Shown: positions 1-44,561 of the stretch, piece after piece
How the letters are laid out: each line of letters opens with the position of its first letter
Position numbering within the stretch: position 1 is the stretch's first letter
NCBI GenBank assembly: GCA_029821495.1
Contig: JALGTG010000001.1
Location: 1-44,561 of the forward strand
From: Candidatus Hebobacteria bacterium
GTDB taxonomy: Bacteria; Armatimonadota; Hebobacteria; Hebobacterales; Hebobacteraceae
Length of the DNA stretch: 44,561 bases
Direction: 5' to 3'
Notes under the pieces: generated by a model
Database searches by the model: none
Told to the model about the DNA's origin: nothing
The model's input: the letters and a program-made list of their open reading frames with translations, nothing else
Position numbers and translations under genes: made by a program

Positions 1-1
1 G

Positions 2-1219
2 CCCCTCGACTTGGGCGGAAGTGTGGTCTCGGGCATGCACGTCGACAGTGTCTACCGCCTTCGCCAGGCGCTGGGGCTCGACGAGCCCGGCACCCCAATA
101 AGAGTGATTGAGCCGTATCAGATGCTCGGCGAAGTGGGGCCAGACCTCATAGACACGCTCGGCATAGACGTCGTTCCCTTATGCGGCACAACGACATTCT
201 TCGGGTTCGAGAGCCGGGGATGGAAGTCATGGACCACTTTCCATGGAACCCCCGTGCTCGTGCCGGAGGGCTTCAACACTGATCCCGAGCCCGACGGCGA
301 TCTGCTGATGTACCCGGAGGGGGACAGGTCAGCGCCCCCCAGCGCACGCATGCCGGCCGGCGGCTACTACTTCGACGCCATCATCCGTCAACCGCCGCTG
401 CCTGAAGGCGAGCTCACTGTCGAGGACAACCTGGAGGAGTTCGGTCCCGTCACTGACTCCGAACTCGACCACTTCCGCCGGAGCGCCGAAGACCTGTACT
501 CGCGGACCGACAAAGCCATTCTCGGCAACTTCGGAGGCACTGGCTTCGGCGACATCGCTCACGTCCCGGCCCCGGGGCTCAAGCACCCGCGCGGCATCCG
601 CGACATCGAGGAATGGTACGTCAGCGCGCTCACCCGCCCCGACCACGTGTACGAGATCTTCGAGCGACAGTGCGAGATCGGCCTTGCCAATCTGGACAAG
701 ATCCACGGCGTCGTCGGCGAGCGGATCACCGGCCTGTTCGTGACCGGGACCGACTTCGGCACACAGCGCGGGCCCTTCGTCTCCCCGCAGACCTATCGAG
801 ACCTCTACAAGCCCTTCCACACAGCCGTCAACGACTGGGTCCACGGCCACACCACCTGGCGGACCTTCATCCACACCTGCGGCTCCGTGCGTGCTCTCAT
901 CCCAGACTTCATCGATGCCGGATTCGATATCCTCAATCCCGTGCAGATCTCCGCCGCCGGCATGGACCCGGCCGAGCTCAAGCGCGACTTCGGCGACAGC
1001 ATCACGTTCTGGGGCGGAGGCGTGGATACGCAGCGAACGCTTCCGTTCGGCTCCGCGGAAGAGGTGCGCCGCCAGGTCAGCGAGACTGTATCGGCGCTCT
1101 CGAAGAACGGCGGGTTCGTGTTCGCCGCCGTCCACAACATCCAGTCCCGAACCCCCACCGAGAACCTGCTCGCCCTTTACGACGCATTTGCACAGGAGAG
1201 AGTGCGCCTCACAGCCTAG
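2..1219 (+). CDS. Uroporphyrinogen decarboxylase (URO-D)/MtaA-like family protein, 5' partial
   Basis: Frame is open to the window edge (PLDLGGSVVSGMHVDSVYRLRQALGL...), so the TTG at 11 is probably internal; URO-D-like features include GTDFGTQRGPFVSPQTYRDLYKPF, HTCGSVRALIPDFIDAGFDILNPVQ and FWGGGVDTQRTLPFGS. Confidence 0.8.
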   Translation, partial: PLDLGGSVVSGMHVDSVYRLRQALGLDEPGTPIRVIEPYQMLGEVGPDLIDTLGIDVVPLCGTTTFFGFESRGWKSWTTFHGTPVLVPEGFNTDPEPDGDLLMYPEGDRSAPPSARMPAGGYYFDAIIRQPPLPEGELTVEDNLEEFGPVTDSELDHFRRSAEDLYSRTDKAILGNFGGTGFGDIAHVPAPGLKHPRGIRDIEEWYVSALTRPDHVYEIFERQCEIGLANLDKIHGVVGERITGLFVTGTDFGTQRGPFVSPQTYRDLYKPFHTAVNDWVHGHTTWRTFIHTCGSVRALIPDFIDAGFDILNPVQISAAGMDPAELKRDFGDSITFWGGGVDTQRTLPFGSAEEVRRQVSETVSALSKNGGFVFAAVHNIQSRTPTENLLALYDAFAQERVRLTA

Positions 1220-1375
1220 CGATCGCCCCGAGAGCGGCCGGCGTCGCCAACAGCCCCTGAGACCGCCCGTCGCTGGCCGGAGGGAACAGGATCGCCGCCG
1301 GCTCAGTGTCGAGTAGAGCGCACACCGCAGAGGCCACGCGGGAGTCTCCCCGGCAGGCGTGACCCGGAAGCAGTC

Positions 1376-3160
1376 TCAGCCAAGGCAATTCTCCTCCCCA
1401 GACAGCGCCGCGAGCACTGCCTCCCGAACCTGCTGTCGCTTCACCTTCAGCGTATACGTCCGCGGAAGCTCGCCATCCCAGAAATGAAACCGCCGTACCC
1501 GCTGGTGCCCGCGGAGTTCTCGGGCGATGCGCGAAGCTGCTGACTCAACGGCTCCCCTACGGGCCCCGACCGACGGCCCCCCCTCGGAGTCGTCCAGCAC
1601 AACGACGGCGTGAACCGCGTGGCCCGCGCTTCCCGGATCGGGAACTCCGACAACGCAGAACTCCTTCACGTGTGGCAGCTCCCGGTACAGCCATTCGATC
1701 TCGTCCGGATAGACGTTCTTGCCCGCACCCGTCACTATCACATCGTCTGCGCGTCCGGCGAGCGTAAGGTAGCCATCTCGCTCCAGCCGCCCTCGGTCCC
1801 CCGTTCGGAACCAGCCATCGCGGAATGCTCGACCGGTAGACTCCTCATCGTTGCAGTAGCCCGAGAACACGCAGGGACCTCTGACCATGATATCCCCCAC
1901 TCCGTCGCCGTCAGGATGATCGATCCGTAGCTCTACGCCCGGCAGAGGAGGCCCCGCCGTCCCGCGGCGAGGGCGCTCGGGCGGGTTAAGAGTCAGAACA
2001 GGCGAAGTCTCCGTCAGTCCGTATCCCTCGCAGACGGTCAACCCCAGCAGGTCGAGCGAATCGAAGACGTCGGGCGGGAGCGCCGCGCCGCCGCTGACCA
2101 GGAAGCGTATGCGTCCGCCAAACCGCCTGTGTGCCCTGCGGAAGAGAACGGCTCGGAGTCGCCGCGCGGCCGGAGCCAGCAGGCCCAGCGCTCCCTCCAG
2201 CCCGCGACAGACACGCGCTGCGCCAAGGAGCAAGACATAGACTCCACGTCTGGCCGGACCGGCCGACTCGACCGTCTGAGCGATCCTTCTAGCCAGCAGC
2301 GCATACAGCCGAGGCACGCCGATCACGACAGTCGTTCTCGTCGCCTGCATGGCTTCGAGCAGCGCCGCCGGCGTGACCCGGTCCACATATGTCACCGTCG
2401 CACCAGCGCTCAGGGGCGCCAGCAATCCCGCCGTGAATCCCAGCACGTGGTACAGCGGCAGCACCGACAGGAACTCATCCGAACGACCTATGGACACAAC
2501 CTGCCTGATGGCTCGCAGGTTCGCGAGGAAGTTCGCATGCGTCAGGGGCACACCTTTCGGTGCCAGAGTCGTCCCCGACGTGAACGGCATTAGGGCGCAC
2601 TCGTTCTCTGCCTGCCCTCCCATCGTCTTTGGCCGCTGGGCGCCGACCTCCTCACCCCCGCCGTCACCCGCGAGCTGGGACTCGTCCGGCGCGCACGCAA
2701 ACGCCTCCACTTCGAACGCTCTGGGCTGCCCGGCGGCTTCGGCGAGGGCACATCCGACACGTTCGAGAACGCGCCGTGAAGCAAGCCACACGCGGGCGCC
2801 CGTCTTGTCGGACATTGCCAGGATGCTGTGTGCGTCAAGCTCGGGGTCTACTGGCACCGCGACCGCGCCCTGCGAGACTGCTGCAAAGTAAGCTACTCCC
2901 CACCCCAGCGAATTCTCGGAGACCAGAAGCACCCGGTCTCCGCGGGCAACGCCGGCCGCCGCAAGGATCCGGCCCCAGGCCTCAGCCCTGCCCCTCAGCT
3001 CCGCGTAGCTCAGCCTCTCCCAGCGCCCGCCCCGCAGAACCTGCAGGGCCGCCTTGTCTCGGTGCTCCAGCGCCGCCCTATCCAGGAAGCTGGCGAGCGC
3101 GTTTGCCTCACACGGTTCGCCGCGCGCGCTCTCCGCCTGCACTGTGTCGGGTCCGCTCAT
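1376..3160 (-). CDS. AMP-dependent acyl-CoA synthetase/ligase (ORF can extend to 3310; start uncertain)
   Basis: AMP-binding motif FTSGTTLAPKGVPLTHANF; GYGLTETSPV; GWFRTGDRGRLERDGYLTLAGRADDVIVTGAGKNVYPDEIE. Confidence 0.88.
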   Translation of the reverse strand: MSGPDTVQAESARGEPCEANALASFLDRAALEHRDKAALQVLRGGRWERLSYAELRGRAEAWGRILAAAGVARGDRVLLVSENSLGWGVAYFAAVSQGAVAVPVDPELDAHSILAMSDKTGARVWLASRRVLERVGCALAEAAGQPRAFEVEAFACAPDESQLAGDGGGEEVGAQRPKTMGGQAENECALMPFTSGTTLAPKGVPLTHANFLANLRAIRQVVSIGRSDEFLSVLPLYHVLGFTAGLLAPLSAGATVTYVDRVTPAALLEAMQATRTTVVIGVPRLYALLARRIAQTVESAGPARRGVYVLLLGAARVCRGLEGALGLLAPAARRLRAVLFRRAHRRFGGRIRFLVSGGAALPPDVFDSLDLLGLTVCEGYGLTETSPVLTLNPPERPRRGTAGPPLPGVELRIDHPDGDGVGDIMVRGPCVFSGYCNDEESTGRAFRDGWFRTGDRGRLERDGYLTLAGRADDVIVTGAGKNVYPDEIEWLYRELPHVKEFCVVGVPDPGSAGHAVHAVVVLDDSEGGPSVGARRGAVESAASRIARELRGHQRVRRFHFWDGELPRTYTLKVKRQQVREAVLAALSGEENCLG

Positions 3161-3406
3161 CTCCGCTGTCCGCGGCATCCCAAAGAGCCGCACTGCCTCC
3201 ACGTGGTGGGCCGCCGTGCTCGGCGACCGGTTCGTTCCCATCCCCCGCCTGTCCTGCCGTTGTGGTCGGGACCGCCGTCCAGAGCACCAAGCTGACGTGT
3301 ACGCGATCACCTACTCACGCGTATCCCCTGACCTTGAGTGTGGCCGCCCGCCGGGCGAGCACGTGGAAGGGACCCCGTCTGGCGAGGCCGAACGTTAGCT
3401 CTGCCC

Positions 3407-5365
3407 ATGGAAGGCCCGGCCAGAGCTTCATCACGCGCAGGCGGCGTGACCCGGCGCGCCGTGTTGCTGGGGCTGGCGCTGCTGGTGGTGTTGGTGCCCA
3501 TCGCCTTCTTCGTCGAGATCGCTTGGAACCGAGCCACCATGTTCGTCGGCGTGCCCTCCATGACCCCCGTCGTGCTCGTCTTCGCGCTGGCGGCCGCGGG
3601 CGGCCTCCCGTTCTTCCGCCGAATTGGGCTCACCCGCCGGGAGCTGCTGGTCGTCTACTCCATGCTGCTGGTCGCGGGGCCGCTGATCGGCGCCACCACG
3701 ATCGCCTGGATGCTGTGCGGCACCATCCACTACTACTACATGTCCCGCATCTACGTCGTCTGGCAAACAGCCTTCCTCTCCCATGTGCCCACCTGGTTCG
3801 CGCCCAGTGACCCCACCGCGGCAGAGGGGTTCTTCGTGGGCGGAGCCTCCGTCCCTTGGGCTCTTTGGTGGCAGCCCCTGCTCGCCTGGGGCGCCTTCAT
3901 GCTCGGCCTCTTTCTCTGCGCTCTCTGCATCATTGCCCTGTTGCAGCGGCAGTGGATCGGCAACGAGCGGCTGACCTTCCCGATCGCACAGGTGCCCCTC
4001 GAGATGGTGACGCAGGACAGCGCGAAAGACGGCCGGGGCAGGCTCCCGCGAGGCTGGCCCTTCTGGATTGGCGTGCTGGTCTCGTTCGGCGTGACCCTTC
4101 TGAACGCACTCTCATCGCGCTGGCCCTCAATCCCTGACATCCCGCTCGGACCCCTGGCACTGATGCGGGAGCAGCGAGTCGGCCCACTTGGCGCCATCGG
4201 CGAGGTCACGCTTGTGCTGTGGCCGTGGATGATTGCCATCGCCTATCTGATCCCGAAGGAGCTTTCCTTCTCCGCCTGGTTCTTCTGGTGGCTCCTGGTC
4301 GCGGCCAACATACTGGGGGTGTTCGCGGGCGCGGAGCCGAGGGATCCTTCGATGATCTGGGATAGCGGCTTCCCCGCACCCCGCTTCCAGGGCGGCGGGG
4401 CCCTCCTCGCCATCGGCATCTGGGGCCTCCTGATCGCGCGCAGCCACCTGGCGCGGGCGTTGCGTATCGCAGTGACCCGGCGGCGCTCCGCAGCCGACGC
4501 GGATGAGCCTGTCTCCTATCGCCTGGCTCTGATCGGCATAGTCCTCACCTTCGCTGGCCTGGTCTACTACGATTGGCGCGCCGGCTGCCGGGTGGGAGTC
4601 GCAGTCGCCCTCATCGGTGGCATTCTCGCCTACTACATCGTATGGGCCCGGCTCCGCGCGGAAACGGGCCTCGGCTTCTCGATGTTTCCGATCGAGCTCG
4701 AGTTCGTGCTCAATACCCCCTTTGGCAGCTCCTTCTATAGTGTGCGGGAGGCGGTCATCATCATGTCCACCCGCTGGACCTACGGCCAGGGCTTCGGCAC
4801 CATCTACGAGGTGTGCTCCGGCAACGCCCTCGAGACTTTCAAGATCGCCGACGCCGCCGGGATCGACAAACGGCGGCTCGCGAAGGCGATGCTTGCCGGG
4901 TTCGCTCTGACTCTCGTGCTGGGGCTGGTCGTGGTACTGACCGGCATCTACCACTACGGATGGTTCGGCCTGCGCGGGCTGCAGACAGGCTGGCTCGGCC
5001 CGCAGAGCATCGGGGACGGCGGGCGAATCATCTGGCGGCAGATGTACCCCACCAACACTGACGTCAACGGGCTAATCGCCATCGTCTTCGGCGCCGCATT
5101 CGCCATCTTCCTCGGAGCGATGCGACTGCGCTTCTGGTGGTGGCCTCTCCATCCCGTCGGCTATATGGCGGGGATGTGCTGGGGCCTGAACTGGTACTGG
5201 ATGCCCTTCCTCGTCGGCTGGGCCTGCAAGACCCTCGTCGTCCGCTATGGCGGCCTCCGCCTCTACCGGACTACGGTGCCGCTGGCCATTGGCTTCATCG
5301 TCGGCGACCTCTTGAACGCGGGGCTCTGGGCGCTCGTCGGGCTGTTCACACTGGGAGAGGTCTAA
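3407..5365 (+). CDS. Large multi-spanning membrane protein (DUF6785/DUF6784-like)
   Basis: Many hydrophobic segments; internal ATG at 3407 gives a signal-anchor-like N-terminus (TRRAVLLGLALLVVLVPIAFFVEI); family assignment from memory. Confidence 0.65.
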   Translation: MEGPARASSRAGGVTRRAVLLGLALLVVLVPIAFFVEIAWNRATMFVGVPSMTPVVLVFALAAAGGLPFFRRIGLTRRELLVVYSMLLVAGPLIGATTIAWMLCGTIHYYYMSRIYVVWQTAFLSHVPTWFAPSDPTAAEGFFVGGASVPWALWWQPLLAWGAFMLGLFLCALCIIALLQRQWIGNERLTFPIAQVPLEMVTQDSAKDGRGRLPRGWPFWIGVLVSFGVTLLNALSSRWPSIPDIPLGPLALMREQRVGPLGAIGEVTLVLWPWMIAIAYLIPKELSFSAWFFWWLLVAANILGVFAGAEPRDPSMIWDSGFPAPRFQGGGALLAIGIWGLLIARSHLARALRIAVTRRRSAADADEPVSYRLALIGIVLTFAGLVYYDWRAGCRVGVAVALIGGILAYYIVWARLRAETGLGFSMFPIELEFVLNTPFGSSFYSVREAVIIMSTRWTYGQGFGTIYEVCSGNALETFKIADAAGIDKRRLAKAMLAGFALTLVLGLVVVLTGIYHYGWFGLRGLQTGWLGPQSIGDGGRIIWRQMYPTNTDVNGLIAIVFGAAFAIFLGAMRLRFWWWPLHPVGYMAGMCWGLNWYWMPFLVGWACKTLVVRYGGLRLYRTTVPLAIGFIVGDLLNAGLWALVGLFTLGEV

Positions 5366-5480
5366 CCCACACCCGCCTTCGGCGTGCGCCGCCCCTCCCC
5401 GACCTGAAGTGGTACGCCGGCTAGGTCACAGCCGTGGCCGCTCTGGCCGAACCTGCACCCGGTCATCGCGGCGGCAAGGG

Positions 5481-6182
5481 TCACTCATCCGCGTCGGAAA
5501 GAGCCTCCTGCTCCTCGGCCACCCGCCCCATGTGGTAGCACAGCACCTCGATTTCGCGCGTCAGATCCACATGGCGGACGGCCACCCCTGGCGGCACCTC
5601 GATCCGGCTCGGTGCGAAGTTCAGAATGGCGCGAACACCCGCATCAACAAGCCGGTCGGCCACTTCCTGAGCGGCCTCCGCGGGCACTGCGATGATCCCG
5701 ATACCGGCGCGCATGTGCTGGTTGACTTCCGTCAGCCGATGGACGTCTAGGATCTCGACGTCCCAGAGCATGCGGCCGATCTTGTTGAAGTTGTTGTCGA
5801 AGATCCCCACGATGCGGAACGGCGAATCGGAGAACCCGGCATATCCGGCCAGCGCCGCGCCCAGGTTGCCGGCGCCGATGATGGCAACGCGGTGTTCCTG
5901 GTCGAGCTGCATGATCTCCGTGAGCCGGGAGAGAAGCTGTTGCACCTCGTAACCAGTGCCGGGCTTGCCGAACTCGCCGAAGTACGAGAGGTCCTTCCTA
6001 ATCTGTGCAGATACGACGCCGCAGTGGGATCCCAGCTGCGCGGAGGAGATAGTCTTGGCGCCATCCTTGGCCAACTGGCGCAGACAGCGAAGATACAGAC
6101 TCAGCCGAGACAGCGTTGGCTCTGGAGCTTTGCCGGAGGGTTGCACCAACGCAGGGCCCCCTTTGCGCGGCGGCTGCAGCAC
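5481..6182 (-). CDS. rex: Redox-sensing transcriptional repressor Rex
   Basis: Winged-helix signature AQIRKDLSYFGEFGKPGTGYEV followed by Rossmann motif AIIGAGNLGAALAGY; GTG start. Confidence 0.93.
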   Translation of the reverse strand: MLQPPRKGGPALVQPSGKAPEPTLSRLSLYLRCLRQLAKDGAKTISSAQLGSHCGVVSAQIRKDLSYFGEFGKPGTGYEVQQLLSRLTEIMQLDQEHRVAIIGAGNLGAALAGYAGFSDSPFRIVGIFDNNFNKIGRMLWDVEILDVHRLTEVNQHMRAGIGIIAVPAEAAQEVADRLVDAGVRAILNFAPSRIEVPPGVAVRHVDLTREIEVLCYHMGRVAEEQEALSDADE

Positions 6183-6211
6183 ATGTTGCGCACAGTCCGT
6201 CGGCCGCGCCC

Positions 6212-6225
6212 GTGAAATAATTCAC
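6212..6225. promoter_or_regulatory. Putative Rex operator (GTGAA-ATAA-TTCAC)
   Basis: Perfect inverted repeat GTGAA N4 TTCAC just downstream of the rex -10 element; resembles Rex operators of the TTGTGAA-N-TTCACAA type. Confidence 0.6.
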
Positions 6226-6233
6226 TAGCTCGT

Positions 6234-6262
6234 ATTCTACCCCATATCGGCCGCCAGGTCAA
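6234..6262 (-). promoter_or_regulatory. Sigma70-like promoter of rex
   Basis: Minus strand TTGACC (6262-6257), 17-nt spacer, TAGAAT (6239-6234). Confidence 0.6.
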
Positions 6263-6389
6263 CACAGACCCGTCTGAGCGGCGCCACCGCGCCGCCCGGA
6301 CAGGATGCCCCCTCGCTCCTTCCCGCGCGCATCACTCTCCGCTGTCGGCCCTTTCCCGCCTGCCCCCGAGTTCTCTGGCCCAGCCTCCC

Positions 6390-6824
6390 TCAGTTGGAGC
6401 CCGCGATCGCCAGAGCGAGGATCCCGACTGCCAGCCAGAGGTTGCGGGTCTTCCTGGCTTGTCTCTCTCTTTCGGCGGCGAGCCGTTCGTTGAGTTCGTC
6501 CACCCGCTGCCGAAGGAGGGACTCCAGTTCCGCCCGCTCCTTCTCCGCCTCCGCCAGCCGGGCCCGCGCGTCCAGGCGCGCCTTCCCCAGGTCCTCCCGC
6601 AGCACCAGGTTCTCCTTCTCAAGCGCTTCCACGCGCTCGCCCAGCTCCGCCGGCGTTTGCTCGCGCTCCGGCGCCTCGGCCGCCGCGGCCTGACCGACGA
6701 CCTTCCGATGCACATCGCCGGGAGCTTCCCCCGGGTCGGGCGTGTCCCCGAACGCGCTGCCAAGCAGGCACAGCGCGGCGATGCAGCAGGCACCTACATG
6801 AGCCAAAGTCGTGGACGTCTTCAT
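6390..6824 (-). CDS. Hypothetical coiled-coil protein with N-terminal signal and C-terminal TM segment
   Basis: Signal-like MKTSTTLAHVGACCIAALCLLGSAFG; heptad-rich ELGERVEALEKENLVLREDLGKARLDARARLAEAEKERAELESLL; C-terminal LWLAVGILALAIAG; 4-nt overlap with upstream gene. Confidence 0.7.
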   Translation of the reverse strand: MKTSTTLAHVGACCIAALCLLGSAFGDTPDPGEAPGDVHRKVVGQAAAAEAPEREQTPAELGERVEALEKENLVLREDLGKARLDARARLAEAEKERAELESLLRQRVDELNERLAAERERQARKTRNLWLAVGILALAIAGSN

Positions 6825-8893
6825 TCGGCTTCCTCCGTTGCTTCAACTATCACACGTCCTGCTACGGCGCGGCAGGCGACCTCCTCGCCACTCGACGAGA
6901 GCAGCGAGACCGGCCCCAGCGAAAAGGCGCTCTCCCCCGGCTGCTTCACCATGAACACGGCAGTGAACAGAGTGGCCTCCGGGAGATTGAGGGCCGGCGC
7001 GTCCCTGCGCTCGCCCCCGACGTCAATGATATTGCCGGGGAGCTGGCGCCCTGCACTCCACGGCGACAGCAGACGGCCGGCCTCGACGAAGGCATCGCCT
7101 CGGGACACGTAAAGCGGCTCCAGAACGGCCGGATCGTAGCCGAGCGATACCCGCGCCCCCGCGAAATCGCGGGCCGGCACCACCTTCACGGCGATTGGCA
7201 GAAGGGTCGGCTGATAGTCGGTGGTCAGCGGCACCGTCTGGTCTGACGGATAGACCCGTAGCTCCGGAGTCAGGCGCGGCACTATCACAGCGCGCTGCGC
7301 TCGGACGGGCTTCGCCCCTCCGGCCGTGCCTTCGACCAACATCGACAGCGAGCCGGTGGGCAGGCCGAGCGCGCGCACCCGCCAGGCGAAGCTCAGGCTC
7401 TGGCTGGGGTCCAGACGAGACGCGACCTGAGTCTCCGGGAGCCCTTGGACTAGTTCGAGGCCATCCGGGAGAGAGAGCGACACAACCAGGTTGCCGCCGC
7501 TTTGTCCGCCGTGGTTCGTAACCAGTGCCTGGACCAGGAACGGATTCGGCGCGTGCCGATTCTCCGGCGTCACCAGCAGCTTGTGTGGCGCACTGACGGT
7601 CAGCGAGAGCTGAGGCGGGCTGTTGACGATTATCTCTCGAACCACCTGGTTTGGCTCGAGATTCTCCGACGTGACGGACGCCGTGATCTGCAGATTGCCC
7701 GTCACCTTGCCGGTCGGGGTCAACCTCCAGATAGCCTGCCTTGTCTGGCCCGGCCTCAGCAGGCCCAGCGGCGCCGTTGGCCGGCCCCCGACCAGCTCCA
7801 GCCCTTCGCTCAGCTCCAGCCTCAGAACAGTCCCGCGAGACTCGAATCCCCCCGTGTTCTCCACATACGCCACCACCGAGAACGGCCGCTCCTCGTCATG
7901 CCGGTAGTCCACCTCCGCCGGAGCCGTAAGCCCCAGCGACAGCTCGGCCGGGCTTAGCGTCACGCCCCCGACTCCGTACAGCGTGGCGAACGTACATGAC
8001 TCCCCGGCCGCAACCGGCCTCGGGTCCCAGTACAGCGCAACCGCCGTGTCCTGCGCCTCCTCGCCCCGGCGCGTGAAGTCCGCTCCGGTCGGGAAGGGAT
8101 ACTCCCATGGCGAGTCGGCCAGCGTCCCCCAATCCACCATCTGGAGCCGGTCGGGAGGCGAGATGCCCGTTGACCGCAGCGTCCCCTGCGAAATCACGGC
8201 CGGCTCGGCCAGCGAGTCGAACGCCTGCCAGTAGTCGGGAATCTCATCGCGGGCGAGCTCGGTCGCCGTCGCGATGGCCTGGTCGGCCGCCCGCAGCGGC
8301 GCGCCGTCGTTGGCGCCAAGCATGGTGTCGAGCATGATGCGCAGTCCCACCGTGTGCGGCACATCCCCTTCGTTCTTGATGCGATACGTGATGCGCGCAG
8401 TGTCCTCCACTCGGGTAGTCGGGCTGCGGGCAAACCCGAGCTCCTGGGTCACCCTTATTCCCCCGATGCGGACAGCGGCGTCGATCCCGTTGTCTCCGAC
8501 GACAGGCGGTCGTATCAACTCGCCCGTCGGACAATCCAGCCCGGCGCGTCGCAGGCTCCTCCCTCCAAACAGATACGCCTCCCCGTCCACCAGCACAGTA
8601 GTGTATGACGTCCACGGCGCCCGGCTGCCGTAGACCAGAACCTTTCCATCGTCCGACGAACGAGACGGATCGCCCCCTGTTGTGTCAACCGCAAACCGAC
8701 CCATCTCCACAGGTCCGCGGTTGACGCGTATGCGGATAAACTCGTTCTCGATCGAAACCGTCCCCGGCGGTGGCCCCTCAGGCTGAGCCTCCGCCGCCTC
8801 GGCTCCTCCCATCGCACACGCTGCCACGAACAGGACCACCAGCCCTGCCACCAACCCCTTGCCAATCACGACGAACGGCCGCTCACGATGCAT
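6821..8893 (-). CDS. Putative lipoprotein with repeat/DUF11-like domains and a C-terminal cohesin-like domain
   Basis: Start at MHRERPF gives lipobox-like LVVLFVAAC; C-terminus (LPIAVKVVPARDFAGARVSLGYDPAVLEPLYVSRGDAF...FTAVFMVKQPGESAFSLGPVSLLSSSGEEV) looks cohesin-like. Confidence 0.7.
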   Translation of the reverse strand: MHRERPFVVIGKGLVAGLVVLFVAACAMGGAEAAEAQPEGPPPGTVSIENEFIRIRVNRGPVEMGRFAVDTTGGDPSRSSDDGKVLVYGSRAPWTSYTTVLVDGEAYLFGGRSLRRAGLDCPTGELIRPPVVGDNGIDAAVRIGGIRVTQELGFARSPTTRVEDTARITYRIKNEGDVPHTVGLRIMLDTMLGANDGAPLRAADQAIATATELARDEIPDYWQAFDSLAEPAVISQGTLRSTGISPPDRLQMVDWGTLADSPWEYPFPTGADFTRRGEEAQDTAVALYWDPRPVAAGESCTFATLYGVGGVTLSPAELSLGLTAPAEVDYRHDEERPFSVVAYVENTGGFESRGTVLRLELSEGLELVGGRPTAPLGLLRPGQTRQAIWRLTPTGKVTGNLQITASVTSENLEPNQVVREIIVNSPPQLSLTVSAPHKLLVTPENRHAPNPFLVQALVTNHGGQSGGNLVVSLSLPDGLELVQGLPETQVASRLDPSQSLSFAWRVRALGLPTGSLSMLVEGTAGGAKPVRAQRAVIVPRLTPELRVYPSDQTVPLTTDYQPTLLPIAVKVVPARDFAGARVSLGYDPAVLEPLYVSRGDAFVEAGRLLSPWSAGRQLPGNIIDVGGERRDAPALNLPEATLFTAVFMVKQPGESAFSLGPVSLLSSSGEEVACRAVAGRVIVEATEEAE

Positions 8894-8901
8894 GGCACTC
8901 G

Positions 8902-9627
8902 CTATTCCTTCTGAACCTTGGCGCTGGAGAACACAAAAGTGACCGCGCACTTGCCCTCGACCGGCTCGCCGTTCTCGAGCGCGGACCGGAACGTCCAGCC
9001 GCTCTTCACCGCCCTCACCGCGGCGCGGTCGAGCAGTTCATGTCCCGAGCTCTTCGCCACCGCGACAGAAGAAGCACTGCCGTCGGCCGATACCAGCACG
9101 GACAGACTCACCCGCCCCTCGAGGCCTTGGTCGAGCGCGTCCTTCGGATAGACTGGCTCCGGACCTCCGACGATGCCCGGCCCGCGGGTAGGTCCCGCCG
9201 GCTTCTCTTCTTCTCCCCCCGGCCCGGCCGCATCTGCTCCCACCCCTTCGGGTCCCGCGGGCTCTGTGCCCGACTTCGCTGTCAGGAGCTTGGGTGCCGC
9301 GGGAGCCGACTTCGCCCGGCCGCCCGAACTCGAAGGCTGCTCCTTCGCCGGCTCGCGCTTCGCCGCCGCGCTCTCGCTTGTCCTCTTCGGCGCATCCGGC
9401 TGACCCCCGGCCCCCAGCAGCAGCCCGTCTGCCGCGGCCTCGGCCATCGTCAGCTCGATAGGAATGAGAACGGGCGGCCTGATGGGGGTCCGTCCGAACA
9501 GCAGGCCGATGGCGACCAACACTACTGCGTGGAAGGCCACCGAGCAGCCGCCGGCGATCCCGAACCGCCTGCCCGGAGCCATCGGCAATGTGCTCGCGGG
9601 TGGTTGTGAGTCAGTGCCGTTCATCAC
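8902..9627 (-). CDS. tonB: TonB family energy transducer
   Basis: N-terminal TM, Pro/Ala/Glu-rich linker, C-terminal EPVYPKDALDQGLEGRVSLSVLVSADGSASSVAVAKSSGHELLDRAAVRAVKSGWTFRSA. Confidence 0.88.
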   Translation of the reverse strand: MMNGTDSQPPASTLPMAPGRRFGIAGGCSVAFHAVVLVAIGLLFGRTPIRPPVLIPIELTMAEAAADGLLLGAGGQPDAPKRTSESAAAKREPAKEQPSSSGGRAKSAPAAPKLLTAKSGTEPAGPEGVGADAAGPGGEEEKPAGPTRGPGIVGGPEPVYPKDALDQGLEGRVSLSVLVSADGSASSVAVAKSSGHELLDRAAVRAVKSGWTFRSALENGEPVEGKCAVTFVFSSAKVQKE

Positions 9628-10079
9628 CGCATACTGCGACCCGGACCGCCGGCCTCCTTCTCAGGTGCCGGCCGGATCGCGGCCAGGGCGATCCGGTGGT
9701 AGTCCGCCAGCCGCACCTGGTCCAGCGCCCCCACCAGCTCCGAATATGACACGTTCTCATCCGCCACCACCACCACCTGTGCGTCCCGATCCCCACCCGT
9801 CGCCTTGTCCAACGCGGCCCCGATCTGGTCGGCCGTCACCGCCTGCCCGCTCACCTGCACCGGCTGCCCGGGCATCAGGTGTAACACCACCCGCTCCGGG
9901 ACGGGCTGGGCCGTCCTCGCCGACGGCAGCTTCAGCGGCAGGCCGCTCCGCGCGCCCACTAGCGTCGACGCCACCGCAAAGAAGATCAACAGGTTGAACA
10001 CCGTGTCGATCATGGCCGTCAGGTCAACATATGGACGGATGCGCCGCCGGCGCCGGGGAAGGACAAACTCCTGGTTCAT
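9624..10079 (-). CDS. exbD: Biopolymer transport protein ExbD/TolR
   Basis: RRRRRIRPYVDLTAMIDTVFNLLIFF, typical ExbD N-terminus; overlaps tonB by 4 nt. Confidence 0.9.
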   Translation of the reverse strand: MNQEFVLPRRRRRIRPYVDLTAMIDTVFNLLIFFAVASTLVGARSGLPLKLPSARTAQPVPERVVLHLMPGQPVQVSGQAVTADQIGAALDKATGGDRDAQVVVVADENVSYSELVGALDQVRLADYHRIALAAIRPAPEKEAGGPGRSMR

Positions 10080-10690
10080 GGCTGCGTCCTCGACGTCGTC
10101 TGCAGGTTGAGCAGTTCGGTCACCCGGAGTTCGATCTCGTGAATGAGCGACTCAACGCGGCCCGACAGCGCGTTGTACACAACCATGAAGGGAATCGCGA
10201 TGGAAAGACCCGTGAACGTCGTTATCAGCGCCTCGGCAATCCCGCCCGACAGCGCCGTCGCATTTCCGATCTGCCCGCCCGCGATCACGTGGAACACCTT
10301 GATGAGCCCGGAGATCGTCCCCAGCAGCCCCAGCAGCGGGGCTATCGTGACCATCGTCGCCAGCACGGGGAGGTGGCCGTCGAGCACTGGCTGCTCGGCG
10401 AGGGCCACCTCCCGAGCGACCTCACGGAGGTCATCCTTAGGCATGTCGAAATGGCCGAGAGTGGCCGACAACACGTGGGCGACGGGCCCCCGCGTCGCGT
10501 CGCAGATGCCCCGCGCCTGGTCCACCGAACCGGAGTCGAGCGCGGACCGGATCTTGCCCATCAGCCGAGGCGTGTCCACACGGGCGTGCCGCAGGTAAAG
10601 CCACCGCTCAATGGCGATGACCAGAGCTACCACCGATACTGCTAGCAGCGGAATCATCACGAGCCCGCCGCGGAGAATTGGGTTGAACAA
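10076..10690 (-). CDS. exbB: MotA/TolQ/ExbB proton channel family protein
   Basis: LATMVTIAPLLGLLGTISGLIKVF and ITTFTGLSIAIPFMVVYNAL; TTG start at 10690 preceded by GGAGGG is more plausible than the track start at 10729. Confidence 0.88.
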   Translation of the reverse strand: MFNPILRGGLVMIPLLAVSVVALVIAIERWLYLRHARVDTPRLMGKIRSALDSGSVDQARGICDATRGPVAHVLSATLGHFDMPKDDLREVAREVALAEQPVLDGHLPVLATMVTIAPLLGLLGTISGLIKVFHVIAGGQIGNATALSGGIAEALITTFTGLSIAIPFMVVYNALSGRVESLIHEIELRVTELLNLQTTSRTQP

Positions 10691-10881
10691 GGCTGCTTCT
10701 CTCCCTCCTGGTCTATCCGCCCTTCGCACGTCTTAGACACCGGCGGTCCCTGTTTGTCGCGTCAGCCGCGATCTCGGCCGGTTGGCACGCTTCGCCTTGG
10801 GCAAGCTCGGCGCGCATAGGACAATCGCCACCCGAAGCAGAATGGCTCCCCGACGGAGACTCTCGACACCGGGAGCAGACG

Positions 10882-11694
10882 ATGGCCCTCGAGAAGGTGA
10901 AGATCGCAGACCTGGAGGTGAGCCGCTTAATCCTCGGCGGCAATCCCATCAGCGGATTCAGCCACCAGAGCACGGTCGCCGATGACGAGATGAGACACTA
11001 CTTCACGGCCGACCGGATCAAGGCGCTCTATCGGCAAGCCGAGCGGCTCGGCGTCAACACCCACATCGGACGGGCCGATCACCACGTGATCCGGGTGCTG
11101 ATGGAGCACTGGGATCAAGGCGGCCGGATGCAGTGGATCGCGCAGACATGTCCCGAGATCGGCTCGCCGCAGCGGGGGGCGCTGAACGGCATCAACTACG
11201 GGGCCAAGGCCGTCTTCATCCACGGCGGCCAGATGGACAACATGCGCATTCACGGGTGCCTGGAGCAGACCATCCCGGTCATCAACATGATCCACGACGC
11301 AGCCTTGCCCGCTGGCGTGGCGGGGCACCAGCCTGAGATATTCCAGTGGGCGGAGGAGCACCTCGACTGCGACTTCTACATGTGCTCGTACTACGACCCG
11401 GTCGAGCGAGGAGAGTCGGCCGAGAATCAACCGGGCGGGGACGAGCGATTCGCTGACGCCGACCGGGACCGGATGACAGCGGCAATCCAGAGCCTGTCAA
11501 AGCCCGTTATTCACTACAAGATAATGGCCTGCGGCCGCAATGATCCCAAAGACGCCGTCCGCTGCGCGGCCCGCAACATGCGGCCCGGCGACGCAGTCTG
11601 CGTGGGGATCTATCCCAAGCACCGCCCGAACGAGCTGGAGGAGGATGTGAGGCTCTTTGAGGAGAGCCTGAACGCCGTTCGGGCCAGAGGATAA
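10882..11694 (+). CDS. Hypothetical protein, possibly TIM-barrel/aldo-keto-reductase-like
   Basis: N-terminus VKIADLEVSRLILGGNPISG resembles the AKR start; full-length ORF with ATG. Confidence 0.5.
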   Translation: MALEKVKIADLEVSRLILGGNPISGFSHQSTVADDEMRHYFTADRIKALYRQAERLGVNTHIGRADHHVIRVLMEHWDQGGRMQWIAQTCPEIGSPQRGALNGINYGAKAVFIHGGQMDNMRIHGCLEQTIPVINMIHDAALPAGVAGHQPEIFQWAEEHLDCDFYMCSYYDPVERGESAENQPGGDERFADADRDRMTAAIQSLSKPVIHYKIMACGRNDPKDAVRCAARNMRPGDAVCVGIYPKHRPNELEEDVRLFEESLNAVRARG

Positions 11695-11744
11695 CCGCGC
11701 CATCTCCAAGCCCCAGAGGCGGCTCACCGGCGAGAAACCGCCCA

Positions 11745-11773
11745 TTGCTTTCTGCGGGCTGCTCGGATACAAT
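11745..11773 (+). promoter_or_regulatory. Sigma70-like promoter
   Basis: TTGCTT, 17-nt spacer, TACAAT; followed by AGAGGAGG and the GTG start at 11800. Confidence 0.45.
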
Positions 11774-11799
11774 CGGGTTGCACATAGAGGAGGCCAGCG

Positions 11800-12453
11800 G
11801 TGGGGAAGACGCAGTGCCCGAAGTGCGGGACGGAGAATCCTGAGGGCCGCTCGGCCTGTGTTCAGTGCGGCACTGCAATGCCGGCCGACCCGAGCGCCGC
11901 GCTGACAGAGGTCCCCGGCGCAGGTGGCGATCCTGTCGTGGCCAGGCCGGTACCTGTCCTCCGAGCCGTTCTCATGTTGTGCTTGGTATGCGCGCTCGCC
12001 ATCCTGGTATGGCTCGTCCTGCCGCTGCGACAGCCACCTCTCCCCCGGCCAGTCTGCCTCTCGAATGTGAAGAACATCACCCTTGCCTTCCAGATGTATC
12101 TGGCCGACAACGACTATGTATTCCCGCCGGCGGGCGAGTGGTGCGACACTATCAGGGAGTACGTCAAGAACGACCAGGTATACCGGTGTCCAGAGGCTGG
12201 AGGTGTCCCCTCTGGCTACGCCTACAACCTGTCTCTCGATGCCCTCCCCCTCGGTGCCGTGGCCAAGCCGGCCGCCACAATCGTCATCTTCGAGAGCGAC
12301 AAGGGCTGGAACGCGGCAGGCGGCCCGGAGCTGCTGCCGGCCGAGCCGAGGCACTCTGGAGGTGACAACTACGGGTATGCGGACGGAAGCGCGCGGTGGG
12401 CCAGCCGCGAGACTGTAGTCTCCAGTGAGCCGGGGTTGACCTGGGAGCCGTGA
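11800..12453 (+). CDS. Zinc-ribbon, TM, DUF1559/H-X9-DG pilin-head-like fusion protein
   Basis: CPKCGTENPEGRSACVQC; TM LRAVLMLCLVCALAILVWLVLPL; CLSNVKNITLAFQMYLADNDYVFPP and HSGGDNYGYADGSARW (H-x9-DG). Confidence 0.75.
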   Translation: MGKTQCPKCGTENPEGRSACVQCGTAMPADPSAALTEVPGAGGDPVVARPVPVLRAVLMLCLVCALAILVWLVLPLRQPPLPRPVCLSNVKNITLAFQMYLADNDYVFPPAGEWCDTIREYVKNDQVYRCPEAGGVPSGYAYNLSLDALPLGAVAKPAATIVIFESDKGWNAAGGPELLPAEPRHSGGDNYGYADGSARWASRETVVSSEPGLTWEP

Positions 12454-12530
12454 GGCAGCAGGCCGTCGCGAAACCCACAGCGGGAATGGTATTCTCGGAA
12501 TGGTCGTTCCCACTTATGCTGACGCCGTGA

Positions 12531-12536
12531 TATAAT
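12531..12536 (+). promoter_or_regulatory. Extended -10 promoter candidate upstream of smc
   Basis: TGATATAAT: perfect TATAAT with TGn extension; no good -35 seen. Confidence 0.35.
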
Positions 12537-12645
12537 CCGCCTCGTCGCTCTCTGGCGGAGCCCGTGCGCGCGTCGCTCCATCGCGGCACAGAAAGAACCA
12601 GGGACACAGCAAACGTAGCAGCACACTTGCAGAAGGGGGCATGCC

Positions 12646-15600
12646 TTGTACCTCAAGCGCCTCGAGCTCAACGGCTTCAAGACCTTCGCCGATAACACCA
12701 CCCTCGAATTCGGCCCCGGTGTCAGCGGCATCGTCGGGCCCAATGGCAGCGGGAAGAGCAACCTCGCCGACGCCATCCTCTGGTGCCTCGGCGAGCAGAG
12801 CATGAAGTCCCTCCGCTCCTCCCGCGCCCACGACGTCATATTCGCCGGCAGCGAGAGCCGCCGCCGTGCCGGGGTAGGCGAGGTATCGCTCACTCTCGAC
12901 AACACCGACGGAGCCCTCCCCCTCGACTTCACCGAAGTCACGGTCACACGCCGCGTCTTCCGTAGCGGCGAGGGGGAATACTTCATCAACCGCGTCCCAT
13001 GCCGCCTCCGCGACATCCACGAGCTCTTCCTCGACACCGGCATCGGCAAGCACGCCTACTCCATGATCAGCCAGACGGAGATCGACCGCATCCTCTCCGT
13101 GCGCTCCGAGGATCGCCGCGAGATCTTCGAGCAGGCCTCCGGCATCCAGCGCTACCGCCAGCGCAAGAACGAGGCCGGACGCAAGCTCGACCGTGTCTGC
13201 ACCAACCTCCTCCGCGTCAACGACATCATCCACGAGCTCGAGAGCCAGGTCGAGCCCCTCTCCCAGCAATCCGAGACCGCGCGCCAGTACAAGCAGCTCT
13301 CCAAGGAGCTCTTCGATCTCAAGCTCAGCCTCATGGTCCACCAGCGCGCGGCCCTTACCGAGAACCTATCCCGTGTCCGCGACCGCAAGGTCGAACTCGA
13401 GCGCGAGATGGAGGCCGCCCGGACGCGTTCCCATCAGCTCGCAGCCGAGGAGGTCGAGGTCAGGGCGCGGCTTCAGGACCTCGAGAGCCGCCTCGACGAC
13501 ACCCGCTCGCTTGTCGGACGGCTGGCGAGCGAGACCGACCGCGCCGACGGGCGCCTCAACCTCGCCAACCAGCGCATCGAGGATCTGAAGGCCCAGACCG
13601 CGCAGGCCCACCAAGAGATCGAGCAGCTCGAGGAGCAGAAGCGCGCCGCCGAAGAGGAGCTGGCGACCGCCGAGCGCGAGCGGCCCATACTCGCGGCCAA
13701 GGCCGAGAAGCTCCGCGCAGAGATCGAGGCCCGCGAGCAGCGCCTCCGCCAGGAAACCGGCGCCCTGCGAGACACCGGGGAGTCGGCCGAAGAGCAGCGC
13801 ACCGGCCACCTCGACATTCTCAGAGAGCTTGCCGACGCGCGCAACCGGCTCGGCCAGTGCGAGTCCCTCCTCGAAGCCGCGCGCGGAAGGATCGCCCGAC
13901 TCCAGGATCAGCGCGAGGCCCTGCGATCCCAGCGGGAGGACCTAGCAGCAAGCGTCGAAGAGGCAGCCCGCGCAGTCTCGGAGATGCGCACCGAAAGAGA
14001 GCGCCGTGCCGGCGAGTTGTCCGCCCTCCGCCTCGAGCGAGAGGCTGCAGAGGCGGCCGGGGCGGAGCTGGCCGGTCGGGAGCTGGAGCTCCGCGAGCGC
14101 CTGTCGGGCGTTCGCTCCCGTCAGCGCGCCCTGGAGGAGATGGAGCGCGCCAAGGAAGGGCTGCGCGCCGGCACACGAGCCGTCTTGTCCGCCGTAGAGT
14201 CCGGCCGACTCGCCGGCGAATACCAGACCGTTGCAGACCTCCTCAGAGTGCCGAAGGAGCTCGAAGCCGCCATCGAGGCCGCCCTCGGCCCCGCGGCGGG
14301 AGATCTTGTCGTCCCCTCCGAGAGCGAGGCCGGCCGGGCCATCGCCTTCCTCAAGGAAACCAAGGCCGGCAGGGCGACCTTCCTCCCGCGTTCTCGCATC
14401 AGGATCGGCTCGCGACCCGACGGATTGGCCGCGCTGGCCCGGCAGTCCGGTTGCCTGGGCATCGCGGCCGACCTCGTCGGCTGCGAAACCGGCGGCGAGG
14501 AGGTCGTCGAGCAACTGCTCGGCCGCGTCTTGGTGGCAGATAGTCTGGACGCCGCCCTAGAACTCTCCCGCGCCGGCGGCGCATGGCGAGCAGTCGTCAC
14601 TCGCGACGGCGACATCGTTCGCCCCTGGGGTGCCATCACCGGCGGGAGTCGGCCCGCTCGGACGGGACTTCTCGGTCGCGGACGCGAGATCGCGGAGCTC
14701 GGCCAACAGGCGAAAGACCTCGAGGCCGAACTGGAGAGCACCTCCTCCGGACTGCATCAGGCGCGGGAGCGAGCGCAGTCGGCCCGCGGCCGGGCGGATT
14801 CGCTGCGAGACCAGCTGGAGCAGGAATCGACGAAGCTTGGCGAGGCGGAGCGTCAGGTCGAGGTGCAGAGAGAGAAGGCGCGCCTCGACGCCGAACGGGA
14901 CCAGGCAATTCTCTCGGAGCAGCAGGCGCTCGAGGAAGAGTCGCGGCAGATCGAGCAGGATCGTGCAGAAGCGGCCGCCCGCGTCGAGAAGCTGGCCACC
15001 AGGAAGGACGCCGCCGAGACCTTGATGGCCCAGGTCGAGTCCGCGCTCGCCGCCGGCCGGGACGCCCGAGAGGAGCTCACCCTAACGACCTCCGAAATGA
15101 AGGTGAAGCTGACCGAGGTCCAGGGCGACCTGCGCGCTCTCGAGGCGCGAGCGGAGAAGATCGCCCAGAACGCTCAGATGCTCGGGTCGGCCATCGACGA
15201 CAGGCGAGCCCTGAAGCAGCGCACCGAGACCGGCCGCCGAGACGCCGAGACCGGCCTCGCTGACCTCGCCGCAGAGTGCGAGGGCCTGCGGGGCAAGCAT
15301 CGGGAGGCCGAGCAGGAGCTCGCCCAAACTCAGGAGCAGCGCACGCAGCACCTGGACGCCCTCGCCGCCAACCGCGAGGCAGCCGCCGAGAATCGAGCAC
15401 AGACGGAGGCCGCCCAGAACCGCGAACACCGGCTCGAGTTGCGCATCACTCAGATCGAGAGCGAGATCGGCTTCTGCGAGCGCACTCTGGCCGACGAGTA
15501 TCGCATCACCCTCGAAGAGGCGGAGCGCAAGGCGGGCCCCATCGACAGCCGAACGGCCGCCCAGAAGCGGGTGAAGGAGCTGCAGGCCGCGCTGGAGGCG

Positions 15601-16290
15601 CTTGGCGAGGTCAACCTCGGATCAATCGAGGAGTACGAGAGAGTCAAGCAGCGGATCGAGTTCCTCGGCGGACAGCGCGCCGACCTCGAGGGAGCCCGAG
15701 AGGACCTCCAGCAGGCCATCATGGAGATCGACCGCGAAGCCACCTCGCGGTTCCTCGCCGCCTTCGAGCAGATCAAGGCGGAGTTCCAGACCTTCTTCCT
15801 CCGGTTGTTCGGCGGTGGCAGCGCAGAGCTGACCCTCACCGATACCGAGAACGTCCTCGAATGCGGCATCGACGTCACGGTTACCGTGCCCGGCAAGAAG
15901 ACCCGCGACCTGCTCCAGCTCTCTGGAGGCGAGCGCGCGCTCACCGCCGCCGCCATCCTCTTCGCGCTCCTGAAGGTGAAGCCCTCGCCTTTCGTCATCC
16001 TCGACGAAGTCGACGCCCCCCTCGATGACTCCAACATCGGGCGCTACTGCGACGTGCTCCGGCAGTTCGCTCAGCAGTCCCAGTTCATCGTCATCACCCA
16101 CAACAAGGGCACCATGGAGGCCGCCGACGTCCTCTATGGCGCGACACTCGAAGAGCCGGGAGTCAGCAAGCTGATCGGCATGCGTCTGCGAGACGAAGCC
16201 GAGCGGGTGAAGGAGCAGGAGGCAGTCGTCGAGATGCCCACTCCCGAGGCCGAGCCGGCGGAGGCGTCGGGAGCCGAGGAAGCCGCGTAG
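12646..16290 (+). CDS. smc: Chromosome segregation ATPase SMC
   Basis: TTG start MYLKRLELNGFKTFADNTTLEF; Walker A GPNGSGKSNL; long coiled coils with hinge; LSGGERALTAAAILFALLKVKPSPFVILDEVDAPLDDSN. Confidence 0.96.
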   Translation: MYLKRLELNGFKTFADNTTLEFGPGVSGIVGPNGSGKSNLADAILWCLGEQSMKSLRSSRAHDVIFAGSESRRRAGVGEVSLTLDNTDGALPLDFTEVTVTRRVFRSGEGEYFINRVPCRLRDIHELFLDTGIGKHAYSMISQTEIDRILSVRSEDRREIFEQASGIQRYRQRKNEAGRKLDRVCTNLLRVNDIIHELESQVEPLSQQSETARQYKQLSKELFDLKLSLMVHQRAALTENLSRVRDRKVELEREMEAARTRSHQLAAEEVEVRARLQDLESRLDDTRSLVGRLASETDRADGRLNLANQRIEDLKAQTAQAHQEIEQLEEQKRAAEEELATAERERPILAAKAEKLRAEIEAREQRLRQETGALRDTGESAEEQRTGHLDILRELADARNRLGQCESLLEAARGRIARLQDQREALRSQREDLAASVEEAARAVSEMRTERERRAGELSALRLEREAAEAAGAELAGRELELRERLSGVRSRQRALEEMERAKEGLRAGTRAVLSAVESGRLAGEYQTVADLLRVPKELEAAIEAALGPAAGDLVVPSESEAGRAIAFLKETKAGRATFLPRSRIRIGSRPDGLAALARQSGCLGIAADLVGCETGGEEVVEQLLGRVLVADSLDAALELSRAGGAWRAVVTRDGDIVRPWGAITGGSRPARTGLLGRGREIAELGQQAKDLEAELESTSSGLHQARERAQSARGRADSLRDQLEQESTKLGEAERQVEVQREKARLDAERDQAILSEQQALEEESRQIEQDRAEAAARVEKLATRKDAAETLMAQVESALAAGRDAREELTLTTSEMKVKLTEVQGDLRALEARAEKIAQNAQMLGSAIDDRRALKQRTETGRRDAETGLADLAAECEGLRGKHREAEQELAQTQEQRTQHLDALAANREAAAENRAQTEAAQNREHRLELRITQIESEIGFCERTLADEYRITLEEAERKAGPIDSRTAAQKRVKELQAALEALGEVNLGSIEEYERVKQRIEFLGGQRADLEGAREDLQQAIMEIDREATSRFLAAFEQIKAEFQTFFLRLFGGGSAELTLTDTENVLECGIDVTVTVPGKKTRDLLQLSGGERALTAAAILFALLKVKPSPFVILDEVDAPLDDSNIGRYCDVLRQFAQQSQFIVITHNKGTMEAADVLYGATLEEPGVSKLIGMRLRDEAERVKEQEAVVEMPTPEAEPAEASGAEEAA

Positions 16291-16291
16291 A

Positions 16292-16351
16292 GCGCATTTC
16301 ATAGCCCTCACTGGCCTGCCTGTCCGTTAGAGAAGCTGGCATGAAATGCGC
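16292..16351. repeat. Inverted repeat with 11-bp perfect arms between convergent genes
   Basis: GCGCATTTCAT (16292-16302) and ATGAAATGCGC (16341-16351); stem extends by GCC/GGC after a bulged A. Confidence 0.7.
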
Positions 16352-16427
16352 CTGCTGGAGCCTGGGGGCTTGCGCTGCTGTTCCATAAGGTCAGATGGTG
16401 AAACAGCTTCTAGCCACTCCTCGTCGC

Positions 16428-17933
16428 TCACGCCTCCGGCGGCGCGATCAGGTCAGCGATAAGCAGGTCGGCATCGAGGCCGGAGTAGCCCAGCCGTTGG
16501 GCAAGCTCCTCCGCTGTCAGCTCTTGCCCAAGCGCCCACAGCCCCTTGAGGAAATCGCCCGCCTCCGAGCTGGCGAACCAGCGCCTCCCAAAACGGTCCA
16601 CCAGGGCGCGCCGCAGGTGCACCTCTAGCATCCAGCCGCGCAGGTAACACGCGCAGTAGAACCCGTCGTCCACATCCGACAGGTATGCCGCCGGCGCGAT
16701 TCTCACGCCCAGCGCCCCGCCCAGCACTTCAGCATAGCGCCCACTGAGGTCGCTTCCCAGTGCCTCCGAGGCGTGTAGCTCCCGCTCGTAGCAGAGCTTC
16801 GCAGCATAGCGTCTGAGGTAGTGGAGCTGGCGAAAGCGAGAGAACCGAGCGTACTCCGGGCACCAGTCGATGCCCGAGACATACTCCGCCCAATCCCGGC
16901 TCTGCAGCACCAGGTTGAACACGAACGCGTAGCTCTCGGTTACCGAGTTGTCCCCCAGGCAGCGGTACGGAAAAGGCGCCGAAGCATCGGTGTTCACGAA
17001 GTGCTGCGCGTGGCCTGCCTCGTGGAAGAGCGTGCTGTAGTCGTCTTGCCCTCCCTGCGGCATGATCACCAGCCGCACATCGCCCGGCACTCGGATCGGA
17101 GAGCAGAACGCCCGGGGCGACTTGAGTGGCCGTTCCTCGATGTCAAGGTGCAGGTTCGGTTGCGTCGCCATGTCGATGCCCAGCCCGGCCAGGGTCTGCG
17201 TTAGCGACGGGATAAGTTGCGCCTTCGGGAAACGAGAGTCGAACTCGGGGGCCACCAGCACGTGTCTCAGGTCGGCGACGTCCGCCTCCCCGGACGGGAC
17301 TCCCTTGTCCTCCAGCGCCCGCGCCAGCTCCTCTTGCCAGCACGCCTTCGTTTCGGCCAGCAACACCGTCATCTCGGCCGCCAGGCGATCTAGGTTGAAG
17401 CCGGTCAGGTCGTCACAGAAACGCACGTAGTCCCCGAACCCCAGAGACTTCGCCTCGCCATGCAACTGCTCCAGCCGCGCCAATCTCCTCTGGTTCTGCC
17501 TTTCCAGCACGGCGAGGATGCGCTCGTGCAGCTCCAGCCGTCGCGCTCGATCCGCCTCTCCTCCCACTAAGACCCAGGCCTGTCTATAGGGAACGGACCT
17601 GCCGTCCCACTCCACTACCGCGGCCGTCTCCGCCTCGGCAATCTGCTCGGTTAGAGCGCCTGCCGATCCGCCTAGGTACTGAAACGCCGCGAAGTGGGCG
17701 AGATACCGCCCCGCCTTCGTTTCTCTCCCGCCCAGCAAGTCCTCCACTACGCCGCGGGAGAACAGATGCCGATACTTCTTGTAGATCGGCGAAAGCTCCA
17801 GCTTCTCCTGTAAGCCGGCGCCGTTTAGGTAGTACTGCTCGTCCAGCTCCGACAGGAAGCCCTCGGCTTCTAGCTCATATCGCGGATTCCCGTCGTCTCT
17901 GGATTCGTGGCTTTCGGAGGCCTTGTCTGTCAC
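16428..17933 (-). CDS. M3-like zinc metallopeptidase
   Basis: HEAGH motif in STLFHEAGHAQHFVNT; ALGQELTAEELAQRLGYSGLDADLLIADL C-terminus. Confidence 0.75.
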   Translation of the reverse strand: MTDKASESHESRDDGNPRYELEAEGFLSELDEQYYLNGAGLQEKLELSPIYKKYRHLFSRGVVEDLLGGRETKAGRYLAHFAAFQYLGGSAGALTEQIAEAETAAVVEWDGRSVPYRQAWVLVGGEADRARRLELHERILAVLERQNQRRLARLEQLHGEAKSLGFGDYVRFCDDLTGFNLDRLAAEMTVLLAETKACWQEELARALEDKGVPSGEADVADLRHVLVAPEFDSRFPKAQLIPSLTQTLAGLGIDMATQPNLHLDIEERPLKSPRAFCSPIRVPGDVRLVIMPQGGQDDYSTLFHEAGHAQHFVNTDASAPFPYRCLGDNSVTESYAFVFNLVLQSRDWAEYVSGIDWCPEYARFSRFRQLHYLRRYAAKLCYERELHASEALGSDLSGRYAEVLGGALGVRIAPAAYLSDVDDGFYCACYLRGWMLEVHLRRALVDRFGRRWFASSEAGDFLKGLWALGQELTAEELAQRLGYSGLDADLLIADLIAPPEA

Positions 17934-18219
17934 CTGGCAACCTACCTATCGTCCAGCAGCCTGTTCTCTATCCTCTTCTTTCCATGAGGTGCTCCTACTT
18001 TCTGTTGGGGTAAGCCCTCAGTTCCGTTGTGCCTTCTCCATCATGGGTCGTGCACGCGCCCATCGCCGCTCCCAAAGCTCCGTCGTTCTGCTATACTCTC
18101 CGTGTAGGGGCTCGCGGTTGCCCCCACCGCGTGAAGCCGACTTCCCGGCGGTCGGGAAGGCCGTGCCTTGGATTCGCGGTGCTGGGTCCTGCCTTGGAGA
18201 GCCGAAACGGAGACGCCGA

Positions 18220-18429
18220 GTGACCAGTCCCTTCCTGGTGATCATGATCCTGCTGGCATTCGGGCCTCTGGCCATCATGGGAGCCCTGTATATCGTCGCG
18301 CTTCTGCTCTGGTTCTCGGGGCGGCCGGAGCTTCTCGCTAAGCTCTCGGCAGTGCGCAAGATGACCGAGCGGGGCAAACCCGCCGACCCAGACGAAGAGC
18401 AGTGTTCGCGTGGTGGTCGGTCCGACTGA
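18220..18429 (+). CDS. Small membrane protein
   Basis: In-frame GTG at 18220 gives VTSPFLVIMILLAFGPLAIMGALYIVALLLWFSGRPELLAKLSAVRKMTERG; sits between a TATACT at 18092 and hisG. Confidence 0.4.
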   Translation: MTSPFLVIMILLAFGPLAIMGALYIVALLLWFSGRPELLAKLSAVRKMTERGKPADPDEEQCSRGGRSD

Positions 18430-18463
18430 CCCAGCCCGGCGGCCTGCATCGCCTCGCCCTTCC

Positions 18464-18493
18464 TTGACAGTGGTCTGCGGTGGGGGATATACT
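18464..18493 (+). promoter_or_regulatory. Sigma70-like promoter of hisG
   Basis: Perfect TTGACA (18464-18469), 18-nt spacer, TATACT (18488-18493). Confidence 0.55.
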
Positions 18494-18524
18494 CCCTCTG
18501 AGGGAAGCCTGCCCGTAAGGGAGG

Positions 18525-19400
18525 ATGCAGTTGCAGTTGCGCCTGGGGCTGCCGAAGGGCAGCTTGCAGAAGGCTACGTTCGATATGCTGAAGCGCGCGG
18601 GCTATCAGTGCTCCGTCAGCAGCCGATCCTACTACCCGGCCATAGACGACCCTGAGATCGAGGCCGTGCTGATGCGCGCCCAGGAGATCCCTCGCTACGT
18701 CGCGGCCGGCGCTCTCGACGTCGGCCTGAGCGGACTCGACTGGCTCATCGAGTCCGACGCCGACGTCGTGCAAGTCTGCGACCTCGTCTACTCCAAGGCA
18801 AGCCGCGCCTCCGCCCGTTGGGTGCTGGCGGTGGCCCAGCGCAGCGAGATCAGCTCTCCGAAGGATCTCAATGGGAAGCGCATCGCCACCGAAGTCGTCA
18901 ACGTCACCAAGAAGTATCTCGCCGGCCGGGGAATTGAGGCCGAGGTCGAGTTCTCGTGGGGCGCGACAGAGGTCAAGGTGCCGGACCTCGCCGACGCGAT
19001 CGTCGAGCTGACCGAAACGGGCGCCTCCCTCGCCGCCAACGACCTGCGGGTCCTCGACACCGTCCTTGAGACCAACACGAAGCTGATCGCTAACCACAAG
19101 TCCTGGGAAGACGCCTCAAAACGATCGAAGATCGAGACCCTCTCGGTGCTCTTGCAGGGCGCCCTGATGGGGCAGGAGAAGGTGGGGCTGAAGATGAACG
19201 TCCCGCGGGCGCAGCTGGACAAGCTGCTCGAGCTGCTGCCCGCCCTTCGGCAGCCTACTATCTCGGCGCTGACGAACCAAGACTGGGTTGCAGTCGAGAC
19301 GGTCCTCGACGAGCGAGAAGCGCGCGACCTGATTCCCCAGCTCCGCCAAGCTGGTGCCGAGGGAATCGTCGAGTACCCGCTGAACAAGGTCATACCCTAG
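18525..19400 (+). CDS. hisG: ATP phosphoribosyltransferase, long form
   Basis: [49 protein letters not shown]-terminal regulatory-like domain. Confidence 0.92.
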
Positions 19401-19515
19401 GCCGATCGGGCGCGTCGCAACCTGAGTGCCGATGTCGTAGACGCACGCCGCCCCGTCCGGTCGCGGCGCGTCGCCAGAGGGCGGGGGTATGCTTGAGTAG
19501 TGCAGGAGGCAGGCG

Positions 19516-20679
19516 GTGGTGCGGTGTCCTAAGTGCGGCAAGGATAGCCCCGACCAGGCCCGGTTTTGCCGCGCCTGCGGGCAGGAACTGACAGCGGACG
19601 CTCAGTCGGCAGCCCCCACGCCCACCTCGCCCGAGGAGCGCGCCCGGCGCCTCCTCGAAGACGGTTTCCGCTTCAGCGAGGCCGGCAGACTACAGCAGGC
19701 CATCGAGGCCTGCCAGCAGGCAATCTCCTTCAACCCCGCCTCCACATCCGCTCACTCGCTCCTGGGCACCCTCTTCGAACGCGTCGGCGACCGAGAGGGA
19801 GCGATCCGGGCCTACGAACAGGTCTTGACCCTCAGTCCCGGCAGCACCGTCGAGCGGCGCCGGCTGAACGAGCTCATGGGAGTGCCCGCGGCCCCGGAGC
19901 CCGTGGCCGTCTCACCCCGCGCCGCGCAGATGGCATTGACGGGAGCGATCGTGGTAGTGGTCGCGGTCGCGGCCATACTCTACACCTCCCACCAGGCTCC
20001 CTCAACGCGCCGAGAGGCGCGCGGGCCAGGGGCGGCCCAACTCGCCAGGCGGGGCGAGACACCAGGCCCGACTGCCCTGAGTGCCACTGCGCCCCCGCGC
20101 TTTGTCAACCTCGGCCGCGCCATCCCCCGCATGCCAGCGCGCCCAAGGCAGCTCGCGGCCATGCCGAGGGAACAGCCCCGCTGGCAGGACTACGGCTTTG
20201 GACAAAGGGTCGGACCTGGCTCCTACCTCCTGCCCGCGGCCGGCGGCGGACAGTACGCCTCCGCGCGCCCTCGCGCTCGGAGACAGCCCGTTCCCCCCAT
20301 ACACGGAGCCGTGCTGCTGCCGGGGTCGGCGGCCCCGACGCTCCCCACCCCGGGCTGGCGCTATCCCTCCGGGCTGGCCGAAGTCGGAGGGGGCGGCTCC
20401 AGTCGTCTGGCGCGTGCTTACTACATGCAGAAAGACTATCAGCGCGCCATCGAGACGTACAGAGGCTATCTGAACGAGAGTCCCCAGGCTGGCGCCGCAG
20501 TGCGAGAGGAGTTGGCATGGGTCTACGCCGAGTCGGGCCAGCCCCGCAGAGCCGCTCGCGAGTACGACACTGCTCTCAGTCAATACCGAACCGATCTGAA
20601 CCGGGGGCACAACGTGGAGGCCGCCCGGCATGGGGTCCGCACCTGTGAGTCTGCCCTTAAGGCACTGGAAAGCAACTAG
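19516..20679 (+). CDS. Zinc-ribbon TPR membrane protein
   Basis: GTG start after AGGAGG; CPKCGKDSPDQARFCRAC; TPR-like repeats; TM MALTGAIVVVVAVAAILY; C-terminal TPR. Confidence 0.7.
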   Translation: MVRCPKCGKDSPDQARFCRACGQELTADAQSAAPTPTSPEERARRLLEDGFRFSEAGRLQQAIEACQQAISFNPASTSAHSLLGTLFERVGDREGAIRAYEQVLTLSPGSTVERRRLNELMGVPAAPEPVAVSPRAAQMALTGAIVVVVAVAAILYTSHQAPSTRREARGPGAAQLARRGETPGPTALSATAPPRFVNLGRAIPRMPARPRQLAAMPREQPRWQDYGFGQRVGPGSYLLPAAGGGQYASARPRARRQPVPPIHGAVLLPGSAAPTLPTPGWRYPSGLAEVGGGGSSRLARAYYMQKDYQRAIETYRGYLNESPQAGAAVREELAWVYAESGQPRRAAREYDTALSQYRTDLNRGHNVEAARHGVRTCESALKALESN

Positions 20680-22291
20680 GACCATCTGCCTCGCAGCCGC
20701 GGTGGTGCTGATCTGCGCGGTCGCACCCGCGCAGGACCCGGCGGCCCGCTCCCTCCTGCTATTCCCTGTGCGGAGTCACTGGCTCTCCGCACCCCTAGCC
20801 GACGCCCTCACCGGCGCTCTCGCCAGGGAGCTCGGTCAATCGGGCATTCGCGTCGTGTCGGCAAACCCACAGGCCCCAGTCGTCCGGCTGGCCGCCTCCG
20901 AAGGCTGGATCCACCGGGATGACCTAGCCGCGGATCGCCTCCAGTCCAAACGGCACACGCTGGCCGTGGCGACGGGAACCGCGGCCTCGTTGACCGCTGT
21001 GCTGATAGAGGGTGAGACGGAGGCATCCCTCAACATCATTCTGGCGGGCGCGGTGTCGCGTCGTGAGGCAAGCCAACAGATCACGGCGCCGCTCGGCCGC
21101 ACCCCTCAGGAAGTGGCCCGCGATCTCGCCCGCCAGGTCGTGCATGCTCTGGAGACGGGACTTTGGGCGGCGGCGGACGCCGACCACGAAGGCCGCCGCC
21201 GCGCCGCCGCGGAGCGCTACGCGGCCGGGCGCGAAGCACTGGCGCAGGCAATGTACCGGGATGCCTTGCTGCACTTCGAGGCGGCCTTGCTGGGCGAGCC
21301 GGACAACACCGACTACCTCCGGCGCGCGGCGGAGGCAAGGGTCGGGCTCAAGGACTACTCCGGTGCACTGGTTAGGCTGCGGACACTCGCCAGCCGGCAG
21401 CCCGACGATGTCGAGGTGGCGCTGCAACTGGGCGACGTGGCCCTCATGGCCGGCGAGCCGGAGCGGGCAGAGGCGGCTTTTCTGTCAGCCGAGGCCCTGT
21501 CCCCGGGCGACGAGCGCGTCCTCGAGGGCCTGGCGCGGTCAGCGCGGGCGCGCGGGGCTCTGGAGAGGTCGGAGCTCTACTACGGCAGACTGCTCGGCCA
21601 ACTGGGCATGGCTTCCGTCCACTGGTCGGGTGGCACACAGGGAGGGCGAATCGTCTCGGGCAGGGCCTGGGGCGGGTACCAGTCTCTCGCTGCCGTGTTG
21701 GCGGCCCAACCCGATGACTCGATCAGGATCGCGGCCGTACCCGCGGATATCCGAGCCTTGCAGTTCGCCCAAGCCTACCTTCGCTCCGGCTGGACCGCTC
21801 ACGGGCTGGACGCCCTTGAGGCCTACCACGCTGAAGCCGACGTGCCGACGTACACGGAGGCCGCGTACCTCGACATCTTCCCGGTTCTCGACGAAGAGTC
21901 CGAAGCCGTCGCGCGCGACACACAACGAGCACTCGCCTCGCGAGCCGTCGGGGAACTCGACGATGAAGAGGCCGACTCTGAGATCGACAGCCTGCACGAT
22001 CGCTCCGATCGCCTTGCTACGTTGGCGGAACAGATGCAGGTCGCGCCGAGAGTCGACCCGGCCCACCGCTACCGCGTGCTCGCCTACAACATGCTGAACG
22101 AATCGAACTTCGAAGCGCTCATGTTCGCGCGGACCCAGGACCCTGACCACCACCGACGCGCAGAGCTGCTCCGCGCCGCGTTCCGAGAAGCACGTGCCCA
22201 AGCGAACCTGCTCTGCCAGGCGCTCCTGGGCTCGGCCGAGATCGTCGAGCCGCGACCTCTGCCACCTCCGGCGGAGCCCGCAGGCGAGTGA
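20630..22291 (+). CDS. Exported TPR-repeat protein
   Basis: Signal-like TRTICLAAAVVLICAVAPAQ; TPR units (YRDALLHFEAALLGEPDNTDYLRRAAEARVGLKDYSGALVRL...); overlaps upstream gene (start 20630 or 20645). Confidence 0.65.
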   Translation: MGSAPVSLPLRHWKATRTICLAAAVVLICAVAPAQDPAARSLLLFPVRSHWLSAPLADALTGALARELGQSGIRVVSANPQAPVVRLAASEGWIHRDDLAADRLQSKRHTLAVATGTAASLTAVLIEGETEASLNIILAGAVSRREASQQITAPLGRTPQEVARDLARQVVHALETGLWAAADADHEGRRRAAAERYAAGREALAQAMYRDALLHFEAALLGEPDNTDYLRRAAEARVGLKDYSGALVRLRTLASRQPDDVEVALQLGDVALMAGEPERAEAAFLSAEALSPGDERVLEGLARSARARGALERSELYYGRLLGQLGMASVHWSGGTQGGRIVSGRAWGGYQSLAAVLAAQPDDSIRIAAVPADIRALQFAQAYLRSGWTAHGLDALEAYHAEADVPTYTEAAYLDIFPVLDEESEAVARDTQRALASRAVGELDDEEADSEIDSLHDRSDRLATLAEQMQVAPRVDPAHRYRVLAYNMLNESNFEALMFARTQDPDHHRRAELLRAAFREARAQANLLCQALLGSAEIVEPRPLPPPAEPAGE

Positions 22292-22325
22292 GGACGTCGT
22301 CTGCCCGGTCGACGAGGAGGGCTCT

Positions 22326-22928
22326 GTGAAGCTCCTGCTCCACTGCTGCTGCGCACCGTGCGCCACCGCTGTCGCCGACTACTTCCGCAGCCTCCAGTAC
22401 GACGTGACGGGATGGTTCTTCAATCCAAATATCCATCCAGAGGAGGAGCGTCTTCGGCGAGAGAGAGTCCTGTCCGCGGGAGCGCCGCAGATGGGCCTCC
22501 CGCTCTTGCCCGCGGGTCCGGGGATGAGCTTGGCCGATTTCCTTCTGGTCCTCTCTCAGAGTGGCGGCCGCCGCTGTCGTGCCTGCTACGGACTCCGCCT
22601 GACGGAGACGGCAAGGCAAGCGGCGAAGAACGGCTTCGAGGCCTTCTCCAGCACGCTGCTCATAAGCCCCTACCAGGACGTAAGCGCCATCGCAGAGGTC
22701 GGCTCCGAGGCGGCCGAGCGATTCGGCGTCCAGTTCCAGTGCCCCGACCTGCGGGACAAGTACCCGGAGAGCTGCGAGCGCTCGCGGCAACTGGGCCTCT
22801 ATCGCCAGAACTACTGCGGCTGTCTCTTCAGCCAGCTCGAACGCGGCGAGCGCCGCTCGAACCGCTTTGTCGACAAGCTGCTGACGCGCTCCTGCTCTGA
22901 CGTGGACCGGACTCCTGCCGCGAGATGA
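22326..22928 (+). CDS. queH: Epoxyqueuosine reductase QueH
   Basis: VKLLLHCCCAPCATAV; CRACYGLRLTETA; STLLISPYQD; QNYCGCLFS; GTG start at 22326. Confidence 0.9.
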   Translation: MKLLLHCCCAPCATAVADYFRSLQYDVTGWFFNPNIHPEEERLRRERVLSAGAPQMGLPLLPAGPGMSLADFLLVLSQSGGRRCRACYGLRLTETARQAAKNGFEAFSSTLLISPYQDVSAIAEVGSEAAERFGVQFQCPDLRDKYPESCERSRQLGLYRQNYCGCLFSQLERGERRSNRFVDKLLTRSCSDVDRTPAAR

Positions 22929-22955
22929 GAGCGCGGCGATGGGCGGGACGAGCCT

Positions 22956-23303
22956 ATGAGACGAGCGCTCATTCGGCTTGGCGGCGGCCTGGTCGCCTTG
23001 GGCATGCTGACCATAGGCCTCGGCCTCTTGACCTCGGCCGCGGGCCGGCGCGGCGCGTGCCTCCTGCCGGGAGACGCTCCCATCTCGCGTTCACCTCTCC
23101 CCTCCGTGTTTCCGGTGGTCGCCTGTCCCGTCTTGAGGCCAGTGCTCGCCCTGGTTCTGTGGGTGATCGCCGCCTCGCGCCGGGACTCAGCATCCCTTGC
23201 TCCGCGGGGCAAGGCCCTCCTATACTGTTGTTCGCTGAGGAACTGCGACCATGAACATCATCGTCGCCCCGGACAGCTTCAAGGGCAGCCTCACTGCGGC
23301 TGA
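22956..23303 (+). CDS. DUF2905-like small membrane protein (C-terminus uncertain)
   Basis: IRLGGGLVALGMLTIGLGLL...LLPGDAPISRSPLPSVFPVVACPVLRPVLALVLWVI resembles the DUF2905 pattern; ORF overruns into the next gene. Confidence 0.45.
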   Translation: MRRALIRLGGGLVALGMLTIGLGLLTSAAGRRGACLLPGDAPISRSPLPSVFPVVACPVLRPVLALVLWVIAASRRDSASLAPRGKALLYCCSLRNCDHEHHRRPGQLQGQPHCG

Positions 23304-24414
23304 AGCCGCTGATGCCATCATACAGGGCGTGCGCGACGTCCTGCCGGACGCGGAGATCGTCTCCATCCCGCTGGCCGACGGCGGTGAGGGCACCGTAGAC
23401 GCTCTTGTACTTGCCACCAGGGGCCGGATCGTCACTAAGAAGGTCACCGGACCGATGGGCGACGAGACTGAGGCCAGCTTCGGGGTCCTCGGCGACGATG
23501 TCACCGGCGTCATAGAAATGGCGGCGGCCGCTGGCCTGCCGCTCGTACCCCCGGAGAAGAGGAATCCGCTCCTGGCCACCACCTACGGCGTCGGGGAACT
23601 GATGCTCGCGGCCCTCGATGAGGGATGCACGCGGCTGATCGTCGGCCTCGGCGGCAGCGCCACCAGCGATGGGGGAGCGGGCATGGCCCAGGCCTTGGGC
23701 GTCAAGCTGCTCGCAGCCGACGGCACTGAGTTGAAGCGCGGGGCGGCGCCGTTGATGAGTCTCGAGAGTGTTGACATCGCCAAGCGCGACCCGCGCATCG
23801 CCAACATTACCATCTACGCAGCCTCCGATGTCACCAATCCCCTCTGCGGCCCACAAGGAGCCGCAGCAGTCTACGGCCCCCAGAAGGGCGCCAGCCAGCA
23901 GATGGTCCCCATGTTGGACAACGCGCTGGCCAAGCTCGCAGCCGTCATCGAGCAAGACCTAAGCCTCAGCGTTCGTGATACTGCTGGCGCCGGCGCCGCC
24001 GGCGGCCTTGGCGCGGGCCTGGTCTCCTTCTGCAACGCCCAGATCCGCTCCGGGCCCAATCTTGTGCTCGAAATGCTCGACTTCGAAGGATATCTTGAGT
24101 CGGCCGACATAGTGCTCACCGGCGAGGGCAGAATCGACGATCAGCTCGAGTTCGGCAAAGCGATAAGCGGCGTCGCTCTCCTGGCCGGCAAGTATGGCGT
24201 CCCCGTAGTCGCTCTCACGGGAAGCCTGCTCGTGGAGCCCGAGAAGCTCGCCGAGCGCGGGGTCGAAGGCGTAGTCCCGATCTCGACCGGACCTGTGGAC
24301 GAGACTGAACTGATGGAGCGGGCCGGGGAACTCCTGCAGGCGGCCACCGAGCGAACGATGCGTCTGCTCATCGCCGGCCGTCGGCTCGGAGACGGACGCT
24401 GGCCCGCGGCATGA
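23251..24414 (+). CDS. Glycerate kinase (GarK/GlxK family)
   Basis: MNIIVAPDSFKGSLTAAEAADAI; IPLADGGEGTVDAL; GLGGSATSDGGAGMAQALG; TGEGRIDDQ. Confidence 0.95.
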   Translation: MNIIVAPDSFKGSLTAAEAADAIIQGVRDVLPDAEIVSIPLADGGEGTVDALVLATRGRIVTKKVTGPMGDETEASFGVLGDDVTGVIEMAAAAGLPLVPPEKRNPLLATTYGVGELMLAALDEGCTRLIVGLGGSATSDGGAGMAQALGVKLLAADGTELKRGAAPLMSLESVDIAKRDPRIANITIYAASDVTNPLCGPQGAAAVYGPQKGASQQMVPMLDNALAKLAAVIEQDLSLSVRDTAGAGAAGGLGAGLVSFCNAQIRSGPNLVLEMLDFEGYLESADIVLTGEGRIDDQLEFGKAISGVALLAGKYGVPVVALTGSLLVEPEKLAERGVEGVVPISTGPVDETELMERAGELLQAATERTMRLLIAGRRLGDGRWPAA

Positions 24415-24416
24415 GG

Positions 24417-24444
24417 TTGGATACTCCACATACTGTGGTATAAG
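24417..24444 (+). promoter_or_regulatory. Promoter candidate for yqeG-like gene with internal palindrome
   Basis: TTGGAT, 16-nt spacer, TGG-TATAAG; spacer contains CCACA-TAC-TGTGG (24426-24438). Confidence 0.4.
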
Positions 24445-24476
24445 CGTTCCTAGACGGCAGCAACGGCGGTGTCGTA

Positions 24477-25073
24477 GTGCACAACCTACTGAGGCCCACG
24501 CGGCTGGCCGATGCGGTTTGGAGCATCGACCTGGACTGGCTCGCCAGCCGACGCATACGTGGCCTGATACTAGACCTCGATAACACGCTCGTCGACTGGA
24601 ACGACAGCAGAGTCCGCCCGGAAGTGCGGGCCTGGCTGCAGCAGGCGCGCGCGCGCGGGTTCGCCCTCTGCATTGCCAGCAACGCCGTGCGAGCCGGCCG
24701 CGTTGGGCGGCTGGCGAAAGAGCTGGGCCTCAAGGCCGTAACGCACGCTGGCAAGCCCCTCCCCGCCGCCTTCCGTCATGCCATGGCGGCCCTCGGCACC
24801 TCCGTCAACACCACCTGCGCAATCGGCGACCAGTTGTTCACGGACATGCTGGGAGCCAACTGGCTGGGGATGACCACTGTCCTCGTCGACCCCCTGAGCC
24901 CCAGAGAGTCACCCCACACTCGACTGATCCGCCTCATTGAGCGACCGATTAGACGCCGATGGAAGCGCAGCCGCGCTGCACAGCGCCCCCTGTGCCCCAC
25001 ACAGACGGAACCCCAGAGCGACAATCGCAGGCCAACACCGTACCGGGAAACACCAAACGGGGGTGGCGCATGA
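24477..25073 (+). CDS. YqeG family HAD-IIIA phosphatase
   Basis: LLRPTRLADAVWSIDLDWLASRRIRGLILDLDNTLVDWN; IASNAVRAGRV; AIGDQLFTDMLGANWLGMTTVLVDPL. Confidence 0.88.
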   Translation: MHNLLRPTRLADAVWSIDLDWLASRRIRGLILDLDNTLVDWNDSRVRPEVRAWLQQARARGFALCIASNAVRAGRVGRLAKELGLKAVTHAGKPLPAAFRHAMAALGTSVNTTCAIGDQLFTDMLGANWLGMTTVLVDPLSPRESPHTRLIRLIERPIRRRWKRSRAAQRPLCPTQTEPQSDNRRPTPYRETPNGGGA

Positions 25074-25079
25074 CCCCCG
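25058..25079 (+). terminator. Terminator-like hairpin overlapping the yqeG-like stop codon
   Basis: CGGGGGT-8 nt-ACCCCCG perfect 7-bp stem followed by CTTTCG. Confidence 0.35.
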
Positions 25080-25259
25080 CTTTCGTGTACAATCCAGTCC
25101 TCGGATGCCGGCCGGAGGAACCGGGGACCGAAATCGGCGGAGGCAGCCAGGCGGGAAGCCAGGATCGGAGGCAGGCAGACTCGCTCTGGGCGGTTTTCAG
25201 CCGCCAGGCAAGACTCATCCGGTGTCTTGCCGCGGCCGCGCGCGAATTCTCGGCAGAGG

Positions 25260-25288
25260 TTGTGAGAGGAACCCACTTGTGGTATGAT
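25260..25288 (+). promoter_or_regulatory. Sigma70-like promoter upstream of pilB
   Basis: TTGTGA (25260-25265), 17-nt spacer, TATGAT (25283-25288). Confidence 0.5.
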
Positions 25289-25382
25289 ATAGAAGCGAGA
25301 GGTCCAGTGGGATGCCCCGCCGCATTCATCGTCCGTAGCTTGTCGGTTCGCCTGTTGGCGCAGGTGTAAGGGGAACGGCCGG

Positions 25383-27125
25383 ATGGCGACACCGCAGGGA
25401 CCGAAAAAGCCGCTGGGGCAGATCCTCCTGGACAAGGGTCTGATCACCCAAGATCAGCTCGACGAGGCCCTTAGGGTCCAGAAGAATACGACCGAGCAGC
25501 TCGGCCGTATCCTGGTGGACTTGGGCTATATCGCCGAGCGCGACGCATTGAAGGCCCACGCCGAGCAGCTCGGCATGCCTTTCCTCGAGCTCGACCGCGT
25601 AAGCATGGACGAGGACGTCGCAAAGGCCATCCCCCAGAGCGTCGTCCAGCGTTACAACGCGGTCCCCATTCGGCGCAGCGGCAACCGGCTGACCGTTGCC
25701 ATGGCCGACCCCACCAATGTCTTCGCCCTGGACGACATCCGGCTCATTACGGGATACGAGATCGACCCCATGCTCGCCGCCCCCGACGACATCAACGCAC
25801 TGCTCCGCGGCGTGGATGGGGGCGCTACCCAGGAAGAGCTTCAAACCGCACTCCAGGCCCTCGACGGAGGCTTCGAGCAGGGGCTGGGCGACGATCTCGA
25901 CCTCACCACTGCAGGCGTCGACGAGGACATCCGCGCGGATCAGGCGCTCGAGGACGAAGCGCCCATCATCCGCGTCGTCAATGTCATCATCCAGCAGGCC
26001 ATCAAAGACCGCGCCAGCGACATCCACGTGGAGCCCGACCGACGCGGAGTTCGCATCCGCTACCGTGTGGACGGCGTCCTCCACGAGGTAATGAGGGTCC
26101 CCAAGTACGTCCACGCACCCCTCGTCTCCCGTATCAAGATTATGGGAGACATGAACATCGCCGAGCGCCGCCTCCCCCAGGACGGACGTATCCACATCAG
26201 ACACGAAGGCAAAGACTACGACCTCCGCGTCTCCAGCCTCCCTACCGTCTTCGGCGAAAAAGTCGTCATGCGTATCCTCGACCAAAGCAGCGTCTTGATC
26301 GGACTCAACAAGCTCGGCCTCTTCCCCGAGATCCAGGCCCAGTTGGAGTCCATCATCGTACAGCCCAACGGGATGATCCTCTCCACAGGACCCACGGGCT
26401 CCGGCAAGACAACCACCCAGTACTCCGTCCTCAACAAGATCAACTCCGTCGAGGTCAACATCACCACCATCGAGGACCCGGTCGAGTACCAGCTGCCGGG
26501 ACTCAACCAGGTCCACGTCAACCGGAAGGCGGGCCTCACCTTCGCCAACGCAATGCGCTACTTCGTCCGCCAGGACCCCGACATCATCATGGTCGGAGAA
26601 ATCCGCGACCTCGAGACCGCCGAAACCGCCATCCAGGCATCTCTTACCGGACACCTCGTTCTATCTACCCTACACACCAATGACGCGCCGTCGGCCGTCA
26701 CCCGTATGGTCGACATGGGCGTCGAGCCGTTCCTGATCTCCGCCTCCGTCATCGGCGTCCTGGCTCAGCGCCTCGGCCGTCGCATCTGCGCCAACTGCAA
26801 GGAGCCTTACAAGCCGCCAGCCGAGGCCCTACAGAGAGTCGGCTTCGACGTCGAGAACATGGATGACGTCGTCTTCTACCGCGGGCGCGGCTGCGATCAG
26901 TGTCTCCACACCGGATACAAGGGCCGCAACGGCATCTTTGAGTTCATGCTCATGACCGAGGAACTCCAGGACCTGATCGTCAAGCGAGCGCCGCTCTCTG
27001 AGGTCCGCAACGCTGCCTTGGCGAGCGGCATGAAGACCCTGAAGTCGGACGGTTTCCAGAAAGTGGTCGAGGGGCTCACAACGGTTGAGGAAGTTATGCG
27101 GGTGGTCTTCACGGCAGGAGGGTAG
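25383..27125 (+). CDS. pilB: Type IV pilus assembly / T2SS ATPase PilB/GspE with N-terminal MshEN-like domain
   Basis: MshEN-like repeats; Walker A GPTGSGKTTT; Zn motif CANCKEP...CDQCLHTGYKGRNGIFE. Confidence 0.95.
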   Translation: MATPQGPKKPLGQILLDKGLITQDQLDEALRVQKNTTEQLGRILVDLGYIAERDALKAHAEQLGMPFLELDRVSMDEDVAKAIPQSVVQRYNAVPIRRSGNRLTVAMADPTNVFALDDIRLITGYEIDPMLAAPDDINALLRGVDGGATQEELQTALQALDGGFEQGLGDDLDLTTAGVDEDIRADQALEDEAPIIRVVNVIIQQAIKDRASDIHVEPDRRGVRIRYRVDGVLHEVMRVPKYVHAPLVSRIKIMGDMNIAERRLPQDGRIHIRHEGKDYDLRVSSLPTVFGEKVVMRILDQSSVLIGLNKLGLFPEIQAQLESIIVQPNGMILSTGPTGSGKTTTQYSVLNKINSVEVNITTIEDPVEYQLPGLNQVHVNRKAGLTFANAMRYFVRQDPDIIMVGEIRDLETAETAIQASLTGHLVLSTLHTNDAPSAVTRMVDMGVEPFLISASVIGVLAQRLGRRICANCKEPYKPPAEALQRVGFDVENMDDVVFYRGRGCDQCLHTGYKGRNGIFEFMLMTEELQDLIVKRAPLSEVRNAALASGMKTLKSDGFQKVVEGLTTVEEVMRVVFTAGG

Positions 27126-27183
27126 TGCCGCCGTAGGCTCGGGGGGCGACCGTTCACTCTTGCGAACTAGGGATGAGTGCATA

Positions 27184-28359
27184 ATGGCAGAGGCGACCGA
27201 GTCGGGAGAAGCCGGTCCGGAAGTTAGAGCACCAGACGCCCAGGGGCTCCCCACTGAGAGGGTGACGGCCGCGCGCCCCATCGAAGACGTCCACCTCGAC
27301 GAGCTCCTTCACCTCGTTGTCGACAAGAAGGGCTCAGACCTCCATCTCGCGCCTGGCGTGCCCCCCGTTCTCCGCATAGACGGGAAACTGCTCGCCACGA
27401 ACTTCGACGTGCTATCGGACTTCGAAGTGCAGCGGATGGTCTACGCAATCCTCACCGACGAGAACATCCGCAGCTTCGAGACCGACTACGAACTCGACTG
27501 CTCCTACGAGCTTAAGGGCGTCTCTCGTTTCCGGGTCAATATCTACCGCGATCGCGGCGCCGTCGCTGGCGCCTTCCGCGTCATCCCTTCCAGAATCCCC
27601 ACCGTCCGCGAGCTGGGCCTCCCCCTCGTCCTCGAGGACTTGAGCCGCAGACCCCGTGGGCTCGTCCTCGTCACCGGCCCAACTGGCTCCGGCAAATCCA
27701 CCACCCTGGCCGCACTCATCGGCCAGATCAACAACGAACGCTCCGAGCATATCATCACCATCGAAGATCCCATCGAGTACCTCCACACCCACCGGCGCAG
27801 CCTCGTCAACCAGCGAGAGATGGGCACCGATACCCGCAGCTTCGCCCAGGCCCTGCGCCATGCTCTGCGGGAGGACCCTGATGTCATCCTCGTGGGCGAG
27901 ATGCGGGACCTGGAGACGATGGCACTCGCAATCACCGCGGCCGAAACCGGACACCTGGTATTCTCTACCGTCCACACCAACAGCGCCGCCCAGACCGTGG
28001 ACCGCATCGTAGACGTGTTCCCCCCAGGCCAGCAGGAACAGATCCGCATTCAGCTCTCCAACACCCTCGAAGCAGTCCTCTCCCAGCAGCTCCTCCCGCG
28101 CGCCGGCACGCCGGGCCGAATCGCGGCCATGGAGATCATGGTCGCCTCTCCCGCCGTCCGCAACCTCATCCGGGAGGCCAAGGCCCACCAGATCACATCC
28201 ATCATCCAAACCAGCGCCCATCTAGGCATGCAGACCATGGACCAGTGCTTGCGCGATCTCTACCAGCGCGGCCTCATAACCTACGAAGAGGCCATGGGGC
28301 GCGCAATGAACCAGGAAGAGCTCAAGAAGATGCTCTTCACGCGGGGTGAGGAAGCCTAA
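27184..28359 (+). CDS. pilT: Twitching motility retraction ATPase PilT
   Basis: VVDKKGSDLHLAPGVPPVLRIDGKL; GPTGSGKSTTLAALI; VGEMRDLETM; ATG at 27184 more likely than 27085. Confidence 0.94.
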   Translation: MAEATESGEAGPEVRAPDAQGLPTERVTAARPIEDVHLDELLHLVVDKKGSDLHLAPGVPPVLRIDGKLLATNFDVLSDFEVQRMVYAILTDENIRSFETDYELDCSYELKGVSRFRVNIYRDRGAVAGAFRVIPSRIPTVRELGLPLVLEDLSRRPRGLVLVTGPTGSGKSTTLAALIGQINNERSEHIITIEDPIEYLHTHRRSLVNQREMGTDTRSFAQALRHALREDPDVILVGEMRDLETMALAITAAETGHLVFSTVHTNSAAQTVDRIVDVFPPGQQEQIRIQLSNTLEAVLSQQLLPRAGTPGRIAAMEIMVASPAVRNLIREAKAHQITSIIQTSAHLGMQTMDQCLRDLYQRGLITYEEAMGRAMNQEELKKMLFTRGEEA

Positions 28360-28388
28360 GGCAGGGCCGTCCCTCAGGAGACGACGCT

Positions 28389-29636
28389 ATGGCAACCTAC
28401 AACTACGTCGCTAAAGATGCCCTGGGAAAGGTCGTCACCGGAAGCTCCGAGGCGGAGAACGAGCAGATCCTCGTCCGCCGCCTCCGCGAGAAGGGCTTCT
28501 GGGTCCAGAAGGTCAACCCAGCCCACGCCCCCGCGCGACAACGGGCCCAAGTCCAGAAGGGCGGCGGATCGTTAGCCGTCTTCAGCCGCGTCAGCGGACG
28601 TGACCTCGCCATCTTCTGTCGCCAGTTCGCCACCATGATCGACGCAGGCGTCTCTCTAGTCCGGTGTCTGGCCGTCCTGGAGGAGCAGAGCGGCAGCGCT
28701 CGCCTGCGACAGATCATCAGCGAGATTCAGGCCGGAGTCGAGTCCGGCGAAACCCTATCCCGCTCCCTCACGCGCTGGCCGCGGGTCTTCGGCAATCTGT
28801 TCGTCGGGCTGGTCCGAGCCGGCGAGGTGGGTGGTGTTCTCGACGAAACCCTGAACCGACTCGCCACCTTCTTGGAGGAAAACGAGCGGCTTCGCCGCAA
28901 AGTCAAGTCGGCAATGACCTACCCGGCCCTGGTCCTGACGTTCGCCACAATAGTGGTCGTCGGTCTCGTGACCTTCATCCTGCCCCAGTTCATTCAAGTC
29001 TTCGAGGACCTGGGCATCGACAAAGACCTCCCCGCACCAACCCGGATCCTGGTCCAGATCAGCGACTTCTTGACCACCAAATACTGGATGGTCATCGGCG
29101 GTGTCATCCTGGCCTTCGTGGTCTTCAGCCAGTACACACGCACTCGCGTCGGCAAGCGACACTGGGACTGGTTCAAGCTGAAGGCACCCGTCTTCGGCAA
29201 GCTCAACCACAAGATCGCGATCGCGCGCTTCTCCCGCACCCTCAGCACGCTGCTCGTCAGCGGCGTCCCCATCCTCCAGGCCCTCGAAACGGTGGCGGGC
29301 GCCGTCGACAACGAGATCATCGGCGATGCCATCATGGCCGCCCGCGCCGCCATCCGTGAGGGCGAGCAGATCGGCGACCCTCTTCAGCGCAGCGGCATGT
29401 TCCCGCCAATGGTCGTCCAGATGGTGGCCATCGGCGAGGAAACCGGCTCCCTGGACGCAATGCTCTCGAAAATCGCGGACTTCTACGAGTCCGAGGTCGA
29501 CGCCACTCTCGCAAGCCTGACGGCGGCCCTGGAACCACTCCTCATCATCGTCCTCGGCTTCATCGTCGGCTTCATTGTCATTGCTATGTTCATGCCGCTC
29601 ATGCACGCCATCAGCCAACTGCAGTCTCAGGCGTAA
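28389..29636 (+). CDS. pilC: Type IV pilus inner membrane platform protein PilC/GspF
   Basis: RDLAIFCRQFATMIDAGVSLVRCLAVLEEQ; GEVGGVLDETLNRLATFLEENERLRRKVKSAMTYPALVL; ...IVGFIVIAMFMPL. Confidence 0.95.
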   Translation: MATYNYVAKDALGKVVTGSSEAENEQILVRRLREKGFWVQKVNPAHAPARQRAQVQKGGGSLAVFSRVSGRDLAIFCRQFATMIDAGVSLVRCLAVLEEQSGSARLRQIISEIQAGVESGETLSRSLTRWPRVFGNLFVGLVRAGEVGGVLDETLNRLATFLEENERLRRKVKSAMTYPALVLTFATIVVVGLVTFILPQFIQVFEDLGIDKDLPAPTRILVQISDFLTTKYWMVIGGVILAFVVFSQYTRTRVGKRHWDWFKLKAPVFGKLNHKIAIARFSRTLSTLLVSGVPILQALETVAGAVDNEIIGDAIMAARAAIREGEQIGDPLQRSGMFPPMVVQMVAIGEETGSLDAMLSKIADFYESEVDATLASLTAALEPLLIIVLGFIVGFIVIAMFMPLMHAISQLQSQA

Positions 29637-29648
29637 GGGGCCTCTTGA

Positions 29649-30500
29649 GTGTCGCCGCTCCCTGGGGCCGTGCTGTACGCTTCGATCTTCACTCTGGGCT
29701 GCGTAGTCGGGAGCTTTCTCAACGTCTGTATCTACCGCATGCCGCGGGACCGATCAGTCGTCGCCCCGCCTTCGCACTGCCCCCACTGCGGAGCCCGACT
29801 GCGGGCCATCGACCTCGTGCCGCTCATCAGCTTCCTCGCTCTCGGGCGGAAGTGCCGCTTCTGCGGCAGCCCGATTGCCTGGCGCTACTTCGCCGTCGAG
29901 CTGATAACCGGCCTGGTGTTCGTTGCCGTTTGGGCAGCCTCCGGCCCGGGGCTGCAAGTGCTGCCAAGCTGGATCTTCGCCTCCGTCGTTATAGCGGTCG
30001 TGTTTACGGACGTGGATCATATGATCATCCCGGACAAGCTCGTGGTGGCCGCACTCCTGGCGGCGCTGTTGAGCGAAGGGCTGTTGGCAATGCGAGGGGA
30101 GCCCCATCTGGCCTCTGTCAACCTGCTGGGCGGAGCACTTCCCATCCCCGGCTTCCTGGCCGGAGGTGTTGTGGGCCTTCTCGTCTTCGCCTTCATTCGC
30201 GTGTTCAGCCAGCTCCTCTTCCGACGAGAAGGAATGGGGCTCGGCGACGTGAAGCTCGCCGGCGCCATCGGCGCCATGTTGGGCCCCGTTCTCGCCCTCC
30301 TGAGCTTCGGGCTCGCCATTGTCGCAGGAGCCGTCCTCGGGATCTTGCTCCTCCTCGTGCGGCTGCGCCGCCGCATGGAGTATCTCCCCTTCGGCCCCTT
30401 CCTCGCCGTCTGCGCTCTGGTGGCGCTGGTGGCGCCGAAGACCCTGATCGGGCTGACCTCCACTCTCTACTCTCGCTGGGTGGAGATGTTGGCCCCGTGA
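29649..30500 (+). CDS. pilD: Prepilin peptidase PilD/GspO
   Basis: GSFLNVCIYRMPRD; CPHCGARL...CRFCGSPI; FTDVDHMIIPDKL; GLGDVKLAGAIGAMLG. Confidence 0.95.
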   Translation: MSPLPGAVLYASIFTLGCVVGSFLNVCIYRMPRDRSVVAPPSHCPHCGARLRAIDLVPLISFLALGRKCRFCGSPIAWRYFAVELITGLVFVAVWAASGPGLQVLPSWIFASVVIAVVFTDVDHMIIPDKLVVAALLAALLSEGLLAMRGEPHLASVNLLGGALPIPGFLAGGVVGLLVFAFIRVFSQLLFRREGMGLGDVKLAGAIGAMLGPVLALLSFGLAIVAGAVLGILLLLVRLRRRMEYLPFGPFLAVCALVALVAPKTLIGLTSTLYSRWVEMLAP

Positions 30501-30606
30501 GGGCGGTTTCAGGGCCCCACAGCAGCGGGTATGACAGAAGTGCCTGGTCGCAGCGCAAGCAGGGCGGCTGCTGTCGCCTTGGCACGAGCTGATGAGAGGT
30601 GAGAGC

Positions 30607-31680
30607 ATGAAGCGTCACCGAGACTGCCGGACCGGTTTCACCCTGATCGAGTTGCTCGTCGTCATCGCCATCATCACAGTGCTCATCGCCATCGCGCTCC
30701 CTGTCTACTCCCGCGTGCGCGAGAAGGCGCGCCAGGCCGCTTGTATGGCCAACCTCCACCAGTTGGCCGTCAGCGTCCGCATGTACGCACTCGACTTCGG
30801 ACACTATCCCGGCCCCTACGATCCCGCCACCGGACAGGGCGGCCTCAACGCCCTCTACCCCACTCACCTCGACAACCGCGCCGCACTCATCTGCCCCGAT
30901 GACCCGATCCAGACAGGCGAGGATTACGTCAATCAGACGGTCCCAGTCAAACACAACACGCTGATCACGCCGATCGAGTATCGGCAGCTCCTCCTGGCCG
31001 CCAGCAGCATGCAGATGTATGTGGATCTAGACCCCAGCGGCGAGTACTTCGTCAACCTGTGGGAAGGGGACGATCCCAACACCTCCAACGAGGAGCGAGA
31101 CCCCGCCTTCTTCGTCGAGCACTACTCCAGCTACAACACTCTCTACAACTGGATGGGCTATGTGAAGGAAACCCGCACGTACAGGTTGTGCGGCTTCGAT
31201 GACCAGGAGCTCACGCCTGGAGACAACATCGCCTTCTGGTACTCCTGGCACTGCTGGGACCCCGAAGACAGGCTGGGAATCTGGTCCGACCCGAATCTCT
31301 TCCACACCATATCCAGCCATCTCGCCTACCATCTCGCCCAGCAGGTCTACTGGGAGACCTACACCGACAACATGTACGCCACCCAGGACCCCACCCGTCT
31401 CACCGACAACCTCGGCCGACCCCTCTGGAACGGTGGCAACCCGGACCAAAACGCCTACGACTACAGGCCATACGGCATGCCAAGCGCGGCCTTCCCCGGG
31501 CTCATCAACCGTAATGCTCCCGACAACACCATCATAACCCGCTGCTTCCACCACCGGGCCTACACCGGGGGAGGAGACGCTGCCGTGGGCAAGGACATCG
31601 CTCTCAGGATCGACGGAACCTGCGTCATGATCCCAGGCCTCGCCTACGACTGGGCCGTGCAGCCGCGGCAGACCCAATAG
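30607..31680 (+). CDS. Prepilin with N-terminal methylation motif (GspG/DUF1559-like)
   Basis: TGFTLIELLVVIAIITVLIAIALPVYSRVREKARQAACMANLHQLAVSVRMYALDFGHYPGP. Confidence 0.9.
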   Translation: MKRHRDCRTGFTLIELLVVIAIITVLIAIALPVYSRVREKARQAACMANLHQLAVSVRMYALDFGHYPGPYDPATGQGGLNALYPTHLDNRAALICPDDPIQTGEDYVNQTVPVKHNTLITPIEYRQLLLAASSMQMYVDLDPSGEYFVNLWEGDDPNTSNEERDPAFFVEHYSSYNTLYNWMGYVKETRTYRLCGFDDQELTPGDNIAFWYSWHCWDPEDRLGIWSDPNLFHTISSHLAYHLAQQVYWETYTDNMYATQDPTRLTDNLGRPLWNGGNPDQNAYDYRPYGMPSAAFPGLINRNAPDNTIITRCFHHRAYTGGGDAAVGKDIALRIDGTCVMIPGLAYDWAVQPRQTQ

Positions 31681-31776
31681 CCCAACCCGCGCCGCCACCC
31701 GCGCGATTGCGGCGCTTCGCTTGCAGGAACAGCGACGCGTCGGCCGAAGACGCCCTATCACGAGCGGCCTCAGAGC

Positions 31777-32709
31777 ATGAGTCAACGGAGACTTGAGCCA
31801 ACCGGGTCCACCGCTCCCCTCGCGGGGCGGCGCGCGCACGCTATCGGCTTCACCCTGGTCGAGATGCTGATCGTAGTCGCCATACTCATCGTCCTCATGG
31901 CCATCGTCGTCCCCAGCTACAACGTGCTCGCCGCTCAGAATCGCCGCGCCTCCTGCGCCGCCAACATGAAAGCCATCGGCCAGGCCCTCGCGCTCTTCCG
32001 CGAAGACTACGGATGCTTCCCGCCGGACGCGACTGAGTTCCTCCCCCGGCCCACGTTTTCCAATCCGGACGACCCCGGGCAGGGCACCGGCGATGTGGTG
32101 ACCGCGGTGTACGACTCGGAGGGCAACCCGGTCAAGAGCGGAGTCCGCGGCCTCGGCCTCTACACCCTCTACTACCTTGGCGCCTACTCGGCTACACTAC
32201 CGCCACAAAGCGTCGAGCCGCGCATCCGCCACAAGCTCCGAATGCAGCTTGCGGCACAGGGACACGGCCTCAACGGACTGTCATGGTTCCGCGGCGGCGG
32301 CTACATTGACGAGCTCTCCACCTTCCATTGCCCCGCCAACGAAACCGAACTCAACGAGCTCGCCCTTCAGGACCGCAGCCGCCTCCCATATCTCGACGGC
32401 TGGAACAACTACGACATGTACTACCGCCGCAACTTCTGGCACCCGGGCCGGCCCGCCGGCGGCCCGTGGAATACCCGCCATCTCTTCCAGTCCTACCCCC
32501 CTGCCGACACGGTCGTTACCTGGTGCCCCTACCATCGTCATTCCGCCCCTCCCTCCGGTCCCGGCCTGACCGGGGAGATCTTCCCGGGCGACCAGGACAT
32601 CGTGCTCTTCGCGGACGGCAGCGTGCGCCGCATGGCCAGCCAGCCGTCCAACAAGATGTACCAGGAGCCGCCGGCCGCCTCCGGATGGCCCCAGGGCCCC
32701 ATAATGTAG
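31777..32709 (+). CDS. Prepilin with N-terminal methylation motif (GspG/DUF1559-like)
   Basis: IGFTLVEMLIVVAILIVLMAIVVPSYNVLAAQNRRASCAANMKAIGQALALFREDYGCFPPD; C-terminal DIVLFADGSVRRM. Confidence 0.9.
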   Translation: MSQRRLEPTGSTAPLAGRRAHAIGFTLVEMLIVVAILIVLMAIVVPSYNVLAAQNRRASCAANMKAIGQALALFREDYGCFPPDATEFLPRPTFSNPDDPGQGTGDVVTAVYDSEGNPVKSGVRGLGLYTLYYLGAYSATLPPQSVEPRIRHKLRMQLAAQGHGLNGLSWFRGGGYIDELSTFHCPANETELNELALQDRSRLPYLDGWNNYDMYYRRNFWHPGRPAGGPWNTRHLFQSYPPADTVVTWCPYHRHSAPPSGPGLTGEIFPGDQDIVLFADGSVRRMASQPSNKMYQEPPAASGWPQGPIM

Positions 32710-32727
32710 CCGCACCAGGATCACTGA

Positions 32728-34812
32728 ATGCCGCTAGCCCGCGCATCGAGCACAGGAAGAATCGCAGAGAGCGCACGCTGGGCAGCCCCACATCCCCGCC
32801 CGCGGCCCAGCGGCTTCACCATCGTGGAGCTGCTCGTCGCATTGGTCGTCCTGATGATCGGCATCTGGGCGATGATGCGCATCTTCCCCCGCGGCTTCTC
32901 CGCCGTCGAGGTCAGCCAACAGCGCACCACCGCCGCCCAGCTCGCCGAAGCCGAGCTCGCCCGCTGGCGCCTCCACCCGGAGTCCCTCCCCGACGCCATT
33001 GTCGCCACCGACTATCAGGGCAACCTCATTGACGCCACTCTCATCAACGACTCGATTACCCTCCAGAGCCTCCTCGTGTACGGCGAGGCGGCCGCGCGCA
33101 TAGACGGCACCGAACACTACCAGCGCCTCGTGTTGCCCCGCGGACGCGTCAACGTTGGCACCCTCGACTTCTTCGCGCGCCCCTTCATCTACGCGCCCCT
33201 CGACCTCACCCCCAGTATCTTCGACGGTGCCCTCGAAAGGACGCAACCGGGCGCCTCGACCTCTCATCCTAACTGGCAGCCAAACAGCCTATACCTCCCC
33301 CGCACGGTCAAAGGAGAGAGGATCAACATACGCGCGCTCGCTATCAACGAGCAAGGCATTCCCTTCCATCTGCTCTCCCACGCGCCGCTCGACATCCTCC
33401 GCCAGAACGACCCGACCACCCCTGCTGACGACATCTACGTAGACGTGTACGATGCCGAGCCCTGGGAGTACCATCCAGGCGGCCTTACTGGCCGTCAGTT
33501 CTCCTTCGACCCCACCACCGGCCATCTCTACTTCGCAACGGCCGATGAGCCTCGCCAGTTCAAGGTGGACTACACCGACCCGGTCACCAATCTCCGTGTC
33601 CTTGGCTTCCCGGTCAGCGTCCCCCCGGCCTCCGCTGGCAGGCCGGGCGCCGGCACCCAAGGGCTTCCGGTCCTCCCCGGCTCGCCGGACAATCCGATAG
33701 ACCCAGCCACCTTCCAGGTCCACCAGCGCCTCATCGAGTATAACCCACTCGTCGGATGGACCCGCAGCGCGTACCGCCTCGTCGGCGAAGAAAGCAAGAT
33801 CACCGGCGAAATCCAGTTCGACCCTGACCTTCAGCTAGACCCCCGCGAACACGACATTCGCATCGTGAAGGTTGACTACAGAGTGCGCGACTGGGGCATC
33901 CTCGTCTTCGACATTCAGGTCCCGCCCGACGGCGTCGTGCGACTCCCGGTCAGGCATCTCAAGGGCCCGGCCTTCAGCAACCCCCCGCGCCAGGTCCGCC
34001 CTCAACCTGTGGACGAGAACATCAAGACGTTCCACGACTGGAACGATGTCGAAATAGAGCCGACCGATCCCCGCAGCAAATGGGGCTACGTCGTCGCCGT
34101 GGACCGCCAGACAGCCGACGTCCTCGTGGAGCACGACGGAGTCGCTTGGCCGGCCAATCCCCACGAGCGCAAACGTCGCTTCCTCGTGGACTATTCCGCG
34201 GGCATCCTTCGCTTCAACTACGACCCCAGAGACCCCGACATCGCCCCTTGGTTCAACCCTAACATCGACACCCCGGACCGCAGCGGCCGCACCTACCGCA
34301 TCTTCTGTCGCGCACAGGCCGACTGGGCCGTCCAGCTCATGGTCGCCGCCAGGCAGTACGCGCGCTCTGCTGAACCCCACCCCGATCCAAGGGCGATAGG
34401 CCCCGAGGTGGCCCAGGGAGGCCTCACTTACTCCTCGGACCCCAGCAACCCCCAGCAGCTCTACTTCCCTCTCTCCGAAGCGGGCCAGGCCGTCATGGTC
34501 GACTACTTCGCCGCCGACGGCACCTACGTCAGCGGCGAGATCCACACCATAGACCCCCCCAACGTCACCGATCTCGGCCTCTGGGCCTGCCGTCTCGCCG
34601 AGCCCTTGGCCAAGGCCCCCTACCAGATCATCTCCGTACGCGGCATCAGCATCCGTGCCCGCGCCGTCTGGGTCGGCCCCGGCAGACAGTACACGCTCCA
34701 GGAGCTAACCCGCGCCATCGACCGCGATCCCCCGGATCGTCCTCGCCCGGACTTGAATGAAACCTGGCATCAGGTTATCGTAAGCACCTACCTGACGCGT
34801 ACGCCAATCTAG
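32728..34812 (+). CDS. Giant PilV-like minor pseudopilin (694 aa)
   Basis: SGFTIVELLVALVVLMIGIWAMMRIFPRGFSAVEVSQQRTTAAQLAEAELARW followed by about 600 aa of beta-rich-looking sequence. Confidence 0.8.
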   Translation: MPLARASSTGRIAESARWAAPHPRPRPSGFTIVELLVALVVLMIGIWAMMRIFPRGFSAVEVSQQRTTAAQLAEAELARWRLHPESLPDAIVATDYQGNLIDATLINDSITLQSLLVYGEAAARIDGTEHYQRLVLPRGRVNVGTLDFFARPFIYAPLDLTPSIFDGALERTQPGASTSHPNWQPNSLYLPRTVKGERINIRALAINEQGIPFHLLSHAPLDILRQNDPTTPADDIYVDVYDAEPWEYHPGGLTGRQFSFDPTTGHLYFATADEPRQFKVDYTDPVTNLRVLGFPVSVPPASAGRPGAGTQGLPVLPGSPDNPIDPATFQVHQRLIEYNPLVGWTRSAYRLVGEESKITGEIQFDPDLQLDPREHDIRIVKVDYRVRDWGILVFDIQVPPDGVVRLPVRHLKGPAFSNPPRQVRPQPVDENIKTFHDWNDVEIEPTDPRSKWGYVVAVDRQTADVLVEHDGVAWPANPHERKRRFLVDYSAGILRFNYDPRDPDIAPWFNPNIDTPDRSGRTYRIFCRAQADWAVQLMVAARQYARSAEPHPDPRAIGPEVAQGGLTYSSDPSNPQQLYFPLSEAGQAVMVDYFAADGTYVSGEIHTIDPPNVTDLGLWACRLAEPLAKAPYQIISVRGISIRARAVWVGPGRQYTLQELTRAIDRDPPDRPRPDLNETWHQVIVSTYLTRTPI

Positions 34813-34837
34813 CGCCAGCCGCGCTCTGAACATCGCT

Positions 34838-36698
34838 ATGCAGACATACACCAGCCACAACACACTCACGAGACCGCACCCGCCCCGCAGCGGCTTCACC
34901 CTCGTCGAGGTGCTCGTCACCACTGTCCTCCTGGTCATCGTGCTCGGCCTTCTCCTCTACTACCCCCTCACCAGCAGCTTCGGCTACTTCCGCAGCGCCA
35001 CCGCCCGCGCCGACGCCCAGTCCACAGCCCGCATCGCCCTCGACGCCATGGCGCGCGAACTCACCGAGGCCATGTACGTACAGCTCGACATGTCCGACGA
35101 CTCCATGGTGGCATTCGTCCCCCCTCTCCGCGTCGACCCGGATGACCCCAACAGCGACATCGTCATGCCGCCTCGCGCCGACTGGAACCGCGCCATCCGC
35201 TATTGGCGCGCCCTCCACGACCCGAGGATGAACCACGACACCGGCGGCCATCTCGGCCCCGGGAATACCTACTACCTGGCCCGCACCGTCGTCGAACGAT
35301 TGTACGACGACCCCGCCGACGACCCCAGCTTCCTCGCTCCCTTCGCAACCGACGACCCCTGGAACCGCTGGAACGACGACTGGGCGGACGACCAGGTGGC
35401 CGCGGCCGTCGATGGCAAGGACAACTGGTCCCCCATCAGCCGCTTGGTCCATACCGACGTGGACTGGCGCGCGAACAGCGGCCAGGTGGCCCTCCGAAAC
35501 GCCACCCTCCAGCCCGGATTCCCCTACCTCTGGGTCCAGTACAAGCTCGACCGGGGCGAAATCGGCGAGTGGGAGGCCAACAGACTCTACCGCGACAACG
35601 CCGTCGCCCTCACCCCAAACGTGCTCGAGTACGACATCTCTCGCCTCGCATTCACCCCCATAGCAGTCTCCGGCGAGTTGCTCCGCCCGGCCCGCATCGC
35701 AGGCCAGCAGGACGCCTCCGTCTAGCCTCGGCGTCTACTTCCCCGACTGGGCCCGGGACCCGTTCCTCCTCATCTCCAGGTACGACCCCGATGCCCCCCT
35801 AGAGGACCGCTACCAGAAGCATGCCATCGGCATGTTCGACCCCGACTCTCGCACCATGAAGGTCTTCAACCTCGACGACCTTCGCCCCGGCCCTCAGTTC
35901 GACCCCAACGCCGTCGCCTGGATCTACGACACAGACTGGTACTACACTGATCACCGGCGCGGCCTTGCCCGCGATACCCAATGGATCGGCTTCGGCGTGG
36001 ACTGGGTCAAAGGCGCCCTGCGATTCGACTTCCCGCCCCCGCCGGACGGCTCCTACCCCGAACAGCTCTTCCAACTGCGGGCCCAATGGCTCGTCTCGGC
36101 CAACACTCTCGACGACGGGCCAAAGCGGGACGCCCCGCTGCCTCTGTGGCGCCTGAGATCGGCCCCCGGCCCGGTCCTCACGGCCTTCCTCATCCCCGAC
36201 ACGGTCGAAGTCTGGACCGACACCGACACTGAACCCGGCCCAGGCGTCACAATGAGCGGCGCCCCCCAGATCCTTCTCACGCGGGTGGGCTGCACCCCGC
36301 GCGAAAGCAGCTATCAGTTCCAGCTCGGCACTGACCCCGAACTAGGACCGGCCGATCCCACCGAGGCCACGTATGCTCCCAACTACGGCTGGTTGCGATT
36401 GCCGCGCACCCTCGGAGACGGCGCCTCCGCGCAGAACCACACCTTCTGGGTCAGCTTCCGCTGGCACGACAACGGCGTCTGGTACAAAGAACCGGGCGCC
36501 GCGGCCGGGACCGGGCAGTACCACTGGGACCTGGTCTCAGCCTTCTACCGCACCGCCGCCGTCATTGACATAGGCCTCACGGTGACCCGCGCCGACCCGG
36601 GCGCTCCCTCCACCGACCGCATCGCTCAGTCCGCCAACATGACAAGACGCGTAAAACTGCACAACGTGCTCCGCAGGATTCGCCATGCCGAGGACTAG
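34838..36698 (+). pseudogene. Giant PilW-like minor pseudopilin, split by an apparent +1 frameshift near 35715-35725 (34838..35725 and about 35726..36698)
   Basis: SGFTLVEVLVTTVLLVIVLGLLLYYPLTSSFGYFRSATARADAQSTARIALDAMARELTEAMYV; stop at 35723; another frame continues SLGVYFPDWARDPFLLISRYDPDAPLEDRYQKHAIGMFDPDSRTMKVF without a credible start. Confidence 0.65.
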
Positions 36699-39600
36699 TC
36701 ACTTCGCACGACGCTACCTCCTCCACACCCACCTCGCACGGCGCGGCCAGGCACTCCTCGTCGCCGTGCTCGTGCTCTTCGCAGTCGCCACTCTCGCCGC
36801 CCTCTTCACCGCCATCATCGGAGCCCAGCTCTCCCAGGTCGCTCGCCACGGCGATGTCACCAAGCTCCGCAACCTCACCGAAGCCGGCCTCTGGCTTGCC
36901 AACGAGCAGCTCACCTACTCCGTCAAGGGCGCCGATTGGCGGCCGCCCGACGACCCCTACCTCTTCGGCGACGGCCGTATCGAGCTGTCCGTCACTTACT
37001 GGCCTCCGCCCCCGTCCCTCGCCCAGGGCGCTTTCTCCCCCAGCCCCCAGAGCGGACGCTTCATCCTCATCACCTCAACCGCCACCTTCCCCGACTACCC
37101 CTTCCTCCGCTACACCATGGCTGCCCTCAAACCCCTTCTCCTCACCGACTACGCCCGCTTCATCACCGACCGCCGCGAGACCGGCAGGCCCGCCCGCCTC
37201 GGCGTCTCGGGAGTGGAGTTGGGCGGCACGCCCCGCCCCGACTACCTCTTCCGTGTTCAAGGGCCCATCCGCTCCAACACCGATCTCGTCGCCTACGGCC
37301 GCTCCAGCGTTACCCTGCAAACCGCCGATGACCCGGCCGAGACCGGTTCGACATGGGCCCAGTTGGGCATCCCGCGCGACGACCGCATTGAGGTCGCCGG
37401 ATTCCTGCGGCCCGACCCCTCCCACCCGGTCGAGAACCGCGGCGCCGACGCCCTCGCCCTCACGGTCAGCGGCGAGCCCCGCGCCTCCGACCTCTTCCTC
37501 CCCCTGGACGAGGCGCAGGCCGACGACTACGCCGCCGCTTTCCCGGACTGGTCGCTTGACCCCTCCATCCTACATACCTCCAGCCGCATACTTGCTGACC
37601 TCCCCGGATACACCTCGGTGGGCGGATGGTTCCCCGGCCCCGCCAATTCCGTCCCCCGCGTCCAGCCGCCGGACCTCCTCGCCGAACATCCGGACACCTT
37701 CCGCAAGCGCTACTTGCTCCTCACCCGCGATTCCGGCGTCTTCGAGCCCGACGCCGCCACCGGCGACCTCCACAACACCGGCGAGTACGGCTGGGGCTTC
37801 ATGAACCTCGGCGGCATCTACATAGACAACATCTACGACATCCAGTACGACCACGACCTCGAGATGCTTCGCCTCAACTGGCTGCGCTCTGTTGGTGCCC
37901 ATGACCCCCTCGGAGACGAGCGCCCTGACGCCGACGCCCCACTCTCCGGCCCCGCCGACTGGTGGGACAAGACCGGCCGCTACTACTCTCCCCCAGCCGT
38001 CGAGATCGTCCTCCACGGCGAGCAAGACTGCCCCTATATCGAGATCATCCGTCACGACCCCCGCTCGGCGAATGGCGAGCAATACTACTGGTGCGACCTC
38101 TCGGGCGCGCCGATAACCCCCACCTCTCACCCCGCCGATTACGTGCCGACCCCCTATGAGTCAAACTGCGGGCCCGGAGCCGCGCCCGGCACATTTCGCG
38201 TCAAGAACAACACCGCCATCTTCCCCTTCCCACCCAACGGCGTCATCTACGCCGAGGGCAATGTCCGCATCCGCGGCATCATGCCGCCCATCAGGGACGA
38301 GCTGGGCAATTCCGGCACGAGTGTCCCCCTCGCCACAGCCGAGAAAATGCCCTATTTCGCACCATCTAGAACCGACGAAGGCCGCGCCCGCCGCTTCGAC
38401 CTCCAGGTCGTATCCGCCGGCACCATCTACGTCGAGGGCGATCTCCTGACCCCGGCTTCCGCCGGCCTCATAGCCGACACCGTTGAGGTAGACCGCCACT
38501 ACGGCTCCCGCCTCGCACTCCTCGCCCGCGACTACGTCTGCGTCAACACCACCGCCCTCAACCCTAGGCCGATCCAACTCCTCGACCCCTTCCTTGACCC
38601 CGCCACCGATGAGTACTACTTCTACAACGACCGCTACCCGGACTACCCGCCCGGCGGCTATCCACGTCACCTCGTGTTCCAGGGAACCCGAGACCCCGTC
38701 TTCAACAGCGCGGACTATGCGAAAGCGTGGAACCCTCCCACTGACCCCCCATTCGAAACCGATCCCCTTAACATCCAGTTCCTCTACCAGAACGTCAGGC
38801 TGCAGTATCCATACCTGAGCGACCAAATCCCCGACCTTCGCCTGATGCTGGGCCACTCGGGATTCTACGCGCTTGGCGACCCCGAAGGCGGATTCGATGG
38901 CGCGCCGCTAGGCGACCCCCTGGTGGATGACGAAGGCACCGATGAGCCTGCGGTGGATGTGGACATCTACTTCGACAATATCGTGGCCGGCACCACACGG
39001 CTTTGGGATGTCGCTGACACAGACCGCTATACATTCGTGCGCCCTGTGGCTACCCCAGGAGCCGCCGACCAATCCGATCACTGGTACCTCGAAGACGACC
39101 GCCTCGAACACCTGCCCAATGGCTTCCAACAGATGCAGGTGCACCCCAGCGACCTGCCCACCCCATACCTCACCGGCAATAATGACGTCATCACCTTCAC
39201 CTCCCGTGTCCACCCCGTCCGGGACTACGACGGCGACGGCAATATCGACGGCTGGCATATCTTCCCTCGCGACCTCGCCTACATCCTCGGCCCCGTCGCC
39301 GTCGCGCCCCCGTGCCGTCTCCAAGGCAGACCGACCCCCGCGGCCCCGCTCCCGGTTAGCATCGAAGCCATGATCTACGCCCAGAACGGCTCCTGGTTCA
39401 TCATCCCGGGCCCCTGGTTCAACGAAGACCCCGAAGAGAATACCTACACCGGGGACTCCCCCGGCTATCGCGAGCCCCTCAACATCCAGATCTCCGTCTA
39501 CGGAGCCGTCACCGAGAACATGCCCGCCGACATCGGCGCCGCCGCCGAGTGGACCAGCAAGTGGAGCGGCCCCCAAACCCGAGGATTCGGCGGGTACCTC

Positions 39601-39741
39601 AGGTACGCCTACGATCCCCTCCTCCGCTGGTCCCGCTGGGACCCCGACAGCAAAACATGGGCCCCGCGGTTCCCCAACCTCCCTGTCACTTCCGACATGC
39701 TCATCTGGGGCGAAAGAGTCTCCGGCAGGGCAGGATCGTGA
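36685..39741 (+). CDS. Giant PilX/GspK-like minor pseudopilin candidate (1018 aa)
   Basis: N-terminus RRGQALLVAVLVLFAVATLAALFTAIIGAQLSQVARHGDVTKLRNLTEAGLWLANEQLTY, lacking Glu5 as in GspK; position after PilV/PilW-like genes. Confidence 0.65.
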   Translation: MPRTSHFARRYLLHTHLARRGQALLVAVLVLFAVATLAALFTAIIGAQLSQVARHGDVTKLRNLTEAGLWLANEQLTYSVKGADWRPPDDPYLFGDGRIELSVTYWPPPPSLAQGAFSPSPQSGRFILITSTATFPDYPFLRYTMAALKPLLLTDYARFITDRRETGRPARLGVSGVELGGTPRPDYLFRVQGPIRSNTDLVAYGRSSVTLQTADDPAETGSTWAQLGIPRDDRIEVAGFLRPDPSHPVENRGADALALTVSGEPRASDLFLPLDEAQADDYAAAFPDWSLDPSILHTSSRILADLPGYTSVGGWFPGPANSVPRVQPPDLLAEHPDTFRKRYLLLTRDSGVFEPDAATGDLHNTGEYGWGFMNLGGIYIDNIYDIQYDHDLEMLRLNWLRSVGAHDPLGDERPDADAPLSGPADWWDKTGRYYSPPAVEIVLHGEQDCPYIEIIRHDPRSANGEQYYWCDLSGAPITPTSHPADYVPTPYESNCGPGAAPGTFRVKNNTAIFPFPPNGVIYAEGNVRIRGIMPPIRDELGNSGTSVPLATAEKMPYFAPSRTDEGRARRFDLQVVSAGTIYVEGDLLTPASAGLIADTVEVDRHYGSRLALLARDYVCVNTTALNPRPIQLLDPFLDPATDEYYFYNDRYPDYPPGGYPRHLVFQGTRDPVFNSADYAKAWNPPTDPPFETDPLNIQFLYQNVRLQYPYLSDQIPDLRLMLGHSGFYALGDPEGGFDGAPLGDPLVDDEGTDEPAVDVDIYFDNIVAGTTRLWDVADTDRYTFVRPVATPGAADQSDHWYLEDDRLEHLPNGFQQMQVHPSDLPTPYLTGNNDVITFTSRVHPVRDYDGDGNIDGWHIFPRDLAYILGPVAVAPPCRLQGRPTPAAPLPVSIEAMIYAQNGSWFIIPGPWFNEDPEENTYTGDSPGYREPLNIQISVYGAVTENMPADIGAAAEWTSKWSGPQTRGFGGYLRYAYDPLLRWSRWDPDSKTWAPRFPNLPVTSDMLIWGERVSGRAGS

Positions 39742-39781
39742 GAGCCGACGCCGTACCCTCTTAGACGTCTTCTGGCCTTCC

Positions 39782-39810
39782 TTGCGGAACAAAAACGCCA
39801 GTGCTATAAT
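39782..39810 (+). promoter_or_regulatory. Extended -10 promoter of pilM operon
   Basis: TTGCGG, 17-nt spacer, TGC-TATAAT (perfect -10 at 39805-39810). Confidence 0.5.
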
Positions 39811-39842
39811 CTAACACTTCGGGAGGCGGGCGAACCCCAGCC

Positions 39843-39862
39843 GGCCGCCGCGCGTGGCGGCC
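39843..39862 (+). other. 5'-UTR hairpin upstream of pilM
   Basis: GGCCGCC-GCGCGT-GGCGGCC perfect 7-bp stem. Confidence 0.5.
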
Positions 39863-39899
39863 CATGTTCGGCCCGCTCACAACTTGAGGGCGAGCAGCT

Positions 39900-41180
39900 A
39901 TGGCGGACAAGCAGGTTCTTGGCCTGGACATCGGCACCAGCCGCATCAAGTTCGCAGAAGCCCGCATGACCCGCGGCGGACCCGTCATCACCGCCGCCGG
40001 CATCGGCATGACCCCGCGCGACGCCATCGCCAACGGAGTCATCGTTGACCCCGCTGCCCTCGGCATGGCCGTAAGGGACCTCCTCTCCTCACACGGAGCC
40101 AAGACCAAGAACGTCGTCAGCTCCGTCGCCAGCCAGTCCTCCCTTGTCGTCCGGCCCATCGAGCTCCCCCGCATGACCCGCGAAGAGCTCGCCGACACCA
40201 TGAAGTGGGAAGTCGACCGGCACATCCCCTTCGCCGCCAGCGAAGTCGTCATGAGCTACGAGCCCCTCATCCCCCCGGAGGAACTCCCCGAGGACGCCGC
40301 CAACATGGAAGTCCTCCTCGCCGTCGCCCAGGAAGACATGATCGACGCCCACGTGCAGACCCTCTTCGCCGCCGGCCTCGACCCCGTCGCCCTCGACGTC
40401 GAGCCCCTCTCCGCATGCCGTTCCCTCATAGACATAGATCGCGATCGCGGCGCCTACGACCACATCTACGGCCTTCTCAGCATCGGTGCCACCACTACCG
40501 ACCTCAGCATCATCCGCAATGGACTCCTCTCCTTCACCCGCGCCATCCCCGTCGCCGGAGACAACGTCACCAACTCCATCGCCGAGGCACTCGGATACGA
40601 GTTCCCCGAGGCCGAACGAGCCAAGGTCGAGCACGGCGCCGTCTTCGTCGAAGGCGCCCCCGCCCTCGAAGCTCCCCGTGAGCCCGAAGCCGCGCCCCCG
40701 GCCCCCATCCCCGAACCTGAAGTCCAGGCCATCTCGCCCCCGGAAGAGGCCCAACCCGAGGAGAGAGTCTTCGACCTCGGCGCCGACGCCGGACCGTCCG
40801 CCCCTCCTCCGCCGGACCAGCAAGCGCCACCGCCCTTGCCCTCCGTCCACAAGCCCACCGCCGGCTCCACCGAGCGGCAGATCTACGACGCCATGCTCCC
40901 CACTTTGGCCGAACTCTCCACAGAGGTCCGCCGCTCCATCGAGTACTACGTCAACCGCTATCCCGATTCTCGCGTCGACAAGATACTGCTCTTCGGCGGC
41001 ACTGCCAGGCTGCCACGCCTCGCCGAGTTCCTCGGCAACGAGGTGGGCCTCGCCACAGAAGTCGGCAGCCCCTTCCAGCGCCTCGCAATCGATCAGATGG
41101 GTGTTACCGCCGATCTCGTCGAAGCCGACGCTTGCTTCATGCCCATTGTCGTCGGCCTGGCGATACGAGATATGCTCTGA
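39900..41180 (+). CDS. pilM: Type IV pilus assembly protein PilM (actin-like) with Pro/Glu-rich insertion
   Basis: VLGLDIGTSRIKFAEA; MKWEVDRHIPF; LSIGATTTDLSIIRNGLLSFTRAIPVAGDNVTNSIAEALG; ILLFGGTARLPRLAEFL. Confidence 0.92.
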   Translation: MADKQVLGLDIGTSRIKFAEARMTRGGPVITAAGIGMTPRDAIANGVIVDPAALGMAVRDLLSSHGAKTKNVVSSVASQSSLVVRPIELPRMTREELADTMKWEVDRHIPFAASEVVMSYEPLIPPEELPEDAANMEVLLAVAQEDMIDAHVQTLFAAGLDPVALDVEPLSACRSLIDIDRDRGAYDHIYGLLSIGATTTDLSIIRNGLLSFTRAIPVAGDNVTNSIAEALGYEFPEAERAKVEHGAVFVEGAPALEAPREPEAAPPAPIPEPEVQAISPPEEAQPEERVFDLGADAGPSAPPPPDQQAPPPLPSVHKPTAGSTERQIYDAMLPTLAELSTEVRRSIEYYVNRYPDSRVDKILLFGGTARLPRLAEFLGNEVGLATEVGSPFQRLAIDQMGVTADLVEADACFMPIVVGLAIRDML

Positions 41181-41200
41181 ATCACGGCCGGAGACGACCT

Positions 41201-42007
41201 ATGATAAAGATCAACCTGCTGCCCGAGTACATCGTCGAGCGCCGGCGCGTCAAGGTCTGGATCGCTGGCCTGGCCGTGCTCCTCATCCTTGAGGTCCTCA
41301 TCCTCGCCGCCTATGTCTGGGGCCCCCTTCCATTCTCTCTCAACCAGAGGCTGGCGAAGGCGGAGAAACGGGAGAGCGACGCCATCGCCGCCGCCCTGGA
41401 GGTCGAGGCAATCGAGACCGAGACCGCCCAGGTCAGAAGCCGCTTCGCTGCAAAGAACTCCTGGGTCCGGTGGGTCAACGAGGCCGACAAGTTGCCCGCG
41501 GAGTGGGTCGACTACCTCAACAGCATCAATGACACCATCCCTGCCGACGTTGTCATTCACGGGCTCCAGCTCCCCAGCGGCGGCGTCCTCAACCTCAGCG
41601 GCTCCACCAGTGACATGATGGCCGCCCTCCGCTGGTACCTCAACATGCTCCGCTGCGATATCGTCCAGCCCGGCCTCCAGTCTGTCCAGTTCAACCCGGG
41701 CGCGCAAGCCGTTACGACGGGCGGAATCACCGACCCGATGGCCATGTCAGTCTCCATGACCGTTGCCTTGAAGCCCCAGGCCTACTCAGTAGTCGGCCGC
41801 GTGCCCGCACCGCCTGCCGGTATCGCGGGCGGTGCCACCGCCCGGGGAAGGGGCGGCGGCGGACGCATGGGCGGAAGCCCCGGTGCCGGTGGACGAGGCG
41901 GCGGCATGCGAGGCGGCAGGGGAGGCGGCATGCGAGGCGGCGGCATGCGAGGTGGTGGCATGCGAGGCGGTGGTATGCGAGGCGGTGGTATGCGAGGTGG
42001 CATGTGA
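41201..42007 (+). CDS. pilN: PilN-like fimbrial assembly protein with (GGGMR)n C-terminal tail
   Basis: MIKINLLPEYIVERRRVKVWIAGLAVLLILEVLILAAYVW; ATG at 41201. Confidence 0.85.
   Translation: MIKINLLPEYIVERRRVKVWIAGLAVLLILEVLILAAYVWGPLPFSLNQRLAKAEKRESDAIAAALEVEAIETETAQVRSRFAAKNSWVRWVNEADKLPAEWVDYLNSINDTIPADVVIHGLQLPSGGVLNLSGSTSDMMAALRWYLNMLRCDIVQPGLQSVQFNPGAQAVTTGGITDPMAMSVSMTVALKPQAYSVVGRVPAPPAGIAGGATARGRGGGGRMGGSPGAGGRGGGMRGGRGGGMRGGGMRGGGMRGGGMRGGGMRGGM
41897..42004 (+). repeat. 15-nt tandem repeats encoding GGGMR in pilN-like gene
   Basis: Consensus GGCGGYGGYATGCGA; six GGGMR units plus a partial unit. Confidence 0.9.
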
Positions 42008-42095
42008 GGCGGTGGCCCGCCGGCACGATGGTGACGGCCCGCCGCGCGGTCCCGAACGTCAGGCGCGCTAGCAGCGGAGAGCGAGGAGCAGCACA

Positions 42096-42950
42096 GTGAG
42101 CCTACAACGGATCACGCGAGTTCAAGTGCTTATCGTGGGCGCGGCCGTTATCGCGGTCGTCGCCGTTGTCTTCCTGTTCGTCCTCATCAAACCCCAGCTC
42201 GCGGACATCGCCGCCATCGTCAGCTCGGCGGAGGAGAACGAGCAATACGCAGCAACGCGTCCCCAAAAAGAGCAAGCCCGTGCCACCGCCCTCGAGCAGG
42301 AGAGACAGGTCACCGAGGAATGGGACGAGATCGTGGACACCCGCATGCCTGACATCGGCCCCCATCTCCTCAAGGACCCAATCGCCGCCACCTTGCGCTT
42401 CTGGGACCTCCCGGCCGAAGAGGAAGCTGTCATCCGCAATTGGTTCAACGACTCGGGCGCCGTGGTCACCGGCTACGGCTTCCCCACCTGGCCCACCGCA
42501 ATGCCCAGTTCCTTCCCTCCCAGAAACATGCTCGCACTCTCTCCCCTCGACTGGAACCTCTCCGTCTCGGTGGACGACCTCCCAGAGCTGCTGGACTGGG
42601 TGCTCAGCATACCCAGAGCCCCCCGCTTCATGGTGATGCACAGCGTCACAATCCAGGGCTCCCATGGCCCCGGTCAGCCCCTCGTCGCTAGCGTGCCCGT
42701 TACCCTCTACCAGTGGACCGGCGTCGAGCCTACGGGAGGGGGCGCCGCCCCGGCAGAAGGCACGGCCGCCCAGGCCGGCGGCGGCATGGGCCCTGGTATG
42801 GGCGGCGGCATGAGAGGCGGCGGCATGCGAGGCGGCGGCATGCGAGGCGGCGGCATGCGAGGCGGCGGCATGAGAGGTGGTGGTATGCGAGGTGGCGGCA
42901 TGCGAGGTGGCGGCATGCGAGGTGGCATGAGAGGCGGCGGCATGAGGTAG
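42096..42950 (+). CDS. pilO: PilO-like protein with (GGGMR)n C-terminal tail
   Basis: GTG start; single N-terminal TM (VLIVGAAVIAVVAVVFLFVLIKPQL), coiled region, SPLDWNLSVSVDDLPELLDWVLSIPRAPRFMVMHSVTIQG; position after pilN. Confidence 0.75.
   Translation: MSLQRITRVQVLIVGAAVIAVVAVVFLFVLIKPQLADIAAIVSSAEENEQYAATRPQKEQARATALEQERQVTEEWDEIVDTRMPDIGPHLLKDPIAATLRFWDLPAEEEAVIRNWFNDSGAVVTGYGFPTWPTAMPSSFPPRNMLALSPLDWNLSVSVDDLPELLDWVLSIPRAPRFMVMHSVTIQGSHGPGQPLVASVPVTLYQWTGVEPTGGGAAPAEGTAAQAGGGMGPGMGGGMRGGGMRGGGMRGGGMRGGGMRGGGMRGGGMRGGGMRGGMRGGGMR
42801..42947 (+). repeat. 15-nt tandem repeats encoding GGGMR in pilO-like gene
   Basis: Nine GGGMR units and one GGMR unit, e.g. GGCGGCGGCATGCGA. Confidence 0.92.
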
Positions 42951-43044
42951 CCCACAGCACTCGTGGGCCTCTCCAGCCCCCTGCCGCAAGGTGATGCCCC
43001 CGGGGCGTGGAAACAGCACCAGGCCGTTCATCGGGGAGTGACCA

Positions 43045-43767
43045 ATGAACCCGGCTGACCGAAACAAGATACTGATCATAGGTGGCATTGCAGTCGTCGC
43101 CATTGCTATCATCGTGGTCGTCCTCATGCGAGGCCGAAAGCCGGCCTGGCAAGAGGGACCCGCTGGCGGATTCTCGACCGACGTGGCCCAGGCCCCCGGC
43201 GCCGACGAAGCCGGCTACCCGGCCGCCGGACCAGCCGCAGGTGCGCCAGCCGGACCCCTCCAGGCTGCAGGCCCAGAAGTCGGAGCCGGAGCGGCCGAGG
43301 CCGAGGCGCCTGCCGCCCCGATCGACGTCAGCGTCGGCGTTGTCAAGATGGGCGATGGCATTGACGAGGCCTCCCGCCCCGATTCTTTCCGTACCTTCGA
43401 GCCTGTGATCCCACCCCCCCCACCGGAAGTCGTCACGCCGCTCCCGGTCGCCATGCTGGGCCCCTTCCGGCCCGCCCAGCCCGAAGAAACAGCCGTCCTC
43501 GGCCGCCGCCGGGCCGCTGGCGTCATGTTCAACGAGCGAGCCTGGGCCATCCTCCAGGAGGGCGACAAAACATTCATCGTCAAGCCCGGCGACATTGTTG
43601 ACGGCGTCCGCATCTCTGCCATCGGCAGAGACGCCATCTACGTCACCGACGCCGAGGGGCGCCGCTGGGAGGTCCCCCTCCGAGGTACCGGACCCTCCAC
43701 CGAGATGCGCGGCCCAAGAACCGACTACATCGAAGCGATGCCCGAGCTGCCCCCTGCCGCTCCCTGA
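43045..43767 (+). CDS. PilP/GspC-like pilus assembly protein
   Basis: N-terminal TM ILIIGGIAVVAIAIIVVVLM; Ala/Pro linker; C-terminal beta module GVMFNERAWAILQEGDKTFIVKPGDIVDGVRISAIGRDAIYVTDAEGRRWEVPLRG. Confidence 0.65.
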   Translation: MNPADRNKILIIGGIAVVAIAIIVVVLMRGRKPAWQEGPAGGFSTDVAQAPGADEAGYPAAGPAAGAPAGPLQAAGPEVGAGAAEAEAPAAPIDVSVGVVKMGDGIDEASRPDSFRTFEPVIPPPPPEVVTPLPVAMLGPFRPAQPEETAVLGRRRAAGVMFNERAWAILQEGDKTFIVKPGDIVDGVRISAIGRDAIYVTDAEGRRWEVPLRGTGPSTEMRGPRTDYIEAMPELPPAAP

Positions 43768-43807
43768 CGCGGCTCCGGCACATCTCCAAGAGAACAAACA
43801 AACGCAC

Positions 43808-43836
43808 TTAACAGTCTAACCTCTGTGTGGTAGAAT
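43808..43836 (+). promoter_or_regulatory. Sigma70-like promoter of secretin gene
   Basis: TTAACA (43808-43813), 17-nt spacer, TGG-TAGAAT (43831-43836). Confidence 0.55.
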
Positions 43837-43886
43837 ACGCGCCCGGCGACCATCGGGCGGGATATGGCGTCAGCAGCAGGAGGTTT

Positions 43887-44561
43887 ATGGCAATGGCTCG
43901 CAACAGAACGCGACTCTTGGCGACTCTCGCAGTGGTCGCTCTGGCCCTGACCGGCGTGCTCTTCGCCGGCATCCGCGCCTCCGCCCAGATCGAGGACCGG
44001 CCCATTACCCTCGACCTGCGCGACGCCGACCTCGAGGACGCCCTCCGGCTCATCTTCAAAGACACCCCCTACAGCTTCACCCTCGAGCCCGGCATCGGCG
44101 GAACAGTCACTCTCACCCTCAACAACGTGACCTTCAGCCAGGCGCTCCGCGCCATCCTGGAAATGCATGGGCTTACCTACCGCAAAGAAGACCGCATCTA
44201 CCACATTACCTCCGAGCCCATCGAGCCCCCCGGCTTCGGCACCGAACCACCTGTGCAGCCCACACCGCGCGTCGACATATACTGGTTCGGACCCGGCGGC
44301 CGCTACGAGCTGCAGTACCTAGACTGCCGCCTCGTCATCGCCTGGTTTGGTGGCTCGCAGATCCCCTCCTCCCTCATCCCCTTTCCTGCTGAAGGCGGCA
44401 CCGGCGGCGGCACGGGCGGCCGCACCGGTGGCACAGGCGGCATCGGCGGCGGCACGAGCGGCGGCATAGGCGGCTCCAGCATGGGCGGCGGCATAGGCGG
44501 CAGCACTGGCGGCATCGGCGGCGGCAGCGGTGGCATCGGTGGCGGCGGCGGTGGCCGTGGC
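43887..44561 (+). CDS. Secretin (PilQ/GspD-like) N-terminus, 3' partial, with Gly-rich tract; missing from ORF track because it has no stop in the window
   Basis: ATG after AGGAGG; signal-like LLATLAVVALALTGVLFAGIRASA; STN domain ITLDLRDADLEDALRLIFKDTPYSFTLEPGIGGTVTLTLNNVTFSQALRAILEMHGLTYRKEDRIYHI; then (GGT/GGI/GGS)n. Confidence 0.85.
   Translation, partial: MAMARNRTRLLATLAVVALALTGVLFAGIRASAQIEDRPITLDLRDADLEDALRLIFKDTPYSFTLEPGIGGTVTLTLNNVTFSQALRAILEMHGLTYRKEDRIYHITSEPIEPPGFGTEPPVQPTPRVDIYWFGPGGRYELQYLDCRLVIAWFGGSQIPSSLIPFPAEGGTGGGTGGRTGGTGGIGGGTSGGIGGSSMGGGIGGSTGGIGGGSGGIGGGGGGRG

Follow-up and report, generated by a model that had tools for sequence, protein, structure and literature searches.

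The PilM-PilN-PilO-PilP alignment complex of type IV pili is described from Pseudomonas, Myxococcus and Thermus, and from E. coli as HofMNOP. In the canonical sets checked, PilN and PilO stop after their globular domain. The locus analysed here agrees with these systems in gene order, in homology and in the succession of transmembrane helix, coiled coil and ferredoxin-like domain, whereas the pair found in Armatimonadota adds disordered, low-complexity tails. E. coli HofN/HofO and A. baumannii PilN/PilO carry no such tails; together with the solved Myxococcus and Pseudomonas proteins these make up the comparison with other phyla, a thin sampling of outgroups to which scans of plasmids and viral contigs added almost nothing. 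The canonical operon is followed by aro genes in E. coli (hofMNOPQ-aroKB) and in A. baumannii (pilMNOPQ-aroK), and we noticed the same arrangement in some relatives of the present genome (L052, L053, L056), where shikimate-pathway genes, recognised by eye, follow pilMNOP and the secretin gene. With FG-, RGG- and Met-rich prion-like domains, which are described mainly from the eukaryotic cytoplasm or nucleus, the tails share composition, predicted disorder and rapid sequence turnover.

The nearest described counterpart is a flexible, Gly/Pro-rich periplasmic region at the pilus base of Thermus thermophilus. It belongs to PilW, the PilP counterpart, and bridges PilQ and PilN-PilO across a wide periplasm of roughly 70 nm; once it is truncated by 54 residues, the inner-membrane density shifts about 7 nm (PMC13039148). 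In PilW, however, this is a region within one bridging protein, a different subunit, and here we deal with matched tails on the PilN-PilO pair. A full-text search for PilN/PilO combined with glycine-rich or disordered, and for pili of Armatimonadota, yielded no description of such tails in a scope that left out most subscription journals; the genome paper on Fimbriimonas, which lists pilus genes, says nothing of glycine. The novelty assumed in a preliminary description of this DNA is in line with this outcome: matched PilN/PilO tails in Armatimonadota appear as an undescribed pattern in the literature searched, which is not proof that none has been published.

The pilus operon and its GGGMR arrays

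The window, by which we mean the whole stretch of 44,561 bp analysed, is one complete contig, C96, from a draft genome of 3.02 Mb in 317 contigs. Its named relatives assign this genome to the phylum Armatimonadota. It carries a type IV pilus operon, pilM-N-O-P together with an STN protein (Table 1), with genes assigned by means of profiles built in this analysis. The secretin gene lies beyond the contig end; in relatives it follows the STN gene. Among the motor and platform genes upstream, the PilT-family match exceeds its cut-off, PilB scores 668.6 bits, just below the cut-off of 675.65, and PilC is the best match for its gene at a score below cut-off. Several prepilin-like genes are also present on the contig, ahead of pilM.

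Table 1. Features of the pilus locus, in positions of the window
Feature	Position	Strand	Description
pilB, pilT-family, pilC	25383..29636	+	T2SSE, MshEN, T2SSF; upstream of pilM
315-residue protein	29645..30592		pilus cluster; no convincing family match
1018-residue protein	36685..39741		pilus cluster; N-terminal hydrophobic segment; no convincing family match
pilM	39900..41180	+	cytosolic actin-like alignment-complex protein; Pfam PilM_2 1.6e-48; TIGR01175 1.3e-60, above cut-off
pilN	41201..42007	+	one TM helix, coiled coil, ferredoxin-like domain, disordered tail
PilN tail array	41894..42004	+	six GGGMR units
pilO	42096..42950	+	GTG start; one TM helix, coiled coil, ferredoxin-like domain, disordered tail
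PilO tail array	42801..42947	+	ten units: nine GGGMR, one GGMR
pilP-like gene	43045..43767	+	N-terminal hydrophobic segment, conserved C-terminal domain; assigned by position and relatives' profile
STN (secretin N0-like) protein	43887..44561	+	Pfam STN 2.4e-14; gene cut by contig end, complete in relatives
Gly-rich segment of STN protein	44394..44561		differs in kind from the GGGMR arrays

Some properties of the neighbouring proteins may be recorded here. The pilP-like protein of the window has no Pfam match and no Gly array. The operon PilM shows a Pro/acid-rich insertion at about residues 250–330, and open frames of 500–800 residues suggest that PilM is far longer in many families. The STN protein is encoded by a separate gene between pilP and the secretin gene (complete at L052 5100-5873 and L053 4454-5227); its Gly-rich tail is of the GGFGG/GGYGG type, almost free of Pro, and has an aromatic last residue (F, Y or W) in 48 of 76 genomes.

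Searched alone, neither window protein matches the curated PilN or PilO models. When the aligned families were turned into profiles, PilN found the PilN chain of the Myxococcus structure 3jc8 (1.7e-15) and PilO found the PilO chain of the same entry (3e-7) as well as Pseudomonas PilO (2rjz, 1.4e-4). Pfam PilN is matched by 7 of 32 family members, the window protein not being one of these, and Pfam PilO by 7 of 31. The pilN gene directly follows pilM and its product starts with MIKINLLP, which contains the INLLP motif. AlphaFold2 predicts for both proteins an ordered core with a long N-terminal helix, a coiled coil and a ferredoxin-like domain, and a tail that is mostly (PilN, residues 213–260) or nearly completely (PilO, from residue 222) below pLDDT 50. 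In Foldseek the PilN model matches the periplasmic domains of PulL/EpsL/XcpY (best E 1.1e-3) and the PilO model yields PilO/PulM matches (3jc8_O 1.1e-4, 2rjz 3.7e-4). Family profile and predicted fold thus agree with the earlier naming of the two genes as PilN and PilO, the tails follow the ferredoxin-like domain in the models, and they should be periplasmic, as had been proposed. Low pLDDT over most of both tails, combined with their Gly/Pro-rich composition, is what one would expect of flexible spacers.

PilN ends in GGGMRGGRGGGMRGGGMRGGGMRGGGMRGGGMRGGM, in frame and in the number of units first reported; for PilO the count of ten had been right, one unit being the shorter GGMR. Tandem Repeats Finder reports two arrays of period 15, one with 8.8 copies at 41894-42016 and one with 9.8 copies at 42801-42944, with copy numbers that are uncertain in a draft genome for arrays of about 110–150 bases. 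The arrays exceed chance expectation: genome-wide, the coding pattern GGMRGG has 63 occurrences and its reversed control 4, while for GGMRGGMR the two counts are 18 and 0. All differences between units in both window arrays are synonymous (GGC/GGT, CGA/AGA/AGG), while 32 of the 45 possible single-base changes in a unit are non-synonymous; this counts toward selection on the coding sequence.

Tails across Armatimonadota

PilM was found in all 121 genomes. About 80 of these and 80 named records supplied the pilMNOP loci, giving a dereplicated set of 103 genomes with complete PilN and PilO. With tail boundaries set by composition thresholds, the last 50 residues are of low complexity and Gly/Pro-rich in 82% of PilN and 79% of PilO, compared with 3 of 302 (1%) neighbouring non-operon ORFs. 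Median tail lengths are 58 (PilN) and 63 residues (PilO). Both tails reach at least 25 residues in 84% of genomes, with at least one such genome in 25 of 29 families; because one partner has no tail of this length in about 16% of genomes, tails on both partners are not a requirement. A Gly-rich tail is also found on about 60% of PilP in the phylum.

The tails are present across Armatimonadota, rich in Gly, Pro and Met, while their unit sequence turns over between lineages: we observed GGGMR, GPGM, MGAPM, GYPGG, GPGSVRPPGPGG and the acidic PDMPPDMM. No conserved tail motif was seen across the phylum, the net charge of the last 50 residues spans +12 to −12, and Met, at fractions of 0.074 (PilN) and 0.078 (PilO) in the tails versus 0.028 and 0.024 in the cores, is absent from the tails of some lineages. 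Of the arrays that the preliminary description proposed to look for in relatives, the GGMR type proved narrow, with several GGMRGGMR matches only in the window genome and one relative of its own family (G007) among the 121 genomes and a single match in G055; the GGGMR tails are one lineage's version of a phylum-wide matched-tail pattern.

The window genome itself contains three more PilM/N/O sets (L141 on C216, L142 on C231, L143 on C280), all untailed. The C216 set is linked to pilB and pilT, the other two contain GspL-like PilMN fusions. In 11 genomes with PilN/PilO of the PilT-linked C216 type the median Gly fraction of the last 50 residues is 0.10 and the maximum 0.14. A genome-wide habit of Gly-rich tails was rejected as a full explanation on the basis of these paralogues and of the 302 neighbouring ORFs.

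The tails of PilN and PilO from one genome co-vary in composition and in repeat words, which bears out the matching first noticed in the window. Within genomes the two tails have a 3-mer cosine of 0.352; against relatives it is 0.302 at 65–95% PilM identity, 0.187 at 45–65% and 0.171 below 45% (p ≤ 1e-4 in all three comparisons). In independent contrasts on the PilM tree PilN and PilO are correlated for Met (r = 0.62), Gly (0.50), Pro (0.42) and Arg (0.35), weakly for tail length (r = 0.20, p = 0.03), and for net charge with like sign (r = 0.32); electrostatic complementarity of the two tails was rejected on this last result. A vocabulary common to the whole operon was likewise rejected, PilP taking part to some extent and STN not: PilN-PilP shows a 3-mer excess only against more distant genomes, PilN-STN shows none against close relatives, and the PilN-STN contrast for Met is not significant (r = 0.09). 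The separation from STN is imperfect because PilO-STN contrasts reach r of about 0.5 for charge and Arg, where a rank test supports Arg alone. The C-terminal tips match among PilN, PilO and PilP when compared with distant genomes and not significantly when compared with close relatives. These are several tests on one data set with p values uncorrected for multiple testing; the PilN-PilO match lies far below a corrected threshold against distant genomes and is weaker against close relatives.

Origin and spread of the repeats

Both window arrays use the unusual Arg codon CGA, which accounts for 13 of their 19 Arg codons as against 8 of 65 in the operon cores (Fisher p = 4e-6); this points to a common DNA origin of the two. 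In the arrays on C174 and C182, CGC predominates. DNA 18-mers common to both tails occur in 14 of 102 genomes, in 7 of these significantly beyond synonymous shuffles (p = 0.08 for the window genome). Exchange of DNA between the tails thus occurs and is undetectable in most genomes, and recent exchange was discarded as the sole cause of matching there. Without the 14 genomes the protein match stays: at k = 3 it is 0.303, compared with 0.251 for close relatives (p = 3e-3). The remaining match must come from older exchange eroded at silent sites or from selection.

These observations bear on the strongest competing explanation, which is a largely neutral one: GC-rich codon repeats would expand by slippage on tolerant free C-termini, gene conversion between adjacent arrays would keep them alike, and the tails would have no dedicated function. 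The common CGA bias, the 18-mers, the quick turnover of units and the occurrence of the GGMR unit on other exported proteins of the genome are all as this explanation predicts. It accounts poorly for tails that persist across 29 families and are nearly absent from neighbouring genes and paralogous PilN/PilO, and for unit differences that are exclusively synonymous; matching in genomes without a common 18-mer also speaks against it, although ancient, eroded conversion could mimic that result. We regard the neutral explanation as possible and rather unlikely.

GGMR arrays are present in five further exported proteins of the window genome, two on C174 and one each on C81, C182 (a lipoprotein) and C267 (a PKD-domain protein), so that the total is at least seven and an array unique to the PilN/PilO pair was rejected. 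The preliminary description had named the same array on many unrelated proteins as a refuting finding, and this is thereby partly borne out. The array does not behave as a mobile minisatellite, which would be frame-independent and also non-coding: all seven arrays share one protein frame and lie in exported proteins, and stray single matches are mostly out of frame. An assembly artefact or such a minisatellite is very improbable; arrays of this length in a draft are prone to copy-number errors, yet independent genomes of the family carry similar but distinct tails. Arrays on unrelated exported proteins suggest a more general role in the envelope or a lineage-wide repeat habit. GGMR arrays are inserted inside the exported proteins at L020 4111-6364, L019 1-513 and L076 1965-3287, and in G007 two near-identical arrays are found within one such protein.

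The lipoprotein on C182 (L021 4396-5433, minus strand, 345 residues), which belongs to no Pfam family, has (GGGMR)n at its C terminus. In five genomes of the family the Gly/Arg tail of this type of lipoprotein is similar to that of PilO from its own genome (permutation p 0.017–0.05, n = 5). This shows that a general habit is part of the story in the window's family, and the lipoprotein may act with the pilus as an envelope partner that has so far gone unrecognised.

A proposed role for the tails

The best explanation of the data, to which we give about an even chance, is that the tails are flexible spacers or a brush on the presumed periplasmic PilN-PilO ring that evolve in concert. They would extend from the ring into the periplasm, where they would surround the growing pilus as a soft collar or serve as spacers of low affinity, and would help the inner-membrane platform to reach PilP, the STN protein and the secretin and to keep in register with them. 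Constraint would act on length, flexibility and mutual compatibility alone, which would leave the sequence free to drift by slippage of codon units; selection for equivalent tails on both partners would keep them matched, and an occasional exchange of DNA between the arrays would contribute. The spacer function is proposed by analogy with Thermus PilW, another protein in another phylum. The weak correlation in tail length gives little support to a spacer that sets distance and counts against one, and PilP and the STN protein, as parts that already bridge, also count against the spacer role, as do the genomes with a tail missing on one partner and the arrays on unrelated exported proteins. More tentatively, the tails may form a matched disordered pair, a phylum-wide periplasmic brush whose sequence drifts while selection keeps its two halves compatible, and which would co-evolve by composition and not by contact residues.

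Multivalent contacts of Gly, Met and Arg could instead make the tails form or join a condensate, clustering pilus machines or gating the secretin vestibule, with like composition rendering the two tails miscible. Met-rich low-complexity domains are reportedly able to phase-separate in other systems, and the parallel variation of the two tails, in which even charge keeps the same sign, and the enrichment of Met (7–8% in tails, 2–3% in cores) would suit such a mechanism. The range of compositions, Arg-rich to acidic and Met-rich to Met-free, does not, and a single literature search brought up no periplasmic precedent; we consider condensation improbable.

Slightly lower still is our estimate for tails that bind a defined ligand (peptidoglycan, polyanions, or copper through Met) or sense oxidants. 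Such a role would fit the Arg- and Met-rich tails of the window's family and the resemblance of the lipoprotein tail to PilO. It fits less well with the lack of a phylum-wide motif, the span of charge and the lineages without Met, and the described MAGs of Hebobacteria stem from anoxic sediments (PMC10290634). The Arg- and Met-specific readings first put forward, RGG-like polyanion binding and oxidant sensing, consequently do not generalise.

We therefore favour the flexible spacer or brush, with neutral expansion and gene conversion as its main rival. If real, the tails would mean that one of the best-studied bacterial machines has been modified across a whole phylum, and they could help to explain how the base of a pilus spans an unusual envelope. 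They would also offer a natural system for the co-evolution of disordered regions, with two partners, about 100 lineages, strong turnover and conserved pairing, in which the untailed paralogues of the same cells would serve as control.
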